A DNA stretch of 64,000 nucleotides. It comes from Lysinibacillus pakistanensis (GTDB taxonomy: Bacteria; Bacillota; Bacilli; Bacillales_A; Planococcaceae). Where the stretch lies: positions 5,082,501 to 5,146,500 of the forward strand of contig NZ_CP126101.1 of the NCBI RefSeq assembly GCF_030123245.1. Reading direction: 5' to 3'. Under the pieces are notes generated by a model. The model was not told the DNA's origin, ran no database searches, and was given only the letters and a program-made list of their open reading frames with translations. The position numbers and the translations under genes were made by a program. Position 1 is the first letter of the stretch. Each line of letters opens with the position of its first letter. Of the stretch, positions 1 through 64,000 are shown piece by piece.

Positions 1-398
1 ACACGTTCAGCACCATTGATAATGAACGTACCTGTTTCAGTCATTAATGGGAAATCACCCATGAATACATCTTGCTCTTTCACTTCGTCTGTTTCTTTGT
101 TGTAAAGACGTACCTTCACACGTAATGGAGCTGCGTAAGTAACATCTCGCTCTTTACACTCATCGACATCATACTTAGGATCACCTAATGAATAATCGAT
201 GAATTCTAATGAAAGATTGCCTGTAAAGTCCTCGATCGGCGAAATGTCACGGAACATTTCACGTAAACCTTCTTCAAGGAACCACTCGTAAGACGCCGTT
301 TGAATCTCAATCAGATTTGGAAGCTCAAGCACCTCTTTAATACGCGCAAAGCTTCTACGCTGGCGGTGTTGTCCATACTGAACTAGTTGACCTGTCAA
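1..398 (-). CDS. rpoB: RNA polymerase beta subunit, N-terminal part (runs off window)
   Basis: First 132 codons of the RNA polymerase beta subunit, the catalytic core subunit of transcription. The translation begins [19 protein letters not shown] and continues into the beta protrusion and lobe region ([20 protein letters not shown]), essentially identical in pattern to Bacillus RpoB. The start is taken as TTG at 398, because AGGGGTGA lies 5 nt upstream. An in-frame GTG at 407 sits on top of that Shine-Dalgarno sequence and is less likely. The gene lies downstream of rplJ-rplL and an RsmC-like methyltransferase, as in Bacillus. The rest lies outside the window. Confidence 0.97.
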
Positions 399-601
399 CT
401 CATTCACCCCTCAATAAAGCGATATTAGGTCTTTGCAAAATCATACAAATAGTGTATGATTTCGAAAGACAAAAAGAAAACGAGTCTTCAAAAAGATCTC
501 ATTTTCGGTTAACTAAACTTATCTTGGCAAGTATACCCATATTAAAACAAACATATACAAAAAGGGCACACGACCTCAAAATAATATTTTTGCATTGTAT
601 C

Positions 602-630
602 ATATTATCATAGCCGATTTGTCAAGTCAA
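602..630 (-). promoter_or_regulatory. Putative sigma-A promoter for rpoB
   Basis: On the minus strand, TTGACT (630-625) and TAATAT (607-602) are separated by exactly 17 nt, in the 251-nt gap between the methyltransferase gene and rpoB. A long leader of about 200 nt would follow. It contains an inverted repeat (AAATCATAC / GTATGATTT, 437-462) without a T-run, so it is not a terminator. Assigned by consensus only. Confidence 0.5.
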
Positions 631-649
631 TATTTTATACATATTTCAT

Positions 650-1252
650 TTATTTTTTTGCACGTACGATCCAGTAACCTTTTTTCTTTTCCACAACTTC
701 GACTTCAGAAAATTTTTCTTCTAAGTAACTGACCGTTGATGGTGCACCTTGCTTTTTTTGAATTACTACCCACAGCTCGCCAGATGACACTAACTTATCA
801 TAAGCTCCATCGTAAAAACGGAAAATTGTTTCTTTTCCGGCGCGAATTGGAGGATTGGTTAAAATAGCTGCGGCTTTTACATCCTTGTCAACCATCGATA
901 GTCCGTCACTCACAAATATCCGTACATTTTGAACTCCGTTTACTTGCGCATTTTTTTGCGAGAGTGCAACCGCACGTTCATTTATATCCATCATGAAAAC
1001 AGTACGATCTGGATTTGTTTTGGCAATCGATAATCCGATTGGTCCATACCCACACCCCACATCAAAAATTGCACCATCAATATCAGGCATCTGAAAAGCA
1101 TCTATTAACACACGGGATCCAAAATCTACTTCGCTTTTACTAAAAACACCCGCATCCGTCTCAAATGAAAACGAATGCCCCAATAATTTGAATGTCCAGT
1201 GACGAGGTTTACTCTCAGCTTGAGGCTTATTTGTATAATAGTGATCTGCCAT
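650..1252 (-). CDS. Class I SAM-dependent methyltransferase, RsmC-like (YbxB)
   Basis: Predicted methyltransferase of about 200 residues. The SAM-binding motif I is visible as FDVGCGYGPIG, followed by the acidic end of strand 2 (VFMMDIN) and the NPPIRAG motif IV typical of the RsmC/RlmG group, which methylates exocyclic amines of guanine or adenine in rRNA. Its place between rplL and rpoB matches Bacillus YbxB, and a role in rRNA modification is inferred from family and location. The start is set at ATG 1252 (MADHYY) because AGGAGG lies 7 nt upstream. A GTG two codons earlier nearly abuts the ribosome-binding site. Exact substrate unknown. Confidence 0.85.
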   Translation of the reverse strand: MADHYYTNKPQAESKPRHWTFKLLGHSFSFETDAGVFSKSEVDFGSRVLIDAFQMPDIDGAIFDVGCGYGPIGLSIAKTNPDRTVFMMDINERAVALSQKNAQVNGVQNVRIFVSDGLSMVDKDVKAAAILTNPPIRAGKETIFRFYDGAYDKLVSSGELWVVIQKKQGAPSTVSYLEEKFSEVEVVEKKKGYWIVRAKK

Positions 1253-1274
1253 TTTCACGCCTCCTCAGAATGAA

Positions 1275-1305
1275 GAAAAAAGCTCGCCAAAATGACGAGC
1301 TTTCC
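1275..1305 (-). terminator. Terminator/attenuator after rplL
   Basis: AAAGCTCG and CGAGCTTT form a hairpin with a 9-nt loop, followed on the minus strand by a run of T, just past the rplL stop codon. It would attenuate reading from rplJ-rplL into the methyltransferase and rpoB, which fits rpoB having its own promoter. Confidence 0.8.
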
Positions 1306-1328
1306 TTTTGTTAAAAAGTAACGCGAGA

Positions 1329-1691
1329 TTACTTAACTTCTACAGATGCGCCAACTTCTTCAAGTTTAGCTTTGATTTCTTCAGCTTCATCTTTAGATAC
1401 GCCTTCTTTAAGAGCTTTAGGAGCGTTATCTACTACTTCTTTAGCTTCTTTAAGACCTAAACCAGTGATTTCACGAACCACTTTGATTACTTTAATTTTT
1501 TCTGCACCAGCAGATGCTAATACTACGTCGAACTCTGTTTTTTCTTCAGCAGCGCCAGCAGCACCACCAGCAACTACTGCTACAGGAGCAGCAGCTGTTA
1601 CACCGAATTCTTCTTCGATAGCTTTTACTAAATCGTTTAATTCAAGAACTGTCATAGCTTTGATAGCTTCTAAGATTTGCTCTTTATTCAT
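1329..1691 (-). CDS. rplL: 50S ribosomal protein L7/L12
   Basis: Complete 120-residue acidic stalk protein of the large ribosomal subunit. Several dimers on L10 recruit and activate the translational GTPases EF-Tu and EF-G. The N-terminal dimerisation helix ([18 protein letters not shown]) is followed by an Ala/Gly-rich hinge near residues 33-50 and the C-terminal GTPase-contact domain ([20 protein letters not shown]). The start has a clear AGGAGG upstream. It follows rplJ by about 70 nt in the usual rplJL order. Confidence 0.98.
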
Positions 1692-1763
1692 TATAATTTC
1701 CTCCTAATTGGATAATGTTTTATTGTTTGCGATCAGGCCGCAGAAGTTATAGTGCGTATGAAA

Positions 1764-2264
1764 TTACGCGCCTTGTTCTTCTTTTTGTTCTGCAACAGCT
1801 TTTGTTGCAAGTGCGAAGTTACGCACTGGAGCTTGAAGTACAGATAAAAGCATAGAAAGTAGACCTTCGCGTGATGGAAGTTCTGCAAGTGCTTTAACAT
1901 CTTCAACTGAAGAAACAGTTCCTTCAATAATACCTGCTTTAATTTCTAAAGCTTCATTTTTCTTAGCGAACTCATTGATGATTTTAGCAGGCGCTACAAC
2001 ATCCTCATTTGAGAACGCAATTGCGTTAGGACCAACTAATACGTCATTGATTCCTCCAAGACCAGCAGCTTCAGTAGCACGACGAGTTAATGTATTTTTG
2101 TATACTTTGAACTCAACGCCAGCTTCACGAAGTTGTTTACGAAGCTCTGTCACTTGTGCAACATTAAGACCACGGTAATCCACAACTACTACAGAAGCAG
2201 CGTTTTGGAACTTTTCAGTAATCTCTTGAACTTGTACTTGTTTGTTTTCGATTGCTTTGCTCAT
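1764..2264 (-). CDS. rplJ: 50S ribosomal protein L10
   Basis: L10 of the ribosomal stalk base, 166 residues as usual for Firmicutes. Its N-terminal globular domain binds 23S rRNA with L11, and the C-terminal helix holds L7/L12 dimers. The N-terminus ([19 protein letters not shown]) and the [20 protein letters not shown] segment are characteristic. The start has AGGAGG 7 nt upstream. L10 complexed with L7/L12 typically binds its own leader RNA, and that leader is recognisable just upstream here. Confidence 0.98.
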
Positions 2265-2446
2265 TATGACACCTCCTATTAGAATGGGTCATTTATACCG
2301 ACAAAAGAAAAGCCTCTGGGTCAAATAGACACAGAGGCTGAAAGTCATCATCTTTAAATAAGAATCTGAATTCCGATGTCCTCGGTAGGAACATTAAGTG
2401 ACAAGTCACTCCTACTGTCTACGGTACAAATGGATAATTCACAACA
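2265..2446 (-). promoter_or_regulatory. L10 leader with attenuator hairpin (autoregulation of rplJL)
   Basis: A roughly 180-nt untranslated leader runs from the likely start site near 2446 to rplJ. Near its 3' end AGCCTCTG (2339-2332) pairs with CAGAGGCT (2318-2311), followed by a T-rich tract (2310-2303), which looks like an intrinsic terminator ahead of rplJ. The position and the terminator match the known L10 leader of Bacillaceae, where L10-L12 binding controls readthrough. The family assignment rests on location and hairpin, not on a covariance-model search. Confidence 0.75.
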
Positions 2447-2452
2447 GCAACC

Positions 2453-2481
2453 ATAATATCATATATAATTACTGTTGTCAA
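2453..2481 (-). promoter_or_regulatory. Sigma-A promoter for L10 leader-rplJL
   Basis: A perfect TTGACA (2481-2476) and TATTAT (2458-2453) are separated by 17 nt on the minus strand, placed to start the L10 leader about 180 nt before rplJ. Confidence 0.8.
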
Positions 2482-2493
2482 TATATATATAAA

Positions 2494-3192
2494 TTATTTT
2501 ACTACTACATTAGAAGCGTCAATTTTAACAGCTGGACCCATTGTAGTTGTAACGTTTACAGATTTCATATAAGTACCTTTAGCTGCTGCTGGTTTTGCTT
2601 TTTGCACTACATCAAAAACAGTTAAGAAGTTTTCTACTAATTTTTCTGCTGAGAAAGAAACTTTACCGATAGGAGCGTGAATGATACCAGCTTTATCTGC
2701 ACGGTATTCTACTTTACCAGCTTTGATTTCTTCGATAGCTTTTGTTACATCAAAAGTAACTGTACCAGTTTTAGGGTTTGGCATTAAGCCTTTAGGTCCT
2801 AAAACACGACCAAGTTTACCAACTTCACCCATCATGTCAGGAGTTGCTACGATTACATCGAAATCAAACCAACCTTGTTGGATTTTTTGGATGTACTCTG
2901 CATCACCTACATAGTCAGCGCCAGCTGCTTCAGCTTCTTTAAGTTTTTCACCTTTCGCGAATACTAATACGCGTTGAGTTTTACCAGTACCGTTTGGAAG
3001 CACTACTGCACCGCGGATTTGTTGGTCGTTTTTACGAGTATCAATACCTAAACGGAAAGCAACTTCTACAGTAGCGTCGAAGTTTACTGTGCTAGTTTTT
3101 TGAGCAAGTTCAATTGCCTCTTGAGCGCTGTAAAGCGTGTTACGATCGATTAATTTTGCTGCATCTTGCAGTTTTTTACCTTTTTTAGCCAT
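2494..3192 (-). CDS. rplA: 50S ribosomal protein L1
   Basis: L1, 232 residues, forms the mobile L1 stalk of the large subunit at the tRNA exit site; in many bacteria it also represses its own operon. The N-terminus ([16 protein letters not shown]), the glycine-rich [18 protein letters not shown] segment and the C-terminal [13 protein letters not shown] are diagnostic. The start has AGGAGG upstream. It follows rplK by 116 nt in the standard rplK-rplA order. Confidence 0.98.
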
Positions 3193-3308
3193 TATATAAT
3201 TCCTCCTTGATTGTGGTTGTAGCGGATTTTACCTCCCACGAATAAAGGTTGCGCGTTCACAAAGAAACTTCGCAACCTTCCAAAAAACAAAACATCAAGT
3301 AACAGGGA

Positions 3309-3734
3309 TTAGTCTTCGATAACAATTCCCATGCTTCGTGCAGTACCTTCAACCATTAACATAGCAGCTTCTACTGAAGCAGCGTTAAGGTCTGGCATTT
3401 TAGTTTCAGCGATTTCGCGAACTTTATCACGTTTAACCGTTGCCACTTTTTTACGGTTTGGTTCACCAGATCCAGATTGGATACCAGCTGCTACTTTAAG
3501 TAGAACTGCTGCAGGTGGAGTTTTTGTAATGAAAGTGAAAGAACGGTCTTCAAATACTGAAATTTCAACTGGAATAATAAGACCAGCTTGATCAGCCGTA
3601 CGCGCATTGAATTCTTTACAGAACCCCATGATATTCACACCTGCTTGACCTAATGCAGGACCAACCGGTGGAGCTGGATTTGCTTTACCAGCAGGGATTT
3701 GAAGTTTTACAACTTTAATAACTTTTTTAGCCAC
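3309..3734 (-). CDS. rplK: 50S ribosomal protein L11
   Basis: L11 binds the GTPase-associated centre of 23S rRNA and is needed for stringent-response activation of RelA; thiostrepton acts at this site. The start is GTG at 3734 ([20 protein letters not shown]), with AAGGAGGTG upstream. This gives the standard 141 residues; a longer reading frame reaching 3785 would add a non-homologous N-terminus. The [22 protein letters not shown] stretch is typical, given here in part only: [11 protein letters not shown] near residue 20. Confidence 0.97.
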
Positions 3735-3872
3735 GAGACACACCTCCTTAAGTCCGTGATGTGGTAATTGGGTTGCCCCTCCCACTCAATATCTGTCTGT
3801 CAGCTAAATGCCGATAACATTAAAATTATCATCGCAGACGCCAAACCAAAGTATGACAGTCTGACCTATGAA

Positions 3873-3901
3873 ATGATACCACTTTTAGTTTTTTTAAGCA
3901 A
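3873..3901 (-). promoter_or_regulatory. Sigma-A promoter for rplK-rplA
   Basis: TTGCTT (3901-3896) and TATCAT (3878-3873) with a 17-nt spacer on the minus strand. It would give an untranslated leader of about 130 nt before rplK. It separates rplK from nusG, which has its own upstream region. Confidence 0.6.
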
Positions 3902-3967
3902 GTAGTAATTTACAAAATCTGCGAAACATACATCTAAGCATTTATTTTACAATGCAGTTTCTCACAT

Positions 3968-4501
3968 TTATATTTTCTGTATTTGTTCAAAGTTAAGTTC
4001 CATAATTGTTTCGCGACCAAACATATCAACAGACACTTTCACTTTTCCTTTTTCAGTGTCAATTTCTTCTACACGTCCTTGGAAGTGTGCAAAAGGCCCT
4101 TCCAATACTTCGACAGCCTCTCCCACTGAAATATCCACTTCTACAACTTTGTCAGACATACCCATTTGTTGTAGCAGGCGATCTGCTTCTTCTGGTAATA
4201 AAGGTGTTGGTTTTGCACCCCCACCTGATGAACCGATAAAGCCTGTTACACCTGGTGTGTTACGTACAACATACCAAGAGTCATCTGTCATAATTAGTTC
4301 TACTAATACATAACCAGGGAAGACTTTACGCATCATTGTACGTTTTTTTCCATCCTTCATTTCTGTTTCCTCGTGTTCAGGCACGATTACACGGAAAATC
4401 TTATCTTGCATCCCCATTGTTTCAACACGTTTTTCTAGGTTTGCTTTTACACGATTTTCATACCCTGAATACGTATGAACAACATACCAATTTTTCTCCA
4501 T
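3968..4501 (-). CDS. nusG: Transcription elongation/antitermination factor NusG
   Basis: NusG binds the clamp of RNA polymerase through its NGN domain and links it to Rho, NusA/S10 or pausing signals. 177 residues: NGN domain at about 1-110 (MEKNWYVVHTYSGYENRVK, then RKVFPGYVLVELIMTDDSW), and the KOW domain near 125-175 (VGEAVEVLEGPFAHFQGRV). The start follows GAGGAG about 11 nt upstream. Unusually, 334 nt and a terminator separate it from secE, which normally lies directly upstream. Confidence 0.97.
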   Translation of the reverse strand: MEKNWYVVHTYSGYENRVKANLEKRVETMGMQDKIFRVIVPEHEETEMKDGKKRTMMRKVFPGYVLVELIMTDDSWYVVRNTPGVTGFIGSSGGGAKPTPLLPEEADRLLQQMGMSDKVVEVDISVGEAVEVLEGPFAHFQGRVEEIDTEKGKVKVSVDMFGRETIMELNFEQIQKI

Positions 4502-4835
4502 AATTACTAGGACTCCTCGTCCGTCCCTCCCTTACAAATAAAAGTGAAAATGAATCGCGATATGCTCAACGCATCCCTTACCCTTTTCACAAAGATCTCA
4601 TGTAGACATAGTTTTACCTACTAAGAAAGCCCGATGCTATGTACAGAAACTAGCATAGTCATCTATCGCTACTAATATACTTATCAAAATGAGAATATCT
4701 TACTGCCATTTACTTCACTCAAATCACTCATTCATTAAGATGGAATTTTCTGCTGAATGAAGATAAAACAAACGAAAAAACCCGTTATTGCAAAGGACGG
4801 GCATTTTCAGAAGTATTAACATGCTATTTACTAAA
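4502..4835 (-). other. Extended nusG-secE spacer
   Basis: This 334-nt stretch has no supportable open reading frame. It holds the secE terminator (4775-4802), a small inverted repeat (ATGCTA / TAGCAT, about 4632-4662) and an 18-nt string CTGCTGAATGAAGATAAA (about 4751-4768) that recurs at about 24003-24020. nusG must have its own promoter here, but I cannot choose a convincing one. Confidence 0.5.
4775..4802 (-). terminator. Terminator after secE
   Basis: CCCGT and ACGGG pair around a 10-nt loop, followed on the minus strand by TTTTTT, 30 nt past the secE stop. It uncouples secE from nusG. Confidence 0.8.
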
Positions 4836-5021
4836 TTATAACTCTAAGTACCAGCGGAATAATGATGAAATACCTAAGTCTACTAACACAAAAAATAAAG
4901 CCATAATTACAACAGTTGAAATTACAACGACTGTATATTTCGTCAGTTCTTTACTTTTTGGCCAGCTTGTTTTGCGCATTTCCGACATTACATTGCTGAA
5001 AAAGTCTTTAATCTTGCCCAT
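4836..5021 (-). CDS. secE: Preprotein translocase subunit SecE
   Basis: 61-residue single-span SecE of the SecYEG channel. An amphipathic N-terminal helix (IKDFFSNVMSEMRKTSWPK) carries the conserved TSWP motif, followed by one membrane segment (VVVISTVVIMALFFVLVDL). The length is typical for Gram-positive SecE. It follows rpmG by about 50 nt, and a terminator follows the stop codon. Confidence 0.96.
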   Translation of the reverse strand: MGKIKDFFSNVMSEMRKTSWPKSKELTKYTVVVISTVVIMALFFVLVDLGISSLFRWYLEL

Positions 5022-5069
5022 TCTAGCCTAACCTCCGAATCAATCATATCTGTCTATTTACAAATTACT

Positions 5070-5216
5070 TTATAGCGTTTGTTTATGCACTGTATGTTCA
5101 TTGCAATGCGAGCAAAATTTCTTTAATTCGAGGCGTACAGTTGAGCCTTCTTTTGCTGGGAACGTGTAATTTCTCGACCCGCATTTTTCACAATTTAACA
5201 CGACTTTTTTTGCCAT
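5070..5216 (-). CDS. rpmG: 50S ribosomal protein L33
   Basis: A 48-residue L33, translated from the sequence: it begins MAKKVVLNCEKCGSRNYTF and ends EHTVHKQTL. Four cysteines in two pairs (CEKC near 9-12 and CSHC near 36-39) mark it as a zinc-ribbon (C+) form of L33. B. subtilis has several L33 paralogues, with zinc-free forms used under zinc limitation. The place upstream of secE and downstream of sigH matches Bacillus rpmGB. Confidence 0.93.
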   Translation of the reverse strand: MAKKVVLNCEKCGSRNYTFPAKEGSTVRLELKKFCSHCNEHTVHKQTL

Positions 5217-5247
5217 ATAATCACCTTTTCGGCACTTTGTCTTTTAA

Positions 5248-5276
5248 AGACTAACACCTAAAATTGTCAATGTCAA
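5248..5276 (-). promoter_or_regulatory. Promoter for rpmG-secE
   Basis: On the minus strand TTGACA (5276-5271) and TAGTCT (5253-5248) have 17 nt between them. A second TTGACA (5270-5265) abuts the first, giving a tandem -35 region. Confidence 0.55.
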
Positions 5277-5292
5277 TAAAGGTATGCAATCG

Positions 5293-5940
5293 TTAGGACA
5301 TTTCCTCAAGGACTAAATGCCTCTCTAATTTACGCTTTACTCTTTGCAGTGCATTGTCAATCGACTTCACATGGCGATTTAATTTGGTCGAAATCTCATG
5401 ATAAGATTGTCCATCTAAGTATAAGGCTAGTACTTGTAACTCTAGTTCACTTAAAATCTCACTCATCTTTTCTTCTAGATAGCCGAACTCTTCTCTATGA
5501 ATCATCAATTCTTCCGGATCATCCATAATAGCGCCTGTTAACACATCCATTAACGTACGATCTGATTCTTCATCAAAAATTGGCTTGTCCAAGGATACAT
5601 AAGAATTAAGTGGAATATGCTTTTGTCTAGTTGCAGTTTTAATAGCTGTAATAATTTGCCTTGTAATACACAGCTCAGCAAATGCTCTAAAAGAAGCTAG
5701 CTTGTCTCCTTTAAAGTCTCGTATCGCTTTATACAAGCCAATCATACCTTCTTGCACAATGTCTTCCTTATCTGCTCCAATTAAAAAATAAGATCTTGCC
5801 TTCGCTCTTACTAACAAACGGTATTTGGTAATTAAATAATCTAACGCATCTGTATTACCTTGATGCACCATTTCAATAAGTTCTTCATCATTGAATCGTT
5901 CAAAATCTTGTGTCACTTGTACAATGCTATTTTTAAACAT
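5293..5940 (-). CDS. sigH: RNA polymerase sigma-H factor
   Basis: Sigma-30/SigH of spore formers, which transcribes early sporulation, competence and transition-state genes (spo0A, spoIIA and others). Region 2 is highly conserved (YFLIGADKEDIVQEGMIGL, with the -10 contacts in RAFAELCITRQIITAIKTAT). Region 4 ends NRHVKSIDNALQRVKRKLE. Length 215 residues. The start ATG follows GAGGTGATACC. It lies downstream of rae1 with its own promoter, as in Bacillus. Confidence 0.97.
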   Translation of the reverse strand: MFKNSIVQVTQDFERFNDEELIEMVHQGNTDALDYLITKYRLLVRAKARSYFLIGADKEDIVQEGMIGLYKAIRDFKGDKLASFRAFAELCITRQIITAIKTATRQKHIPLNSYVSLDKPIFDEESDRTLMDVLTGAIMDDPEELMIHREEFGYLEEKMSEILSELELQVLALYLDGQSYHEISTKLNRHVKSIDNALQRVKRKLERHLVLEEMS

Positions 5941-5974
5941 GGTATCACCTCAGCCACAACAGATAATTAGGAAC

Positions 5975-6004
5975 AGTATAACGGAATTGGAAAATATGCG
6001 TCAA
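5975..6004 (-). promoter_or_regulatory. Sigma-A promoter for sigH
   Basis: TTGACG (6004-5999) and TATACT (5980-5975) are separated by 18 nt on the minus strand, placed just past the rae1 stop. sigH is classically transcribed from its own AbrB-repressed promoter; AbrB control is known in B. subtilis but cannot be read from this sequence. Confidence 0.7.
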
Positions 6005-6008
6005 TCAA

Positions 6009-6521
6009 TCATTTCAAGCCACGTCTCCATTTTTCAAAAGCTAACGCAACATCTGGCTTTAATTCTATACGAGAAGGCGGTTTGCTATCTTGTTTCCGCT
6101 TCACCTCATGTGAAATTTTTTGTTGGATTATACCCATATCAATCTCGAGCTCTCTTGCGGATTTTCGTAAAGCGCCATTACCAAAAATAACGCTTTGCTC
6201 CGCCATATCAGAAGTTGCTACATAGATTTGAACATTTCTAGCTTTTAGTTCATGTGTCATTTTTTCAATACGTTCATCTGCTGTTTCGTTTTTCCGTGTA
6301 TAAATGATTTCGACATCATTTTCTAAATAAGATTGCTCCACACCTGGTACAAGATGTGCGTCAAAAACGATAATGACACGCCATCCCATTGCAGCCTTAT
6401 ATTCGGCCATTAACTCAATCAATCTTCTACGTGCATCTTCAAATTTCGCGTCACGTAATGGCCGCAGCTCTTTCCAAGCTCCAATCATATTATAGCCGTC
6501 AACAAGCAAAATGTTTTTCAT
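6009..6521 (-). CDS. rae1: NYN-domain ribosome-associated endoribonuclease Rae1 (YacP)
   Basis: Rae1 homologue, 170 residues. In B. subtilis this PIN-like nuclease enters the ribosomal A site and cleaves certain mRNAs during translation. NYN features are visible: LLVDGYNMIG at the start, IIVFDAHLVPG, and the acidic TSDMAEQ segment, giving the clustered aspartates of the active site. It begins 2 nt after the rlmB stop, so it is translationally linked to the rlmB-mrnC-cysS-cysE operon. Confidence 0.93.
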   Translation of the reverse strand: MKNILLVDGYNMIGAWKELRPLRDAKFEDARRRLIELMAEYKAAMGWRVIIVFDAHLVPGVEQSYLENDVEIIYTRKNETADERIEKMTHELKARNVQIYVATSDMAEQSVIFGNGALRKSARELEIDMGIIQQKISHEVKRKQDSKPPSRIELKPDVALAFEKWRRGLK

Positions 6522-6523
6522 GC

Positions 6524-7276
6524 CTACTCAATCGCTTCTTGACGTTTACGGTACACTTCGTACATTAAGAGTGCAGCAGCTACTGATGCATTTAGTGATG
6601 TGACATGCCCTACCATTGGTAAATGGTACAAAAAGTCACATTTCTCTTTTAGTAGACGGCCCATTCCTTTGCCCTCACTACCAATAATAATTGCAAGTGG
6701 TAATGTAGCATCCATTTTTCGATAGTCTGCAGAACCCTTTGCATCTGTACCAGCTATCCATACACCTCGTTCTTTAAGTTCATCCACTGTATGAGCAAGA
6801 TTATTCACACGTACTACAGGTACATGCTCAATAGCTCCTGTTGAAGCCTTTGCCACTACTGCGGTTAAACTTACTGAACGACGCTTAGGTATTATGATTC
6901 CATGTGCTCCTATCGCATCTGCAGTTCGCATAATAGAACCTAGATTATGAGGATCCTCCAGCTCATCTAATATTAAGAAAAATGGATCCTCCTGTTTTTT
7001 CGCTGCTGCGGCAAATAAATCCTCTAACTCTGCATATTTATATGCTGCAACAGAGGCAACAATTCCTTGATGATTTGCATTTGATAATTGATCGACCTTT
7101 TTTTTCGGAACAAATTGAACAATGACACCACGTTCTCGTGCTAAATCAAGTAATTCATTTACACCTGATTTTTTCACACCTTCTGCAATCCATACTTTAT
7201 TCATATCACGGCCTGAACGAAGTGCTTCTAACACTGGGTTTTTACCGGCAATTATTTCACCATTTTGCTCTACCAT
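6524..7276 (-). CDS. rlmB: 23S rRNA (guanosine-2'-O)-methyltransferase RlmB
   Basis: SPOUT (TrmH-family) enzyme that methylates the 2'-OH of G2251 in the peptidyl-transferase P loop (E. coli numbering). The N-terminal substrate-binding domain (GKNPVLEALRSGRDMNKVW) is followed by the knotted SPOUT domain: DELEDPHNLGSIMRTADAIG (motif 1), IIIGSEGKGMGRL (motif 2) and HVTSLNASVAAALLMYE (motif 3). 250 residues. The start overlaps the mrnC stop by one base (TAATG). Confidence 0.94.
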   Translation of the reverse strand: MVEQNGEIIAGKNPVLEALRSGRDMNKVWIAEGVKKSGVNELLDLARERGVIVQFVPKKKVDQLSNANHQGIVASVAAYKYAELEDLFAAAAKKQEDPFFLILDELEDPHNLGSIMRTADAIGAHGIIIPKRRSVSLTAVVAKASTGAIEHVPVVRVNNLAHTVDELKERGVWIAGTDAKGSADYRKMDATLPLAIIIGSEGKGMGRLLKEKCDFLYHLPMVGHVTSLNASVAAALLMYEVYRKRQEAIE

Positions 7277-7716
7277 TATTGCGACACTCCTTTCGATTCC
7301 TCGATTATTTGAATAGCGTATGCAATGATTTCATAAACGCGTTCTAGTTCATTTAACAAATACAAACTTCCAAGCACTGCCTCAAAACCTGAGCTATTTC
7401 GATAAGTCTGCACATCTGTATTTTTTGGCACAGAGCCGGATTTGGCATTGCGCCCACGACGGAACACAGCCAATTCCTCCTCTGTTAAAAAGCTTTCCTC
7501 TATCATTCGATGAACAATCCTAGATTGCGCTTTTGCTGACACATAATGCGTCGCTTCCCTATGAAGCGTGTTTGGTTTGACACGGCCAGCACGTAATAAA
7601 TGCTCTCGTACCTTTTGTTCTAAAACAGCATCTCCCATATAAGCTAACGCTAGCGCATTCAATTGTTTAACATCTTCTTTACGGAGTTTATCCAAGTTAC
7701 TTACCCTCGTTTCCAT
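7276..7716 (-). CDS. mrnC: Mini-ribonuclease III
   Basis: Mini-III is an RNase III catalytic domain without a double-stranded RNA-binding domain; it trims 23S rRNA precursor ends in Bacillus. The signature [18 protein letters not shown] contains the catalytic acidic residue. [32 protein letters not shown] holds the second acidic cluster (FEAVLG near residue 116). 146 residues. The start overlaps the cysS 3' end by 16 nt, with AAGGA upstream, which implies coupled translation. Confidence 0.93.
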
Positions 7717-9101
7717 CTAGTTCCTTGTCGCGTATCCTCTAAAATGATACCTTGCGCTTGCAAATGGTCACGAATTTCATCTGAACGAGCAAAATCACGG
7801 TTTTTACGTGCCTCTACACGCTCTTGTAAAAGGGCTTCTATTTCTTCATCCAATAGCTCTTCCTCTTTAGCAAATTCAATACCTAAGACGTCACCTAACG
7901 CCTCAAAAGTTTCCATAAAATGCGATAATACTTTCTCATTAGTGTTTGTTTCATTTAAATAAATATTAGCAATGCGAGCTAATTCAAACAATACTGAAAT
8001 ACCATTAGCTGTATTAAAATCATCGTCCATCGCTTCTTCAAAATGAGCTTTTTGTTCCTCAATTTTTTCAAGCCACTGTTCCGAGTGATCGCCTAAGCTA
8101 GCAGTAGCTGTTAAACGATGTTTGATATTATTGTAAGCAGTTAGGATTCGTTCTAATCCCGTTGCGGCTGCATCCACTAAATCTTTTGAAAAGTTGATTG
8201 GGTGACGATAATGCACAGAAAGCATAAAGAATCTTAAAATTTGAGGATCAATTTGTTTGCGGATATCATTGACAAGTATAAAATTCCCTAGAGATTTAGA
8301 CATCTTTTCATTGTCAATATTAATATACCCATTGTGCATCCAATAACGCGCAAATGTTTTATCATTATGAGCTTCAGATTGTGCAATTTCATTTTCATGA
8401 TGCGGGAATGTTAAATCTTGCCCACCAGCATGAATATCAATGGTATCTCCTAGATGCTCCCGCGCCATTACAGAGCATTCAATATGCCAACCAGGACGAC
8501 CTTTTCCCCATGGACTCTCCCAGAAAATTTCACCCGGTTTAGCAGCTTTCCATAAAGCAAAATCTAATGCATCATCTTTCTTCTCACCAGCTTCAATACG
8601 AGCACCGATTTTTAAATCATCCACTGATTGATGCGATAATTTACCATACCCATTAAATTTACGCGTCCGATAGTAAACATCACCAGCAGATTCATAGGCA
8701 TAACCCTTATCCATTAACACTTGAATGAATTCAATGATATCGTCCATATGCTCTGTAACACGTGGATGCACATCAGCTTTTTTACAGCCTAATGCTGTAA
8801 CATCTTCAAAGTACGCGTTAATAAAGCGCTCTGTTAATTCATGAACTTCTTCACCAAGCTCGTTAGCTGCTTTTATAATTTTGTCATCTACATCTGTGAA
8901 ATTTGAGACAAACTTCACATCATACCCTTTATACTGAAAATAACGGCGTACTGTATCATAAACAATTACAGGTCGTGAATTTCCAATATGAATATAGTTA
9001 TAAACTGTAGGACCACAAACGTACATTTTCACTTTGCCTTCTTCTAGCGGTACGAAAGGTTCCTTTTGTCGTGTTAATGAGTTAAAGATTTGAATACTCA
9101 T
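7701..9101 (-). CDS. cysS: Cysteinyl-tRNA synthetase
   Basis: Class I synthetase that charges tRNA-Cys. The start is ATG 9101 ([16 protein letters not shown]), with GGAGAG upstream and an ATGA overlap with the cysE stop; longer frames add unrelated residues. Seen: zinc-site cysteine in [16 protein letters not shown] (HIGH motif), the [17 protein letters not shown] zinc/active-site block, and KMSKS-like [10 protein letters not shown]. 466 residues, close to Bacillus CysRS. Expression is expected to follow the upstream cysteine T-box. Confidence 0.97.
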
Positions 9102-9748
9102 TGTGTTTCTCTCTCCTTTTGTAAGCGTTCGATCTTCTGTTGCAATGTAGCAATCTGCTTCTCGAAAACTTGACAACGTTCTTCTACTGGGTCAGGTATA
9201 TTTTGATGGTCTAGTTTTTTCTCTAGACGAATTCCATCCTTAATCACTATTTTACCAGGTATACCGACAACTGTAGCATTTGGTGGCACTTCTTTTAAAA
9301 CAACTGAGCCTGCGCCTATTTTGCTATTCTCACCAATTGTAATAGAGCCTAATACTTTTGCGCCAGTTGCTACAAGTACATTATCCTCTAATGTCGGATG
9401 GCGTTTTCCTTTTTCTTTACCTGTACCGCCTAAAGTTACACCTTGATATAAGGTTACATTATCACCAATTTCACATGTTTCACCGATCACAACGCCCATC
9501 CCATGATCAATAAAGAAACGTCGACCAATCTTCGCCCCAGGATGAATTTCAATTCCAGTAAAGAAGCGACTAATTTGTGAAATGGTACGAGCTATAAAAT
9601 AAAAACGCTTTTTAAAGAACCAGTGAGCAACTCGATGTGCCCAAGTAGCGTGCAGTCCCGAATATGTTAGCACAACTTCAAGCACACTGCGCGCAGCTGG
9701 ATCATTTTCAAAAATGGTTTCTACATCTTCCTTCATTCTTTTAAACAC
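9098..9748 (-). CDS. cysE: Serine O-acetyltransferase
   Basis: Transfers an acetyl group from acetyl-CoA to L-serine, the first step of cysteine synthesis. The C-terminal half has the left-handed beta-helix hexapeptide repeats ([52 protein letters not shown]), and the catalytic HPGA and DHGMG histidines are present. 216 residues, matching Bacillus CysE, with a C-terminal coiled segment ([17 protein letters not shown]). First gene after the T-box; its stop overlaps the cysS start. Confidence 0.96.
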
Positions 9749-9890
9749 AAAAAACTCCCCCTTTTCTTTTTGATCTGCCTTGATCCTTTGAAATTTTCAC
9801 AATAATCAACTGCATCCTTGGACTTTGAAATACTGTGCTGACGTTGATTGCTCTACAGAGTTGCTAGTAGAAGAACGAATTTTATATAAA

Positions 9891-9934
9891 TAAAAAACGT
9901 CCCCATCATTCCCAAAAGGAATGACAGAGACGCT
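9891..9934 (-). terminator. T-box terminator hairpin before cysE
   Basis: Minus strand: GCGTCTCTGTCATTCC pairs with GGGAATGATGGGGACG around a short T-rich loop, then TTTTTT. It follows directly on the T-box sequence and is mutually exclusive with the antiterminator that the T-box would form. Confidence 0.85.
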
Positions 9935-10150
9935 AAATTTAAAATGCGCGGTTCCACTCTGATTGAAGGCAAAGCCCTCCACTCTGGACGTCCTGTAACG
10001 GGAACGAATCGATAAAGCCTACTATTTGTTCAGCCTTATGCTCAAAGGTGCATTTCAGTTTTGCCTAGGCTCAGACCACTTTCAGCCGGTGATGGTCCTC
10101 TCTTTAGAGCATGCGCCACTTACTTCTCCTTATCAACGCTTTCTCAATGT
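9891..10150 (-). promoter_or_regulatory. Cysteine T-box riboswitch leader for cysE-cysS operon
   Basis: The conserved T-box element AGAGTGGAACCGCG lies at 9960-9947 on the minus strand, followed by the terminator hairpin. Upstream, stem I includes the AGTA-type S-turn region near 10125. The specifier loop reads GAAATGCACC, giving specifier codon TGC (10052-10050), which is cysteine. Uncharged tRNA-Cys would pair with the specifier and the T-box bulge and stabilise the antiterminator, so the operon is expressed on cysteine starvation. Codon choice is seen; the mechanism is from the family. Confidence 0.92.
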
Positions 10151-10156
10151 AAATTC

Positions 10157-10184
10157 ATTTTACAACGAACTAATAAATTGTCAA
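10157..10184 (-). promoter_or_regulatory. Promoter of the T-box/cysE operon
   Basis: TTGACA (10184-10179) and TAAAAT (10162-10157) with a 16-nt spacer on the minus strand, directly after the gltX stop. Transcription would begin near 10150, at the foot of T-box stem I. Confidence 0.75.
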
Positions 10185-10195
10185 TAAAATTCTAT

Positions 10196-11656
10196 TTATT
10201 GTGCAAATTTTTCTACGCGGTCAATTGCTTTTTCTTTACCAATTAAACAAATCGCATTCGGAAGCTCTGGGCCATGTGTTTCACCAGTAGTGACAACACG
10301 GATTGGCATAAATAAATTTTTACCTTTATGACCTGTCGCTTTTTGCACGGCTTTAATAGCTGCTTTTACTGCATCTGGTGTAAATTCTTCTAACTCTTCA
10401 AGCTGTTTCTTAAATGCTGCCATGACCTCAGGTACTTGCTCACCTGCTAAAACAGCTTTTGCTTCTTCATCATATTCAATATGATCGTTAAAGAATAGGC
10501 TAGATAAATCTACTATTTCAGCACCAAAGCTCATTTGGTCATGATACAGTGCAATTAAATCTGTTGCCCATGCATGTTGTTCTGAAGTCAGCTCTTCTGG
10601 TAATAAGCCTGCTTTTTGTAAGTGTGGTAAAGATAATGCCACTACTTCTTCTAAAGGTAACTTTTTAATGTATTGGTTATTCATCCATGTAAGTTTTTGC
10701 TTATCAAACATAGACGGTGATTTTGATAGGCGTTTCTCATCAAAGATTTTAATAAATTCTTCCTTGGAGAAAATTTCTTCTTCCCCTTCTGGAGACCAGC
10801 CAAGTAATGCAAAGAAATTGAACATTGCCTCAGGAAGGTAGCCTAAATCTTTATATTGCGTTACGAATTGAATAATGGATTCATCGCGTTTTGATAATTT
10901 TTTGCGATTTTCATTAATGATTAATGTCATATGACCAAAGCGTGGATACTCCCAGCCAAATGCATCAAAAATCATCATTTGTTTTGGTGTGTTAGATAAA
11001 TGCTCTTCACCACGGAAAACATGGGAGATTTCCATAAAGTGGTCATCAAGCACTACAGCATAGTTATAAGTTGGAATACCATTTGCTTTAACAATTACCC
11101 AGTCACCAATATCTTTTGATTCAAATGTAACTTGTCCACGCACTAAGTCCTCAAATTCATATGTTACATTTTCAGGTACGCGCATACGAATTGTATAGGA
11201 TTCACCAGCAGCCTCTTTAGCAGCAACTTCCTCTGCTGATAAATGACGACAAGTCCCATCATACGTTGGAGCAGCTACTCCTCGTGCCTTTTGCTCTTCA
11301 CGAGATGCTTCTAATTTCTCAGAAGAACAGAAACATTTATAGGCTACACCCTGCTCTAAAAGCTTTTCAGCATGCTCTTTATAAATATCAAGACGCTCCA
11401 TTTGACGATAAGGCGCGTATGGTCCACCGATATCGATGGATTCATCGTATTCAATACCTAACCATTTTAGGTTATCCAGCTGAGATGCTTCTCCGCCCTC
11501 TACATTACGCTCAATATCTGTATCCTCAATACGTACGATGAATTTACCATTATGATGTTTTGCATATAAATAATTGAATAACGCTGTACGCGCTCCACCG
11601 ATATGTAAGTAACCAGTAGGGGATGGCGCGTAACGAACACGAACTTCTTTCGCCAT
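10196..11656 (-). CDS. gltX: Glutamyl-tRNA synthetase
   Basis: Class I synthetase, 486 residues. [19 protein letters not shown] contains the HIGH motif, and KLSKRDESI is the KMSKS loop. In Bacillaceae, which lack GlnRS, the enzyme is usually non-discriminating and also misacylates tRNA-Gln for the GatCAB route; that is family knowledge. The start has AGGAGG 9 nt upstream. It lies between ispF and the T-box/cysE operon, as in Bacillus. Confidence 0.97.
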
Positions 11657-11746
11657 AATTAAAAGCCTCCTAAATTTTCGATCAAAAATTGACTTTGTTC
11701 ATTTTACCACTCTGCTACAGGAAATAAAAGCGCTGATAGCCTGCTT

Positions 11747-12223
11747 TTACTTCTTAATCAATAGAATTGTTGCCATTGCGGCAATCCCTTCCTCACGACC
11801 AGTAAAACCTAATCGTTCAGTTGTTGTTGCCTTGACATTAACTTGTGATGGCGCTGCGTTCAACAATTCAGCAATACGATTTTGCATTTGCTCAATATAC
11901 GGGGCCATTTTTGGTCGCTGTGCCATAATTGTACAATCAACATTACCTAGAACATACCCTTTATCCTCAACAATTTTCCAGATACGCTCTAATAATTTTG
12001 CTGAGTCTGCATCCTTAAATGCGGGGTCTGTGTCTGGAAAATGCCGACCGATATCTCCTTCTCCAATAGCCCCTAATGCTGCATCTGTGACAGTATGTAA
12101 TAAAACATCTGCATCAGAATGCCCTACTAGCCCTTTTTCATGAGGAATTGTTATACCACCAATAATTAATGGACGTCCTTCTTCAAATGCATGTACGTCA
12201 AATCCTTGTCCAACTCGAAACAT
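11747..12223 (-). CDS. ispF: 2-C-methyl-D-erythritol 2,4-cyclodiphosphate synthase
   Basis: Zinc-dependent trimeric enzyme of the MEP isoprenoid pathway; it cyclises CDP-methylerythritol 2-phosphate with loss of CMP. Metal ligands are visible in GQGFDVHAF (Asp8, His10) and in the [19 protein letters not shown] block (GHSDAD and the later His). The C-terminal [19 protein letters not shown] is the conserved nucleotide-loop region. 158 residues. In Bacillus it adjoins ispD, but here a plus-strand gene separates them. Confidence 0.96.
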
Positions 12224-12406
12224 ACCATACTACTACGTTCTTGCCGTAGCAGCATTCACCTACCTTTATGATTTTCTATTTATAGACAGTTTACCATATT
12301 TCCTAGGAAATGAGTGATTTCACAAAGCCATCAGATATTTAACTCTCACTACTCGCACATTCTTTGTTATCCTTACCTTAATCTAAAAAGATAAGGCGGT
12401 GCAGAA

Positions 12407-14065
12407 ATGAATATCAATACTTTTGAAAGTCAGTTTAGCAAAGTAATAGTACAGCGTGGGTATGATTATTACGTGAATCATCACGTCATTGATATTATGC
12501 AAATTGACAATAGCAATTGGCAGGCAGAGGTTGAGGGAACTGAACCTTATACTGTAAATATTGTTATCAAAGCAAACGGAGATATTACAGATGCAACTTG
12601 TGATTGTCCTTACGATGATGATTGCAAACATATAGTAGCTGTACTATACGCTATTCAGGAGCAATTTAACAATTCTCCTATACCATTATCTAAATCATCT
12701 AAAGTACAAAAATCTACGTTACAGCAATTACTAGCAGCACAAACAAAGGAGAATTTAATAAATTTAATTTTAACAGTTGGGAAGAACTCACCTAATTTTC
12801 TGCAAGAATTAGAAATACGACTAATAGAGCCAATAGATATATTAAAGGCCTCCAAAAAAATGATTACTCAGCATCTAAAAGCCGGTCAGGAGGGGCGAAG
12901 CGGCTTTATCCCACGTCATCGGGCATTAAAAGCACTTAAAGGTGTCCAAGCTACCCTTCAACACGCTGAGGAGCACATCGACATGGAGGATAATCTTACA
13001 GCTATTGAGCTTAGTTTTCTGTGCCTCCAATATACATTAGAGGCACTACAATATGGGGATGACTCTGATGGCTATTTTGGCGATGCTATTCGTGAAAGTC
13101 TTGAATTAATAAGTCAGGCAATTGAAGAAGGGGTAAATCTTTGGTCAAAAAAGCAGTATAAATCTGTATTTGACCTAGTTATTCGAAAAGCAATGTTACC
13201 CGTATTAGGAGACTGGGTAGATTGTCGAATTCATTTGCTTCATGCCTGTATCCCTCTTTGTGAAGATGATGCAATTGAGGAGCAGTTTAAAGCCCTTATT
13301 CATTCACTTGAAAGTACATCAGATGATTGGCATGCACAATATCTAAATAAAGAGCTGAAGCTGATTGAACTTCACTTATTACAACACAAATACAGTAGCA
13401 ATGAGGTAGAAGCATTTTTGGAGGGGCATATTGAGGACTACCATATGCGTGAACAAGTTATTCTATCTGCCATAAATCGCGGCGATTATGAAAAAGTATT
13501 ACAATTAACAGCAGATGGGTTAGAGCAAGATCAAAAGCTTTCAGGAATCGTTAGCCTTTGGAGACGCTATGCCTTTAAGGCTCATCAGCATTTAGGACAT
13601 ACAGAGGATATGCGTCAGTTGGCTTTACAACTATTACTTGATGGGGAGTATGAATTTTATAAGAAATACAAAGCTCTACACTCCGTTGAACAATGGCCAG
13701 AAGTTTTAGAAGAATTATTAAATAATCTTACAAAATCTTATTTATACGAAAGGGTTATTGTTGAAGAACAGCAAACAAAACGTATTTTAGACTATTGCAA
13801 AGAATATCCAAAACGAATAGAAGACTATTATTCATTTATTAAAGAGCAATACTATGAAGAAGTCTGTGCACTATTCATTGAGGCTATCACTACAGATGCG
13901 CAATACGCCACTAATCGAAAAAAATATAAAGGCGTCTGTCGTTCTATCAATATCATGCGTAAGGCTGGTTATATGGTAGAAGCAGAACAGTTGATTGTTG
14001 ATTTACTGCAAACTTATCCAAAACGTCCAGCTTTAATCGAGGAATTAACAACTATTATGAAATAG
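12407..14065 (+). CDS. SWIM zinc-finger domain protein
   Basis: 552-residue protein of unknown function. Near residues 65-80 it has a SWIM motif, CDCPYDDDCKH (CxCx5CxH), followed by IVAVLYAIQE. SWIM fingers bind zinc and can mediate DNA or protein contacts; they occur next to SNF2-type helicases and in stand-alone proteins like this. The rest is helical and leucine/glutamate-rich, probably TPR- or HEAT-like repeats, with no enzyme motif I can see. It lies alone on the plus strand between ispF and ispD, with AAGGCGGTG upstream of the start and a strong terminator after it. Confidence 0.8.
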   Translation: MNINTFESQFSKVIVQRGYDYYVNHHVIDIMQIDNSNWQAEVEGTEPYTVNIVIKANGDITDATCDCPYDDDCKHIVAVLYAIQEQFNNSPIPLSKSSKVQKSTLQQLLAAQTKENLINLILTVGKNSPNFLQELEIRLIEPIDILKASKKMITQHLKAGQEGRSGFIPRHRALKALKGVQATLQHAEEHIDMEDNLTAIELSFLCLQYTLEALQYGDDSDGYFGDAIRESLELISQAIEEGVNLWSKKQYKSVFDLVIRKAMLPVLGDWVDCRIHLLHACIPLCEDDAIEEQFKALIHSLESTSDDWHAQYLNKELKLIELHLLQHKYSSNEVEAFLEGHIEDYHMREQVILSAINRGDYEKVLQLTADGLEQDQKLSGIVSLWRRYAFKAHQHLGHTEDMRQLALQLLLDGEYEFYKKYKALHSVEQWPEVLEELLNNLTKSYLYERVIVEEQQTKRILDYCKEYPKRIEDYYSFIKEQYYEEVCALFIEAITTDAQYATNRKKYKGVCRSINIMRKAGYMVEAEQLIVDLLQTYPKRPALIEELTTIMK

Positions 14066-14096
14066 TGAATCCCGCCTCAAAAATACTAGCAAATTA

Positions 14097-14142
14097 AAAT
14101 ACCGTAGAGAAGTATCATTATCGATTTCTCTACGGTATTTTT
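14097..14142. terminator. Bidirectional terminator between SWIM gene and ispD
   Basis: AATACCGTAGAGAA and TTCTCTACGGTATT form a 14-bp stem. Runs of A before it and T after it make it work in both directions, ending the convergent SWIM gene and ispD transcripts. Confidence 0.88.
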
Positions 14143-14171
14143 CATAGCGGCTCTAATCGCCACCTATTCAA

Positions 14172-14873
14172 CTATTTTGCATCCAAGGCACGTTTACGCA
14201 AGATCGCTTCTCCGAAAACTAGATCCTCTTTTGTCGTCATCTTTACATTTTCATAGCTACTCTCTACAATATGCACGGCATGTCCAAGACGTTCCACAAG
14301 CATGGCTTCATCAGTACCAAGAAAACCAATCTTCTCTGCGACATCCTCCGCCTCTACGATTAAATCAAACTGAAAAGCTTGCGGAGTTTGAATCATCCAT
14401 AAGCTATCACGATCAATCGTCTCCTCAATCACACCATCACGTACCTTTTTCATCGTATCCTTTGCACGGACACCAGCGATTGCAGCACCATATTTATGAG
14501 CACTTTGCACAAGATTCGCAATAATATCATGAGAGATAAAGGGACGAGCAGCATCATGTACAAGCACAATATCGACCTGCTCCATCTCCTTCATACACGA
14601 ATGAACTGAATGCTGTCGTTCAGCACCGCCATCAGGTAAGCCCTTCACCTTTAAAATCCTATACTTCTCTAACATAGCTTGAATATAGGAACGCTCCTCT
14701 GGTTTTACTGCAAGCCAAATCCCTGTACATTTTGAATCCTGTTCAAAAACCTCCAGGGTGTGTATGAGAATGGGTTTTCCTAATAAATTTAAAAATAACT
14801 TATTTTGCCCAGCTCCCATTCGCTTACCGCTACCCGCTGCAGGTAATACTACCTCGTATTGCACATTTTCCAC
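14172..14873 (-). CDS. ispD: 2-C-methyl-D-erythritol 4-phosphate cytidylyltransferase
   Basis: Forms CDP-methylerythritol from CTP and MEP in isoprenoid synthesis. The nucleotide-binding start VVLPAAGSGKRMGAGQNKLFL is the family signature (GSGKRMG with the catalytic Arg and Lys). HDAARPFIS is the metal-binding DAARPF motif. 233 residues, as usual. It starts 3 nt after the yacL stop, so the two are co-transcribed. Confidence 0.95.
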   Translation of the reverse strand: MENVQYEVVLPAAGSGKRMGAGQNKLFLNLLGKPILIHTLEVFEQDSKCTGIWLAVKPEERSYIQAMLEKYRILKVKGLPDGGAERQHSVHSCMKEMEQVDIVLVHDAARPFISHDIIANLVQSAHKYGAAIAGVRAKDTMKKVRDGVIEETIDRDSLWMIQTPQAFQFDLIVEAEDVAEKIGFLGTDEAMLVERLGHAVHIVESSYENVKMTTKEDLVFGEAILRKRALDAK

Positions 14874-14876
14874 TTC

Positions 14877-15962
14877 CTAGTCATCCTTTGGTTTAGCAAA
14901 AATCATACGGCCCGCTGATGTTTGCAGTACACTTGTTACCGTAACCGTTATTGCCTGTCCGATATAACTGCGTCCACCTTCAACCACAATCATTGTGCCA
15001 TCGTCTAAATAAGCCACTCCTTGATTATGCTCTTTACCATCTTTAATAACCATCACTTGCATATCCTCACCAGGGATAACAACAGGCTTCACAGCATTAG
15101 CTAAATCATTGATGTTTAAGACTCTTACGTGGTGTAACTCGCATACTTTATTAAGATTGAAGTCATTCGTAACAATCTGTGTATCATTGCTCATTTTCTT
15201 TGCAAGACGCACTAATTTTAAGTCAACTTCCTGCACATCCTCAAAATCCTCTTCGGATATTTCCACCTTTGTCATTCGCTCATCTTGCAATTTTTTTAAA
15301 ATATCTAAACCACGACGACCTCTTGTACGTTTTAAAGTATCAGAAGAATCTGCAATATGCTGAAGCTCTGTAAGAACAAATTGAGGAACCACTAATATAC
15401 CTTCAATAAATCCTGTTTGAGAAATATCCGCAATACGCCCATCAATAATAACACTTGTATCCAGCAGCTTATAGCTCCCTTTTACTTCTTGGGCATCTAC
15501 ACCATCTATTAGTTTTTTCTTTGTATTGCTCCCACGTAATGTAAAGAGTTGGATTAATTCATCGCGCTTCTTAAAGCCTACACGGAACCCTAAATAGCCA
15601 AGTACAAAGGACATGATAATTGGTAAAATCTCCGAAACGAATCCTAGCTGGACACTTTCTATGGCAAAGCCTAAGAAGTAAGCTACAATCAGTCCGATGA
15701 TAAGTCCAAGCGTACCAAATAATAAGTCGCCAACAGGTACCTTAAATAGCACCTCTTCCATCCAGCTAATGAGTCGCACAAAATAATCCGAAAACGCAAA
15801 CGATAGTGTAAACAATAAAATTGCCCCTAAAGCTACTGATACATAGGGATTATCAAGCCAAGGATTAGAAGATAAATGAAGCAATTCGTATAATGGCGGT
15901 AAGAAAACAAAGCCTAACGCTCCCCCAATCAGTAAAAAGGCAATTTGAACAAATTTTTTCAT
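14877..15962 (-). CDS. PIN/TRAM-domain membrane protein YacL
   Basis: 361 residues. Four N-terminal hydrophobic segments (about 5-25, 40-60, 80-105 and 110-130) are followed by a PIN nuclease-like domain (YKLLDTSVIIDGRIADI near 165-180, with later acidic residues in SNDTQIVTNDFNLNKV). A C-terminal TRAM domain starts near 290 (VIPGEDMQVMVIKDGKEHNQG). The combination is characteristic of Bacillus YacL. Nuclease activity is inferred from the PIN fold. The start has GGGAGGTG. In most Bacillus genomes disA lies immediately upstream; it is absent here. Confidence 0.93.
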   Translation of the reverse strand: MKKFVQIAFLLIGGALGFVFLPPLYELLHLSSNPWLDNPYVSVALGAILLFTLSFAFSDYFVRLISWMEEVLFKVPVGDLLFGTLGLIIGLIVAYFLGFAIESVQLGFVSEILPIIMSFVLGYLGFRVGFKKRDELIQLFTLRGSNTKKKLIDGVDAQEVKGSYKLLDTSVIIDGRIADISQTGFIEGILVVPQFVLTELQHIADSSDTLKRTRGRRGLDILKKLQDERMTKVEISEEDFEDVQEVDLKLVRLAKKMSNDTQIVTNDFNLNKVCELHHVRVLNINDLANAVKPVVIPGEDMQVMVIKDGKEHNQGVAYLDDGTMIVVEGGRSYIGQAITVTVTSVLQTSAGRMIFAKPKDD

Positions 15963-16251
15963 AAGCTGTCACCTCCCATTCTTAACTATAATTATACATA
16001 GTTTACTGTAGAAAATCTTTCATGAGCCTAACAACCCCTGTTTCTTTTTAACGCCAGCAGCAACTCGATACAAAGGTGGAAATAAAGAGGTAATATTGCT
16101 AGCTATAACTTTGTTAAAAGAGTCATCTTATTAGGGTGTTATGTAGGACGCTTAAACCCCTTTTTTAGTTCCGATTTTTATGCCTAGCACCTAAAAAAAT
16201 ATTGAAAGAGAAAAATGCATGTCAGAACCTTGTCCAACATGCACACTCCCT
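15963..16251 (-). other. radA-yacL spacer where disA is expected
   Basis: This 289-nt spacer holds the radA terminator (16210-16243) and, near yacL, a TATAAT (minus strand, about 15993-15998) that could be its promoter -10 box. No remnant of disA coding sequence is recognisable in any frame. Confidence 0.5.
16210..16243 (-). terminator. Terminator after radA
   Basis: TGCATGT and ACATGCA pair around a 14-nt loop, followed by TTTTTC on the minus strand, just beyond the radA stop. Confidence 0.75.
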
Positions 16252-17628
16252 TTATAGCTCTCTAAAGCAAGCATTCAGTGCATCTTTTATGGTTTCTACT
16301 CCAACAATCTCAATACCTTGTGGAAAATCCCAGCCGCCAATATTTGAAGCCGGAACGAATATCCGTTTAAACCCTAGCTTTGCCGCCTCTATTACACGTT
16401 GTTCAATACGGGAAACACGACGCACCTCTCCCGTCAACCCTACTTCTCCAACAAAACAATCTGTAGCTCTAACTGCTTGATCCTTAAAGCTGGAGACAAT
16501 GCTTGTCAACACTGCTAAATCAATGGCTGGTTCATCTAGCTTTACACCGCCAGCAACTTTAATATATGCATCCTGTGCCTGTAGCATGAGGCCCATTCTC
16601 TTTTCTAGAACAGCCATTAACAACTGCACACGGTTTTGATCAACGCCTGTTGCCATACGCTTTGGATAGTTAAAGCTTGTAGGTGTTACGAGTGATTGTA
16701 TTTCAACAAGAATTGGTCGTGTACCCTCCATAGAAACCACAATGGTTGACCCTGCTGCCCCCTGTGAACGCTCCTGTAAAAAGAGCTCAGATGGATTTAA
16801 TACTTCCTTTAAGCCCCCCTGAAGCATTTCAAATATAGCAATCTCATTTGTTGAGCCAAAACGGTTCTTTTGACTACGCAGAATACGGTGATTATGGTGT
16901 CGCTCGCCCTCAAAATACAGCACAGTATCTACCATATGCTCCAAAATACGTGGACCTGCAATTTGCCCCTCTTTTGTTACATGTCCAACTAAAAATATAG
17001 CGATTCCCTTCGTTTTAGCAATTCTCATCAACTCTGCCGTACACTCTCGCACCTGCGATACACTGCCAGGAGCACTTGTTACCTCAGGATGAAACACAGT
17101 TTGAATGGAATCGACAATAACAAATTTCGGTTGCACATCCTCAATAGTTTGATTCAGAAACTCTAAATTTGTTTCTGAATAGATATAAAGCTCCTGTGAA
17201 ACCACCCCTAAACGCTCTGCACGTAGCTTTGTTTGGCGGATTGATTCCTCACCAGAAATGTAGAGCACACGATGTCCCTTATTTGAAAGTAAAGCAGACA
17301 CCTGTAATAATAGCGTCGACTTCCCAATACCAGGGTCACCTCCTATAAGTACAAGAGAGCCCGGTACGATTCCCCCACCTAGCACTCGGTTAAGCTCACC
17401 CATTTCTGTTGTAATTCGAGACTCCTCAGCAGCCTCGATCTGCATAATAGGAAGAGCTTTTTGCGTAACTGTCGCAGAATGCTGAAAGGCTCCACGAGGT
17501 CCCTTTGCTACGACCTCTACTTCTTCGACCATCTTATTCCATTCACCACAGCCCGGACATCTTCCCATCCATTTTGCAGATTCATAGCCACAGGCTGTAC
17601 ATACAAATTTCGTTTTTTTCTTTGCCAA
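16252..17628 (-). CDS. radA: DNA repair protein RadA/Sms
   Basis: RecA-like branch-migration helicase acting in recombination and transformation. An N-terminal zinc finger ([18 protein letters not shown]) is followed by the RecA core with Walker [10 protein letters not shown], the RadA-specific KNRFGSTNE motif, and a C-terminal Lon-like domain. The start is TTG 17628 ([10 protein letters not shown]), because GAGGTGA lies 7 nt upstream and Bacillus RadA begins the same way; a longer ATG frame at 17664 lacks support. 458 residues. Confidence 0.95.
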
Positions 17629-17671
17629 ATCACATTCACCTCGAATATTTGTTCTTATTATCAATTGTACA

Positions 17672-17711
17672 TAAAAAAGGACAGCTTGGCACTATAGCCT
17701 GCTGTCCTTTT
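17672..17711 (-). terminator. Terminator after clpC
   Basis: AAAAGGACAGC and GCTGTCCTTTT form an 11-bp stem around a 15-nt loop, with T-runs on the minus strand. It ends the ctsR-mcsA-mcsB-clpC operon before radA. Confidence 0.85.
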
Positions 17712-17735
17712 GAGATGAAGCGTAGCTGTTAGAAA

Positions 17736-20180
17736 TTAGTTAGATGCAGAAATGCCTTCTTTTTTCTTTACCACAAAGTCATCATTCACATAATCAATAA
17801 TCACTTGATTGCCCTTCTCTACATTGCCTTTCAGTAATTCTTCTGATAAGCGGTCTTCCACTTGTTTTTGTAGTGCACGGCGTAGCGGGCGGGCGCCGTA
17901 TTGAGGATCATAGCCCTCTTGTGCAATTTTCTCAAGCGCAGCATCTGTTAACTCTAACGAAATATCTTGTTCTTTTAGACGTTTTGTTAAAGCATTTGCC
18001 ATCATGGAAACAATTTCTTTTAAGTGTTCTTTTTCTAATGAGTGGAACACAATCATCTCATCAATACGGTTTAAGAACTCTGGTCGGAATGCTTTTTTCA
18101 ATTCCTCAAGCATTGTTCCCTTCATGTCTTTATGTTTAGATTCCGTACCACCAACATTGAAGCCTAAGTTTTTCTGGTATTTTAAAGCATCTGCCCCAAC
18201 GTTTGATGTCATAATAACAACCGTGTTACGGAAGTCCACTACACGACCTTTAGAATCTGTCAAACGACCATCTTCAAGCACTTGTAGTAGAATATTGAAA
18301 ACATCTGGATGAGCTTTTTCAATCTCATCTAGTAATACAACTGAATATGGTTTACGACGAACCTTTTCTGTTAACTGGCCGCCATCATCAAAGCCTACAT
18401 AGCCTGGAGGTGAACCAACTAAGCGCGAAGTGGAATGTTTCTCCATATATTCAGACATATCAACTCGAATCATCGCATCCTCATCACCAAACATCACTTC
18501 AGCTAGTGCTCTTGCAAGCTCTGTTTTACCAACCCCTGTTGGCCCTAAGAAAATAAATGAGCCAATTGGTCGTTTTGGATCTTTTAAGCCTGCTCTTGCA
18601 CGGCGAATAGCACGAGAAATGGCCTCTACTGCCTCCCCTTGACCTACCACTCGTTTGTGTAGCTCTTCCTCTAATTGTAATAGCTTAGAGGACTCTTCAG
18701 AGGCAATTTTTGATACAGGGATTCCAGTCCACATAGATACGACTGCTGCTACATCATCCACTGTAACTTTTGATTCAGATTTCCCTTGCTCTTCCTTCCA
18801 ATTCTTTCTTGTCGTTTCAATTTCATCTTTTAGCTTTTGTTCGGTATCTCTTAAAGAGGCTGCCTTTTCAAACTCTTGACCAGAGACTGCAGCATTCTTT
18901 TCAGAGCGTACATTTTCGAGCTTATCTTCAAGCGCTTTTAAATTTGGTGGAACTGCAAATGAACGTAAGCGTACTTTTGAGCCCGCTTCATCAATTAAGT
19001 CAATCGCTTTATCTGGTAAGAAACGGTCAGAAATATAGCGGTCACCCATTTTTGCGGCAGCCTCAATCGCTTCATCTGTAATTTTCACACGGTGATGTGC
19101 TTCATAGCGATCACGTAAGCCCTGGATAATTTGAATCGCTTCTTCAACTGTTGGCTCATCAACTTGTATTGGTTGGAAACGACGCTCTAAAGCCGCATCC
19201 TTTTCAATATATTTACGATATTCATCTAATGTTGTTGCACCGATACATTGAAGCTCACCACGTGCTAGAGAAGGTTTTAGAATATTTGATGCATCAATTG
19301 CCCCCTCTGCACCACCTGCGCCGATTAATGTATGCAATTCATCAATAAATAAAATAACATTTCCTGCTTGGCGAATCTCATCCATCACCTTTTTCAAGCG
19401 ATCCTCAAATTCACCACGGTATTTTGTACCTGCTACAACTGTTCCCATGTCAAGTGTCATGACGCGTTTATCACGAAGAATCTCTGGCACTTCATTATTA
19501 ATAATTTGCTGTGCTAGACCTTCAGCAATAGCTGTTTTACCTACCCCTGGCTCACCAATTAATACAGGGTTGTTTTTTGTACGACGAGATAATACCTCAA
19601 TAACACGCGTAATTTCTTTGCTTCGACCAATCACAGGGTCTAAAGAGCCTTCTCGAGCAATTTGTGTTAAGTCTCGCGCAAGGCTATCTAATGTAGGGGT
19701 ATTGGCAGCCTGGGCAGCTTGTTGACCAGATTGAGCATTATCATTATTGCCTAGTAGTAATAGCACTTGCTGACGTGCTTTATTTAAGCCGACACCAGCG
19801 TTATTTAATACACGAGCAGCCACACCTTCACCTTCACGAATAAGCGCTAATAGCAAATGCTCCGTACCGATATATGAATGACCTAATTTGCGTGATTCAT
19901 CAACTGATAGCTCAATGACTTTTTTCGCTCTAGGTGTATAGTGGACAATCGGACCCACATCCTCTTTCCCTTTTCCAACTAACTCTTCAATACCTGCTTC
20001 AATTGTTTGAGGACTAATATCGATGGCTTCTAATGCTTTCGCAGCTATACCGCCGCCTTCACGAATAAGCCCTAATAGAATATGCTCTGTTCCTATTGAT
20101 TCGTGTTTCCAACGAATTGCCTCTTCCTGTGCAAGCTGTAATACTTTTTGTGCGCGTTGTGTAAAACGATTAAACATCAT
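17736..20180 (-). CDS. clpC: ATP-dependent Clp protease ATPase ClpC
   Basis: HSP100 unfoldase that works with ClpP and the adaptor McsB or MecA in stress proteolysis and competence control. 814 residues: N-domain repeats ([18 protein letters not shown], then [15 protein letters not shown]), Walker [10 protein letters not shown], a UVR/M-domain near 425-460, a second Walker [10 protein letters not shown], and the ClpP-binding LGFN-type region near LGFNVGG. It overlaps the mcsB 3' end by 11 nt, in the class III heat-shock operon controlled by CtsR. Confidence 0.97.
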
Positions 20181-21279
20181 ATGAATCCTCTCCTTTTTTT
20201 CCTATAATAGGCTTACTCATATTTTCACGAAATAATGCCTCACGAAGCATTTTCGCTCGTACGCGATCGCGCTCAGCAGGTGGTAAAACCTCTCCTGCAT
20301 AGTGTTGTAAAAATCCTGGTTGCATACAGACAACACACTCGTTTAAAGTTGTCGCCTTAATGCCTTCTATCAACTGTAAATCTACCCCTAAACGAACATT
20401 GGACAAGCAGGTAGCTGCCTCTTCGCTCGTTAAAATTCGAGCATGCGTTAAAGTACCTAATGCACGGTATACTCGGTCTTCTAGAGCAAGCTCTGCTTTT
20501 TCGATTAGCTTACCTCTTGCATGTCGCTCCTTTTGAATAATTTTTTCGGCGACGCTTTGAATGTCAGCCAAAATATCCTCCTCTGTTTTACCCAGTGTTA
20601 TCTGATTTGACACTTGGTAAACATTCCCTAAGTTTTCGCTACCTTCCCCATATATCCCTCTTACCGTCATTCCTAGCCTTGTCATGGCATTAATAATTTG
20701 ACTCATTTGACCTGTTAATGTAAGGGCAGGTAGGTGCATCATAACGGAAGCTCGTAAACCAGTACCGATATTTGTTGGGCAACTTGTAAGATATCCAAAA
20801 GTATCACGAAATGCATAAGGTAAAGATTTTTCTAGGGCTCGATCAATTTTATTGGCCTGCTCATATGCCCTTTGCAGCTGAAAACTCGCTGTCATACATT
20901 GAATGCGTAAATGGTCCTCTTCATTCACCATAATGCTAATTGATTCATCATCAGATAATAGCATGGAGCCAACCTGTTCTTTTTTGGCAAGCTGAGGGCT
21001 AATTAAATGCTTTTCTACAAGAATTTGACGCTGTAAGGATGTTAAATCCTTGACGGCAAAATACGAGTAATGATCTTGTAGTTTCGGGCTATCCTGAACA
21101 GCGTGTGTTACAGCCTGCTCTACCTGTAATGCCTCATTCTCTGTAAAGGACAGAGGAAAACGATAGCCATCTAAATTTCGTGCAAGACGGATACGTGTAC
21201 TAATGACTATATCTGAATAATCGTCCTCCACGCTCATCCATGCTGGTGTAGCTCGTTCTAAAAACGATTCAATCATCAC
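20170..21279 (-). CDS. mcsB: Protein-arginine kinase McsB
   Basis: Phosphagen-kinase-fold enzyme that phosphorylates protein arginines, marking substrates for ClpCP and inactivating CtsR. Seen: the phosphagen kinase start [18 protein letters not shown], and [19 protein letters not shown], the active-site loop with the conserved CPTNxGT. 369 residues. It overlaps mcsA by 4 nt and clpC by 11 nt. McsA is its activator. Confidence 0.97.
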
Positions 21280-21824
21280 GACACATCACCACCTTCAAAT
21301 TGTAGCTGTTTTTCCAATTCCTTCACTTCATCCCGCAGTTTCGCGGCCTCCTCAAACTGTTCCTCATCTATAGCTACTTTCATAAGTTTACGGATATCTT
21401 CTATTTGTTTTTTAATGACGTAAATATTGCTATGAGCGCCGGGCATCTTACCTAGATGTTGAGGTCCTGCTTGTATTCGATTAAAGAGCTTTGGTAGGTG
21501 CTCGCTAAAGCTGTCATAGCAGCTAGGGCAACCGAATTTTCCTTCTTTTAAAAATCTTTTATACGTAAAGCCACATTGTGGACAAGTTTGTGGTTGTGGC
21601 TGCGCCTGTTGTTTTTCATCCACTTTTTGTTGTTGCCATGTCGGTGAGCCAAACCAATTAGATAATAGCTGTTGAATAGATACAGGCTCTTGTTTAAATT
21701 CTGCATGAAATGGATGGAACTGCGAGGCGCAGACGTCACAGTAATGATGCTCTACCTTTTGTCCATTTTGAACTTGTGTTACAGTTACCGTCGCATTACG
21801 CTGCTTGCAATGTTCGCAAATCAT
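21276..21824 (-). CDS. mcsA: McsB activator McsA (UVR-domain zinc protein)
   Basis: Zinc-binding co-activator of McsB. Four CxxC pairs are seen (CEHC, CDVC, CPQC, CPSC), followed by a C-terminal UVR motif (EEQFEEAAKLRDEVKELEKQL) that contacts ClpC. The start is ATG 21824 (MICEHC), matching Bacillus McsA (MICQEC), with GAGAGGTG upstream; earlier in-frame starts extend into ctsR. 182 residues. Confidence 0.93.
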   Translation of the reverse strand: MICEHCKQRNATVTVTQVQNGQKVEHHYCDVCASQFHPFHAEFKQEPVSIQQLLSNWFGSPTWQQQKVDEKQQAQPQPQTCPQCGFTYKRFLKEGKFGCPSCYDSFSEHLPKLFNRIQAGPQHLGKMPGAHSNIYVIKKQIEDIRKLMKVAIDEEQFEEAAKLRDEVKELEKQLQFEGGDVS

Positions 21825-21837
21825 TTCCATCACCTCT

Positions 21838-22308
21838 CTATTTTTGCTGTTCATATTTGATTGTTGTTAGCATCGCTCTTAATATTCTTGCTCGAATGGT
21901 ATCCCGTAACGGGAGTGGCAAATCCAGAGTTGAGCGATCAATTGCCGCTAACATTAACTTCGCTTCTCTCTTTGAAATTACCTGCTCATCGATAAGCCGA
22001 TAAACTAAATCTTCTGCCATTGTTTGCGATGCCCCTCCCTCTATCTGCCTGAGGACATCGTCGATCAAATCGATTTGTGAATTCGCGCGGACACGTAAAA
22101 TTCGTATGTATCCACCACCACCACGTTTGCTTTCAACAAGATAACCTCGTTCGGCAGTAAATCTAGTATTGATCACATAATTTATTTGTGAGGGCACACA
22201 TTGGAATTTATCAGCAATTTCACTGCGCTTAATTTCAATATGCCCTTCTCCACCTAATTCAAGTACTTGCTTCAAGTAGCCTTCTATGATGTCTGATATA
22301 TTACGCAT
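21838..22308 (-). CDS. ctsR: Transcriptional repressor CtsR
   Basis: Class III stress repressor, 156 residues. A winged helix-turn-helix N-terminus (IIEGYLKQVLELGGEGHIEIKRSEIADKF, then QINYVINTRF) and the glycine-rich wing ESKRGGGGYIRI that reads the heptad repeats are visible. The C-terminal helical domain is the McsB-regulated part. It autoregulates its operon through the heptad operator just upstream. Confidence 0.97.
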   Translation of the reverse strand: MRNISDIIEGYLKQVLELGGEGHIEIKRSEIADKFQCVPSQINYVINTRFTAERGYLVESKRGGGGYIRILRVRANSQIDLIDDVLRQIEGGASQTMAEDLVYRLIDEQVISKREAKLMLAAIDRSTLDLPLPLRDTIRARILRAMLTTIKYEQQK

Positions 22309-22334
22309 TAGGAATACACCTCGCTTACTTCACT

Positions 22335-22364
22335 GACTTTGACTATCTTTGACTTTCTTTGAGT
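22335..22364 (-). promoter_or_regulatory. CtsR operator with three tandem heptads
   Basis: Minus strand reads CTCAAAG-aaa-GTCAAAG-ata-GTCAAAG. The last two are the consensus CtsR box (GGTCAAA spaced by 3), with a third degenerate heptad at the same 10-bp period. It lies immediately downstream of the -10 box and should block transcription when CtsR is bound. Confidence 0.9.
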
Positions 22365-22366
22365 AT

Positions 22367-22396
22367 ATTATACAAAACGCTTGAAAATAATTGCAA
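22367..22396 (-). promoter_or_regulatory. Sigma-A promoter of the ctsR operon
   Basis: TTGCAA (22396-22391) and a perfect TATAAT (22372-22367) with an 18-nt spacer, directly followed by the CtsR heptads. A 13-nt string AAACGCTTGAAAA occurs at 22375 and again at 22441 just upstream; its meaning is unknown. Confidence 0.75.
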
Positions 22397-22513
22397 TGAT
22401 TTCGCCTATAGAAAAATTAATAGCAACTATTTTTTCATTCAAACGCTTGAAAAATCGCTATTCATGCTAGCTATCTTAACGTTCGTATGTCTAATGTACC
22501 CTTTTTCGTGATG

Positions 22514-22777
22514 AAAAAAACGCAAGCACATGCAATTAGCATATACTTGCGTCATCAATTTCGCCTTGGCGTTATTGCGTCAGGATTTTGAATAGTGCCA
22601 AGGCCTGCACGAGGTCCGACACGATATCGGTCATTTCGGTAATGCCACAGGACGTGGCGATGCAGGTCAGTTAGCCGTTTTCACAGGATGCGAAGGTTTT
22701 AGGCTAACATCCTTTTATTTATTCCTTTGAAAATCAGTGACATCCGCTGGGTGCTTTGGGCCAACAGATGTTTTTTT
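22514..22777. other. Structured intergenic element, possible ncRNA or dispersed repeat
   Basis: A 264-nt element, more GC-rich than its surroundings, with at least five self-complementary pairs. They are ACGCAAG/CTTGCGT (22520-22552), GCCTTGGC/GCCAAGGC (22563-22604), GCCAC/GTGGC (22644-22658), GTTAGCC/GGCTAAC (22670-22708) and CATCCGCTGG/CCAACAGATG (22741-22770). The first hairpin is followed by T7 on the minus strand and the last by T7 on the plus strand, so each end looks like an outward-facing terminator. No open reading frame with a start and ribosome-binding site is convincing. It may be a small RNA, a riboswitch-like structure or a mobile palindromic repeat. Confidence 0.45.
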
Positions 22778-22797
22778 GTGGAAAATCAAGATAAAAA

Positions 22798-23103
22798 TTA
22801 TATCCAGCGACCAACAATTGGGTAATGCCATGGTTCATCAGATAAAGCCTTTACAATTCCAATAATCGGTACGACAAACAACATAATACCGAAAATAATT
22901 AGGAATGGTAAACCAACGAGTACAAAACTTAGTGCCACAGAAATTGCAATTAAAACACCCATTACAATTTGGAACAGTAGTGCTTGAATGGAAATAGCTT
23001 TTACTTCCTCATCAGAACTAATTAAGAAAAATAAAATTGGTACTAACCATGGCGCAAAAAACGGACTTGCGTGTATGATTACCTTAGACCATTTAGCTTC
23101 CAA
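22798..23103 (-). CDS. DUF4870-family small membrane protein
   Basis: 101 residues with three hydrophobic segments: a short one near 10-28 (HASPFFAPWLVPILFFLI) and two long ones (IQALLFQIVMGVLIAISVAL, then FLIIFGIMLFVVPIIGIVKA). The pattern and the QALLFQ sequence fit the DUF4870 family, whose function is unknown. It stands alone on the minus strand. A TATAAT overlaps its stop codon and could serve a downstream RNA. Confidence 0.7.
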   Translation of the reverse strand: MEAKWSKVIIHASPFFAPWLVPILFFLISSDEEVKAISIQALLFQIVMGVLIAISVALSFVLVGLPFLIIFGIMLFVVPIIGIVKALSDEPWHYPIVGRWI

Positions 23104-23231
23104 TTATATCAACCCTTCTTTTTTAAATTTTCCTTTGTTTTATGTACTACTATTTACGGAACTATACCCTGAATAGTTTCATTGTATGTTGCATTTTAAA
23201 AAAATTCTTTGGGAAAGGCATGTGAGACACT

Positions 23232-23912
23232 ATGGAATTTAATAACACGCTAGCAAACGAATACGAAAAGGGTATTCGTCGAACATTACCTAGTTACGAT
23301 GCCATGCTACGTTTAACACAAACCTTTTATCAATCCACACTACCTGAGAAAGCTGAATTGCTAGTAGTTGGCTCTGGAAGCGGCAATGAAATTTTACAAC
23401 TTGCAGAGCATAAGCCAACTTGGTCATTTGTGGGCATCGATCCCTCTGAGGCCATGTTACATGTAGCGGAGGAGCGTTTAAAATCTTTGCCTAATCAAAT
23501 TTCTTTATACCAAGGAACCATGCTGGATACGAAGTTACCCTCTGGAGAGTTTGATGCAGCTAGCTGTATTTTAGTGCTGCATTTTATCAATGGGACTCAA
23601 GAAAAGCTTGCAACATTGAAAGAAATAGCAAATAATTTAAAGCCTGGTGCACCATTTGTTCTTGTTTCAAAATATGGGCAGCCTGGCTCTTTAGAAACCG
23701 AATTACAATTTGATTTATGGCGGGCCTATTGGCTGCAGCACACAAAGCTATCTCCCTTAGAGGTAGCTGATATGGAAAAATCCATACGCTCCCTTTCTTT
23801 TATGCCTGAGGAGGATATTTTAACACTACTTCAAGAGGCAGGATTTACAAGACCATCCAGATTTTTTGCCACTACATTATTTGGTGGATGGATATGCTAT
23901 AAAGAAGTCTAA
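23232..23912 (+). CDS. Class I SAM-dependent methyltransferase
   Basis: 226-residue small-molecule-type methyltransferase. SAM motif I is LLVVGSGSGNEIL, motif II acidic residue is in VGIDPSEAML, and motif IV region is DAASCILVLHFI. After the core comes a lid region and a C-terminal SRFFATTLFGGWICYK tail similar to UbiE/TehB-type proteins. Substrate unknown. The start follows GTGAGACACT with a weak ribosome-binding site. It is a single gene with no obvious operon partner. Confidence 0.75.
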   Translation: MEFNNTLANEYEKGIRRTLPSYDAMLRLTQTFYQSTLPEKAELLVVGSGSGNEILQLAEHKPTWSFVGIDPSEAMLHVAEERLKSLPNQISLYQGTMLDTKLPSGEFDAASCILVLHFINGTQEKLATLKEIANNLKPGAPFVLVSKYGQPGSLETELQFDLWRAYWLQHTKLSPLEVADMEKSIRSLSFMPEEDILTLLQEAGFTRPSRFFATTLFGGWICYKEV

Positions 23913-23937
23913 AAATTAATTTCACGTAATTGTAGCT

Positions 23938-24009
23938 GCCGCTTTGCTTTCGCTACAGAAGACATTTGCAGTTGCCACTATGCTTTCGATACAAAAAACA
24001 TCTGCTGAA
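23938..24009. repeat. Two tandem 36-bp repeats of a dispersed family
   Basis: Unit 1 (23938-23973) begins GCCGCTTTGCTTTCGCTACA and unit 2 (23974-24009) begins GCCACTATGCTTTCGATACA; they align over 36 bp without gaps. The same family appears inverted near 60764-60823 (AGCGAAAGCAAAGCG core) and in a decayed form near 60525-60565. The 18 nt after unit 2 recur at 4751. Confidence 0.75.
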
Positions 24010-24083
24010 TGAAGATAAATGTATTACTCTATGAGGACGATTATTCCTAGAAAGTTAAAATCAACAGAATTGGGGTGAACGCT

Positions 24084-25043
24084 GTGATACGCACAATCGG
24101 GATTACGAAGGATCAACAACTCATAAAGGGTTTTCCTATCGAGGATATAAACAAGAATCATTTTGAATGGTATTGGGTCGATTTTGATTGCCCTACTACT
24201 GAAGAAGAGCTGCTATTGGATACGTTTTTTCATTTTCATCCACTTGCTATAGAAGACTGCTTATTGCGTTTACAGCGACCAAAGCTCGATTTTTATGATG
24301 ATTTCCACTTCTTTGTTATTCATAGAGTGAATGAAGAATTAGCAGCAGAGGAAGTTAATATTTTTGTTTCCAATAAATTCATTGTAACCTTTCATAAAAA
24401 TACTGCTCCCGAAATCGATAGAGTGCAGAATATGCTAGAAAAACAACCGAAAAATTGGGAACGTGGTACAGTGTATTTAACCTATCAGGTAATTGATAAA
24501 ATCGTTGACAATTACTTCCCACTTGTCTATAAAATTGAGGATCATTTGAATGCTCTAGAAGATGAACTAAACTATCAAAGTAATCTAAATGCCATGAAAA
24601 TCGTATTCGAATTTCGTAGTGACTTGCTTGATTTACGGCGCACTATTCTACCAATGCGCGATTTATTATACCGTATTCTTAATTCATATCGATTCTCACT
24701 AAATAAATCAGAACGAGCCTATTTCGGAGATATTTATGATCATTTGCTAAAGCTGACAGAAATGGTGGAATCCAACCGTGAGCTGACGGCCGATATGCGC
24801 GACAGCTATATGGCAATGAGCTCCAGTCGTATGAATGGCATTATGATGACCTTAACCATCGTGTCAACAATCTTTATCCCATTAACCTTTATTGCAGGTG
24901 TATATGGGATGAACTTTGACAATATGCCTGAGCTACATGGTAAATACAGCTACTTTATCGTCTTAGGTATTATGATTCTTATTGTGATCTTTATGCTGGC
25001 GGTCTTTAAATGGAAAGGCTGGTTCAAATTATTTAAACCTTAA
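24084..25043 (+). CDS. corA: CorA-type magnesium/divalent cation channel
   Basis: Pentameric membrane channel for Mg2+ (sometimes Co2+ or Ni2+). A long cytoplasmic N-terminal domain (FHFHPLAIEDCLLRLQRPK) leads into the stalk helix. Two C-terminal transmembrane segments (MMTLTIVSTIFIPLTFIAGV and YFIVLGIMILIVIFMLAV) flank the selectivity motif YGMNF. The start is set at GTG 24084 (MIRTIGITKD), with GGGGTG 6 nt upstream; the GTG at 24075 overlaps that site. 319 residues. Confidence 0.92.
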   Translation: MIRTIGITKDQQLIKGFPIEDINKNHFEWYWVDFDCPTTEEELLLDTFFHFHPLAIEDCLLRLQRPKLDFYDDFHFFVIHRVNEELAAEEVNIFVSNKFIVTFHKNTAPEIDRVQNMLEKQPKNWERGTVYLTYQVIDKIVDNYFPLVYKIEDHLNALEDELNYQSNLNAMKIVFEFRSDLLDLRRTILPMRDLLYRILNSYRFSLNKSERAYFGDIYDHLLKLTEMVESNRELTADMRDSYMAMSSSRMNGIMMTLTIVSTIFIPLTFIAGVYGMNFDNMPELHGKYSYFIVLGIMILIVIFMLAVFKWKGWFKLFKP

Positions 25044-25053
25044 AAATATAGAA

Positions 25054-25084
25054 TAGGCATCTTAGAAGGTTATCTAGGATGCCT
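25054..25084. terminator. Hairpin between corA and small membrane protein
   Basis: AGGCATCTTAGA and TCTAGGATGCCT pair nearly perfectly. T-rich sequence on the minus-strand side and A-rich on the other suggest it ends both convergent genes. Confidence 0.6.
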
Positions 25085-25092
25085 GCTCTACA

Positions 25093-25302
25093 TTAATAGG
25101 GTCCACGATCATCAATTTTGTTTTCCCCTTGCTGTGGGAATAAAAAGTATGCAAGTACACCAGAAACTAATGTTGCACAAATGGTAATTAACAACTGCTC
25201 CACGTCTGGCACTTCAGCATAATAGTTACGTAGCATATAAACCGAACCGATTGCGACAATTACCATCACGGGTATGACAAACTTGAAACGTTTCTTCTCC
25301 AT
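25093..25302 (-). CDS. Small two-helix membrane protein, unknown
   Basis: 69 residues. A positively charged N-terminus (MEKKRFK) leads into two membrane segments (FVIPVMVIVAIGSVYML and ITICATLVSGVLAYFLF), with a polar C-terminus (QQGENKIDDRG). The ribosome-binding site is AGGAGG 8 nt before ATG. I do not recognise the family. The good ribosome-binding site and codon pattern support a real gene. Confidence 0.6.
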   Translation of the reverse strand: MEKKRFKFVIPVMVIVAIGSVYMLRNYYAEVPDVEQLLITICATLVSGVLAYFLFPQQGENKIDDRGPY

Positions 25303-25623
25303 TTAAATAATACCTCCTCACTCTTTTTACGCTCAATTATTACTTTCTAAACAGTTCGTATTTTACAGGTTTCCCATATTAAATACAAACCACCTGGGAC
25401 TCTTTCAATCGTCTATTTCATGACATTTAAACAATAGTCATTAAAAAAATAATAGAAATAAATGAAAATTTTAACCAAATATACGACAAAAAATAGTAGA
25501 ATAGATTAAATACCATATATTTTGCAAACTTACAAACGTAGCAATTCCAACATAAGGATAAATAGTTTAAGTTTACTTTAAATTTATATACTTAAAATGG
25601 ATTTAAGAATGGAGCAAACAACA
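25303..25623. other. AT-rich spacer upstream of hemAT
   Basis: About 320 nt without a supportable gene. It must contain the promoters of the divergent small membrane protein and of hemAT. I looked for a flagellar sigma-D promoter (TAAA-N15-GCCGATAA) and saw none. Confidence 0.4.
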
Positions 25624-26934
25624 ATGAGTTGGTTTACAAAAAAGAACGATTCAAGCTACTCAATTACAATAGCACCTGAAAACTATAAAAAAAATGTACA
25701 GTTGGATATCTCTAACCATCCAAAACTTCAAAAACAATTACAACTTTTAAATTTAACGGTTGAGGATTTAGCCATTATTAAACAGTTGCAGCCTTTAGCA
25801 AAGGATTTAATCCCTGAAATGGTTGATCAATTCTATGCAGCCATTAGCTTAAGTCCAGATTTATTAGATATTATTAATAGAACTTCACAGATTGATCGTT
25901 TAAAGGTTACTTTACATAAGCACCTTAGTGATATTTTTGAAAGCCGTATCAACGACTCCTATATTGACGAACGAAAGGCAATTGCAGAAACCCACGTTCG
26001 AATCGGTCTTCAATCAAAATGGTATATCGCCTCATTTCAGTCTTTAACTTCAACATTTACAAGCTTTGCTAACAAATTAGATATTTCAAAGCATGATGCG
26101 ATTCTTGCTATCAATGCCTTCTGTAAAATTATTAACTTTGAGCAACAGCTTGTCATTGAAGCCTACGAAAAAGAGGAAGAACGTATACGCACGGCAGCAG
26201 ATGAAACAAAGCATGCACTTGTGACAACTATTCAAAGCACAGCTGAGGAGCTGAACGCTATTAGTGATGAAACAGCGGCGTCCCTATTAGTTATCTCCTC
26301 TCAAACAGATGATATTGCGGTAGCCACTAAGCAAGGTTTAAGCTTTGTTGCTGATACGAAGGAAAAATCTAGACGTGGCCAACAACAGTTACAAGAGCAA
26401 AACGATTTAATACAAGTTATTTTACAAAGTGTAAATGGTCTTGAGGTCACAATGAATCAGTTACGCACCTCCTCTCAAAAGATTTCCGAGATTGTTGGAC
26501 TAGTAACAGGTATTGCAGATCAAACAAATCTATTAGCATTGAATGCATCTATTGAGGCAGCTCGCGCTGGGGAGCATGGTAAAGGCTTTGCTGTTGTAGC
26601 AGAGGAAGTACGAAAGCTTGCTGAAGAAACAAAAAATGCTGTACAAAATGTTTCCCATCTCATTAAAGAAACGGAAAGTAATATTACAACCATGTCGAAT
26701 TCTGTTATTAATGTGGATCAAAAAATTCAACATAGTGTAGACACGCAAAATAGCTTATCCAAATCATTTAATGATATTGCTGAAGCTGTCTCTGGTATTC
26801 AGCAGCAATATGTCAATACATCAAGAGATATTTCTGCCATTTCAAATTTAATTACTGAGCTCTCTCAAGGTGCCACTCTTGTTTCCTCTTCTTCTGACTC
26901 GCTTATTAATGTGGTGAATGAATTAAACATGTGA
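25624..26934 (+). CDS. hemAT: Haem-based aerotaxis receptor (globin-coupled MCP)
   Basis: Soluble chemotaxis transducer that senses oxygen through a protoglobin domain and signals to CheA. Residues about 30-180 are globin-like ([23 protein letters not shown], with the likely proximal His in [17 protein letters not shown]). The C-terminal half is an MCP signalling domain with the hairpin tip [24 protein letters not shown]. There are no membrane segments. The start is chosen at ATG 25624, after GGAG at 9 nt; an upstream ATG at 25597 has no ribosome-binding site. 436 residues. Confidence 0.9.
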
Positions 26935-26940
26935 AAACGT

Positions 26941-26979
26941 AAAAAGGGAAATTGACAGGTTGTCAATCTCCCTTTTCTT
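26941..26979. terminator. Bidirectional terminator between hemAT and thioesterase
   Basis: AAAAGGGAAATTGACA and TGTCAATCTCCCTTTT form a long stem with a 2-nt asymmetry, with A and T runs on both sides; it separates convergent genes. Confidence 0.85.
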
Positions 26980-27458
26980 TAATGTGGTAATGAACGTTTT
27001 TGTTTACGATGCTCTCGTCGAGCTGGTCCTGTTTCAAAAAGACGTTTTTCTTCATCTGTCTCAGGGTAGATTGCCGGAACCGGCTTAGGCTTCCCATCAT
27101 CATCTACTGCAACCATCGTTACAAATGATTCGGTTGTTAATTTCTCCTCACCCGTTTCAATGTTTCTGGAAGTAACCCGAACATAGACCTCCATTGAAGA
27201 ACGGCCCGTCGATGAAACAATACTTTCAATTTCTAAAATATCTCCTACATGGGCGGCTGATAAAAAGTCAACAGAATCAATAGAAGCTGTCACTACATGC
27301 CCTTTAGCATGCTTCATTGCAGTAACAGCAGCAATTTCATCAATATAGGCTAACACTCTTCCACCGAAAATGGAGTTGTGGTTATTGGTATCTGGCGGTA
27401 ACACGAGACGCGTTTGAACAGTACGTGACTGGCTCATTGGCATAGCGTTGTTTGTCAT
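26979..27458 (-). CDS. Acyl-CoA thioesterase (hotdog fold, BACH/YkhA type)
   Basis: Hydrolyses acyl-CoA to free acid and CoA. A single hotdog domain with PPDTNNHNSIFGGRVLAYIDE (the Asn/Gly active-site region), VTASIDSVDFL and AHVGDILEIESIV is typical of the cytosolic acyl-CoA hydrolase family. 159 residues. A basic tail follows (RREHRKQKRS). The ribosome-binding site of the first ATG is weak; MPMSQSRT, four codons later, is an alternative start. Confidence 0.85.
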   Translation of the reverse strand: MTNNAMPMSQSRTVQTRLVLPPDTNNHNSIFGGRVLAYIDEIAAVTAMKHAKGHVVTASIDSVDFLSAAHVGDILEIESIVSSTGRSSMEVYVRVTSRNIETGEEKLTTESFVTMVAVDDDGKPKPVPAIYPETDEEKRLFETGPARREHRKQKRSLPH

Positions 27459-27525
27459 AATTTTTGCAACTTCCCTTCATGAATGTTCTTTCGTCATCGT
27501 AACGCAGAAAAGAAGTTGATGCAAA

Positions 27526-28953
27526 TTAGAATGATTTTTTCATCGTGATAAATTTCATGTCTGTCATTTCCTCTATAGCCCATTTAATCCCTTCACGACC
27601 ATAGCCACTCATTTTTACGCCGCCATAAGGCATATTATCCACTCTAAATGTCGGAATATCATTTATAATAACTGCTCCTGCCTGTAATTCATCTGCTGCA
27701 TAAAGTGCATCTGACAATACATTCGTGTATATTCCTGCATTTAAGCCAAGTTCCGACTCATTTACTAGTCGAATAGCGTCGTTTAATGTTTCATATGAAA
27801 CAATTGAGACGATTGGTGCGAAAGTTTCCTGACAAACAACTTTCATATCAGGAGTAACGTTTGTCATAACAGTCGGCGTTAATGTTCTTTCTGTGAATGT
27901 TCCCCCTGTTGCGACTACCGCACCTTGTTCTTTTGCTTCCTCAATCCATTGGCGAATGCGTTCCACCTCATTTGGATGAATCATTGCACTCACATCTGTA
28001 TTTCTATCTAATGGATCTCCTACCACTAATTTTTCTGTTTCTGCTACAAATGCCTTTGTAAACTCATCGATGATCGAAGAATGCACATAAATTCGTTGTA
28101 ATGAAATGCAAACTTGTCCAGCAAAATTAAAGGCACCTCCAACACAACGAGCTATAATTTTATCAATTGGTGTCGAAGGTTCGACAATAACCGCAGCATT
28201 AGAACCAAGCTCTAACGTTACTTTCCGCAAACCAACCTTCTCTTTAATACCCAAGCCAACCTTACCGCTTCCTGTGAAAGTCACCTTTTTCACAAGCGGA
28301 TGTGTAACGAGTGTATCACTAAGCTCTCCACCACTACCTGTCAATATTTGAAGAGCTCCGTCAGGCAAACCTGCTTCTTGAAAAATTTCTGCCATTATGA
28401 TTGCACTTAATGGTGTTTGAGTTGCTGGCTTTAATACAACTGTATTTCCTACTGCAAAGGCAGGTCCTAGTTTATGTGCTACTAAATTAAACGGGAAGTT
28501 AAATGGCGTAATGGCGGATATAACCCCAATTGGTTCACGCTTTGTCCAGCCAATACGATCGCCTGCTCCAGGTGCAGCGTCCATTGGGACTGTTTCACCC
28601 TTAGCCTGCTTTGCCCCCTCTGCCGCAAATTGATAGGTTGCTATTGTGCGGTCTATTTCCATTAGACCTGCTGATATAGGTTTACCTGCCTCTAAGGCTA
28701 AAATTTCTGCAAATTCTTCTCTGCGCTGTCGCATGATATGGACAACTTTATATAATATTTCTGCTCGTTCGTAAGCTGTTGTCTTTTTAAATGTTTGGAA
28801 TGTCTCCTCTGCACCTTATATCGCCCGTTCAACATCTGCAATTGACGCTTTAGCAACCTTTGCAATAACCTCACCGCTATATGGTGAACTTAGCTCATAT
28901 GTTTCCTGTGCATTCTGCCACTGACCATTAATCCAAAGTTTTGTTTCCTTCAT
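27526..28953 (-). pseudogene. Aldehyde dehydrogenase with premature stop at codon 46
   Basis: The frame from ATG 28953 (MKETKLWINGQW) runs 475 codons to 27526 and matches a full NAD(P)-dependent aldehyde dehydrogenase, but codon 46 is TAA (28818-28816). Downstream, the family features are intact: ITPFNFPFNLVAHK, TLELGSNAA (catalytic Glu region) and FNFAGQVCISLQRIYV (catalytic Cys). The CISxQR active site resembles the lactaldehyde/phosphonoacetaldehyde group. One base change explains the break; a sequencing error cannot be excluded. A product restarted at ATG 28734 would lack 73 residues of the NAD-binding domain. Confidence 0.85.
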
Positions 28954-28996
28954 CCTTCAATTGCACCTCCATAAAATCATATTCATCTTTATTTTA

Positions 28997-29965
28997 TCAC
29001 GAAGAGCTTGAACTAGATGCTACAGTAGCTGCAGTAACCGCTGCTAACATTGCTGCCTGTTGTGCTTGAATTAATAATTCAATAGACGACATGATTGTCA
29101 TGGATAAAGATTGTTGCACCTTTGCTATATCATAAATAGCAATTTGGATAGCCATAAATAATACAAATTCACGATGCCATTTCAAAAGTTTCATGCCCTT
29201 TAATTCATGATATAAATCTATAATTTGTTGAAGGTGAACATTATTTACCTCAAGAATGGCTAAAAAACCAAGCAATGGGTAATGCATCGTTTTAACTTTA
29301 ACATCCTGTTTTTTTAATGTATCGCGAATCGTCACAACACTTGATACCAGCTTATTATCGTATTGAGGAGATAAGAAAGTCAGTACCTGTGATAACCATT
29401 GTAGTTCATTACCAGCATTAAAATTGTAGGTACGTAATTCTTTATAATAACGGTTCATCGTTTCCGCCCGTACTTCAACATCATCCATTGAGCTACTCAA
29501 TAAAACAGCATATGGGATATCTTCATAGGACGTTAAAAATCGATGATGCTTGCGAATTGCATCAAATAAAGCCCGCGCTGACTGTGCATGTGCACGTTTT
29601 CCGCTTTCCTCTTCAGTTAAAAACTGAGCTCCTATAAAGGTATAATTACCACTTCTAAATTTGGCTTCCTTCATTATAGCAACGTTTGTTAGCAAACTTT
29701 TCACAGCATGCTCTATATCCTCTTGCTCCATCAAGTTTGCAGCAATACTGTACCCAACTGTTGTTCTTAAAGGGGACATCCATGATGATTGCTTCTTCAT
29801 TTCTTGTAAAACTTCTTTATATTTAACAGAATCAAAGCTCTTTCCTGACGCCACATATTTGCTAGCGATTGCTAAGATGATTTTACGGTCAACTGTCCAG
29901 CCTGCAGCCTTCGAAACCGCTTCCACTGTTTGAGTAAATTGATTTTCAATCATAACATAATCCAT
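28997..29965 (-). CDS. DUF4003 family protein
   Basis: 322 residues from ATG 29965 (MDYVMIENQFTQTVEAV), chosen because AAGGAGTG lies 8 nt upstream. The frame stays open for 40 more codons to a TTG without a ribosome-binding site. Features resembling the family: a start such as KIILAIASKYVASGKSFD, then SPLRTTVGYSIAANLM. The family has no known biochemical activity; no catalytic motif, signal peptide or membrane segment is seen. The C-terminus is alanine- and serine-rich (AAMLAAVTAATVASSSSSS). Confidence 0.7.
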   Translation of the reverse strand: MDYVMIENQFTQTVEAVSKAAGWTVDRKIILAIASKYVASGKSFDSVKYKEVLQEMKKQSSWMSPLRTTVGYSIAANLMEQEDIEHAVKSLLTNVAIMKEAKFRSGNYTFIGAQFLTEEESGKRAHAQSARALFDAIRKHHRFLTSYEDIPYAVLLSSSMDDVEVRAETMNRYYKELRTYNFNAGNELQWLSQVLTFLSPQYDNKLVSSVVTIRDTLKKQDVKVKTMHYPLLGFLAILEVNNVHLQQIIDLYHELKGMKLLKWHREFVLFMAIQIAIYDIAKVQQSLSMTIMSSIELLIQAQQAAMLAAVTAATVASSSSSS

Positions 29966-30174
29966 ATTCAATACACTCCTTTTTTCCATTATATACGTAA
30001 AATCCAATTGAAAGGATTCAGGTAACGGATCACCCAATCTCCACTTATCTTCTACATTCAAAAAAATATCTTCGGTTTGTAACAATTAACATAAAAAGTA
30101 AGCTTAATGTAATGTATGTTACCCGATTTTATATGGTTTAATGGAAATAATAAATACGAATGGAGGTAATTATA

Positions 30175-30303
30175 TTGAAAAACATAACCAGTAGAAAAAA
30201 ATCTTTATTCACAGTAACTCTACAAGACCGAATACAGCAATTTTTACTGTTACGTAACTCTCCAAGAAATATAGCCCTACATACACTTTTTCAAAAAAAT
30301 TAA
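30175..30303 (+). CDS. Possible 42-residue basic small protein
   Basis: TTG start with a perfect GGAGGT 8 nt upstream, giving 42 residues from LKNITSRKKSLFTVTLQDR to HTLFQKN, followed seven bases later by a strong terminator. The product is basic and has no cysteine or membrane segment. The combination of a consensus ribosome-binding site, short frame and dedicated terminator is what a small expressed gene looks like, but homologues cannot be checked here. It could instead be a non-coding transcript. Confidence 0.45.
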   Translation: MKNITSRKKSLFTVTLQDRIQQFLLLRNSPRNIALHTLFQKN

Positions 30304-30310
30304 CATAGAA

Positions 30311-30357
30311 AAAACAGCGGCACTGCACTTTTGCCGCTGTTCATACATCTTTTTTTA
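30311..30357 (+). terminator. Terminator after the small ORF
   Basis: AACAGCGGCA and TGCCGCTGTT pair perfectly around a 9-nt loop, with a T7 run 8 nt further on. A minus-strand role at the end of the DUF779 gene is also possible, as A-runs lie upstream. Confidence 0.75.
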
Positions 30358-30395
30358 CTTATCCTACAAGGAGCAATTTTTAGTACAATAAAGAT

Positions 30396-30761
30396 TTAAA
30401 TTAATCCCAATTCCTTTAATTCCTCTGTGGAAAAGGCCCTTGATCTTGTTAAAAATCGCTTTCCCTCAACACCCTCTAGGGAAAACATGCCACCTCTACC
30501 ATCAACCACGTCTAAAATTATTTGTGTATGCTTCCAGTAATCATATTGATTTTTATGCATATAGAAGGGAGCTCCACCAATTTCTCCAAGACAAATATCC
30601 TGATCACCTAAGATAAGGTCGCCCTCTGGGTAACACATCGGTGAAGATCCATCACAGCAACCACCCGATTGGTGAAACATAACAGGTCCATGCTTTTCTT
30701 GCAATAATTCGATTAGTGCCAGCGCTTCTTCTGTTGCTAAAACACGCTCGACCACGCTCAT
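30396..30761 (-). CDS. DUF779 domain protein
   Basis: 121 residues, with the DUF779 signature HQSGGCCDGSSPMCYPEGD near residues 30-50. The clustered cysteines suggest a metal site. The family is nearly always encoded next to an aldehyde or alcohol dehydrogenase and is thought to assist it; no activity is established to my knowledge. Here it follows the AcoD-type dehydrogenase by 15 nt, clearly in one operon. The start ATG is preceded by GGGAGGTGC. Confidence 0.85.
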   Translation of the reverse strand: MSVVERVLATEEALALIELLQEKHGPVMFHQSGGCCDGSSPMCYPEGDLILGDQDICLGEIGGAPFYMHKNQYDYWKHTQIILDVVDGRGGMFSLEGVEGKRFLTRSRAFSTEELKELGLI

Positions 30762-30776
30762 GCACCTCCCTACTGA

Positions 30777-32297
30777 TTAGAAGAAACCTAGTTTGTTTTC
30801 ACTGTAGCTAACTAATAAGTTCTTCGTTTGTTGGTAATGAGATAACATCATCTTATGATTTTCTCGACCAATACCTGACATTTTGTAGCCCCCGAATGCA
30901 GCATGTGCAGGATAAGCATGATAACAGTTTGTCCAAACACGTCCTGCTTGAATACCACGACCAAATCGATAAGCTGTATTCATATCACGTGTCCATACAC
31001 CTGCACCTAAACCATACAATGTGTCATTCGCAATTTCTAATGCTTCCTCTTTTGTTTTAAACGTTGTGACAGCAACAACTGGACCGAAAATTTCTTCTTG
31101 GAAAATGCGCATTTTATTATTCCCTTTGAAGACAGTTGGTTTAATGTAGTAGCCCTTTTCAAAGCCTGAACCTACATTGTTCTTCTCTCCTCCAATTAGA
31201 CATTCAGCGCCTTCCTGCTTACCAATATCTAAGTAAGAAAGGATTTTTTCCATTTGCTCGCTTGAAGCCTGAGCACCCATCATTGTATTTGGATCAAGTG
31301 GATTTCCTACTTTAATGGCTTCTACACGCTGTAAGACACGCTCCATAAATTTATCGTAAATAGATTCCTGGATTAATGCGCGAGAAGGACATGTACATAC
31401 TTCCCCCTGGTTTAGTGCGAATAGTACAAAGCCCTCTACTGCTTTATCTAAAAAGGCATCATCTTCATCCATAATATCCTCAAAGAAAATATTTGGTGAC
31501 TTACCGCCTAATTCTAATGTAACTGGAATAAGGTTTTGTGAAGCATATTGCATAATTAGGCGACCTGTTGTTGTTTCACCCGTAAAGGCAATTTTACCAA
31601 TTCGTGGATTAGATGCTAGCGGCTTTCCTGCCTCTAGACCAAAGCCATTCACAACATTTAGGACACCTGATGGCAATAAATCTTCTATCAATTCAAGAAG
31701 CACCATAATCGAAACTGGTGTTTGCTCTGCAGGTTTTAACACCACACAGTTTCCAGCTGCAAGTGCAGGTGCTAACTTCCAAACAGCCATTAATAGTGGG
31801 AAATTCCAAGGAATAATTTGACCAACTACTCCAATTGGCTCATGGAAGTGGTAAGCAACTGTATCATTATCGATTTGGCTTACTGCACCTTCTTGTGCAC
31901 GTAAAGCACCTGCAAAATAGCGGAAATGATCAATTGCTAGAGGGATATCTGCATTTAATGTCTCACGTACCGCTTTCCCATTATCCCATGTTTCGGCAAC
32001 GGCTAGCTTTTCTAAATTTTGCTCCATACGGTCCGCTATTTTAAGTAAAATGTTTGCACGTTCTGTTGCGGATGTTTTACCCCACGCATCTTTTGCGGCA
32101 TGCGCTGCATCAAGTGCAAGTTCAATGTCCTCAGCTGTGGAACGCGCGGCTTGTGTAAAAACTTGTCCAGTAACAGGAGTGATATTATCAAAGTATTGAC
32201 CTTTCACAGGGGGTGTCCATTCTCCACCAATATAATTATCATATTTCTCTTTGAATTGAACTACCGATCCTTCAGTGTTTGGAAATGCATAAACCAT
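30777..32297 (-). CDS. NAD-dependent (acet)aldehyde dehydrogenase, AcoD/ExaC type
   Basis: 506-residue aldehyde dehydrogenase oxidising acetaldehyde and related aldehydes to acids. The nucleotide-binding [19 protein letters not shown], catalytic Glu in [14 protein letters not shown] and catalytic Cys in [15 protein letters not shown] (near residue 302) are present. The CTCPSR form and the DUF779 partner are typical of the AcoD/ExaC group. The start is ATG 32297 ([10 protein letters not shown]) with GGGGAG upstream; the open frame continues upstream through AT-rich non-coding sequence. Confidence 0.92.
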
Positions 32298-32537
32298 TTT
32301 ACTTCTCCCCTTTACACAAAATAATGAGAAAATATCTACAAAAACTATTATTATATATCGAAATAACAATAATTTCATAGAAACCCTCTTACTCAATATA
32401 TTGTCAGAAACGAAAAATAATTTCAACTTTTTTAAAAATTTTACGATTAATTTATTTTTATTAGAAAAGCTTCTAGCATTCACGGTGTAACCAACGATAA
32501 TGTATACTTAAATTATATAAATGTATAGGAGAACAAT

Positions 32538-33239
32538 ATGCGCATTAATAAATATTTAAGTGAAGCTGGCATCGTCTCTCGTCGTGGTGCGGATAAATGG
32601 ATTGAGGAGGGAAAAGTAACTATTAATGGAGAGGTCGCCACTGTTGGCAGTAAAGTCGAAGCTGGTGATGTTGTTTGTGTTGATGGAAAAGAGGTAAAGA
32701 AAGAGGAACAGTTCGTATATATTGCCTTAAACAAGCCAGTTGGAATTACTAGTACAACTGAACGTCATATAAAAGGGAATGTCGTTGATTTTGTCAATCA
32801 TCCTCTACGAATTTTCCATATTGGACGTCTGGATAAGGAATCAGAGGGACTATTATTATTAACGAATGATGGAGATATAGTAAACAAAATTCTTCGTGCA
32901 GAAAACCATCATGAAAAAGAATATATTGTGCAAGTTGATAAACCCATTACGGAGCAATTCATCAAGAAAATGGGGGCTGGTGTAGATATTTTAGATACGA
33001 CAACCTTGCCATGCCATGTAGAAAAAATATCAGATAAAGTTTTTAAAATCATCTTAGAACAAGGTCTAAATCGTCAAATCCGCCGTATGTGTTCAGCTCT
33101 CGGTTATTCCGTTAAGCGTCTACAACGAATTCGTATCATGAATATCAAACTTGGGCATTTAAAGGTTGGGCAATGGCGTGATTTAACGGACAAGGAACGA
33201 GCAGAACTATTCAAACTACTTCAATACACACCTAAATAA
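32538..33239 (+). CDS. rluF: 23S rRNA pseudouridine synthase RluF
   Basis: RsuA-family enzyme that isomerises uridine in 23S rRNA (position 2604 in E. coli). An S4 RNA-binding domain at the N-terminus ([20 protein letters not shown]) is followed by the catalytic motif [17 protein letters not shown] (Asp near residue 99) and [19 protein letters not shown]. 233 residues, a single complete gene. The start has GGAG upstream. It precedes the DUF6904-like gene by 22 nt, so the two may be co-transcribed. Confidence 0.92.
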
Positions 33240-33261
33240 AGCATGTTAAGGGGAGAGAATT

Positions 33262-33981
33262 ATGCTTTCAATACAAAGCACTGAACTGTTAACAGGAGCA
33301 CGTATTAGCGGTGACTTTTGGGATTTAGATGAGCTCATCAATGCTATTCACAAAATAACAGGGGATGAAAACAAATATTATGATTATCAAGGTTCTCGTC
33401 TTCGTATCTTGAATGTTTGCTACAATTTACGCCAAGCTACTAAGGGGGAGCGTCAACTAGAATTTGTCAGTAATGGCCTTACTAAAAGTATTTTGACACA
33501 GCATGAATTAATTTTCCCTAATAAAAACGCCTATTTCTCAACAGAGATACTTTGGCCTGAGCTTATTTTTATGGCCATTGCATTAAATGACTTTATTCAA
33601 CTGCACAAAGAGTTAATCGATTCTTCTGATTGGAATATTGATGTTGCTGCCATACGTAAATTCCAGGCGGCAGTTGCTGATTGCCTTGAACAAGAACTAA
33701 ATGAGGAAGAGTATTTAGTATTTTTAAGAATGGTGCATACGAAAAATCCCTTAACATTTCGCTATGCTACACAATATATCGATATACTGAACCTAGAGTA
33801 TATTCAATTAAGCTGGGAGGAACGGAAAGCGCATTTGGCGGCATTTGCTTTGCGCATAATGTTAGAGGATGATGAATATGTATCCCTTAAATCTCAGCTA
33901 ATGGAAGCTGCCATTTCTACAAAAAAAGCATTACATGATATTGAAATAAAGACCAATTACCCTGAAAAAATTATGTGGTAA
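33262..33981 (+). CDS. DUF6904-like protein, unknown function
   Basis: 239 residues, acidic. The start MLSIQSTELLTGARISGDFWDLDELINAIHKI, with later YQGSRLRILNVCYNLRQA and EILWPELIFMAIALNDFI, resembles the DUF6904 family of Bacillus proteins as I recall it; this is memory of a family, not a search. No signal peptide or membrane segment and no catalytic motif are evident. Good ribosome-binding site (GGGGAG). It ends at a strong plus-strand terminator. Confidence 0.65.
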   Translation: MLSIQSTELLTGARISGDFWDLDELINAIHKITGDENKYYDYQGSRLRILNVCYNLRQATKGERQLEFVSNGLTKSILTQHELIFPNKNAYFSTEILWPELIFMAIALNDFIQLHKELIDSSDWNIDVAAIRKFQAAVADCLEQELNEEEYLVFLRMVHTKNPLTFRYATQYIDILNLEYIQLSWEERKAHLAAFALRIMLEDDEYVSLKSQLMEAAISTKKALHDIEIKTNYPEKIMW

Positions 33982-33988
33982 ACAGAAT

Positions 33989-34024
33989 GTGCCGTCTCAG
34001 CTAATTGTGAGACGGCACTTTTTT
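33989..34024 (+). terminator. Terminator after DUF6904-like gene
   Basis: GTGCCGTCTCA and TGAGACGGCAC form a perfect 11-bp stem with an 8-nt loop, then TTTTTT. Confidence 0.9.
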
Positions 34025-34520
34025 ATCGAATCGATGGATAAGCCATTTTTCGAATAACACCCTCATGCTGAGGATAATCAGCTAAAAGCTCATCCTGTGT
34101 GAATAATTCAAAGTCCTCAAAATCAAAGCCTGGTGCCACCATGCAACCAACTAAACTAAATGTATCTGGTTCCTCTACAGAGGAGCCAAAAATGGTATTT
34201 TTCGGCACAACTATTTGTGGTACTTCCCCTGTCTCAACATCTAAGCCTAATTTTCGTGCCTCATATGTACCATCTGGGAAAATCATATGAACTGTCAGAG
34301 GACTTCCTGCGTGATAATACCAAAGCTCATCTGATTTCAATCGATGCAAATGAGAGATATCCTGCGAACGTAGTAAGAAATAAATACTAGTATAAATCGG
34401 TCTTTGCACATCTCTAACCGCTATATCCTCAGAAGCTCGAAACGAAGATATATAAAATCCTCCCTCCGGATGCTCCGCTAAATTTAGCTTTTCTATAAAA
34501 TATTGTGCTGAATACTTCAT
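34023..34520 (-). CDS. Cupin-superfamily protein (DUF985)
   Basis: 165-residue single-domain cupin. HPEGGFYISSFR at the start, IYFLLRSQDISHLHRLKSDELWYYHAGSP with the metal-site histidines, and APGFDFEDFELF near the end are typical of DUF985 (YML079w-like) proteins, which are ligand-binding or epimerase-like with unknown physiological role. The start is ATG 34520 (MKYSAQYFIEKL), with AAAGGAGTG upstream; a GTG seven codons earlier precedes that ribosome-binding site. Confidence 0.82.
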   Translation of the reverse strand: MKYSAQYFIEKLNLAEHPEGGFYISSFRASEDIAVRDVQRPIYTSIYFLLRSQDISHLHRLKSDELWYYHAGSPLTVHMIFPDGTYEARKLGLDVETGEVPQIVVPKNTIFGSSVEEPDTFSLVGCMVAPGFDFEDFELFTQDELLADYPQHEGVIRKMAYPSIR

Positions 34521-34665
34521 AACCTCACTCCTTTTGTTCACCTTACCAAATTATAAAGGAAGAATGCTACTGCTATCCGTCTCTTTTACGTTTCTATCCT
34601 TCACTTATAACATTCTATCCGTTACTTTTGAGTTCCTATCCTTCACCTCTCCGACTTTCCACACG

Positions 34666-34694
34666 CAAAAAGGCACCTCTACATTGAGATGCCT
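34666..34694 (-). terminator. Terminator after livF
   Basis: Minus strand GGCATCTC and GAGGTGCC pair (one G-T), followed by TTTTTG, 7 nt beyond the livF stop. Confidence 0.8.
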
Positions 34695-34700
34695 TCTCTC

Positions 34701-35408
34701 TTATAAACCGCCTAAATACGCTGCCTTTACTTGTTCACTTTCTTGTAGCTCTTTTGCTGTACCAGAAAGAACAATACGCCCTGTTTCCAATACGTATGCA
34801 CGATTAGCTACTGACAGTGCCATATTGGCATTTTGCTCAACAAGCAATACTGTAGTACCCTCTTTATTGACCTGTTCAATAATATTAAAAATATTTTTTA
34901 CCATGAGCGGCGCAAGCCCCATTGAAGGCTCATCCATTAATAACAGCTTGGGTTTTGCCATTAATGCACGCCCCATTGCAAGCATTTGTTGCTCACCGCC
35001 AGATAATGTTCCTGATTGCTGTTTACGACGCTCTAGTAAACGTGGGAATAGCTCAAAAACGTGGTCCATATCTTTTTTTATGCCTGCCTTATCATTACGA
35101 AGATAAGCCCCGAGCTCCAAGTTTTCTTCTACTGACATATTGGCAAAGACACGACGCCCCTCAGGAACATGCGAAATACCAGATTTCACAATTGACTGAG
35201 CTGCCTTCCCTGCAATAGAGAAGCCCTCATATTCAATAATGCCCCCCTTAGGTTTTAGCAAGCCAGACAATGTTTTTAATAATGTACTTTTACCAGCACC
35301 GTTCGCACCGATTAATGTGACAATCTCACCCTCGTTTACTTCTAAAGAGAGGCCCTTTAATGCTTGTATATTTCCATAAAATACATCTATATTTTGTACT
35401 TTTAGCAT
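34701..35408 (-). CDS. livF: Branched-chain amino acid ABC transporter ATPase LivF
   Basis: ABC ATPase energising branched-chain amino acid import. Walker A GANGAGKSTLL (near 37-44), signature LSGGEQQMLAMGRAL and Walker B LLLMDEPSMGLAP are present. Its size (235 residues) and the short helical region mark it as LivF rather than LivG. It overlaps livG by one base, in a livH-livM-livG-livF operon that follows the binding protein gene. Confidence 0.93.
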   Translation of the reverse strand: MLKVQNIDVFYGNIQALKGLSLEVNEGEIVTLIGANGAGKSTLLKTLSGLLKPKGGIIEYEGFSIAGKAAQSIVKSGISHVPEGRRVFANMSVEENLELGAYLRNDKAGIKKDMDHVFELFPRLLERRKQQSGTLSGGEQQMLAMGRALMAKPKLLLMDEPSMGLAPLMVKNIFNIIEQVNKEGTTVLLVEQNANMALSVANRAYVLETGRIVLSGTAKELQESEQVKAAYLGGL

Positions 35409-36187
35409 TAGCTGATAACCTCCTCACCAAGGTAAGCTTCAATTACCTTTGGATTGTTGCGTATTTCCTCTGGTGTCCCATCAGCGATTAGTTGACCATG
35501 ATCGAGCACATAGATCCGTTCACAAATGCCCATAACTAAGCTCATATCATGCTCAATAAGAAGAATAGTCAAGCCAAATTCTTTTCGAATAAACGCTATT
35601 AACTCCATTAAATCATGTGTTTCCTGTGGGTTCATCCCTGCTGCTGGCTCATCAAGTAATAACAGCTTAGGCTTTGCTGCAAGGGCACGAGCAATTTCTA
35701 ATCGACGTTGCATTCCGTATGGCAAGTTTTTTGCCAGCTCATCTTTATAAATATCTAGACCAAAGATTTTTAAAAACTCAATGGATTGAAGCTCCATTTC
35801 TGCCTCACCTTTAAAATGATTTGGCAAGCGGAAAATGGAGGACCACATTGAATGCTTAGCAAGCGAATGATTTGCTACCTTTACATTATCTAGAACGGAC
35901 AGCTCTTTAAATAAACGGATATTTTGGAATGTACGGCTTATCCCCTTTTGTGTAACTTGATATGGAGCAAGCCCATTTAGCTTTAAACCATCAAATATAA
36001 TAGTGCCCTCAGTTGGCGTATAAACACCTGTCAGCATATTAAAGCTTGTCGTTTTCCCGGCACCATTTGGTCCTATAAGACCGACTAACTCTCCCTGATT
36101 TAGGTACATATTAACGCCCTGTACAGCCTTTAATCCACCGAATTGAATGCCCATATTTTCAACATTGATAAGAAGGTTTCCAGTCAT
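35408..36187 (-). CDS. livG: Branched-chain amino acid ABC transporter ATPase LivG
   Basis: Second ATPase of the liv transporter, 259 residues. Walker A GPNGAGKTTSFNMLTG, the LivG-typical GISRTFQNIRLFKELSVLDNV region, signature LPYGMQRRLEIARAL and Walker B LLLLDEPAAGMNPQE are seen. It overlaps livF and livM by one base on each side, so translation is coupled. Confidence 0.93.
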   Translation of the reverse strand: MTGNLLINVENMGIQFGGLKAVQGVNMYLNQGELVGLIGPNGAGKTTSFNMLTGVYTPTEGTIIFDGLKLNGLAPYQVTQKGISRTFQNIRLFKELSVLDNVKVANHSLAKHSMWSSIFRLPNHFKGEAEMELQSIEFLKIFGLDIYKDELAKNLPYGMQRRLEIARALAAKPKLLLLDEPAAGMNPQETHDLMELIAFIRKEFGLTILLIEHDMSLVMGICERIYVLDHGQLIADGTPEEIRNNPKVIEAYLGEEVIS

Positions 36188-37122
36188 TATTTTGTACCTC
36201 CTTTTTTACCAAACTTAAATAAATCCGTAATTTCCTTTGTTCCCATTAAACCCGTTGGACGGTACAGCATAACAACAATTAATACTAAGCTGTAAATAAT
36301 CATACGTGTCTCTGGGAAGTTTGCGAGGTATGCTGAAATCACAGTTAGGAAGATCGCAGCAATAACAGAGCCCGAAAGACTTCCTAATCCACCAAGTACA
36401 ACATAGATTAAAATATCAAATGATTTTAAGAAACCAAAAGTAGTTGGCTGAATAATATAAAAATTATGTGCAAATATTGCCCCTGCAAGTCCAGCGAAGA
36501 AAGAACCGATAGCGAAAGCTACTACTTTATAATAAGTAGTATTAATACCCATCGCATCTGCTGCAATTTCATCCTCACGAATAGAAATACATGCGCGTCC
36601 ATGGCGAGAATTCGTAAAGTTTGAGATTACTAGAATTGTTAAAAAAACACCTATGAATGCATACGTCCAATTGGATAAATATTTAACCTGCATCCCTGCT
36701 GCCCCACCTACATAATCCGTATTTAAGAAAATAATACGAATAATTTCTGCAAAACCAAGTGTAGCAATCGCTAAATAGTCACCCTTTAATCGTAATGTTG
36801 GAATACCAACAATTAATCCTGCAACTGCTGCAGCTAGTGCCCCTAAGAAGATTGCTAATGGGAATGGCAGCATAAGCTTTGTTGTAATAATAGCAGAGAT
36901 ATATGCCCCTACTGCTAAGAACCCCGCATGTCCGATTGAAAATTGACCTGTAATCCCAATAACAATATGCAAGCTGACCGCAAGCATAATGTTAATACAC
37001 ATTGTTATTAGCATATTTTGATAGTAAATATCAAGTGCACCAGAGGTAATAAGAATTTGTACAACTGCATAGATGACTAGCGCTAATACGGCATAGCCCC
37101 AGAAAACTTTAGACTTTTTCAT
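36187..37122 (-). CDS. livM: Branched-chain amino acid ABC permease LivM
   Basis: Permease with about eight to nine hydrophobic segments and the signature GDYLAIATLGFAEIIRI (EAA-like loop). ISIREDEIAADAMGINTTYYK is the conserved cytoplasmic region. The start is ATG 37122 (MKKSKVFWGYAV), with AGGTG 9 nt upstream; a GTG at 37134 nearly overlaps the livH stop. 311 residues. Works as a heterodimer with LivH. Confidence 0.92.
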   Translation of the reverse strand: MKKSKVFWGYAVLALVIYAVVQILITSGALDIYYQNMLITMCINIMLAVSLHIVIGITGQFSIGHAGFLAVGAYISAIITTKLMLPFPLAIFLGALAAAVAGLIVGIPTLRLKGDYLAIATLGFAEIIRIIFLNTDYVGGAAGMQVKYLSNWTYAFIGVFLTILVISNFTNSRHGRACISIREDEIAADAMGINTTYYKVVAFAIGSFFAGLAGAIFAHNFYIIQPTTFGFLKSFDILIYVVLGGLGSLSGSVIAAIFLTVISAYLANFPETRMIIYSLVLIVVMLYRPTGLMGTKEITDLFKFGKKGGTK

Positions 37123-37134
37123 AATACCGCTCAC

Positions 37135-38010
37135 CTACACTTTCTCACGGGCATTTTTACCAAAGATACCCGATGGTCTGAAGATTAAAATTAAAATTAA
37201 AATAACGAATGCTGCCGCATCACGCCATAAAGAGAAGCCAAGCGCACTCACTAATGACTCCACTACACCTAATAACATGCCGCCAACCATAGCACCAGGA
37301 ATAATTCCTATACCGCCAAGAACGGCTGCGATGAACGCCTTAACCCCAGGAATAACCCCCATTAAAGGATCGATTTTCGTATAATATACACCAAAGATAA
37401 CGCCTGCAGCTCCTGCTAATGCTGAACCAATAGCAAATGTCGCTGAAATAGTATTATCAACATTAATTCCCATTAAACGAGCTGCATCCGCATCATGAGA
37501 AACGGCACGCATCGCCTTTCCGATTTTTGTTTTATGCACGATGAATTGTAAAAGAAACATCAGTACAACTGCGACAGATAAAATTAAAATGGATGTACTG
37601 CTGATTTGAACGCCGAAAATATCAAATGATTTATTTTTAATGACATCAGGATATGCTTCTGGTTGCGCACCTCTGAAGAAAATCGTCGTATATTCGATTA
37701 ATAGTGAAACACCAATTGCAGTAATTAATGCAGCAATACGTGTTGCATTTCGTAAACGCTTATATGCAATACGTTCAATGAGAACACCAAATATTGCACA
37801 GATTGCCATTGCCAATAATAGTGCTGGGAAAAAACCAAGCTCCCATTTAGCAATTGCGTAAAAGCCAATAAATGCCCCAATCATGAAAACATCGCCGTGG
37901 GCAAAGTTAATCAGCTTAATAATCCCGTATACCATCGTATACCCTAACGCTATTAATGCGTAGATACTACCTAGTGAAATACCATTCACAAGCTGCTGTA
38001 TCCATTCCAT
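37135..38010 (-). CDS. livH: Branched-chain amino acid ABC permease LivH
   Basis: 291-residue permease. The start WIQQLVNGISLGSIYALIALGYTMVYGII is the LivH N-terminus, and AMRAVSHDADAARLMGINVD is the ATPase-contact loop. Hydrophobic segments alternate through the length. The gene begins the four-gene permease/ATPase block downstream of livJ, which has its own terminator, so the block may also have its own promoter in the 200-nt gap. Confidence 0.92.
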   Translation of the reverse strand: MEWIQQLVNGISLGSIYALIALGYTMVYGIIKLINFAHGDVFMIGAFIGFYAIAKWELGFFPALLLAMAICAIFGVLIERIAYKRLRNATRIAALITAIGVSLLIEYTTIFFRGAQPEAYPDVIKNKSFDIFGVQISSTSILILSVAVVLMFLLQFIVHKTKIGKAMRAVSHDADAARLMGINVDNTISATFAIGSALAGAAGVIFGVYYTKIDPLMGVIPGVKAFIAAVLGGIGIIPGAMVGGMLLGVVESLVSALGFSLWRDAAAFVILILILIFRPSGIFGKNAREKV

Positions 38011-38171
38011 GAGCGTTCACTCCTTTTACTTTTTGAAAAATGCAAAAATGGGACGTACTCTACATGGTATTATTGAATGCAGAATAAATTGTGTCCCTCA
38101 TCAAAAGTTTTTTCCAATTCCTTTTGCTAGAATCTATGTTTTTGCAAACTCTAGATATATCTACTACACAT

Positions 38172-38204
38172 AAAAAAGGAAGGCGTGTTTACCCGCCTCC
38201 CCCT
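38172..38204 (-). terminator. Terminator after livJ
   Basis: GGAGGCG and CGCCTTCC pair on the minus strand and are followed by TTTTTT. Partial readthrough would give the common excess of binding protein over permease. Confidence 0.75.
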
Positions 38205-38211
38205 ACAAACA

Positions 38212-39444
38212 TTAAGGATTAACTTTAGAGTTGAACACTTGTTTACCGTCTTGGAATTCAAGAACTGTTGCTGTTTTAATTGGGTTATGTTGTTCGTCAA
38301 CTGAGAAAGTACCTGTTACTAAAGAAAGATTTTCTGTTTTTGCTAATGCATTTTTAATTGCTTCCCCATCTGTAGAGCCTGCACGCTCAATAGCATCTGC
38401 AATATAATAGATTGAGTCATAGCCAAGTGCATTGAATGCATCAGGTGCTTTATCCTTGTTCGCAGCTTTAAATGCTTTTACGAAGTCTTGAATTTTTTGA
38501 TCTGGGTCTTCCGCAGAGTAGTGGTTTGTAATATACGTATTATTAAGCGCTTTCTTACCAGCTAGCTCTACTAATGTTGGTGAATCCCAGCCATCAGCGC
38601 CCATCAATGGAACATCTATACCCATTTCACGCGCTTGTTTAACAATTAAACCAACTTCTTCATAGTATCCAGGGATAAAGATGAAGTCAGGTTTCGCTCC
38701 TTTAATATTCGTTAACTGTGTACGGAAATCAGCGTCTTTAGCTACATACGCTTCTTCTTTTACGACTTTACCACCATTTTTAGTAATTGTTTCTTTAAAT
38801 GATTTTGCTAGACCTTTAGCATAATCAGATGCATTGTCAGCAAAAATAGCTACATTTTTCGCTTGCAATTCATTAGTGGCAAAGTTTGCAGCTACAATCC
38901 CTTGGAATGGATCAATAAAACAAGTACGGAATGCATATTCGTTAACGCTGCCATCTTCATTTACTGTAATATTTGGGGCTGTCCCAGAACCAGTAACAAT
39001 TGGAACTTTCTTGTCGTTGGCAATTTGCACTGTTGCAACTGTATTACCAGAAGTTGCAGGAGCTAGCATGGCTACTACTTTATCCTGTGTTATTAGTTTA
39101 ATGGCTGCAGCAGTTGCCTCTGAGTTTTCTGATTTGTTATCAACTTTAATCAGCTCGATTTTTTTCCCATCGATACCACCTTTGTCATTAATCTCTTTAA
39201 CAGCAAGCTCTGCACCTAATCCAATCGAAGATCCATAAGAAGCTACGTTCCCTGAAAGCTCTAAGTTTGCACCGATTTTTATTGTATCGCCATTAGATGA
39301 ACCTCCACCTGATGAACCACCTGAGGATGAGCTTCCTCCTGAACTTGAACTATCTCCAGCACCACAACCAGCAAGTACACCAGCAAGTAATGAAGTAGCA
39401 ACTAAAAGTGAACCGAACTTTTTAAGCTTTTTGTTCTCTTTCAT
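38212..39444 (-). CDS. livJ: Branched-chain amino acid ABC substrate-binding lipoprotein
   Basis: Receptor of the liv transporter, 410 residues. The lipoprotein signal (LLVATSLLAGVLAGCGAG, lipobox LAGC) is followed by a low-complexity Ser/Gly linker and the type I periplasmic-binding fold (IKIGANLELSGNVASYG, then the second-lobe NALGYDSIYYIADAIERAG). Ligands are probably leucine, isoleucine and valine, but related proteins bind other amino acids or amides. It leads the liv cluster. Confidence 0.92.
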   Translation of the reverse strand: MKENKKLKKFGSLLVATSLLAGVLAGCGAGDSSSSGGSSSSGGSSGGGSSNGDTIKIGANLELSGNVASYGSSIGLGAELAVKEINDKGGIDGKKIELIKVDNKSENSEATAAAIKLITQDKVVAMLAPATSGNTVATVQIANDKKVPIVTGSGTAPNITVNEDGSVNEYAFRTCFIDPFQGIVAANFATNELQAKNVAIFADNASDYAKGLAKSFKETITKNGGKVVKEEAYVAKDADFRTQLTNIKGAKPDFIFIPGYYEEVGLIVKQAREMGIDVPLMGADGWDSPTLVELAGKKALNNTYITNHYSAEDPDQKIQDFVKAFKAANKDKAPDAFNALGYDSIYYIADAIERAGSTDGEAIKNALAKTENLSLVTGTFSVDEQHNPIKTATVLEFQDGKQVFNSKVNP

Positions 39445-39924
39445 AATTATATTCCCCCTGAAAATTTCTCAAATATTAGATATTTCTGATAATTATAAAC
39501 AATTAAATGCAATTCCTCAATAGCGAAAATAATTATTTATAACTATCTAAAACTGAATTAAATATTATTCATTTAAGCCTTTTACATTGTAAAACATTCT
39601 TTATATTTAGTCTAGAGTGATTTTTCAGTATAATTAGTTATTTAAGAATAATCTATTAATTTTCATTTTATATTTGTATAAACCTATTATTTTAATTTGT
39701 TTTTTTATAAAAAAATCTTTTATATGAAGTCCTTTTTTTGAAAATTGAATGATTTAGTTCAAAAGAGTCAACTATTAATATGTTTTTAATTTGGAAATAC
39801 TCCATTCCAATTACTATACAAAATCTATATTATATGTTTATTTCCGGGAAAATAAATGCTGCATTTACTACCTAACATTTGAGTAACAATACCAATAAAC
39901 ACTAAAAAACTTAGAGTGGATGCT
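39445..39924 (-). other. AT-rich livJ upstream region with CodY-like site
   Basis: 480 nt with no supportable gene. ATATTTCTGATAATT (39480-39494) matches the CodY consensus AATTTTCWGAAAATT at 12 of 15 positions and lies close to the livJ start, where branched-chain amino acid control would be expected. A weaker match is at 39621-39635. The far end carries the terminator of the next gene. Confidence 0.4.
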
Positions 39925-39937
39925 CTAAGCTTTTTTT
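39904..39937. terminator. Terminator after methyltransferase gene
   Basis: CTTAGAG and CTCTAAG pair around a 6-nt loop, with T-runs on both strands; it overlaps the end of the minus-strand methyltransferase gene. Confidence 0.75.
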
Positions 39938-40527
39938 AACGCAAACACACAGAGGCGCTCGTTTATATTTTTTTCATTTTCTAAATGAACCTCATGGATT
40001 AATTCAAATGGTGTTCCATGGAGTAAAAACTGCAAATAATCATATGGTGGGTAGTAAAGAATAATATGAATCTCACGCATGTGTTGCTCATATGATTTCC
40101 AAATATTATGAATGACTGTACGGAAAATATGAATAGAGAACGGGTTGAAAAAAAAGAAAACTGTGTCGCTTGGTTGAATTAAATATTCTTCCGCTATTGT
40201 ATGAATAAAGGAGATGGGTATAGGAGCATTATTTTTTTGAAGATAGCTCTTTTTATTACTCTCTGCTTCTGCATAAAAACCTGCATCCATTTCAATTCCA
40301 ATTGTCTGGATATGAAATTTATGATGCACATAAATAGGAACTCTTCCTTTTCCACATCCCATATCAATAAACACTGGATTTTCAGGCATTTGATAGCCGG
40401 AAAATAATTGTTCTAGGCCCGTATATGGTGTTGGCTCGTAGCGATGATAATGCGCAAGTTTAGGAAAACCATACTGTTCACCAACTGTATTAATATGCAA
40501 ATACTTATCATATTGTTGTTCATTCAT
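39925..40527 (-). CDS. Class I SAM-dependent methyltransferase
   Basis: 200 residues. SAM motif I is FIDMGCGKGRVPIY, and motif IV is FFFFNPFS (NPF rather than NPP), which suggests a protein or small-molecule rather than a base methyltransferase. The N-terminal YDKYLHINTVGEQYGFPKL precedes the fold. No neighbour explains its role. It is transcribed alone on the minus strand, between livJ and the cotH operon. Confidence 0.75.
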   Translation of the reverse strand: MNEQQYDKYLHINTVGEQYGFPKLAHYHRYEPTPYTGLEQLFSGYQMPENPVFIDMGCGKGRVPIYVHHKFHIQTIGIEMDAGFYAEAESNKKSYLQKNNAPIPISFIHTIAEEYLIQPSDTVFFFFNPFSIHIFRTVIHNIWKSYEQHMREIHIILYYPPYDYLQFLLHGTPFELIHEVHLENEKNINERLCVFALKKA

Positions 40528-40578
40528 ACTAGTTGACTCCTCAAAAAAAGAATGCTTAATTTTAGCACGATAAAAAGC

Positions 40579-40614
40579 AAAACCATACCCAAAAGTTTTG
40601 GATATGGTTATTTT
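40579..40614 (-). terminator. Terminator after cotH-like gene
   Basis: AACCATATCC and GGGTATGGTT form a 10-bp stem with one G-T pair, followed by T-rich sequence on the minus strand; a T6 run on the plus-strand side also allows use in reverse. Confidence 0.65.
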
Positions 40615-42423
40615 TTAACGACCTCTTCGCTTGAATTTAAGAACACCAAGAAGGGCAGCTATTAACAGGGTAAAACAGACGATTATTGTAATCACTGTAT
40701 TTTTATCAATGACCGTTGCTTGATTTAACTGTTCATTATTTTGACCAGGCATTCCCATCGGTCCACCATTTTGATCGGGTTTTTGCATTGGACCAGGGCG
40801 CTCCCCTTGATTATTGCCATCCTGATTGAAAGGAGGAAGCTGAGAAGGATCAAAATCCTCTGGTAGCTGACTAGGGTCAAAATTCTCATGCATAGGGTTG
40901 CCATTCACATCACCATTATCATTAGGATTAGGCATCCCTATATTACCTTGTGATGTTGACGCTTCTACAACAAGCTCGCCAGACAATTGCTTTAAAATAG
41001 ATGCTGATCGTTGCTTAGCAAATTCCGGGAGACTATTTTCCCCTTCTACGGCCTCTAAAAATTGCTCAGTTGTAGAGAATTTTGTAGGGTCTGCTTCCAC
41101 ATAAGTTGTTAATAACACTGCTAACTTTTTAGTAATGCTTTGGATATATTCTTCTGTTAAGTAATTAGTAGCCACTTCCTCTAAATAGCCTTCATATTTA
41201 GCACGATATTCTTCATTTGAGAGTAAGGCATTTAATAGCGGTCTATCCTCTAATGTTACGCCAGATACAGGGGTACTCACACTAAAATTAATAGCACTAT
41301 CTTCCATAAGATTGCCAGACAACCCCATCTCCATATTGAATCCACCCTGCTTTCGGTCACCGTTTGGCTGCTGTCCTTGTTGTTGAACGCCATTATTTGG
41401 AAACTTCATATTGGGTTTCTCCAATTGCTCATTCATCTGTGCATCTCCCAATTTTTTCTTTTCAGCATCGGCTGGAATTTGATTATTGTCACCCATTCTA
41501 CCGCCAACACCAAAGCCACCAAAGGACATATTAAAATCCCAGGGTATAATCGAAAACACACCATTGTCTTCATACAAATAGTAATTGTGTTTCATATTGC
41601 CCTGATAACTATCAAGGCTTACAAGTGCGGTGTTCATAGCAAAATAACGTAACATTTCATCGACATCAATATATTTTTCAATATCACCGCCACTATTGAT
41701 GGCCTCAATCATTTCAATGAACTTTGATTGATCAACATTGCCTTCATTCGTTTTTAAACCAATCCCCGTGTAATCAGCAATATTATCACTTATATATTTC
41801 AAATCACTGCCTGTCCCATCTGGCTTAAACAAAAATCCATCATTAGAGCCGTAGTTATTTGCCAGGAATGTTTCATCTACTGCCTCTACACCTAAAAATA
41901 AGCCTCGTTCTTCCCCATTTACAGTGACATACATATAGGAATTGGCAGGTGTAGGTAATCCCATTTGTTCCATCAGTTCATAAGAAATATATTCTCTCAT
42001 CAATGTCGAATCACTAAAATTATTATTTAAGTTTAATTTTTTCAATCCATATAAGCTTTGCGTATCATCATAGTAATCGAAATCGATTTTTAAGCTATAT
42101 CGATCCGAGTCACTACTTACAACAGAGTGTAGTGATGAACTTCCTTTCGTACGAATTGCTACTTTCTCTATTCTCTTACCATTGACTGTGATATTGGCTT
42201 GCTTTAGCTCCTTATCTGTCGCATTTTCCAGCATGTCTGCCCAATCTTCCTCAGCAATCTCAATATCTACCGTTGTTACTTTATTTTTATTAAACACAAT
42301 ATTCTCATAAGAAAACTCGGTATTTTTGGTTTCAATGCCTATGTTGGGAAGTACAGCATACAATACGACAAAGAGGAGTAGTAGAATTGCCATACAGAGA
42401 TAGACAACTCTTGCTTTAATCAT
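40615..42423 (-). CDS. CotH-family kinase, membrane-anchored
   Basis: 602 residues. One N-terminal membrane segment (LCMAILLLLFVVLYAVL) leads to an extracytoplasmic CotH kinase domain: KLNLNNNFSDSTLMREYISYELM, MYVTVNGEERGLFLGVE, then HNYYLYEDNGVFSIIPWDFNMSF. CotH proteins are atypical protein kinases of spore coats; here the usual WDxD metal motif reads WDFN. A Pro/Gln/Asn-rich tail ends in a second membrane segment (ITIIVCFTLLIAALLGVL) and KFKRRGR. The start is ATG 42423 with GAGAGGTG upstream. Last gene of an operon with DUF4956 and VTC genes. Confidence 0.85.
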   Translation of the reverse strand: MIKARVVYLCMAILLLLFVVLYAVLPNIGIETKNTEFSYENIVFNKNKVTTVDIEIAEEDWADMLENATDKELKQANITVNGKRIEKVAIRTKGSSSLHSVVSSDSDRYSLKIDFDYYDDTQSLYGLKKLNLNNNFSDSTLMREYISYELMEQMGLPTPANSYMYVTVNGEERGLFLGVEAVDETFLANNYGSNDGFLFKPDGTGSDLKYISDNIADYTGIGLKTNEGNVDQSKFIEMIEAINSGGDIEKYIDVDEMLRYFAMNTALVSLDSYQGNMKHNYYLYEDNGVFSIIPWDFNMSFGGFGVGGRMGDNNQIPADAEKKKLGDAQMNEQLEKPNMKFPNNGVQQQGQQPNGDRKQGGFNMEMGLSGNLMEDSAINFSVSTPVSGVTLEDRPLLNALLSNEEYRAKYEGYLEEVATNYLTEEYIQSITKKLAVLLTTYVEADPTKFSTTEQFLEAVEGENSLPEFAKQRSASILKQLSGELVVEASTSQGNIGMPNPNDNGDVNGNPMHENFDPSQLPEDFDPSQLPPFNQDGNNQGERPGPMQKPDQNGGPMGMPGQNNEQLNQATVIDKNTVITIIVCFTLLIAALLGVLKFKRRGR

Positions 42424-42461
42424 GATTTTCACCTCTCTTCATAGGTTTCTAAAAGTGCTAA

Positions 42462-43145
42462 CTAAGCTGTGAAATTACCATCGTAACTAAGCATTACTGC
42501 TGATTTTACTCCAGGTACTTTTGTAAGATTGTCCATCAATTTGGCATCATTTTGTTTCACACGAATTTCATAGGTTGTTTCAATTTCATCATGTTGCATA
42601 ATAGATTTTGATTTTAAGGAGAATTTTTTAGATTGTGTAGCTATAATTCTTTCTACTTCATCACAAGCTAGTTCTTCTTCAAATTTCACAATTAATAAAT
42701 ATGGATTTTCCACAGTAATTTTGTTTACAAAGACCAGTAGCACAAGCCCAATTAAAACTGCACCAATAATAACAAGTGGTATAAACCCTGCACCACATAG
42801 AATCCCAGAAACGATTGCCCAGAAAAGATAGACTAAATCCATAGGGTCTTTAATGGGTGTTCGGAAACGCACGATTGATAACGCACCAACCATACCTAAC
42901 GATAACAACACGTTTGAACTGATTCCCATAATAACGAGCGCAGTGGCCATTGTCATAATTAGCAGTGAAATATTAAAAGAATGGGAGTAAATTACACCAT
43001 TAAAGGTCTTCTTATATACAGCGTAAATAAAAAGTCCAACAAAGAAGGCTACTACTAGGCCAATAACTGAATCTATTAATGAAAAAGATGTTGTTTTTTC
43101 TAAAAAGTTAGATTTAAAAATATCACTAAACTTGATTGTATCCAT
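42462..43145 (-). CDS. DUF4956 membrane protein
   Basis: 227 residues with three to four hydrophobic segments (about 22-45, 60-90, 105-150), then a cytoplasmic ferredoxin-like C-terminal domain. The signature GMVGALSIVRFRTPIKDPMDLVYLFWAI is that of DUF4956, often encoded with VTC and CotH genes. Function is unknown; a partner or channel for the polyphosphate polymerase is an inference. It lies 20 nt after the VTC gene with AAGGAG before its start. Confidence 0.85.
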   Translation of the reverse strand: MDTIKFSDIFKSNFLEKTTSFSLIDSVIGLVVAFFVGLFIYAVYKKTFNGVIYSHSFNISLLIMTMATALVIMGISSNVLLSLGMVGALSIVRFRTPIKDPMDLVYLFWAIVSGILCGAGFIPLVIIGAVLIGLVLLVFVNKITVENPYLLIVKFEEELACDEVERIIATQSKKFSLKSKSIMQHDEIETTYEIRVKQNDAKLMDNLTKVPGVKSAVMLSYDGNFTA

Positions 43146-43164
43146 TGTTCATTTCTCCTTTATA

Positions 43165-43866
43165 TTAGCCGTACATTCGACTAAGTTGATATTTTGAATA
43201 GGCTTCTGCACGTGTATCTACTGATTGCAGCAAATACTTAATCATATCTGGTAAGTAGTCATCATATTTCACCTCTAAAATAACTAGGTTTGGTTCAAGT
43301 ACATCCACCATAGGTAATTTGGTATTAAACATATCTGTATTACGGAGACTTGACTGTACCTTACTATCAAAGGTGATTCTAACGTTTCCATAAGCATACA
43401 TATAAGCCTCTCGCTCATAATCGACGACCGTAACTGGCTTCAGTTGGTTATACTTTACTTCCTGATATAAATCACGAATTAATGGACGTTGATCTTCTTC
43501 CATCCAAGATGTTTCCCCACTACGCATTTTTTCATATTCCTTTCGAGAGATAGCACACTTTGTTTTAAAGGTAAGATTATTACGCTTACTTTTCCTTTCC
43601 AAATTAATAATGGTTGAGGATTTATCGTAAATTCGTACCCGGTATTTATCACGGTTGATATACCCCTCCTTTTTCTCATTAAGAACCTTATTAGCAAAAT
43701 TATCGAAGTAAGTGCTGCGAATTAAATATTTACCATCCATCCCTGCATGCTTGTCTAACTGCATCACATGCCGCAGTTTGGATTTTAATAAGGCATAGTC
43801 GGGATAAGAAATTGCTTGTTTGATCTCCCTTCGACCGTTTGGATTAAACGAAGTTATAGTAGACAT
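43165..43866 (-). CDS. VTC-domain protein, probable polyphosphate polymerase
   Basis: 233 residues forming one VTC domain, the triphosphate-tunnel fold of eukaryotic Vtc4, which makes polyphosphate from ATP. Tunnel residues are visible: IRSTYFDNF, KYRVRIYDKS, INLERKSKRN, VVDYEREAYMY and LVILEVKYDDYLPD (acidic metal site). The bacterial versions are often linked to DUF4956 and CotH, and activity is inferred. The start is ATG 43866 after AAGGAGTG. It begins 3-13 nt after the PPIase gene. Confidence 0.85.
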   Translation of the reverse strand: MSTITSFNPNGRREIKQAISYPDYALLKSKLRHVMQLDKHAGMDGKYLIRSTYFDNFANKVLNEKKEGYINRDKYRVRIYDKSSTIINLERKSKRNNLTFKTKCAISRKEYEKMRSGETSWMEEDQRPLIRDLYQEVKYNQLKPVTVVDYEREAYMYAYGNVRITFDSKVQSSLRNTDMFNTKLPMVDVLEPNLVILEVKYDDYLPDMIKYLLQSVDTRAEAYSKYQLSRMYG

Positions 43867-43878
43867 ATAAACCACTCC

Positions 43879-44736
43879 TTATTTTCTCTCGATTTTGTAT
43901 TCCTCTTGTTTTTCATCTAGCCAAGATGTATATTTTTCATTTATCTGCTCTTCAAGAATAGTGGCATAAACATCAGCTTTGACATCCTCGAGTACTGCCT
44001 CTTTTGCAGGTACCTTATCGGTTACTTTAATGATGTGATAGCCTTCAGATGTTTGAACAATATCACTAATGCTATTTTTCTCAAGACCGAATACTACTTC
44101 CTCTAATGCCTCGTCCATTTGACCTCGACTAATAGTACCGATGTCACCACCATTTTCACTTGTTGCTGAATCTATTGAATATGCCTTCGCTAGCTCTGAA
44201 AAATCCTCACCAGCTTTTAGCTTTTTCAGTACATCCTTTGCCGTTGTCTCATCCTCCAATAAAATTTCACTTGCTACAACCTCTTCTTGCTGTCCATAGC
44301 TCTCCTTATTGTTATCAAAATATTGAGCTACTTCCTCATCTGTAATATCTATGCCTGTAGCAATAACATTTTTGGTAAGCTGGTATATGCGAATATTTTC
44401 TTTTACACTTTTCTCTGTAAGTCCATTAGCTTCCAAAGCTTCCTGTAAGGCTTCTTCACCACCATATGACTCCATTAATTCTTCATACTCTGATTGAATA
44501 CTGTCCTCTGATACAGTGACACCTAGCTTTTTTGCCTCAAGCTCAACCATTTTGTTCGTGATTAATGTTTCAAGCACTTCAGTACCGTATTGTTCACGCA
44601 ACGCATCATCTAATTCCGCTTGTAGAATTTTCTCTCCATCCACCTTTGCTACGTACCCACTGCCTCCAGCACAACCGGCTAGTAGCATGACGAATCCAGC
44701 AGATAAGATTAGCGTTCGGAAAAGCCTATTTTTCAT
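43879..44736 (-). CDS. Peptidyl-prolyl isomerase lipoprotein (PrsA/SurA-like)
   Basis: 285-residue extracytoplasmic foldase. The lipoprotein signal ends at AGCAGG (LILSAGFVMLLAGC), a SurA-N-like helical domain spans about 30-140, and a parvulin domain covers about 150-240 (EEVVASEILLEDETTAKDVLKKL, GGDIGTISRGQMDEALEEVVF, GYHIIKVTDK). It leads the VTC-DUF4956-CotH operon, so it probably assists folding of the exported CotH kinase domain. The start has AAAGGGCGG upstream. Confidence 0.88.
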   Translation of the reverse strand: MKNRLFRTLILSAGFVMLLAGCAGGSGYVAKVDGEKILQAELDDALREQYGTEVLETLITNKMVELEAKKLGVTVSEDSIQSEYEELMESYGGEEALQEALEANGLTEKSVKENIRIYQLTKNVIATGIDITDEEVAQYFDNNKESYGQQEEVVASEILLEDETTAKDVLKKLKAGEDFSELAKAYSIDSATSENGGDIGTISRGQMDEALEEVVFGLEKNSISDIVQTSEGYHIIKVTDKVPAKEAVLEDVKADVYATILEEQINEKYTSWLDEKQEEYKIERK

Positions 44737-44780
44737 AGCATGATTCCGCCCTTTCTTTTAGCTTCTCGTTTACAAAGCCT

Positions 44781-44816
44781 ACTATAAAGGTTTAATGTGT
44801 CAGTCAGATGTCAGCT
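44781..44816 (-). promoter_or_regulatory. Promoter of the PPIase-VTC-DUF4956-CotH operon with GACA repeats
   Basis: Minus strand: CTGACAtctgaCTGACA gives two GACA sites 11 bp apart (44812-44798). The proximal one ends 11 nt before a TATAGT -10 box (44786-44781), and there is no good -35. The upstream copy reads AGCTGACA. The layout equals that at the response-regulator promoter (46996-47030), as for an OmpR-type activator covering the -35 region. Confidence 0.6.
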
Positions 44817-44846
44817 TTACATTTCCTTCAAAAAATCTTTACAAAC

Positions 44847-44886
44847 GAAAAAGCTACCACGCCTTTTATAGCGTAGTAGCTTTTTT
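44847..44886 (-). terminator. Terminator after histidine kinase gene
   Basis: GCTACTACGC and GCGTGGTAGC pair (one G-T) around an 8-nt loop, then TTTTTC on the minus strand. It overlaps the kinase stop codon and separates the two-component genes from the PPIase operon. Confidence 0.85.
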
Positions 44887-46293
44887 CAATGATAGGTCAA
44901 AGCATGTTCCTGAAGAATTGCTTTCTATTAGTCGCAAATCGCCACCAATTGACTGAGCCATCATTTTACTAAGTGATAAACCTAAGCCTAGTCCTCGAAT
45001 GGTGTATTTTTTATTTTCACCTCTAAAAAAGCGTTCAAAAATAAATGCCTGCTCCTCTTGAGGAATACCATGCCCAGTGTCTCGCACAGTAATGGAAACC
45101 GAATCATTCTTTTTCAGCAAGCTAATCGTGACGGTTCCCTCCTGCATGGCCTGCCTTGCATTCGTTAATAAATTTGTGATAATTTGCTGCATACGGACAA
45201 CATCAGCCTGAACATAGACGGGTTGTGCAAGCAATTGTATGTGGATTTTTACTGCCTCTTCTTCCTGCATTACCTCCCACTGTGTAACTGCATCACGTAT
45301 AAGTGGATTAACATTAACTGTCTCTAGTCTGACCGGAATGGCATCGACAGCGAATTGATTGAAGGCTAGTAAATCGCCCACCATAGTCTTCATTTTTGTC
45401 GTTTCAACTAATGCCATTTGAATAAATTCTTTAGCATCCTGACCCGTAACAACGCCATCCCTCACTGCTTGTAACAGTCCACTAATTGATGTGACAGGTG
45501 TTTTAAGCTCATGTGTAACACCTGCTAATAGTTCCGTTCTTGTTTTTTCCAATTGCTCTAAACGATTAGCCATTTCCTTAAAGGATGTAACAAGCTCATA
45601 AATTTCCTCTTCCTTATTATTTTCAGGCAAATTGACTGTATAATTACCCTCTTGCACTTGCTTCGCGGCTTCGGCTACCTGTTTGATTGGATGTGCCAAA
45701 CGCCTTGACAGCAAATAAATAGCTCCCCACCCTAATAAGGCAAGAGCTCCTATCAGTAACGCTAATTGACCATATGCTTGATTTACTTTCGTTAAGTTTT
45801 CTTTTTTCTCAAGCACAAGCACCCAGCCAACTAGCTTTTGATTACTTTCGACTTTTCGTTTTACAACATATTGAACTGTCTCTTGTCCTTTATTCATTTC
45901 GATTATTTTTTTAGTACCTTCTTCACCCTCAAGCAAATGTGCGACATTTTTTGCACTGCCCGGAGGAATTGGTCGATTACTTGTCAAGACATTGCCTTCT
46001 ACGTCAGCAACATATAAAATAGGATCAATTTCTCTCATGCTAAATCGTTCTCGGTTACCAATAAAACCTGGAATCCCGCCGATAGGTCCATTATTTGACC
46101 CTGTAGTATCTGTAAGACGAAATACTGTTTCATCGGCTAAAAATTTCATCATTTCCAATCGATTTTCCAACGTTGTATGACGAATCCATACGGCGGATAT
46201 AAAAGAGATAATGGCTAGTCCTACAAAGAGCGTCAATAAATAGCGACTTGTCCAGTAGTTGAGCAAAGATATACGTTTATCTTTTTGGAACAC
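44866..46293 (-). CDS. Sensor histidine kinase
   Basis: 475 residues. Two membrane segments (about 14-33, LLTLFVGLAIISFISAVWI, and about 175-195, LLIGALALLGWGAIYLL) frame an extracytoplasmic domain. A HAMP region follows (RRLAHPIKQVAEAAKQVQEG), then H-box VTHELKTPVTSISG, N-box NLLTNARQAM, and G boxes DTGHGIPQ and GLGLGLSLSKMM. It overlaps the response regulator gene by 17 nt (GTG start) and is its cognate partner. The signal is unknown; the linked operon suggests a cell-envelope cue. Confidence 0.92.
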   Translation of the reverse strand: MFQKDKRISLLNYWTSRYLLTLFVGLAIISFISAVWIRHTTLENRLEMMKFLADETVFRLTDTTGSNNGPIGGIPGFIGNRERFSMREIDPILYVADVEGNVLTSNRPIPPGSAKNVAHLLEGEEGTKKIIEMNKGQETVQYVVKRKVESNQKLVGWVLVLEKKENLTKVNQAYGQLALLIGALALLGWGAIYLLSRRLAHPIKQVAEAAKQVQEGNYTVNLPENNKEEEIYELVTSFKEMANRLEQLEKTRTELLAGVTHELKTPVTSISGLLQAVRDGVVTGQDAKEFIQMALVETTKMKTMVGDLLAFNQFAVDAIPVRLETVNVNPLIRDAVTQWEVMQEEEAVKIHIQLLAQPVYVQADVVRMQQIITNLLTNARQAMQEGTVTISLLKKNDSVSITVRDTGHGIPQEEQAFIFERFFRGENKKYTIRGLGLGLSLSKMMAQSIGGDLRLIESNSSGTCFDLSLKKATTL

Positions 46294-46960
46294 TTAGCTG
46301 ATACCCCAATCCACGTAATGTCTTTATTTCTCCATCTGTCTCATCCCAATCTGTCAATGCCTTTCGCAGTCGCTTCACCGCTAAATCAACTGCTCGATCG
46401 CTACCATCATACTCCCAGCCCCAAACCTGCTCAATTAACTGATCCCGTGTAAATGTTTGATTGGGATGCTCAGCCAAAAATAATAGCACCGATAAATCTC
46501 TAGGTGTTAAAATGATTTCCTCTCCATTCAGTAGTACCCGATGTGCCTTCGTATCTATTTCAAGCCCGCCAAATTTTTTCTCTACTGCAGAATGATTTCC
46601 TTTGGCACGTCTTAGAACAGCCTTTACCCTAGCCACTACCTCGTCTGCTATAAATGGTTTAGCAATATAATCATCTGCCCCTTGATCAAAGCCCTCTAAA
46701 CGGTAATTTACATCTCCTAATGCCGTTAACATAATGATGGGACAAGAGCTAGTATCTCTTATTTCCTCTAAAACCCTCCAACCATTTTTCTCTGGCAACA
46801 TAATATCTAGTAGCACTAAATCTGGTTGACACTCTTGAAACACAGTCAGTGCCTGCCCGCCATTAAAACATTGCATCACATCATAGCCAACCTTTTTTAA
46901 ATAAGCTTTTAACACCTGACTTATTGCAAATTCATCTTCTACAATTAATATTTTTGCCAT
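46277..46960 (-). CDS. OmpR/PhoB-type response regulator
   Basis: 227 residues. The receiver domain has the acidic pocket (VEDEF), phospho-acceptor Asp in LVLLDIMLPEKNG, and the later TALGD and KPF residues. The C-terminal winged helix (PRDLSVLLFLAEHPNQTFTRDQLIEQVWG and DRAVDLAVKRLRKAL) binds direct repeats. The start is ATG 46960 (MAKILIVEDEF), with GAGGTG 6 nt upstream. It probably binds the GACA repeats before its own gene and the PPIase operon. Confidence 0.94.
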   Translation of the reverse strand: MAKILIVEDEFAISQVLKAYLKKVGYDVMQCFNGGQALTVFQECQPDLVLLDIMLPEKNGWRVLEEIRDTSSCPIIMLTALGDVNYRLEGFDQGADDYIAKPFIADEVVARVKAVLRRAKGNHSAVEKKFGGLEIDTKAHRVLLNGEEIILTPRDLSVLLFLAEHPNQTFTRDQLIEQVWGWEYDGSDRAVDLAVKRLRKALTDWDETDGEIKTLRGLGYQLSVPKR

Positions 46961-46995
46961 GTCCTTCACCTCGTGCCTAGCTTGTTCGTGTTATC

Positions 46996-47030
46996 ATTAT
47001 AACATCGGAATATGTCAGCTAAGTGTCCAC
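46996..47030 (-). promoter_or_regulatory. Promoter of the two-component genes with GACA repeats
   Basis: Minus strand GGACACTTAGCTGACA contains two GACA sites 11 bp apart (47027-47013). The proximal one ends 11 nt before a perfect TATAAT (47001-46996), and no consensus -35 is present. The octamer AGCTGACA is shared with the PPIase operon promoter. Confidence 0.6.
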
Positions 47031-47134
47031 AGTCCAATCAGACAAATCCGTTTAAACACACTTTATATCGATGATAAACTTTACATAATTCTTAATATCC
47101 TTTAACCTTTTATAGTATAAACATTGCTATTCTA

Positions 47135-47164
47135 TTGACAATGTCTTCCTACGACAATTATCAT
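47135..47164 (+). promoter_or_regulatory. Sigma-A promoter of isdG-like gene
   Basis: TTGACA (47135-47140) and TATCAT (47159-47164) with an 18-nt spacer; the expected start site near 47171 lies inside the Fur-type sequence. Confidence 0.7.
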
Positions 47165-47205
47165 TGATTGCGAATGATAATCATTGATAATTTCATTCGA
47201 ATTAA
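47153..47205 (+). promoter_or_regulatory. Fur-type operator, overlapping copies
   Basis: AATGATAATCATT (47173-47185) is the palindromic core of the Fur box, extended on both sides by further GAT/ATC hexamers (AATTATCATTG, ATTGATAATTT). 14 of 19 positions match the classical 19-mer. It overlaps the start site, consistent with iron repression. Confidence 0.85.
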
Positions 47206-47247
47206 TAGGTTATCTTTATCTTAAAAATGATTAGGGGGGTAGAAAAC

Positions 47248-47583
47248 ATGATTATTGTGACAAATCGTATTCAGGTTAAACCGGGCTTTGCTGCAAAAAT
47301 GGCACCGAATTTTACAAAGCCAGGACCGCTACAGCAGTTTGAAGGTTTTCATAAAGTAGAGGTATTAGTGTCAACTGATGACCCAGCTTATGACGAAATG
47401 AGCGTCAACATGTACTGGGAATCAAAGGAACATTTCCAAGCTTGGCGTAATAGCGATGCATTCGCAGCTGCCCATCATCGTCCAGAATCGGGCTCAGAGG
47501 GAGCAAAACCTGAAAATAGTCCAATGATAGGCAGCAAAATCGTTATAGCAGAATTAGCGTCTTCGATCGAAGCAGCTCGCTAA
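47248..47583 (+). CDS. Haem-degrading monooxygenase, IsdG/HmoB family
   Basis: 111-residue ABM-fold protein that opens haem to release iron. The family's Asn near the start (IVTNRIQVKPGF), the VNMYWESKEHFQAWRNSDAF tryptophan and the HHRPESG histidine are present, forming the distorted-haem site. The start is ATG 47248 after GGGGGG, with 8 nt spacing. The Fur-type operator upstream supports a role in iron recovery from haem. Confidence 0.9.
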   Translation: MIIVTNRIQVKPGFAAKMAPNFTKPGPLQQFEGFHKVEVLVSTDDPAYDEMSVNMYWESKEHFQAWRNSDAFAAAHHRPESGSEGAKPENSPMIGSKIVIAELASSIEAAR

Positions 47584-47613
47584 TTTATCATTAAATTATC
47601 TTCTGATTCTATC

Positions 47614-47654
47614 TAAAAAAACCCTGCATATTCGAAAATATGCAGGTTTTTTTT
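47614..47654. terminator. Bidirectional terminator between isdG-like gene and yeiH
   Basis: CCTGCATATT and AATATGCAGG pair perfectly around CGAA, with A6 before and T8 after. Confidence 0.92.
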
Positions 47655-47660
47655 GCTTAA

Positions 47661-48680
47661 TTATTTTATAAAAATAACTAAAAGATACCCTACAATGGAT
47701 AGGAAAATTGAACCGATAAGTCCTGCAATAAAGGCTTTTACACCTAATTGCTTAAAGGTTTTTATGTCTACGTTTAATCCCAATCCAGCCATAGCCATAC
47801 CGATTAAAATATAGGCAATATTAACAAATGCCTGTGCTACATAAGGAGGAACTATTCCTAGTGAATTAATCGCGCTCATAGCTAAAAATCCAAGAATAAA
47901 CCATGGGATGATAGACAGCGAAAATGGCTCTTTTTCCTGCCCTTTCTCCATTTTTCGATAAAAAATACCAATAATAATGGCAACAGGCACGAGTAAAGCC
48001 ACTCGTGTTAGCTTAACAATAACTGCCATATCTATAGCTTCATTGCCCCCTGCTGATGCTGCTGCAATCACATGGGCAATTTCATGTAAGGTACCTCCTG
48101 TAAATACACCATATTCGGTTGGAGCTAAGCCAAATAATGAATAGAACAATGTATAGATTAATGTGAATAACGTGCCAAGTAGTGCAACAATCGCTGCCCC
48201 CACCGCTGTTTCTTTTTCATTCGCTTTAATTTGAGGAGCAATAGCCACGACAGCGGCCGCTCCGCAAATAGCAGTCCCACAAGCCGTTAAAATGCCAAGT
48301 TTTCGTTCAACATGAAACATCTTTGCTAAACCGTAGACAATCACTAAGGCGAATACTAAATCTAATAATGCAATCAGAAAAACACTCACTCCTGCATGAT
48401 AAATATCAGCTAAATTCAAGCGCATTCCCAATAAAATAATCCCAAATCTTAATAGCTTTTTACTAGAAAATGATATACCAACCTGCCAAGCATCCTGTAC
48501 CTTAAAGGCTGCTCTCCAAGCCATTCCTAATAAAATAGCAATGACAAGCTGACCCAATATTGAGAAGAACGGAAATGTTGAAATATATTTCGCTGCTAGG
48601 GCTATAAGGAGTGTTAACAATATCCCCTTGATAAATGCTGGAGCTAGGAAGCTTTTTAATCGATTCTGTCCATTCACCAT
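47661..48680 (-). CDS. YeiH/UPF0324-family putative sulfate exporter
   Basis: 339 residues with about ten hydrophobic segments. The family signatures LLRFGIILLGMRLNLADI, LTACGTAICGAAAVVAIAP and GTLHEIAHVIAAASAGG are clear. The family is annotated as a putative sulfate exporter, though direct transport evidence is thin. The start is taken as ATG 48680 (MVNGQNRL), after a weak GAAGTG; an ATG 6 codons earlier abuts its ribosome-binding site. Divergent from a LysR regulator, the usual YeiH-YeiE arrangement. Confidence 0.85.
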   Translation of the reverse strand: MVNGQNRLKSFLAPAFIKGILLTLLIALAAKYISTFPFFSILGQLVIAILLGMAWRAAFKVQDAWQVGISFSSKKLLRFGIILLGMRLNLADIYHAGVSVFLIALLDLVFALVIVYGLAKMFHVERKLGILTACGTAICGAAAVVAIAPQIKANEKETAVGAAIVALLGTLFTLIYTLFYSLFGLAPTEYGVFTGGTLHEIAHVIAAASAGGNEAIDMAVIVKLTRVALLVPVAIIIGIFYRKMEKGQEKEPFSLSIIPWFILGFLAMSAINSLGIVPPYVAQAFVNIAYILIGMAMAGLGLNVDIKTFKQLGVKAFIAGLIGSIFLSIVGYLLVIFIK

Positions 48681-48793
48681 GATGTTCACTTCTTTCATCC
48701 TTTTATGAATTTACTTTATAAAAAAGTTAATCATCAGTAAAATATATATATATAATTACGATTATTAATATTTTTAATGATAGGGGTGATCGC

Positions 48794-49675
48794 ATGCAAT
48801 ATGATGCTTTAAAAACATTTATCACATTAGTCGAGGTTAATAACTTTACAAAGACCTCCGAAATACTCCATATTTCGCAGCCAAGTGTCAGCTTACACAT
48901 TAAAAATTTAGAACAGGAACTGCAAACCACTTTATTTATTCGTTCACCAAAATCTGTGCAAATCACACCGACTGGAGAAATTTTATATAATCGAGCAAAA
49001 CAAATAATGGCCATTACAGAGCAAGCAAAGGAAGAAATTTTAGCCTATCACCATGAAATTCAAGGTACACTTATTATTGGTGCAAGCTTTACAATCGGTG
49101 AATATATCCTGCCTCCCATCATAGCTAGCCTGCAACAGCAGTTTCCTCAGCTGGAGCTTCAAATTATTATTGGTAATACAAAAGAAATCATACAGTATAC
49201 AAAGTTATTACAGGTTGATATTGGTCTTATTGAGGGGCAGGCACACGATCATGAACTTATTATTAAACCATTTATGCAGGATGAATTATTTATTGTTTGT
49301 GCCAGTAATCATCCTCTTACAAAGGAGTCTACCATTACTGTTGAAGACCTGCAGCAGCAGAACTGGGTTGCGCGTGAAGAAGGCTCAGGTACACGCTACT
49401 ATTTAGACCATTTATTTAGAGCAAATGGGCTTCAGGTACGTTCACTTCTTACAGTTAGCAGTAATCAAGGTGTCAAGGAGAGCGTTATACAGGGTCTTGG
49501 ACTTTCATTGCTATCGGCAAGTGTAATTCAGCGCGAATTAAAGAGTGGGGATATCAAAATTTTACATTTAGGGGAGCAGCATTTTATGCGAACATTTTCA
49601 TATCTATACTCACCCACGATGAAAAATAAGCGTAATGCTGACACACTTATGGAAGCTATACTCAAAAAAGCTTAG
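48794..49675 (+). CDS. LysR-family regulator, probable controller of yeiH
   Basis: 293 residues: winged helix-turn-helix (MQYDALKTFITLVEVNNFTKTSEILHISQPSVSLHIKNLEQ) and an effector-binding domain (TLIIGASFTIGEYILPPIIA, then REEGSGTRYYLDHLF). The similarity to YeiE/CysL-type proteins and the divergent yeiH gene 113 nt away suggest it regulates that exporter in response to a sulfur or related small anion; effector not known. An LTTR box likely lies in the very AT-rich gap. Confidence 0.9.
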   Translation: MQYDALKTFITLVEVNNFTKTSEILHISQPSVSLHIKNLEQELQTTLFIRSPKSVQITPTGEILYNRAKQIMAITEQAKEEILAYHHEIQGTLIIGASFTIGEYILPPIIASLQQQFPQLELQIIIGNTKEIIQYTKLLQVDIGLIEGQAHDHELIIKPFMQDELFIVCASNHPLTKESTITVEDLQQQNWVAREEGSGTRYYLDHLFRANGLQVRSLLTVSSNQGVKESVIQGLGLSLLSASVIQRELKSGDIKILHLGEQHFMRTFSYLYSPTMKNKRNADTLMEAILKKA

Positions 49676-49698
49676 CGTGCTACTAGTCGCTAAGCTTA
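49664..49698. terminator. Bidirectional terminator between two lysR genes
   Basis: AAGCTTAGCG and CGCTAAGCTT pair perfectly around a 10-nt loop, with A6 upstream giving T6 on the minus strand; it overlaps both gene ends. Confidence 0.85.
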
Positions 49699-50616
49699 CT
49701 TAATATTCCTTGGATTTAGACGTTTGCGCTCCTGCTTTTGCTCAATAATATCTACAAATTTCGCTGCCGCCCTTGAAAGTGGAACACTCTTTAAATAACA
49801 CATGCCTATACTACGTGCTGGTATTTGTTCTGTTAATGTTAACTCATATAAAAGTCCTCGTTGCAAATAATCCTTAGAAAATTCCTTTGTTACACAGGCA
49901 ATGCCTAAATTACTACGTGCGAATTCTAGCACAAGATCATGTGATCCTAGCTCAAACTCAGGTTCTATATGAATCCCTCTCGCAAATAAATAATCTTCTA
50001 CATATTTTCTAGAATTTGATTTTTTCTCTAAAAAAACAAGGGGAAATTTTAAAAGATCCTCAAAGCTTAATTTTTTTGACATCAATGTTCGATATTTCTC
50101 ACCACACACAAAAATATCTTGAACCTCTGTACATACGGTTAACTGTAATGTCGCATCCTCTATTGGAAAATTACAAAGTCCTATATCCACCTCACCAGAC
50201 TTAATAAAATTACAAATTTCAGATGTCGTTCCATTTAACATTTGTAATTTTATGTTGGGATACATGGTATGAAACGCCTCTAAATATGGCATTAAAAAAA
50301 AGCGAGAAATCGTATCTCCTACACCAATTTTTAATTGACCAGTTGTTAAATTTTTAAATTCCAGTAGCTTTTCCTCTCCGGCATCTAAAAGACCTAATGC
50401 TGAATTCGTATATTCGAATAAAAGACTACCCTCAGTTGTTAGTGTTACCCCTTTAGGTGTGCGATTAAAGAGACGTGTACCCAGTTCCTTTTCTAATTGC
50501 ATCATGGCTTGGCTAACCGCAGGCTGTGTCATATATAAATCCCTAGCAGCTCTTGAAAAGCTATTATTTTTAGCAACAACACTAAAAACGCGATATAAAT
50601 CTAACTTCCCTATCAT
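49696..50616 (-). CDS. LysR-family regulator divergent from CofE-like gene
   Basis: 306 residues. N-terminal HTH (LDLYRVFSVVAKNNSFSRAARDLYMTQPAVSQAMMQLEKELG) and C-terminal effector domain (TGQLKIGVGDTISRFFLMPYL, LGSHDLVLEFARSNLGIACV). A basic tail (EQKQERKRLNPRNIK) ends the protein. It is divergent from the CofE-like gene, 127 nt apart, so it is the natural candidate regulator of that gene. The effector is unknown. Confidence 0.9.
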   Translation of the reverse strand: MIGKLDLYRVFSVVAKNNSFSRAARDLYMTQPAVSQAMMQLEKELGTRLFNRTPKGVTLTTEGSLLFEYTNSALGLLDAGEEKLLEFKNLTTGQLKIGVGDTISRFFLMPYLEAFHTMYPNIKLQMLNGTTSEICNFIKSGEVDIGLCNFPIEDATLQLTVCTEVQDIFVCGEKYRTLMSKKLSFEDLLKFPLVFLEKKSNSRKYVEDYLFARGIHIEPEFELGSHDLVLEFARSNLGIACVTKEFSKDYLQRGLLYELTLTEQIPARSIGMCYLKSVPLSRAAAKFVDIIEQKQERKRLNPRNIK

Positions 50617-50743
50617 ATAAGCACTCCTTATAGCTATTATATGAACTATTAATTTTACTTATATCATTAAAGGGGCGTATAGTAAAATTATATTGATTAT
50701 TATTTATACAAATTATTTTACCTATTAATGAGGAGAGATTATT

Positions 50744-51934
50744 TTGGAACGTGTAGTTGGTACAGTTGTAAGAGGTCTTCGTGGTCCAATTATTAACGAA
50801 GGCGATGATATTGAACAAATCGTTGTTGATACGGTATTAAATGCCGCTCAGATTGAAGGCTACTCAATTGAAGATCGAGACATTGTCACAGTAACAGAGT
50901 CTGTCGTAGCACGCGCACAAGGAAACTATGCATCAATCGACGATATCGCAGCAGATGTTGCTACTAAGTTTGGTGATGATACTGTTGGTGTTATTTTCCC
51001 AATTCTTAGCCGTAACCGTTTCGCAAACTGCTTACGTGGTATTGCTAAAGGCGTAAAAAAAGTCGTTCTTATGTTAAGTTATCCATCTGATGAGGTTGGT
51101 AATCACCTAGTTGATATCGACGAGCTAGATGTAAAAGGAATTAACCCTTGGACAGATACGTTAAATGAAGCTGAATTCCGCGAGCATTTCGGCTATAAAA
51201 AACACACATTTACAGGTGTAGATTATATTGAATACTATAAGGAAATAATCGAAGCTGAGGGTGCTTCTTGTGAAGTTATCTTTTCAAATAATCCAAAAAC
51301 AATTTTGGACTATACGAAGAGTGTCTTAACTTGTGATATTCATACACGCTTACGCACAAAACGTATTCTAACAGCAAATGGGGCTGAAAAAGTATACAGC
51401 CTTGATAATATCTTATCAGCATCTATTAACGGTTCAGGCTTCAATGCAGAATATGGATTACTTGGTTCAAACAAAGCCACTGAAGATAGTGTGAAATTAT
51501 TCCCACATACTTGCCAGCCAATTGTTGATGGTATCCAAGCTAAGCTTAAAGAGGCTACAGGTAAAACAGTTGAGGTCATGATTTATGGTGATGGTGCATT
51601 TAAAGATCCTGTGGGTAAAATCTGGGAATTGGCTGACCCTGTAGTCTCACCAGCCTACACTGCTGGTTTAGATGGAACTCCAAATGAAGTGAAACTTAAA
51701 TATTTAGCTGATAATGATTTTGCAGACCTTCGTGGTGATGAATTAAAAGCGGCGATTTCTGAGTATATTCAAAATAAAGATGAGGATCTAACTGGTCAAA
51801 TGGCGGCTCAAGGGACAACACCACGTCGTTTAACGGATTTAATCGGTTCTCTTTCTGACCTAACTTCTGGTTCAGGTGATAAAGGAACACCAATGATTTA
51901 TATTCAAGGTTATTTTGATAATTATACAAAATAG
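50744..51934 (+). CDS. CofE-like protein (F420-0:gamma-glutamyl ligase family)
   Basis: 396 residues, TTG start with AGGAG 8 nt upstream. VVRGLRGPIINEGDDIEQIVVDTV, DIVTVTESVVARAQGNY and the later MIYGDGAFKDPVGKIWELADP fit the F420-0:L-glutamate ligase family, where GTP drives glutamate addition to F420-0. It is much longer than archaeal CofE, whose core is about 250 residues. No other F420 gene is in the window and F420 is not expected in this group, so another amide-ligase reaction is likely. Single gene, between a LysR gene and a terminator. Confidence 0.75.
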   Translation: MERVVGTVVRGLRGPIINEGDDIEQIVVDTVLNAAQIEGYSIEDRDIVTVTESVVARAQGNYASIDDIAADVATKFGDDTVGVIFPILSRNRFANCLRGIAKGVKKVVLMLSYPSDEVGNHLVDIDELDVKGINPWTDTLNEAEFREHFGYKKHTFTGVDYIEYYKEIIEAEGASCEVIFSNNPKTILDYTKSVLTCDIHTRLRTKRILTANGAEKVYSLDNILSASINGSGFNAEYGLLGSNKATEDSVKLFPHTCQPIVDGIQAKLKEATGKTVEVMIYGDGAFKDPVGKIWELADPVVSPAYTAGLDGTPNEVKLKYLADNDFADLRGDELKAAISEYIQNKDEDLTGQMAAQGTTPRRLTDLIGSLSDLTSGSGDKGTPMIYIQGYFDNYTK

Positions 51935-51941
51935 TATTATT

Positions 51942-51973
51942 AAAAAAGTGCGAGTGGTTGCTCGCACTTTTTT
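51942..51973. terminator. Bidirectional terminator after CofE-like gene
   Basis: AAAAAAGTGCGAG and CTCGCACTTTTTT form a perfect 13-bp stem around a 6-nt loop; it serves both convergent genes. Confidence 0.92.
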
Positions 51974-52538
51974 AATTTACTTTTGAAATACTAAAGATGA
52001 CACCAACAGATTGATCATACTTTAAATTATAACGAATCGTATTTTTCTCTACTGTTGTTTCATTTTTTTGATATTGATAACTTTCGTCAAATAAACGTAA
52101 TTCTTTTAAAACAGCCCCAACTTGGCTTTGATTTAAGTTGGGATTTGTCATACCAATTAACAATCCCATAGAAAGTATAATATCCATACCTTCTCCTTTC
52201 CCCACCATTACCAACTCATGTACTGCACCTTTTTCATCAATATTTTCAATTAAAGTAATATCCTTATCCAACTTCGATGTAATCGTTTCTTCTTCCTTTT
52301 TTATATTTTCTAGTGATTTAGACAAATCTAGTTTTTTTACTTCTTTATTGAATGCCTCTATAAATTCTTCATGGTTATTATAAAGGGGTAACGTTGTTGC
52401 CATAACAATAATTATTGGGAAGACAAAATAGGTAGTAGCTATTACGGTAGCTATAGTTCGTTTCATTTTGGTAAGCCTTCCCCGCTTCCACTCTAGAAAT
52501 ATTCCTACAGGAAGAAAAATAATTAGCCAAAGCCACAT
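51972..52538 (-). CDS. Membrane protein of unknown function
   Basis: 188 residues. Two N-terminal hydrophobic segments (MWLWLIIFLPVGIFL and TIATVIATTYFVFPIIIVMA, separated by EWKRGRLTKMKR) are followed by a charged helical part (about 60-120) and a soluble C-terminal domain. I do not recognise the family. The frame is well supported by length and by a matching terminator overlapping its stop. The ribosome-binding site is unclear. Confidence 0.6.
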   Translation of the reverse strand: MWLWLIIFLPVGIFLEWKRGRLTKMKRTIATVIATTYFVFPIIIVMATTLPLYNNHEEFIEAFNKEVKKLDLSKSLENIKKEEETITSKLDKDITLIENIDEKGAVHELVMVGKGEGMDIILSMGLLIGMTNPNLNQSQVGAVLKELRLFDESYQYQKNETTVEKNTIRYNLKYDQSVGVIFSISKVN

Positions 52539-52562
52539 AAACTTTTGTTAGACTAAAAACTT

Positions 52563-52609
52563 GAAAAAGTCGATTTGCACCACATTTTTTGTGGCAAATC
52601 GACTTTTTC
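52563..52609 (-). terminator. Terminator hairpin, copy 1 of a duplicated element
   Basis: GTCGATTTGCACCAC and GTGGCAAATCGAC pair with T-runs on the minus strand, after the M20 gene. A near-identical copy lies at 55551-55596 in the same orientation. Confidence 0.85.
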
Positions 52610-52638
52610 AGTGCCCTCTTCATTTGGGAGTTCATTTT

Positions 52639-53808
52639 TTAAGGACAAAGCGTACGTGCTATATTTTCAAAATAGCGGACACCATAAATAAGTGCGTCTT
52701 CATCAATTCTAAAGCGCGGATGATGTAGTGGGAAAGCTTCTCCAAAATCTACGTTATGTACGCCTATAAATTGCATAGAAGAAGGGACAATCTCTGAAAA
52801 ATCTGCGAAATCCTCTGTTCCAAACATTGGTGCAGGCAATTCTTTAACCCCTGTCTCTCCGACAATATCACTAGCTACTCTGCGAGATAATGCCGTTAGC
52901 TCTTTATCGTTCGTAACCGAGGGACAACCCAGCTCCCATTTAATTTCTACTGTTGCTCCGTGCATGTAAGCAATACTATGAACGATTTTCTCTAAATGTT
53001 CACGTGCTTCCACCCGAACTTTAGCATCTAGAGAGCGAATCGTTCCACCAAGCTCAGCTGTGTCAGCAATGATATTTAATGCTGTACCACAGTGAAATTT
53101 AGCAACCGTTAAAACAGGGGCATGAATGCTCGGTACTTTTCTAGATACAATTGTTTGCAATGCCATAACAATTTCTGAGCCAATTAATAAAGGATCAATT
53201 GAAACCTCAGGTGTAGAGGCGTGACCACCACGTCCATATATCTTAATTTCAAAATCATCTGCTGCTGCAGTAAACTTACCATCTTTTATTGCAAATTGCC
53301 CCACTTCATAATCAGGACTTACATGTAGTGCAAAAGCAAAATCTACATTATCTGCAATACCTAAAGATACAAGCTGTGCGGCACCACCTGGAGTAACCTC
53401 CTCAGCGTGCTGGAAGACAAATCGAATTTCTCCATTAAAATCTGTCCCACGTTCAGCTAATACTTTAGCCGCCCCCAGTAACATTGCCGGATGTGCATCA
53501 TGACCACATGCATGCATCACCCCGGAATTTTGTGATTTAAATGAGAGATCAGTCTCTTCCTCAATCGGTAATGCATCAATATCTGCTCGTAATAAAATTG
53601 TATGACCATTACCTTCCGTTTTAGTTCCTCTTAAAAATGCACATACACTAGTTTCTGTAAGGCGTTTAACGTCTAAATGTGGGAATGTTTTTAACTGATT
53701 ATAAATAAATTGTGCCGTTTTATGTTCTTGATATGATAATTCCGGATACATATGTAAATGCTGTCGCCATTTAATAACCTGTTGCTTCAAAACGTCTGTT
53801 CCAACCAT
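52639..53808 (-). CDS. M20-family amidohydrolase (N-acyl-amino acid type)
   Basis: Zinc metallo-amidohydrolase, 389 residues, splitting N-acyl amino acids or related amides. The catalytic region is MHACGHDAHPAMLLGAAKVL, with VFQHAEEVTPGGAAQLV and the dimerisation lid domain after it; MFGTEDFADF holds the last metal ligand. The start is ATG 53808 (MVGTDVLKQQ), with GAAGGG upstream. It lies 39 nt after a YfcC transporter gene, which probably imports its substrate. Confidence 0.9.
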   Translation of the reverse strand: MVGTDVLKQQVIKWRQHLHMYPELSYQEHKTAQFIYNQLKTFPHLDVKRLTETSVCAFLRGTKTEGNGHTILLRADIDALPIEEETDLSFKSQNSGVMHACGHDAHPAMLLGAAKVLAERGTDFNGEIRFVFQHAEEVTPGGAAQLVSLGIADNVDFAFALHVSPDYEVGQFAIKDGKFTAAADDFEIKIYGRGGHASTPEVSIDPLLIGSEIVMALQTIVSRKVPSIHAPVLTVAKFHCGTALNIIADTAELGGTIRSLDAKVRVEAREHLEKIVHSIAYMHGATVEIKWELGCPSVTNDKELTALSRRVASDIVGETGVKELPAPMFGTEDFADFSEIVPSSMQFIGVHNVDFGEAFPLHHPRFRIDEDALIYGVRYFENIARTLCP

Positions 53809-53847
53809 AGTATATTCCCTTCTCTCTATCAATTTTTATTCAATTTG

Positions 53848-55260
53848 TTAAAACGGTCCATAGTTCATGACATGTGCAATAACTAATAAAACAATCGCCA
53901 AACCTGTCTGAATAAGGAAATATGGGAAAACCCATTTAACCCATTGGGAGAATGGGATACCTGAAATAGCCAATCCTGCTAATAAAATACCACTTGTTGG
54001 AATAATCATATTGGAGATACCATCACCAAACTGGAAAGCCAATACGGCTGTTTGCCTTGTCACACCAATTAAATCTGCTAAGGGCGTCATAATAGGCATC
54101 GTTAAAGCTGCTTGTCCGCTTCCAGATGGTACTAAGAAGTTCAAACAAAGTTGAAGCAAAAACATCCCAACTGCGTTAATAGAAGCAGGTAATACACTTA
54201 CTGCATTCGCTACAAAATAAAGAATTGTATCAATTAGTCCTCCTGCAGTTGTAATGACTAAAATCGTTTGAGCAAAGCCTATGATTAAAGCTCCCTCAAC
54301 CATATCGCGTGCACCAGAAATAAATCCTTCAGCCATTTTATTTGGACTAATCCTACAAATCACAGACATAATAATACTGCTTAATAGAAAAATCCCGCCA
54401 ATTTCACTAATGTACCATTGAAATTTTATAACCCCAACAATTAAAGCAATAAAGTTTCCTAATAGAACGAGTAACGCTAGTAAATGACTAGTACTCATCT
54501 TAAAGTCTAAATCTATTTTAATACTATCTTCTCGTTTAAATTTCCCATAAATCCCTTTAGACGGATCATTTTTTACTTTCTTTGCATGCCTATATATATA
54601 AAGAACTGTCAAAATATAAAAAACACAGAAAACGATAATCCGATAGGACATTCCCGAATACATTGGTAATTCAGCTATCGTTTGAGCAACGCCAATATTA
54701 AACGGATTCGTAATTCCTGATGTAAAGCCAGTAGCTAAAGTTCCTAGTATCACTATCGCAAACCCTGTAATAGCATCCATTCCTAATGCCATTGTTAATG
54801 GAATAACGATCGCAATATAAACAAGTGTATCTTCAGCCGAACCTATTAAAGTTCCTAAACTAGCAAAAATTAAAACAAGAATTGGTATTAATACATACTC
54901 CTGCTTCCCAAATTTACAAGCCATTACTTTAATAAATGAATCAATGGCTCCTGTTTTTTGCATTATCCCTAGCGCTCCACCAAATAAAAAAACAAATAAA
55001 ATAATAGATGCACCTTCAAGCATTCCTAAATGAACACTATTAAACATTTCAAGAAAACCAACAGGATTTGACTCGATATAGTGAAATGATTCCGGATCTA
55101 CAACCATTCTCCCGTTACTCTCTATCCGATCATACTGACCTGCTGGCAAAACGTATGTTAGTATTGTCATCGTGATAATGATGATAAACATTAAAACAAA
55201 CGCATTAATCCCCTTTATTCGTGACACTTCTACCTCTTTTTCTTGGTGCTGGTTCGCCAT
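53848..55260 (-). CDS. YfcC-family transporter
   Basis: 470 residues with about twelve hydrophobic segments. TILTYVLPAGQYDR near the start, ATGFTSGITNPFNIGVAQ and NFLVPSGSGQAALTMPIM (hairpin-type substrate sites) are typical of YfcC/arginine-ornithine-like carriers of the ion-transporter superfamily. The substrate may be a peptide or acyl-amino acid, given the M20 partner (inference). The start is ATG 55260 (MANQHQEKEVEVSRIKG), with AGGGGTG upstream. Confidence 0.88.
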   Translation of the reverse strand: MANQHQEKEVEVSRIKGINAFVLMFIIIITMTILTYVLPAGQYDRIESNGRMVVDPESFHYIESNPVGFLEMFNSVHLGMLEGASIILFVFLFGGALGIMQKTGAIDSFIKVMACKFGKQEYVLIPILVLIFASLGTLIGSAEDTLVYIAIVIPLTMALGMDAITGFAIVILGTLATGFTSGITNPFNIGVAQTIAELPMYSGMSYRIIVFCVFYILTVLYIYRHAKKVKNDPSKGIYGKFKREDSIKIDLDFKMSTSHLLALLVLLGNFIALIVGVIKFQWYISEIGGIFLLSSIIMSVICRISPNKMAEGFISGARDMVEGALIIGFAQTILVITTAGGLIDTILYFVANAVSVLPASINAVGMFLLQLCLNFLVPSGSGQAALTMPIMTPLADLIGVTRQTAVLAFQFGDGISNMIIPTSGILLAGLAISGIPFSQWVKWVFPYFLIQTGLAIVLLVIAHVMNYGPF

Positions 55261-55420
55261 GCACTTCACCCCTAACGAAAAAATGTAGTATAGAAAGCTT
55301 TCCAATTGCGTTTGAGACATTTACAATATATACCCTAATTCAAACTATTTATTGTAGCTATCACCACCTGATTTTCCACCAAACGGAAAAGTATTCTGTT
55401 TAATGGAAACTTTATAAACA

Positions 55421-55449
55421 AGAATAAAAAACAAAAATTAAAATGTCAA
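55421..55449 (-). promoter_or_regulatory. Promoter of yfcC-M20 operon
   Basis: TTGACA (55449-55444) and TATTCT (55426-55421) with a 17-nt spacer on the minus strand; the leader to yfcC would be about 150 nt. Confidence 0.65.
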
Positions 55450-55550
55450 TATTTTTAGATAATTCTGTACAATAAAATTATTATTCTTCTACTAAGTTGG
55501 CTTCTCCCCATAGAAAAACCACTTCAAGGGTTATAGGGCAATAAAAATTT

Positions 55551-55596
55551 AAAAAAGTCGATTTGCATCACATTTTTTGTGGCAAATCGACTTTAT
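55551..55596 (-). terminator. Terminator hairpin, copy 2, after the tRNA-like element
   Basis: GTCGATTTGCATCAC and GTGGCAAATCGAC pair, then TTTTTT on the minus strand. It matches 52563-52609 with about three differences over 50 nt and would end the transcript carrying the RNA ligase and the tRNA-like sequence. Confidence 0.85.
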
Positions 55597-55652
55597 CAGT
55601 ACCTCCAAGTTTATAAGGAGACCTTTTAATAACACGTTAACATTTTATTAAG

Positions 55653-55720
55653 TGAGGATAACAGGAATCGAACCCGTAACCCCTTTTCTATAGGGATATG
55701 CAGCCCTTGCATTCTTCCTC
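55653..55720 (-). tRNA. tRNA-like element, 68 nt, anticodon loop ATAGAAA
   Basis: On the minus strand a compact cloverleaf can be drawn. Acceptor GAGGAAG/TATCCTC has one A-A mismatch and one G-T. The D arm is TGCA-AGGGC-TGCA. The anticodon arm TCCCT-ATAGAAA-AGGGG has a 7-nt loop with T at position 33, which gives anticodon AGA. The variable region is only TT. The T arm is ACGGG-TTCGATT-CCTGT with a canonical loop, and the discriminator is A. No CCA is encoded. AGA would read serine UCU, but serine tRNAs have a long variable arm, so this is not a normal tRNA. It could be a pseudo-tRNA or a specialised RNA. It lies 92 nt after the RNA ligase gene, on the same strand. Confidence 0.6.
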
Positions 55721-55812
55721 ATAATATATAATTTTTGATTGATTGATGTAGTATTACATTTTTCTCAGTCCCTTTTTACTAGTTTGAAATCACATTTCTC
55801 CTACATAAGGTT

Positions 55813-56448
55813 TTATTTTAAACGATTAGGAATGACTTCTTCTTGTAACCAATGCTCGCTTGTTTGAACATGATCCATTCTGACAAATTTCCCCAAATTG
55901 GATTGGAAATCATCGTAATGGAATGAACCAGCATTTCTAATGACATACCCCTCTTGTTCACCATCAAACAGTGATATACCCGTAAATGTACGTTTTATTT
56001 TTTCTTCATCGAAAATCCCTCGATATAAAACAGGTACCGTTTCAATACCTAACTCAGCGGCAAAGGCAATCGTCTCATCCCAGCTCAAACAAATATTATC
56101 TTCATTCCAAATACTAAACAAATAAAAGTAGCTTGTTAACGCTTGATAATAAATGGAATGCTTGGCGTAAACATTTTCTCCACATAATCGCCAATCATTT
56201 GGAATCCTATACGCAAAACTCGCGTGAAATGTTTTTACCCAATGTCTAGAGGGATGGTTGGCTGAATTGATACTTCTAGCATGCATATAGTCTCTGTATA
56301 GGGTTGTGCCTTCCCCATCTAATTTTTCAGTGACAACCACTTCTTTTCCTAAAAAGTGATTCACGTTTTTAGCAACTTTATCATCATGGGTATAGCCCCT
56401 GCTCCAAGGTAAATGAAAGCTTCTTGGGTATTTTTTTAATTTCGACAT
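55813..56448 (-). CDS. Rnl2-like RNA ligase
   Basis: 211-residue nucleotidyltransferase-fold ligase that seals RNA 3'-OH and 5'-phosphate ends via a lysyl-AMP. Motif I EKLDGEG puts the nucleophile at Lys42, the conserved Arg is in HARSIN (58), the motif III region is GENVYAKHS (Glu91), motif IV is EGYVIR (166-171), and motif V is KFVR (Lys187). The short C-terminus lacks the Rnl2 specificity domain. It follows the kinase-HD gene by 24 nt; together they resemble a split healing-and-sealing pair. GGAAGTG precedes the start. Confidence 0.85.
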   Translation of the reverse strand: MSKLKKYPRSFHLPWSRGYTHDDKVAKNVNHFLGKEVVVTEKLDGEGTTLYRDYMHARSINSANHPSRHWVKTFHASFAYRIPNDWRLCGENVYAKHSIYYQALTSYFYLFSIWNEDNICLSWDETIAFAAELGIETVPVLYRGIFDEEKIKRTFTGISLFDGEQEGYVIRNAGSFHYDDFQSNLGKFVRMDHVQTSEHWLQEEVIPNRLK

Positions 56449-56472
56449 ATCATCACTTCCTTTCCCTATTAT

Positions 56473-57429
56473 TTATTTAGCAAATTGATCTGCCTCACGG
56501 AAAAAGTAAAGCCTCGTTAATAAATCACCATCTAATAGATGATAAATTTCACTGCCACCTCTATCGCCCCCATACTGTATTAACATATGGAATTGCACTA
56601 AATAAACGACCTTTAAAACAAAGTTCTCCTCAAAGCCCAACTCTAATAAAAAATGACAAACCAGTTGAGCAGATACATTTTCATGTCCAAAATAGCCATA
56701 TCGTTGTTGCAATGGTTTATATTTTTTACAAAATGGCTTACCGACATCATGAAACAATGCAGCTATTTGTAATGCCAATTTGTCGCTTTCCATATAGTAT
56801 TCATTGATATAGGCAAATACGAAATACGTATGCTGACATAGTAAAAATTGATGGAATGGGTTTTCTTGATCGAATTGATAAATTTCTTTAAAAAGTGGGA
56901 TTGATCGAAGTGTTTGAAAAAGCTCTTCATAAGTGGGCTGGCTCTGAATGAGTGCAATAAATTGCTGTTGAGAAATTTCATAGGGACTTGAATCATGTAC
57001 AATATGCACTACATCAAATCCTTCTCCTACTGTTGGGAATTCTAAATGCTTTCTCATTTTTTCCATCACCAATAATGGTACATGCCGCTTCCGTTGTTGG
57101 TTTCTAGCTACACAAATTGAATAAGGTGTATCAAAGTAATAGCATTCCTTCTTAATATTGCTTGGTAATTTACGAAGTGCAAACACCCTGCGGTCCCTTT
57201 CAATATTTGTGGCATCAACTATGACAGAAAAACCTTTTGCCACTAAATTATTTAAACGCTCATATAATGTACGAAAGACTACACGTGATTTTTGCTTCGT
57301 TGCATCGCCAAACAATTCCTGACGTATTGCATCACTCGAAAGAATGACTGCATTTTCGCTTATTGCTAGCTGTTTCACAAATGTACTTTTTCCACTCCCA
57401 GGCAACCCCACTGTAAAGATTACCTTCAT
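56473..57429 (-). CDS. Polynucleotide kinase-HD domain fusion
   Basis: 318 residues. The N-terminal P-loop kinase has Walker A GLPGSGKST (about 8-16), VDATNIERDRR (kinase DATN region) and an arginine-rich lid (RNQQRKRH). The C-terminal HD phosphohydrolase has LLCQHTYFVFAYINEYY and ALFHDVGKPF, with later His residues (GHENVSAQ, QFHMLIQ). The layout is analogous to T4 Pnkp: 5'-kinase plus a 3' end phosphatase or cyclic phosphodiesterase, here by an HD domain (inference). The start is ATG 57429 (MKVIFTVG), with GGAGG 8 nt upstream. First gene of the repair operon. Confidence 0.85.
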   Translation of the reverse strand: MKVIFTVGLPGSGKSTFVKQLAISENAVILSSDAIRQELFGDATKQKSRVVFRTLYERLNNLVAKGFSVIVDATNIERDRRVFALRKLPSNIKKECYYFDTPYSICVARNQQRKRHVPLLVMEKMRKHLEFPTVGEGFDVVHIVHDSSPYEISQQQFIALIQSQPTYEELFQTLRSIPLFKEIYQFDQENPFHQFLLCQHTYFVFAYINEYYMESDKLALQIAALFHDVGKPFCKKYKPLQQRYGYFGHENVSAQLVCHFLLELGFEENFVLKVVYLVQFHMLIQYGGDRGGSEIYHLLDGDLLTRLYFFREADQFAK

Positions 57430-57836
57430 CCTTTTCACCTCCCTTCAAGATTCTATATCGTGTATCGTGTCAAATTCTTTAGGTATGGATACTATTAATT
57501 TTAACAATAATTTATTGTAATCAGTCATATTGTGTCAGGATAGTACATATAAAAAAGACTGCTCCACCTTTTTGTAGAGCAGTCTATGTGTATTAATATT
57601 TTATTACCTTACACTGTTATTGTATCATAAATTTACAAAAATTACTAGACTATACTTCTTTGCGAAGTAGATGTATGATAAATTTCCTGATTCAATCACC
57701 CTACTATTCCCCTTGGGATAAAGGTGTTTGGACAACCATTTATAGAGAATCACAATTACCTTCATTTTCACCATCTTTATAGGTGAGGATTACTGCCGCA
57801 GGAAGAGAAAAATATGGAGAGGAATGTGAGTAAACG
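57430..57836. other. Spacer between divergent RNA-repair operon and helD
   Basis: About 400 nt without a gene. It contains a minus-strand terminator (57551-57585) ahead of the kinase gene and a small inverted repeat CTTCTTTGCGAAGTAG near 57655. No convincing promoter for either side could be chosen; minus-strand TTGACA near 57470 lacks a well-spaced -10. Confidence 0.4.
57551..57585 (-). terminator. Terminator upstream of the kinase-HD gene
   Basis: AGACTGCTCTAC and GTGGAGCAGTCT pair (one G-T) around a short loop and are followed by T6 on the minus strand. No minus-strand gene lies upstream to explain it, so it may attenuate the repair operon or end a short RNA. Confidence 0.7.
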
Positions 57837-60140
57837 TTGGAAAATCAAAATGAATGGCTAGAAGAAAAGCATTACCTTGAGCATAGTTTAAATCTCATTG
57901 ATTACAAAAAAAGCGAATTACTTCGTAAAGAAAAAGGCTTCAAAGAAAATGCTGTCGCCCTGAAGAAATCTTTTTGGAACGATGTCAGGGTTAATTTAGA
58001 TACTGCTGAAGATGTTGACGAAACCTTTTTTGCGATTAAGCAACAGGTAGAGCTTCTATCTGACTCAGAGCTTGCACAGCAACGTGCAATTCGTAACGTA
58101 AAGGTATACGAACGTTTACAACAATCACCCTATTTTGCTCGTATTGACTTTTTACAAAATGGGCACCAAGATCCTTTAAAAATTTATATAGGTGTAGCCA
58201 CATTATTGGACGAACAGGATGACAATATAGTTATTTATGATTGGCGTGCACCTATATCGAGTATGTACTATGATTACACACCTGGCGATGCAACCTACGA
58301 AACATTAGGTGAAGAAATTCATGGTGAAATGTTACTAAAACGACAATTTATAATTAAAAATGGGCAGCTACAATCCATGTTTAATACTGGTCTTACCATT
58401 GGTGATGACTTATTACTTGATATTCTTGCGCAAAATGCAAACGAACATATTCGTAGTATCGTTGCAACGATTCAAGCTGAACAAAATAAGATTATTCGAC
58501 ATGTTCACTCACGCTATCTCATCGTAGAGGGTGTTGCGGGTAGTGGTAAAACAGCTGTTGCTTTACAACGAGTAGCCTATCTATTGTATCGTTATCGCAA
58601 TGAAATGACTGCAGATCAAATTTTACTGATTACACCTAATCAACTTTTTAATCAATATGTCCATACGGTCTTACCTGATTTAGGTGAGGACAACATGCAG
58701 CAATTAACGTTCATTGAGTATGCTGAGAAACGTTTAGGTCGACAGTTCCAATTAGAATATCCTTATGAGCAGCTTGAAGATCTTTTAACAGAAAAGAATG
58801 ACACTCATTATCGAACAAAATTAAGCGCTATTTCTTTTAAAGCGAGTCTTCACTACAAACAATTAATGGATCAATATGTAAGCTATTTATCGAGCAAAGG
58901 TTTATTATTTAAAAATATTGTTTTTCGTGGAGAACGAATTATTCCAGCCCAAGCAATTACAGAATACTTCTATTCTTTCCCTTTCTCAATGTCAATACCT
59001 GATCGCCTACAATTAGTGAAAGAATGGTTATTGCAGCAATTAACGAAATTTGAAAGGGATGAACGTAGAAAGGAATGGGTAGAACAAGAGGCTGAACTAT
59101 TAGACAAGGAGGACTACTCCCAGTCTTACAAGGAGCTTTTATATGAGGGACGCTATACAGAAAACTCTTTCGATGATTTTGATCAAGAACGCAAAAAATT
59201 AGCAAGACAAATTGTCAAAAAACACTTTAAACCATTACGCAGCTCCGTTAATCAGTTAAGGTTTGTCCATATATTAGGCATGTATCGACAACTCTTTGAT
59301 CTGAATAGTCCCATTCATAAAGAATTACAGCACCTTATGCCAGACAATTGGGAGGATATTTGCCAGCAAACACTCCCTAATTTAGCAAAACGTCTGATTG
59401 CCTATGAGGATGTAGCACCATTTTTATATTTACAGGACAAAATCGAGGGGCAACAGACAAATACGATGATCCGTCATGTATTGATTGACGAAGCCCAAGA
59501 TTATTCGCCATTTCAATTAACGGTTTTACAGCAGTTATTTCCAAAGGCACATATGACCATTTTAGGAGATGGACATCAAACGATTCATCCGCATACCTTT
59601 AGTAATCCTTCACTGCTTGACCCTCAATTATATGGGGAACAGGCAGAAAAAATGATTTTAACGAAAAGCTATCGTTCGACAAAGCAAATCATTCAACTCA
59701 CTGCCAAGATTTTAAACGATGGTAGTGAAGTAGAGGCATTTAACCGAAATGGTCCAGAACCATCGATTACTATTGTGCCGAATGAATTGGCATTAACTGA
59801 GCAAATTATCCAAAGCATCAACGATCTATCTACCAAATTTGAAACCATTGCTGTTATTTGTAAAACTGCAGCTGAATGCTCTGCTGTTTATGAGCAATTA
59901 AGCACTCAAGTAGATATTCAACTGATTAACCACAATACCAAGCAATTTAAAAAGGGTATATTATTACTGCCAGCATATATGGCAAAAGGTATCGAATTTG
60001 ATGCAGTTCTTATCTATAATGCATCTTCAGCTAATTACTCAAGAGAAAACGAACGTAACTATTTCTATACGGCCTGCACGAGAGCTATGCATGAGTTACA
60101 CATTTATGCCATCAACAAATTAACGTATTTTCTACAATAA
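57837..60140 (+). CDS. helD: HelD-like UvrD/Rep helicase (RNA polymerase-associated)
   Basis: 767-residue superfamily 1 ATPase. The N-terminal coiled arm (LEEKHYLEHSLNLIDYKKSELLRKEK) inserts into RNA polymerase in characterised HelD proteins and helps release stalled or hibernating enzyme. Walker A is GVAGSGKTA near residue 230, Walker B is VLIDEAQDYSPFQ, and motif VI is YTACTRAMHELHIY. Length is close to B. subtilis HelD. The start is TTG 57837, because a stop codon lies two codons upstream. Divergent from the RNA-repair operon. Confidence 0.9.
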   Translation: MENQNEWLEEKHYLEHSLNLIDYKKSELLRKEKGFKENAVALKKSFWNDVRVNLDTAEDVDETFFAIKQQVELLSDSELAQQRAIRNVKVYERLQQSPYFARIDFLQNGHQDPLKIYIGVATLLDEQDDNIVIYDWRAPISSMYYDYTPGDATYETLGEEIHGEMLLKRQFIIKNGQLQSMFNTGLTIGDDLLLDILAQNANEHIRSIVATIQAEQNKIIRHVHSRYLIVEGVAGSGKTAVALQRVAYLLYRYRNEMTADQILLITPNQLFNQYVHTVLPDLGEDNMQQLTFIEYAEKRLGRQFQLEYPYEQLEDLLTEKNDTHYRTKLSAISFKASLHYKQLMDQYVSYLSSKGLLFKNIVFRGERIIPAQAITEYFYSFPFSMSIPDRLQLVKEWLLQQLTKFERDERRKEWVEQEAELLDKEDYSQSYKELLYEGRYTENSFDDFDQERKKLARQIVKKHFKPLRSSVNQLRFVHILGMYRQLFDLNSPIHKELQHLMPDNWEDICQQTLPNLAKRLIAYEDVAPFLYLQDKIEGQQTNTMIRHVLIDEAQDYSPFQLTVLQQLFPKAHMTILGDGHQTIHPHTFSNPSLLDPQLYGEQAEKMILTKSYRSTKQIIQLTAKILNDGSEVEAFNRNGPEPSITIVPNELALTEQIIQSINDLSTKFETIAVICKTAAECSAVYEQLSTQVDIQLINHNTKQFKKGILLLPAYMAKGIEFDAVLIYNASSANYSRENERNYFYTACTRAMHELHIYAINKLTYFLQ

Positions 60141-60148
60141 TAGGACAC

Positions 60149-60177
60149 AGGAGAATCTGTAAAGAACAGATTCTCCT
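60149..60177 (+). terminator. Terminator after helD, copy 1 of an identical pair
   Basis: AGGAGAATCTGT and ACAGATTCTCCT form a 12-bp stem with a 5-nt loop. The same 29 bp recur exactly at 60927-60955. Confidence 0.75.
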
Positions 60178-60237
60178 CATAGTGTTGAAAAACTAAATGG
60201 TCAAGGGACTCTTTGTGAATATTTAGTCAAAATGAAG

Positions 60238-60367
60238 GTGTTTTCCATTCCAGGCTACTCGCTTTCCAGTGGGCGAGCGACGAGCCGCTTCCTGCGCTGA
60301 CGCTCCGTGCAGGGTCTCGTCTGTCTCGCTATCCCACGGGAGTCGAGTAGCCTTCCACTCCAATCAG
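60238..60367 (-). repeat. Palindromic intergenic repeat, unit A
   Basis: On the minus strand it begins GCTGATTGGAGTGGAAGGCT and ends GGAATGGAAAACAC. Arms CGAGTAGCC and GGCTACTCG (60344-60352 and 60253-60261) pair. The interior is GC-rich and contains GAGACCCTG and GAAGCGGCTC. These strings are shared with unit B in opposite orientation. Elements of this type are common between genes in Bacillaceae, as I recall. Confidence 0.75.
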
Positions 60368-60653
60368 CAATAGTGTAGAACTTTAAATATTTTCTTCCCT
60401 TAAAAGTAAAGTAAAAGCATATTACTTACTATCATTAAATAGATAGAATAGTGGTACAATCCTATAGTTGTCAACCTACATTTTGTGCATAAAAATACTT
60501 TATAACTAAACATAAAGCCTCTTACTGCTGTCGTACTGCTTTCGCATAGAAAAATGTTATCAGCTTCATTTTTTACGAAAAATAGTGATGGTTAAGACTT
60601 AAATTTATCACTATACATTTATGTGAAATGTCAACGAAAATACTATGAGCAGT

Positions 60654-60851
60654 GGTTGATTGGAGTGTAGACTGAGTGATTCCTCGGGGATTCAGCGTCA
60701 CAGATGAGACCCTGGAACGCGAGTGAAGCGGCTCATCGGACGCCCCCAGGAAGCTCTGCTCTGCGCGAAAGCGAAGCGTCAGCGGCAAATGTTTTCTGTA
60801 GCGAAAGCAAAGCGACAGCTACAAAGCACTCAGTCAGAACGGAAATCAACC
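60654..60851 (+). repeat. Palindromic intergenic repeat, unit B, MITE-like
   Basis: 198 bp with perfect 8-bp terminal inverted repeats (GGTTGATT / AATCAACC) and an inner 9-bp pair (GACTGAGTG / CACTCAGTC). The GAGACCCTGGAACGCGAG and GAAGCGGCTCATCG strings match unit A reversed. Its right half carries two tandem copies of the 36-bp repeat (GCGAAAGCGAAGCG, AGCGAAAGCAAAGCG). No coding potential is seen. Confidence 0.75.
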
Positions 60852-60926
60852 CCTCGTCTTGAAAAAGGGTTATATTTTTAATTTGTCACCTTGATTTCAT
60901 TGACATAATAGTATTTCAACAACATG

Positions 60927-60955
60927 AGGAGAATCTGTAAAGAACAGATTCTCCT
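60927..60955 (-). terminator. Terminator after amino-acid ABC ATPase, copy 2 of an identical pair
   Basis: Same 29-bp hairpin as at 60149-60177, followed by T-poor sequence on the minus strand but placed 7 nt after the ATPase gene stop. Confidence 0.7.
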
Positions 60956-60962
60956 ATTATTT

Positions 60963-61718
60963 TTATATATAGAATGTGTAGTCTTCTGGAATAACACGTT
61001 TAAGGAATTTTTTGGTCCGCTCTTCTTTTGGATTCACAAATATATCATGTGGACTTCCTTCCTCTACAACGACTCCACCATCCATAAATATTACTCGATT
61101 GGCTACATCCTTTGCAAAGCCCATTTCATGTGTGACAACAAGCATCGTTGTACCCTCAGCTGCTATGTTTTTCATGACCTGTAGTACCTCACCGACTAAC
61201 TCTGGATCGAGTGCAGAGGTTGGTTCATCAAATAAAATAATATCTGGATTTAACGCCACTGCTCGTGCGATCCCAACTCGTTGCTGTTGACCTCCAGACA
61301 ACTGACTTGGATAGGCATCATACTTTTCCGAAAGCCCTACTTTATCAAGTGCCTTCTTACCAATCTCAATTGCCTGTGCTTTCGGTACCTTTCGACCAAT
61401 GATAAGGCCCTCTGTCACGTTTTCTAAGGCCGTTTTATTAGTGAAGAGATTGTAGTTTTGAAAGACAAATGCTACACGCTGACGAATTGCATGTACGTCT
61501 TTTTTCTTTACATGTTGAAAATCGACTTGAATATCTCCAAATGTTGCATGTCCTTGATCAGCATTTTCTAAAAAGTTAATGCATCGTAATAAGGTTGTTT
61601 TCCCTGAACCACTGGGACCTAAAATAACAACAACATCACCTTTATCAATGGCTAAATCGACGCCCTTTAAAATTTCATTATTACCAAATGATTTATGGAT
61701 ATTTTTAATCTCTAACAT
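60963..61718 (-). CDS. Polar amino acid ABC transporter ATPase
   Basis: 251 residues. Walker [17 protein letters not shown]-loop VFQNYNLF, signature [15 protein letters not shown] and Walker [17 protein letters not shown] are present. The subfamily is GlnQ/HisP/TcyN, for glutamine, histidine or cystine import. The gene order binding protein-permease-permease-ATPase is typical. Cystine is a plausible substrate by resemblance to Tcy systems, but unproven. Confidence 0.93.
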
Positions 61719-61731
61719 GCTTCATCACCCC

Positions 61732-62433
61732 TCAGGCATTTGCTGCTTTAAATTTACTTAAATGCTTCTCATATCGTTTAAAGAGAAATTCAACGGTACT
61801 ACATAAAATTAAGTAGACAATGAAAATATCAATATATGCTTCTACATAATTGTAACCAACATTGGCAGCTACCTTAGCCTTCAATGTGATTTCAGGTAAG
61901 GACATAGCATAGCCTAAAGATGTCGCTTTAATAAGATTAACAGTAGCTGTACAAATATTTGGCATAGCCACCACTAAGGCTTGTGGAATAATTATTCGGC
62001 GATAGGCCTGAAATGTCGTTAAGCCTGTTGCATGCGCTGCCTCCAACTGGCCTTTTTCAATCGTACTTAAAGCAGAACGAAATACCTCAATTAAAATAGC
62101 CGTTGTACTAAAGGCAAAGACAATAAATGCATACCAAATAGGATTGATTTTATAAATATCATAGCTTATATTGTATTTTTCAAAAATAATTTTTAGCATT
62201 AACGGAATGCTACTATACATAATAAAAATTTGAATAATTATGGGTGTTCCTCTGACAAAGGAAACATAAATCTTTGCTAAATGATGAATAACTGGAATTT
62301 TATTAATCCGTGTTAATGCCAGTAAAAAACCAAGTGGCAAAGCAACAAGCAACGCAACAACGGTTACAAGGAGTGCAATAGGAACACCTGATAATGCTAC
62401 AAAAAAGGTTTCAAGTAAAAATTGATAATTCAT
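61732..62433 (-). CDS. Polar amino acid ABC permease (second)
   Basis: 233 residues, about five membrane segments. The HisM-type region FVRGTPIIIQIFIMYSSIPL and the EAA loop (EAAHATGLTTFQAYRRIIIPQAL) that docks on the ATPase are visible. It is 12 nt after the first permease and 13 nt before the ATPase, in one operon. Forms a heterodimer with the other permease. Confidence 0.92.
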   Translation of the reverse strand: MNYQFLLETFFVALSGVPIALLVTVVALLVALPLGFLLALTRINKIPVIHHLAKIYVSFVRGTPIIIQIFIMYSSIPLMLKIIFEKYNISYDIYKINPIWYAFIVFAFSTTAILIEVFRSALSTIEKGQLEAAHATGLTTFQAYRRIIIPQALVVAMPNICTATVNLIKATSLGYAMSLPEITLKAKVAANVGYNYVEAYIDIFIVYLILCSTVEFLFKRYEKHLSKFKAANA

Positions 62434-62445
62434 GGCTTCCCCTCC

Positions 62446-63153
62446 CTATGTTGTTTCTAATGTCTTTTTCCCTTTGCCAAAAAACTTTTCCAGCATAGCA
62501 AAGAATTTTTCAATAATAATTGAAAGCACCCAATAAACAATGGCTAAAGCAATATATATCTCTAATGCATGTGCATTTATATTACTAGCGATAATTAAAT
62601 TTGCCTTCCCAACAATGTCAATTAAGCCAATCGTATAAGCAAGTGCCCCCTCCTGTAATAACGCAATCATACCGTTCCCAAAGTTTGGTAAGGCAACAAC
62701 AAGTGCTTGGGGGAAAATAATACGTCGATAGGCTTGAATTGGCGTTAATCCTACACTAACAGCTGCTTCAAATTGACCTTTAGGAATTGCTAAATATGCG
62801 GAACGTATCACTTCTGACATAATTGCAGCGAACTGCAACGTAAATGTCACAACAACAAAAATAGCCGTTTCAATCGAATGCAGATTTATGCCAACATTTT
62901 CTGCTAATGCTGGTACACCATAATAGACAAGAAATAATAGGACAATTGATGGTGTACAACGCATAATTGTTGTATATAGATTCGCTAATTTTTGTAATGA
63001 TTTTACTGAGCTTAACTTTGCAGCCGCTAATAGTAAGCCTAATATTGTGCCTAATACAATGGAAGATCCTGCAACTAAAAATGTCACTTTTAAAAAGGGC
63101 AATAATACAGGGATTGAATTCCAAATGTATGATGCATCAAAATACTTCTCCAT
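62446..63153 (-). CDS. Polar amino acid ABC permease (first)
   Basis: 235 residues. Segments such as LLPFLKVTFLVAGSSIVLGTI and the TTIMRCTPSIVLLFLVYYGVP region are followed by the EAA loop EAAVSVGLTPIQAYRRIIFPQAL. Homologous to the second permease. The gene follows the binding protein after 155 nt that contain a terminator-like hairpin. Confidence 0.92.
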   Translation of the reverse strand: MEKYFDASYIWNSIPVLLPFLKVTFLVAGSSIVLGTILGLLLAAAKLSSVKSLQKLANLYTTIMRCTPSIVLLFLVYYGVPALAENVGINLHSIETAIFVVVTFTLQFAAIMSEVIRSAYLAIPKGQFEAAVSVGLTPIQAYRRIIFPQALVVALPNFGNGMIALLQEGALAYTIGLIDIVGKANLIIASNINAHALEIYIALAIVYWVLSIIIEKFFAMLEKFFGKGKKTLETT

Positions 63154-63210
63154 TTCCTCACCAACTTTTATAAATATCTAATTATAGCGTAGTAAATTTT
63201 TCTTTGTATG

Positions 63211-63249
63211 AATAAAGACTGCTGAGTATACTGACTCAACAGCCTTTTA
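63211..63249 (-). terminator. Hairpin between binding protein and permease genes
   Basis: Minus strand GGCTGTTGAGT and ACTCAGCAGTC pair over 11 bp with two G-T pairs, then TTTATTC. Probably a leaky terminator that keeps binding protein in excess. Confidence 0.7.
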
Positions 63250-63308
63250 TTGATAGTAGCAGCTGCTAACACCTTCTCTTCCGAAGAGAATTCATTAATT
63301 ACCGCCTA

Positions 63309-64000
63309 TTAACGGTTCACTTTTTCTAACACTTCAAATAAATCTCGTCCGTAAAATTTTGTGCTTAATTCATTTGTTTTCTTCTGCTCTTTAATCTGTG
63401 CGATAGCTTTATCATATGCATCTGCAAATTCTTGTTCCTTTTTATTAAACAATGGCCATGTTTTGATAACAGCAAATTCATTGTAAACAACATCATCTTT
63501 TAAGTTATGGTAAGGACCATCCTCTGCTAAAACTTGTTGCTTAAACGGACCTTCAATCATAACACCGCCATCCACACGTTTTTCATTTACCCATTGCACA
63601 ACATCAACCGTAAACGCATCTCCAGCCTGTAATTTTACTTTATTGTCAGGATGAGCTGTGTTGTACTCATCAATAATTGTATACTGGGCATTATTCGCAG
63701 CAATCGGTGCCAATGCATAGCCCTTTTTCGCGAAGTCTTCTAATGTTTTTATACCTTCATCTTCTTTTCGTAATACTAAACCAGCGCTACTTAATCCTAA
63801 AAATTCTTTCGGGAAAATAAACTTTTCTGTACGTTCCTGTGTAAAGAATGCATTTTTAACCCCTACTTGATATTTCCCTTGCTCAACACCAATCAATAAA
63901 TCATCACTTGTTGTCCCTACATACTCAAACTTATATTCAGGTAATAATTCATCCACCAGCTTCATCACTTCAACATCATAGCCTGTCGGATTTCCTTTAT
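63309..64000 (-). CDS. Polar amino acid ABC substrate-binding protein (N-terminus outside window)
   Basis: C-terminal 229 residues of a family 3 solute-binding protein; the frame is open to the window edge (KGNPTGYDVEVMKLVDELLPEY). It shows the type II fold pattern GVEQGKYQVGVKNAFFTQERTEKF, then VLRKEDEGIKTLEDFAKKGYAL and the hinge return. The missing part should contain the lipoprotein signal. Ligand likely a polar amino acid such as cystine. Confidence 0.9.
   Translation of the reverse strand, partial: KGNPTGYDVEVMKLVDELLPEYKFEYVGTTSDDLLIGVEQGKYQVGVKNAFFTQERTEKFIFPKEFLGLSSAGLVLRKEDEGIKTLEDFAKKGYALAPIAANNAQYTIIDEYNTAHPDNKVKLQAGDAFTVDVVQWVNEKRVDGGVMIEGPFKQQVLAEDGPYHNLKDDVVYNEFAVIKTWPLFNKKEQEFADAYDKAIAQIKEQKKTNELSTKFYGRDLFEVLEKVNR

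Follow-up and report, generated by a model that had tools for sequence, protein, structure and literature searches.

What does a message for RNA-mending enzymes carry behind its last enzyme gene, and what might that region do? The question is raised by a window of 64,000 nucleotides from the soil bacterium Lysinibacillus pakistanensis (contig NZ_CP126101.1), the whole stretch of DNA analysed here, in which genes for a kinase-HD protein and an RNA ligase are followed by a tRNA-like element (Table 1).

Table 1. Features of the operon and its 3' region, in window coordinates
Feature	Position	Strand	Remarks
Kinase-HD ORF	56473-57429	-	ATG start; Pfam and PDB chain matches
RNA ligase family ORF (PF09414), 211 aa	55813-56448	-	Pfam; KLDGE motif intact
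Shine-Dalgarno-like sequence serving the minimal ORF	55769-55775	-	
Minimal ORF ATG-TAA	55754-55759 (ATG 55757-55759, TAA 55754-55756)	-	kept in most Bacilli operon copies
TACAT (UACAU in RNA), MazF/EndoA cleavage pentamer	55746-55750	-	enriched 3' of the minimal ORF across Bacilli
tRNA-like element, 68 nt	55653-55720	-	cloverleaf; T loop TTCGATT; non-standard anticodon loop
Intrinsic terminator, hairpin and U-run, closing the unit	55551-55594	-	predicted fold

The enzyme pair and its predicted transcript

The sequence-only reading of this DNA had placed two genes and a tRNA-like element on the minus strand ahead of a single terminator, and these coordinates were confirmed. The gap between the kinase-HD and ligase genes is 24 nt, that between the ligase gene and the element is 92 nt, and a terminator scan found no minus-strand terminator in the latter. 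The scan returned two minus-strand matches, a weak one within the ligase gene and another upstream of the operon; the terminator that closes the unit is not listed by it and is visible in the predicted RNA fold. Judged from the sequence, kinase-HD gene, ligase gene and 3' tail probably share one transcript.

The kinase-HD protein consists of an N-terminal P-loop polynucleotide kinase domain (AAA_33, 3-132, Pfam 7.8e-26) and a C-terminal HD phosphohydrolase domain (200-285, 2.2e-6), and it matches chains of T4 PNK and of Pnkp-type kinases. A GTG lies 9 nt upstream of its ATG. The ligase falls into the Pfam family RNA_ligase (PF09414; 1.8e-34, 119.8 bits against a cut-off of 27), and its KxDG lysine motif is invariant at K42, D44 and G45 in 15 of 15 aligned sequences. 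Rnl2-type RNA ligases have a C-terminal domain beside the catalytic domain; the 211 residues found here make up the nucleotidyltransferase (catalytic) domain only, and a PDB sequence search with them gave no ligase chain at E <= 1. The earlier proposal of a heal-and-seal enzyme pair is supported, and the two genes probably form an RNA-repair operon of this kind.

Relatives of both enzymes also occur in one gene cluster of Deinococcus radiodurans, the DRB0098-DRB0099-DRB0100 operon, which encodes an HD-polynucleotide kinase, a PARG and a ligase-like protein. In this comparison, which covers enzymes and gene order, the ligase is 48.5% identical to DRB0100 over 98% of its length, and kinase and HD are fused in one protein as in DRB0098. 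However, DRB0098 has HD (48-173) before kinase (266-394), the reverse of the order found here, and in D. radiodurans the ligase comes first with PARG between, while here it comes second with nothing between. DRB0100, the closest studied ligase, self-adenylates, yet sealed neither DNA nor RNA in vitro according to the available part of its description (PMC1997131).

The tRNA-like element and its distribution

In the predicted fold of the window the element displays acceptor, D, anticodon and T arms, and hence a tRNA-like fold. It scores 23.4 bits against the Rfam tRNA model, under the cut-off of 29 bits, and ARAGORN calls no tRNA there; some of the relatives' elements receive untyped or odd ARAGORN calls. 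Among 11 element-bearing relatives, four reach or exceed the Rfam cut-off (29.3-36.2 bits) and three more are listed below it. Over 20 copies, parsed by a script that leans towards the cloverleaf, the T stem has 5/5 pairs in 19, the D stem is fully paired in 17 and the acceptor has 5-6 of 7 pairs in all 20; 18 copies, that of the window among them, show A.A at the sixth acceptor pair. The elbow features (D-loop GG, T loop UUCGA) are kept, while the anticodon loop drifts between 4 and 13 nt with no constant loop, and CCA is encoded in a few copies only. Since the parse leans towards the cloverleaf, we claim conservation and not covariation. RNAalifold on a MAFFT alignment found no compensatory changes and recovered the T arm alone, because the arms shift between copies. 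The isolated element (75 nt) folds mildly better than its shuffles (z -1.78; 12 of 200 as good). We reject a chance fold, as the element is conserved beside the ligase and its arms are kept across copies, and likewise a decoding tRNA gene, given the variable anticodon loops, the missing ARAGORN call and the low Rfam score. The element is real and tRNA-like and has no decoding role. A promoter of its own was also rejected by eye: an AT-rich stretch stops 1-3 nt before the element, and there is no fitting -35.

Conservation beside homologous enzyme pairs, the check that the sequence-only reading had set for the element, holds within Lysinibacillus and fails outside it. Searched with an element model, all 17 Lysinibacillus genomes whose ligase is intact have it adjoining the ligase, and none of ten without ligase has it. 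The model scores 59-96 bits in these 17 genomes, five of whose copies were used to build it, and at most 36 bits at other genomic matches. Three genomes with a broken ligase still have the element; in other genomes that lost the ligase it is absent or degraded. A wider version of its sequence motif matches 20 of 22 sources, L008 and L010 being without the element. Beyond the genus it stands beside the ligase at none of 50 loci searched; enzyme pair and minimal ORF are retained at many of these. Therefore, the tRNA-like part was added at the level of the genus and is not a basic component of the system.

What, then, could the element be? It is very improbable that it is an ordinary tRNA gene, decayed or captured and now functionless. 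The Rfam score below cut-off, the odd anticodon loops and the lack of an ARAGORN call in the window would suit such a remnant, but the high model scores throughout the intact-ligase genomes (with the reservation that five copies built the model), a cloverleaf kept while loops diverge, and absence or degradation after ligase loss, bar the three broken-ligase genomes, speak against it. Another reading is a role in RNA processing. RNase P and RNase Z read acceptor, T-stem and D-stem parts, and they might excise the element and thereby set a stable 3' end of the operon mRNA. The well-paired arms, the rarity of encoded CCA and the position directly before the terminator agree with this idea; we nevertheless consider it unlikely, because of the recurrent A.A in the acceptor and because loci outside the genus manage without the element.

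Nor do we think it likely that the element is the central part, a stable RNA serving as decoy, substrate or sensor for tRNA-cutting toxins, with the minimal ORF and UACAU incidental. Its association with the intact ligase and the elbow kept despite anticodon loop drift argue for such a role, as does the precedent of YrlA, a Y RNA with a tRNA-like domain that is encoded in the Salmonella rsr-yrlBA-rtcBA operon and has been proposed as a competitive inhibitor (PMC7790460, available part). However, all 50 loci outside the genus lack the element, many of them with enzyme pair and minimal ORF in place, an anticodon nuclease would find no constant loop to cut, and YrlA fragments went undetected in Salmonella in the same portion of that report. 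As RNA-repair enzymes and a tRNA-like RNA come together there as here, the view of the sequence-only reading that no such RNA had been described within a repair transcript fails as a general statement. The Salmonella system differs in its enzymes RtcB, RtcA and Rsr and its regulator RtcR, and the available text on it (PMC7790460) does not mention a minimal ORF. By eye, no Rsr, RtcB or RtcA is found among the ORFs beside the pair, and the Rfam matches with E <= 10 include no Y RNA family.

A minimal ORF and UACAU behind the ligase gene

The picture of the 3' region drawn by the sequence-only reading was incomplete, since it overlooked a more widely conserved SD-ATG-stop with UACAU downstream. 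Of 58 distinct Bacilli loci with a full ligase, 56 have SD-ATG-stop 3' of the ligase gene, as do 12 of 16 held-out loci. It occurs in 20 of 32 Lysinibacillus genomes, as a single copy each and always adjoining the ligase, and a reversed control pattern gave 0. TAA serves as the stop at 67 of 68 loci and TGA at the remaining one. L036, L122 and L123 have kinase and ligase without the minimal ORF, and one of 78 phage relatives of the ligase carries it. The minimal ORF is older and wider than the tRNA-like element. Its pairing with the anti-SD has a median of -10.5 kcal/mol versus -3.3 at random sites, and does not reach the strength seen at the kinase start (-21.5). ATGTAAT as a -10 box was rejected by eye, with G at the second position and no constant -35.

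Minimal ORFs of the AUG-stop type are found in plant boron transport genes, where they are tied to ribosome stalling and mRNA decay; those lie in 5' leaders, whereas the one described here lies in a bacterial 3' region. A two-codon minigene of a toxin-antitoxin operon, mg2 of axe-txe (ATG-ACT-TAA), works in cis and may protect the mRNA, according to the available part of the source (PMC8708949). Both are minimal ORFs in RNA-toxin-related transcripts, but mg2 sits in a 5' leader, where it increases expression of the gene downstream (PMC8708949), while here the stop directly follows ATG and both lie 3' of the ligase gene. Searches of open-licence PubMed Central papers showed no bacterial AUG-stop ORF kept 3' of an operon's final enzyme gene.

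The targets of MazF (EndoA) from B. subtilis and S. aureus share UACAU, the cleavage site of these toxins in the available part of PMC5408214; an EndoA-like protein is present here, and cutting of this transcript is putative. Genome G000 encodes a single PemK/MazF protein, whose best PDB matches include EndoA chains, and a MazF orthologue of 79-93% identity was found in ten of ten ligase-bearing hosts checked. Downstream of the minimal ORF, TACAT ranks first of 1024 pentamers over 30 groups formed at 88% ligase identity, whose independence is assumed as a rough approximation. Within 120 nt it is found in 18.6 of the 30 groups versus 4.5 in shuffles; the enrichment is on the sense strand (antisense ATGTA 4.1), and 10.8% of 157 other ORF ends have the pentamer (120 nt, from 60 nt behind the stop). 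Its density is 6.3/kb after the minimal ORF versus 0.8/kb in the coding part, which is not clearly depleted (67 seen versus 85 expected), and the 3,022 nt that separate the ligase stop from the minimal ORF contain none. TACAT lies inside a long reverse frame, such as the tail of a convergent gene, in nine groups; leaving these out, 10.6 of 21 keep it within 120 nt. The pentamer was first spotted by eye in the tested loci, and the held-out loci are the sole fresh test, which partly upheld it: TACAT is within 120 nt at 7 of 12 minimal-ORF loci of the held-out family, all in one of four groups. For Lysinibacillus alone TACAT ranks 24th of 330, with 9 of 19 loci at 60 nt versus 2.0 expected and, near expectation, 9 versus 6.0 at 250 nt; it is far from universal at the element-bearing loci of the genus, 7 of 16 having UACAU within 60 nt.

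Could SD-ATG-TAA act untranslated, as a protein-binding site in RNA or DNA or as the hairpin arm opposite UACAU? Conservation does reach slightly past the SD and codons (98% have G at -7, and 96% have T behind the stop), and AUGUA of the minimal ORF is complementary to UACAU and paired with it in the window's predicted fold. We find this reading doubtful, however. The flanks of TACAT do not lengthen the pairing (weighted counts out of 33.4: 4.6 with a preceding T, 0.6 with a following G), which also disfavours the pairing as cause of the enrichment, the distance from ATG-stop to TACAT ranges from <20 to >200 nt, and at L034 the stop sequence is altered and is still a stop codon.

A possible control region in the 3' tail

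The explanation that we tentatively prefer, with rather less than even confidence, is that the repair-operon transcript carries a conserved 3' control region with the minimal ORF and a UACAU open to MazF. The core of this region would be the minimal ORF, whose SD, AUG and stop would load ribosomes; UACAU sites 3' of it would in many lineages be open to the toxin, and Lysinibacillus has gained the tRNA-like domain between minimal ORF/UACAU and terminator. MazF-like toxins generate 2',3'-cyclic-phosphate and 5'-OH ends, those the enzyme pair would mend, with the kinase-HD protein healing 5'-OH and 2',3'-phosphate ends and the ligase sealing. Active MazF would cut the tail at UACAU, a ribosome on the minimal ORF would shield the upstream coding part from 3' decay, and the repair mRNA would outlive other messages. 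Once repair is successful, the tail would remain intact and normal mRNA turnover would resume. The tRNA-like domain may extend sensing by the tail to tRNA-cutting enzymes, or may be a processing or protecting end. Ribosome loading on the minimal ORF, MazF cutting of the tail and the effect on expression are thus predictions drawn from sequence features.

The tail might also be a composite tripwire for RNA toxins with AUG-stop, UACAU and tRNA mimic as baits, which we regard as distinctly improbable. By fixing a stop codon in the A site of the ribosome, AUG-stop would bait RelE/YoeB-type A-site RNases; UACAU would be the bait for MazF and, in Lysinibacillus, the tRNA mimic that for tRNases. Any cut would alter the fate of the repair mRNA, and one untranslated tail would report several kinds of RNA damage to the enzymes that repair it.

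What triggers RNA-repair enzymes and which RNAs they mend is, in our judgement, open for most bacteria. Since the repair message described here bears a likely toxin cut site and a kept start-stop, a single reporter tail in B. subtilis makes both questions testable. A conserved AUG-stop ORF in this place, 3' of an operon's final enzyme gene, would also add a new kind of signal to those of bacterial 3' regions, and the message of a repair operon may itself sense the damage that its enzymes mend.

The enzyme pair and its studied relatives

The window (positions 5082501-5146500 of its contig) has its sequence relatives in Lysinibacillus. The kinase-HD gene, the ligase gene and the tRNA-like element were all re-found on the minus strand, at the positions and with the gaps first described, and a terminator scan of the window gave none between ligase gene and element, in agreement with the sequence-only reading.

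Features of the operon and its downstream region in the window
Feature	Position	Strand	Remarks
Kinase-HD gene	56473-57429	-	Pfam AAA_33 + HD
Ligase gene	55813-56448	-	Pfam PF09414; 24 nt gap to kinase-HD gene
Second SD-ATG-TGA	55790-55795	-	AGGAGAAATGTGA; 36 nt upstream of the minimal ORF, ATG to ATG
Minimal ORF (ATG-TAA)	55754-55759	-	
tRNA-like element	55653-55720	-	92 nt gap to ligase gene
Terminator	55551-55594	-	

Enzyme pairs of this type are known. The ligase scores 119.8 bits against its Pfam family (cut-off 27), and a sequence search of the PDB matched no ligase chain to it. For the kinase part, T4 polynucleotide kinase and Pnkp-type kinase chains are among the PDB matches, the best score belonging to L-seryl-tRNA(Sec) kinase. 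The closest studied relatives that we found are Deinococcus radiodurans DRB0100 for the ligase (48.5% identity) and DRB0098, with HD and kinase domains, for the kinase-HD protein; these names follow PMC1997131 and PMC11833690 and were assigned to the cluster by gene content. According to excerpts of the earlier work, DRB0098 phosphorylates 5'-OH ends, DRB0100 adenylates itself but showed no sealing of DNA or RNA in the conditions used, and radiation induces the operon (PMC1997131). In D. radiodurans a PARG gene sits between the two, while the window shows the opposite order of both domains and genes and no intervening PARG gene. Thus, the window pair is related to the D. radiodurans operon, but not the same. 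Ligase relatives also occur in phages (32 records, all below 60% identity), with genomes of 235-735 kb among the 20 listed of these records.

A minimal ORF behind the ligase gene

The sequence-only reading missed a minimal ORF that is more widely spread than the tRNA-like element. Between the ligase and element positions most lineages share an SD-like stretch, an ATG and an immediate TAA, usually followed by T. Our ligase matches comprised 93 sequences, 86 of them full-length and 64 distinct in the 150 nt that follow the gene, six of the latter being non-Bacilli by their titles (L029, on a contig binned to Neisseriaceae, and L037-L041 from other phyla). SD-ATG-stop lies within about 150 nt of the ligase end in 56 of 58 Bacilli loci (missing in L036 and L057), counted with a loose SD criterion under which the conserved site in L001 and L015 was the second one found. 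L029, whose contig looks phage-like judged by its genes, has it too; L037-L041 gave no SD-ATG-stop. Across 32 Lysinibacillus genomes the motif is found in 20, one copy each and always adjoining the ligase, and a reversed control pattern had no match. Its presence was predicted before 16 held-out loci of two previously unused families were retrieved, and 12 carry it. Of the four that lack it, L122 and L123 have a kinase motif; in L121 and L125 none was found. L128 has the minimal ORF despite a partial ligase and no kinase motif found. Among 78 phage ligase relatives, SD-ATG-stop occurs in one and TACAT within 150 nt in ten.

The stop codon is TAA in 67 of 68 loci and TGA in one. Predicted pairing with the 16S tail (median -10.5 kcal/mol, 68 loci) lies between that of random sites (-3.3) and of the kinase gene start (-21.5), hence the minimal ORF is likely translated. 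The second SD-ATG-TGA of the window is probably due to chance, because the conserved site came first when other Lysinibacillus loci were scanned.

UACAU sites and the MazF toxin

Behind the minimal ORF, TACAT recurs at variable distance. With the 68 loci clustered into 30 groups by an 88% ligase identity threshold, it was the most enriched of 1024 pentamers at all three distances examined: 13.4 groups carried it within 60 nt (1.9 in dinucleotide shuffles), 18.6 within 120 nt (4.5) and 21.6 within 250 nt (6.8). Its antisense reached only 4.1 groups at 120 nt. Of 157 other ORF ends in these loci, 10.8% have TACAT within 120 nt. TACAT occurs at 6.3 per kb behind the minimal ORF, at 0.8 per kb within the two genes and at 1.1 per kb ahead of the kinase, and the 3,022 nt separating ligase stop codons from minimal ORFs contain none. 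Several findings count against the UACAU signal. Within the two genes, depletion of the word is not clear (67 observed vs 85 expected). TACAT within 60 nt is missing in 9/16 element-bearing Lysinibacillus loci, and for Lysinibacillus alone it ranks 24 of 330 at 60 nt (9/19 loci vs 2.0 expected), with 9 vs 6.0 expected at 250 nt. Of the held-out minimal-ORF loci, 5/12 have none within 120 nt, the remaining seven forming a single group. A long reverse reading frame covers a TACAT in 9/30 groups; leaving these out, 10.6/21 retain one within 120 nt. In addition, AUGUA of the minimal ORF is complementary to UACAU, and the window's predicted fold pairs the two; over the whole set, the bases flanking TACAT do not extend this pairing.

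Excerpts of PMC5408214 name UACAU as the site cut by MazF toxins from B. subtilis, B. anthracis and staphylococci. The window's genome encodes a single PemK/MazF protein, and an orthologue at 79-93% identity is present in 10/10 ligase-bearing host genomes checked. The PDB matches of the window genome's protein are led by 7bxy (200.7 bits) and 4hke (200.5), and the B. subtilis EndoA chains 4me7 and 4mdx (197.6) are also among the best. Excerpts further give 2',3'-cyclic phosphate and 5'-OH as the ends left by ChpBK, said to act "in a similar manner as MazF" (PMC5408214), and state that activated MazF was used to produce such ends (PMC7790460); mending them would need kinase, phosphoesterase and ligase.

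Several neighbours of the minimal ORF were seen in other loci. In L116 (of family f22, guessed to be Brevibacillus-like) the next gene on the strand of the minimal ORF has a SUFU domain (2344-3429; Pfam, L116 alone), and by eye several of L113-L120 and L124 share its reading start. SUFU proteins are often immunity proteins against nuclease toxins, so this arrangement would fit a toxin-defence setting. L113-L120, L124 and L128 have a similar hairpin-like stretch (AGAGTATCCAAA...TTTGGCTATTGTTAAG, by eye) between minimal ORF and next gene; Rfam gave no family above its cut-off on L116 and L126. In L055 and L056 (genus g19) a stretch of about 20 nt holds both the minimal ORF and UACAU and directly precedes the Shine-Dalgarno sequence of a gene some 30 nt behind it that by eye reads like an ankyrin-repeat protein. 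The known small RNA family Bacillaceae-1 (RF01690) occurs about 2 kb or less from the ligase at L050:2923-2988 and L051:2865-2926.

The tRNA-like element and a possible damage-reading tail

The window element scores 23.4 bits against Rfam tRNA (cut-off 29), and ARAGORN called no tRNA there; among 11 element-bearing relatives, four exceed the Rfam cut-off and three more are listed below it. A covariance model built on five copies matched 20 of 32 Lysinibacillus genomes at 52-96 bits, always adjoining the ligase or its remains: all 17 with intact ligase and three with a broken one (G012, G022 and G023; loci L058, L062 and L059), where the element is strong. G019 (L060) keeps a degraded copy of 35 bits next to a ligase remnant; in G030 (L063), with a short remnant, the element is truncated, and neither there nor in ten genomes without ligase did any match exceed 36 bits. 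Three weaker matches away from the ligase proved on inspection to be normal genes for tRNA-Trp or tRNA-Gly. The 50 loci searched from outside Lysinibacillus gave no match at E <= 1; among them are L008, L010 and L052, which have enzyme pair and minimal ORF. Thus, the proposed conservation of the element beside the enzymes receives a split answer, holding within the genus (17/17 intact-ligase genomes) and failing outside (0/50 loci searched).

In 20 copies, parsed with a bias towards the cloverleaf, acceptor pairs 1-5 each form in at least 17 and pair 6 is A.A in 18; the T stem is intact in 19 with an almost invariant UUCGAUU loop, and the D stem, which has GG in its loop, pairs over its full length in 17. 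An anticodon stem of 4-5 pairs carries a loop of 4-13 nt, and the variable loop is short. By this anatomy the element looks like an L-shaped tRNA mimic without decoding part. RNAalifold on the raw alignment found no compensatory change; since the copies are closely related and the parse favours the fold, we claim conservation of the fold, not covariation.

A tRNA-like RNA in a repair operon had been thought undescribed, but YrlA is a precedent: excerpts of PMC7790460 place it within such an operon, suggest a competitive-inhibitor role and mention fragments undetected in Salmonella. In excerpts of PMC8708949, a two-codon minigene of the axe-txe toxin-antitoxin operon acts in cis, which is attributed to mRNA protection; this effect is related to the one proposed here. 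We found no paper combining HD-Pnk with RNA repair in the open-licence literature. Within that literature, and as far as searched, the following are new: a conserved AUG-stop downstream of the ligase gene, the UACAU sites that accompany it, and a tRNA mimic, specific to the genus, next to a kinase-HD/ligase pair. Judged from sequence, the reading that we favour over the others is a repair operon with an mRNA tail that would read RNA damage. A ribosome sitting on the minimal ORF would guard the upstream coding part, toxin cuts would land behind it, and the repair message would outlive other messages; in Lysinibacillus, the tRNA mimic may supply another input or act as a processing end.
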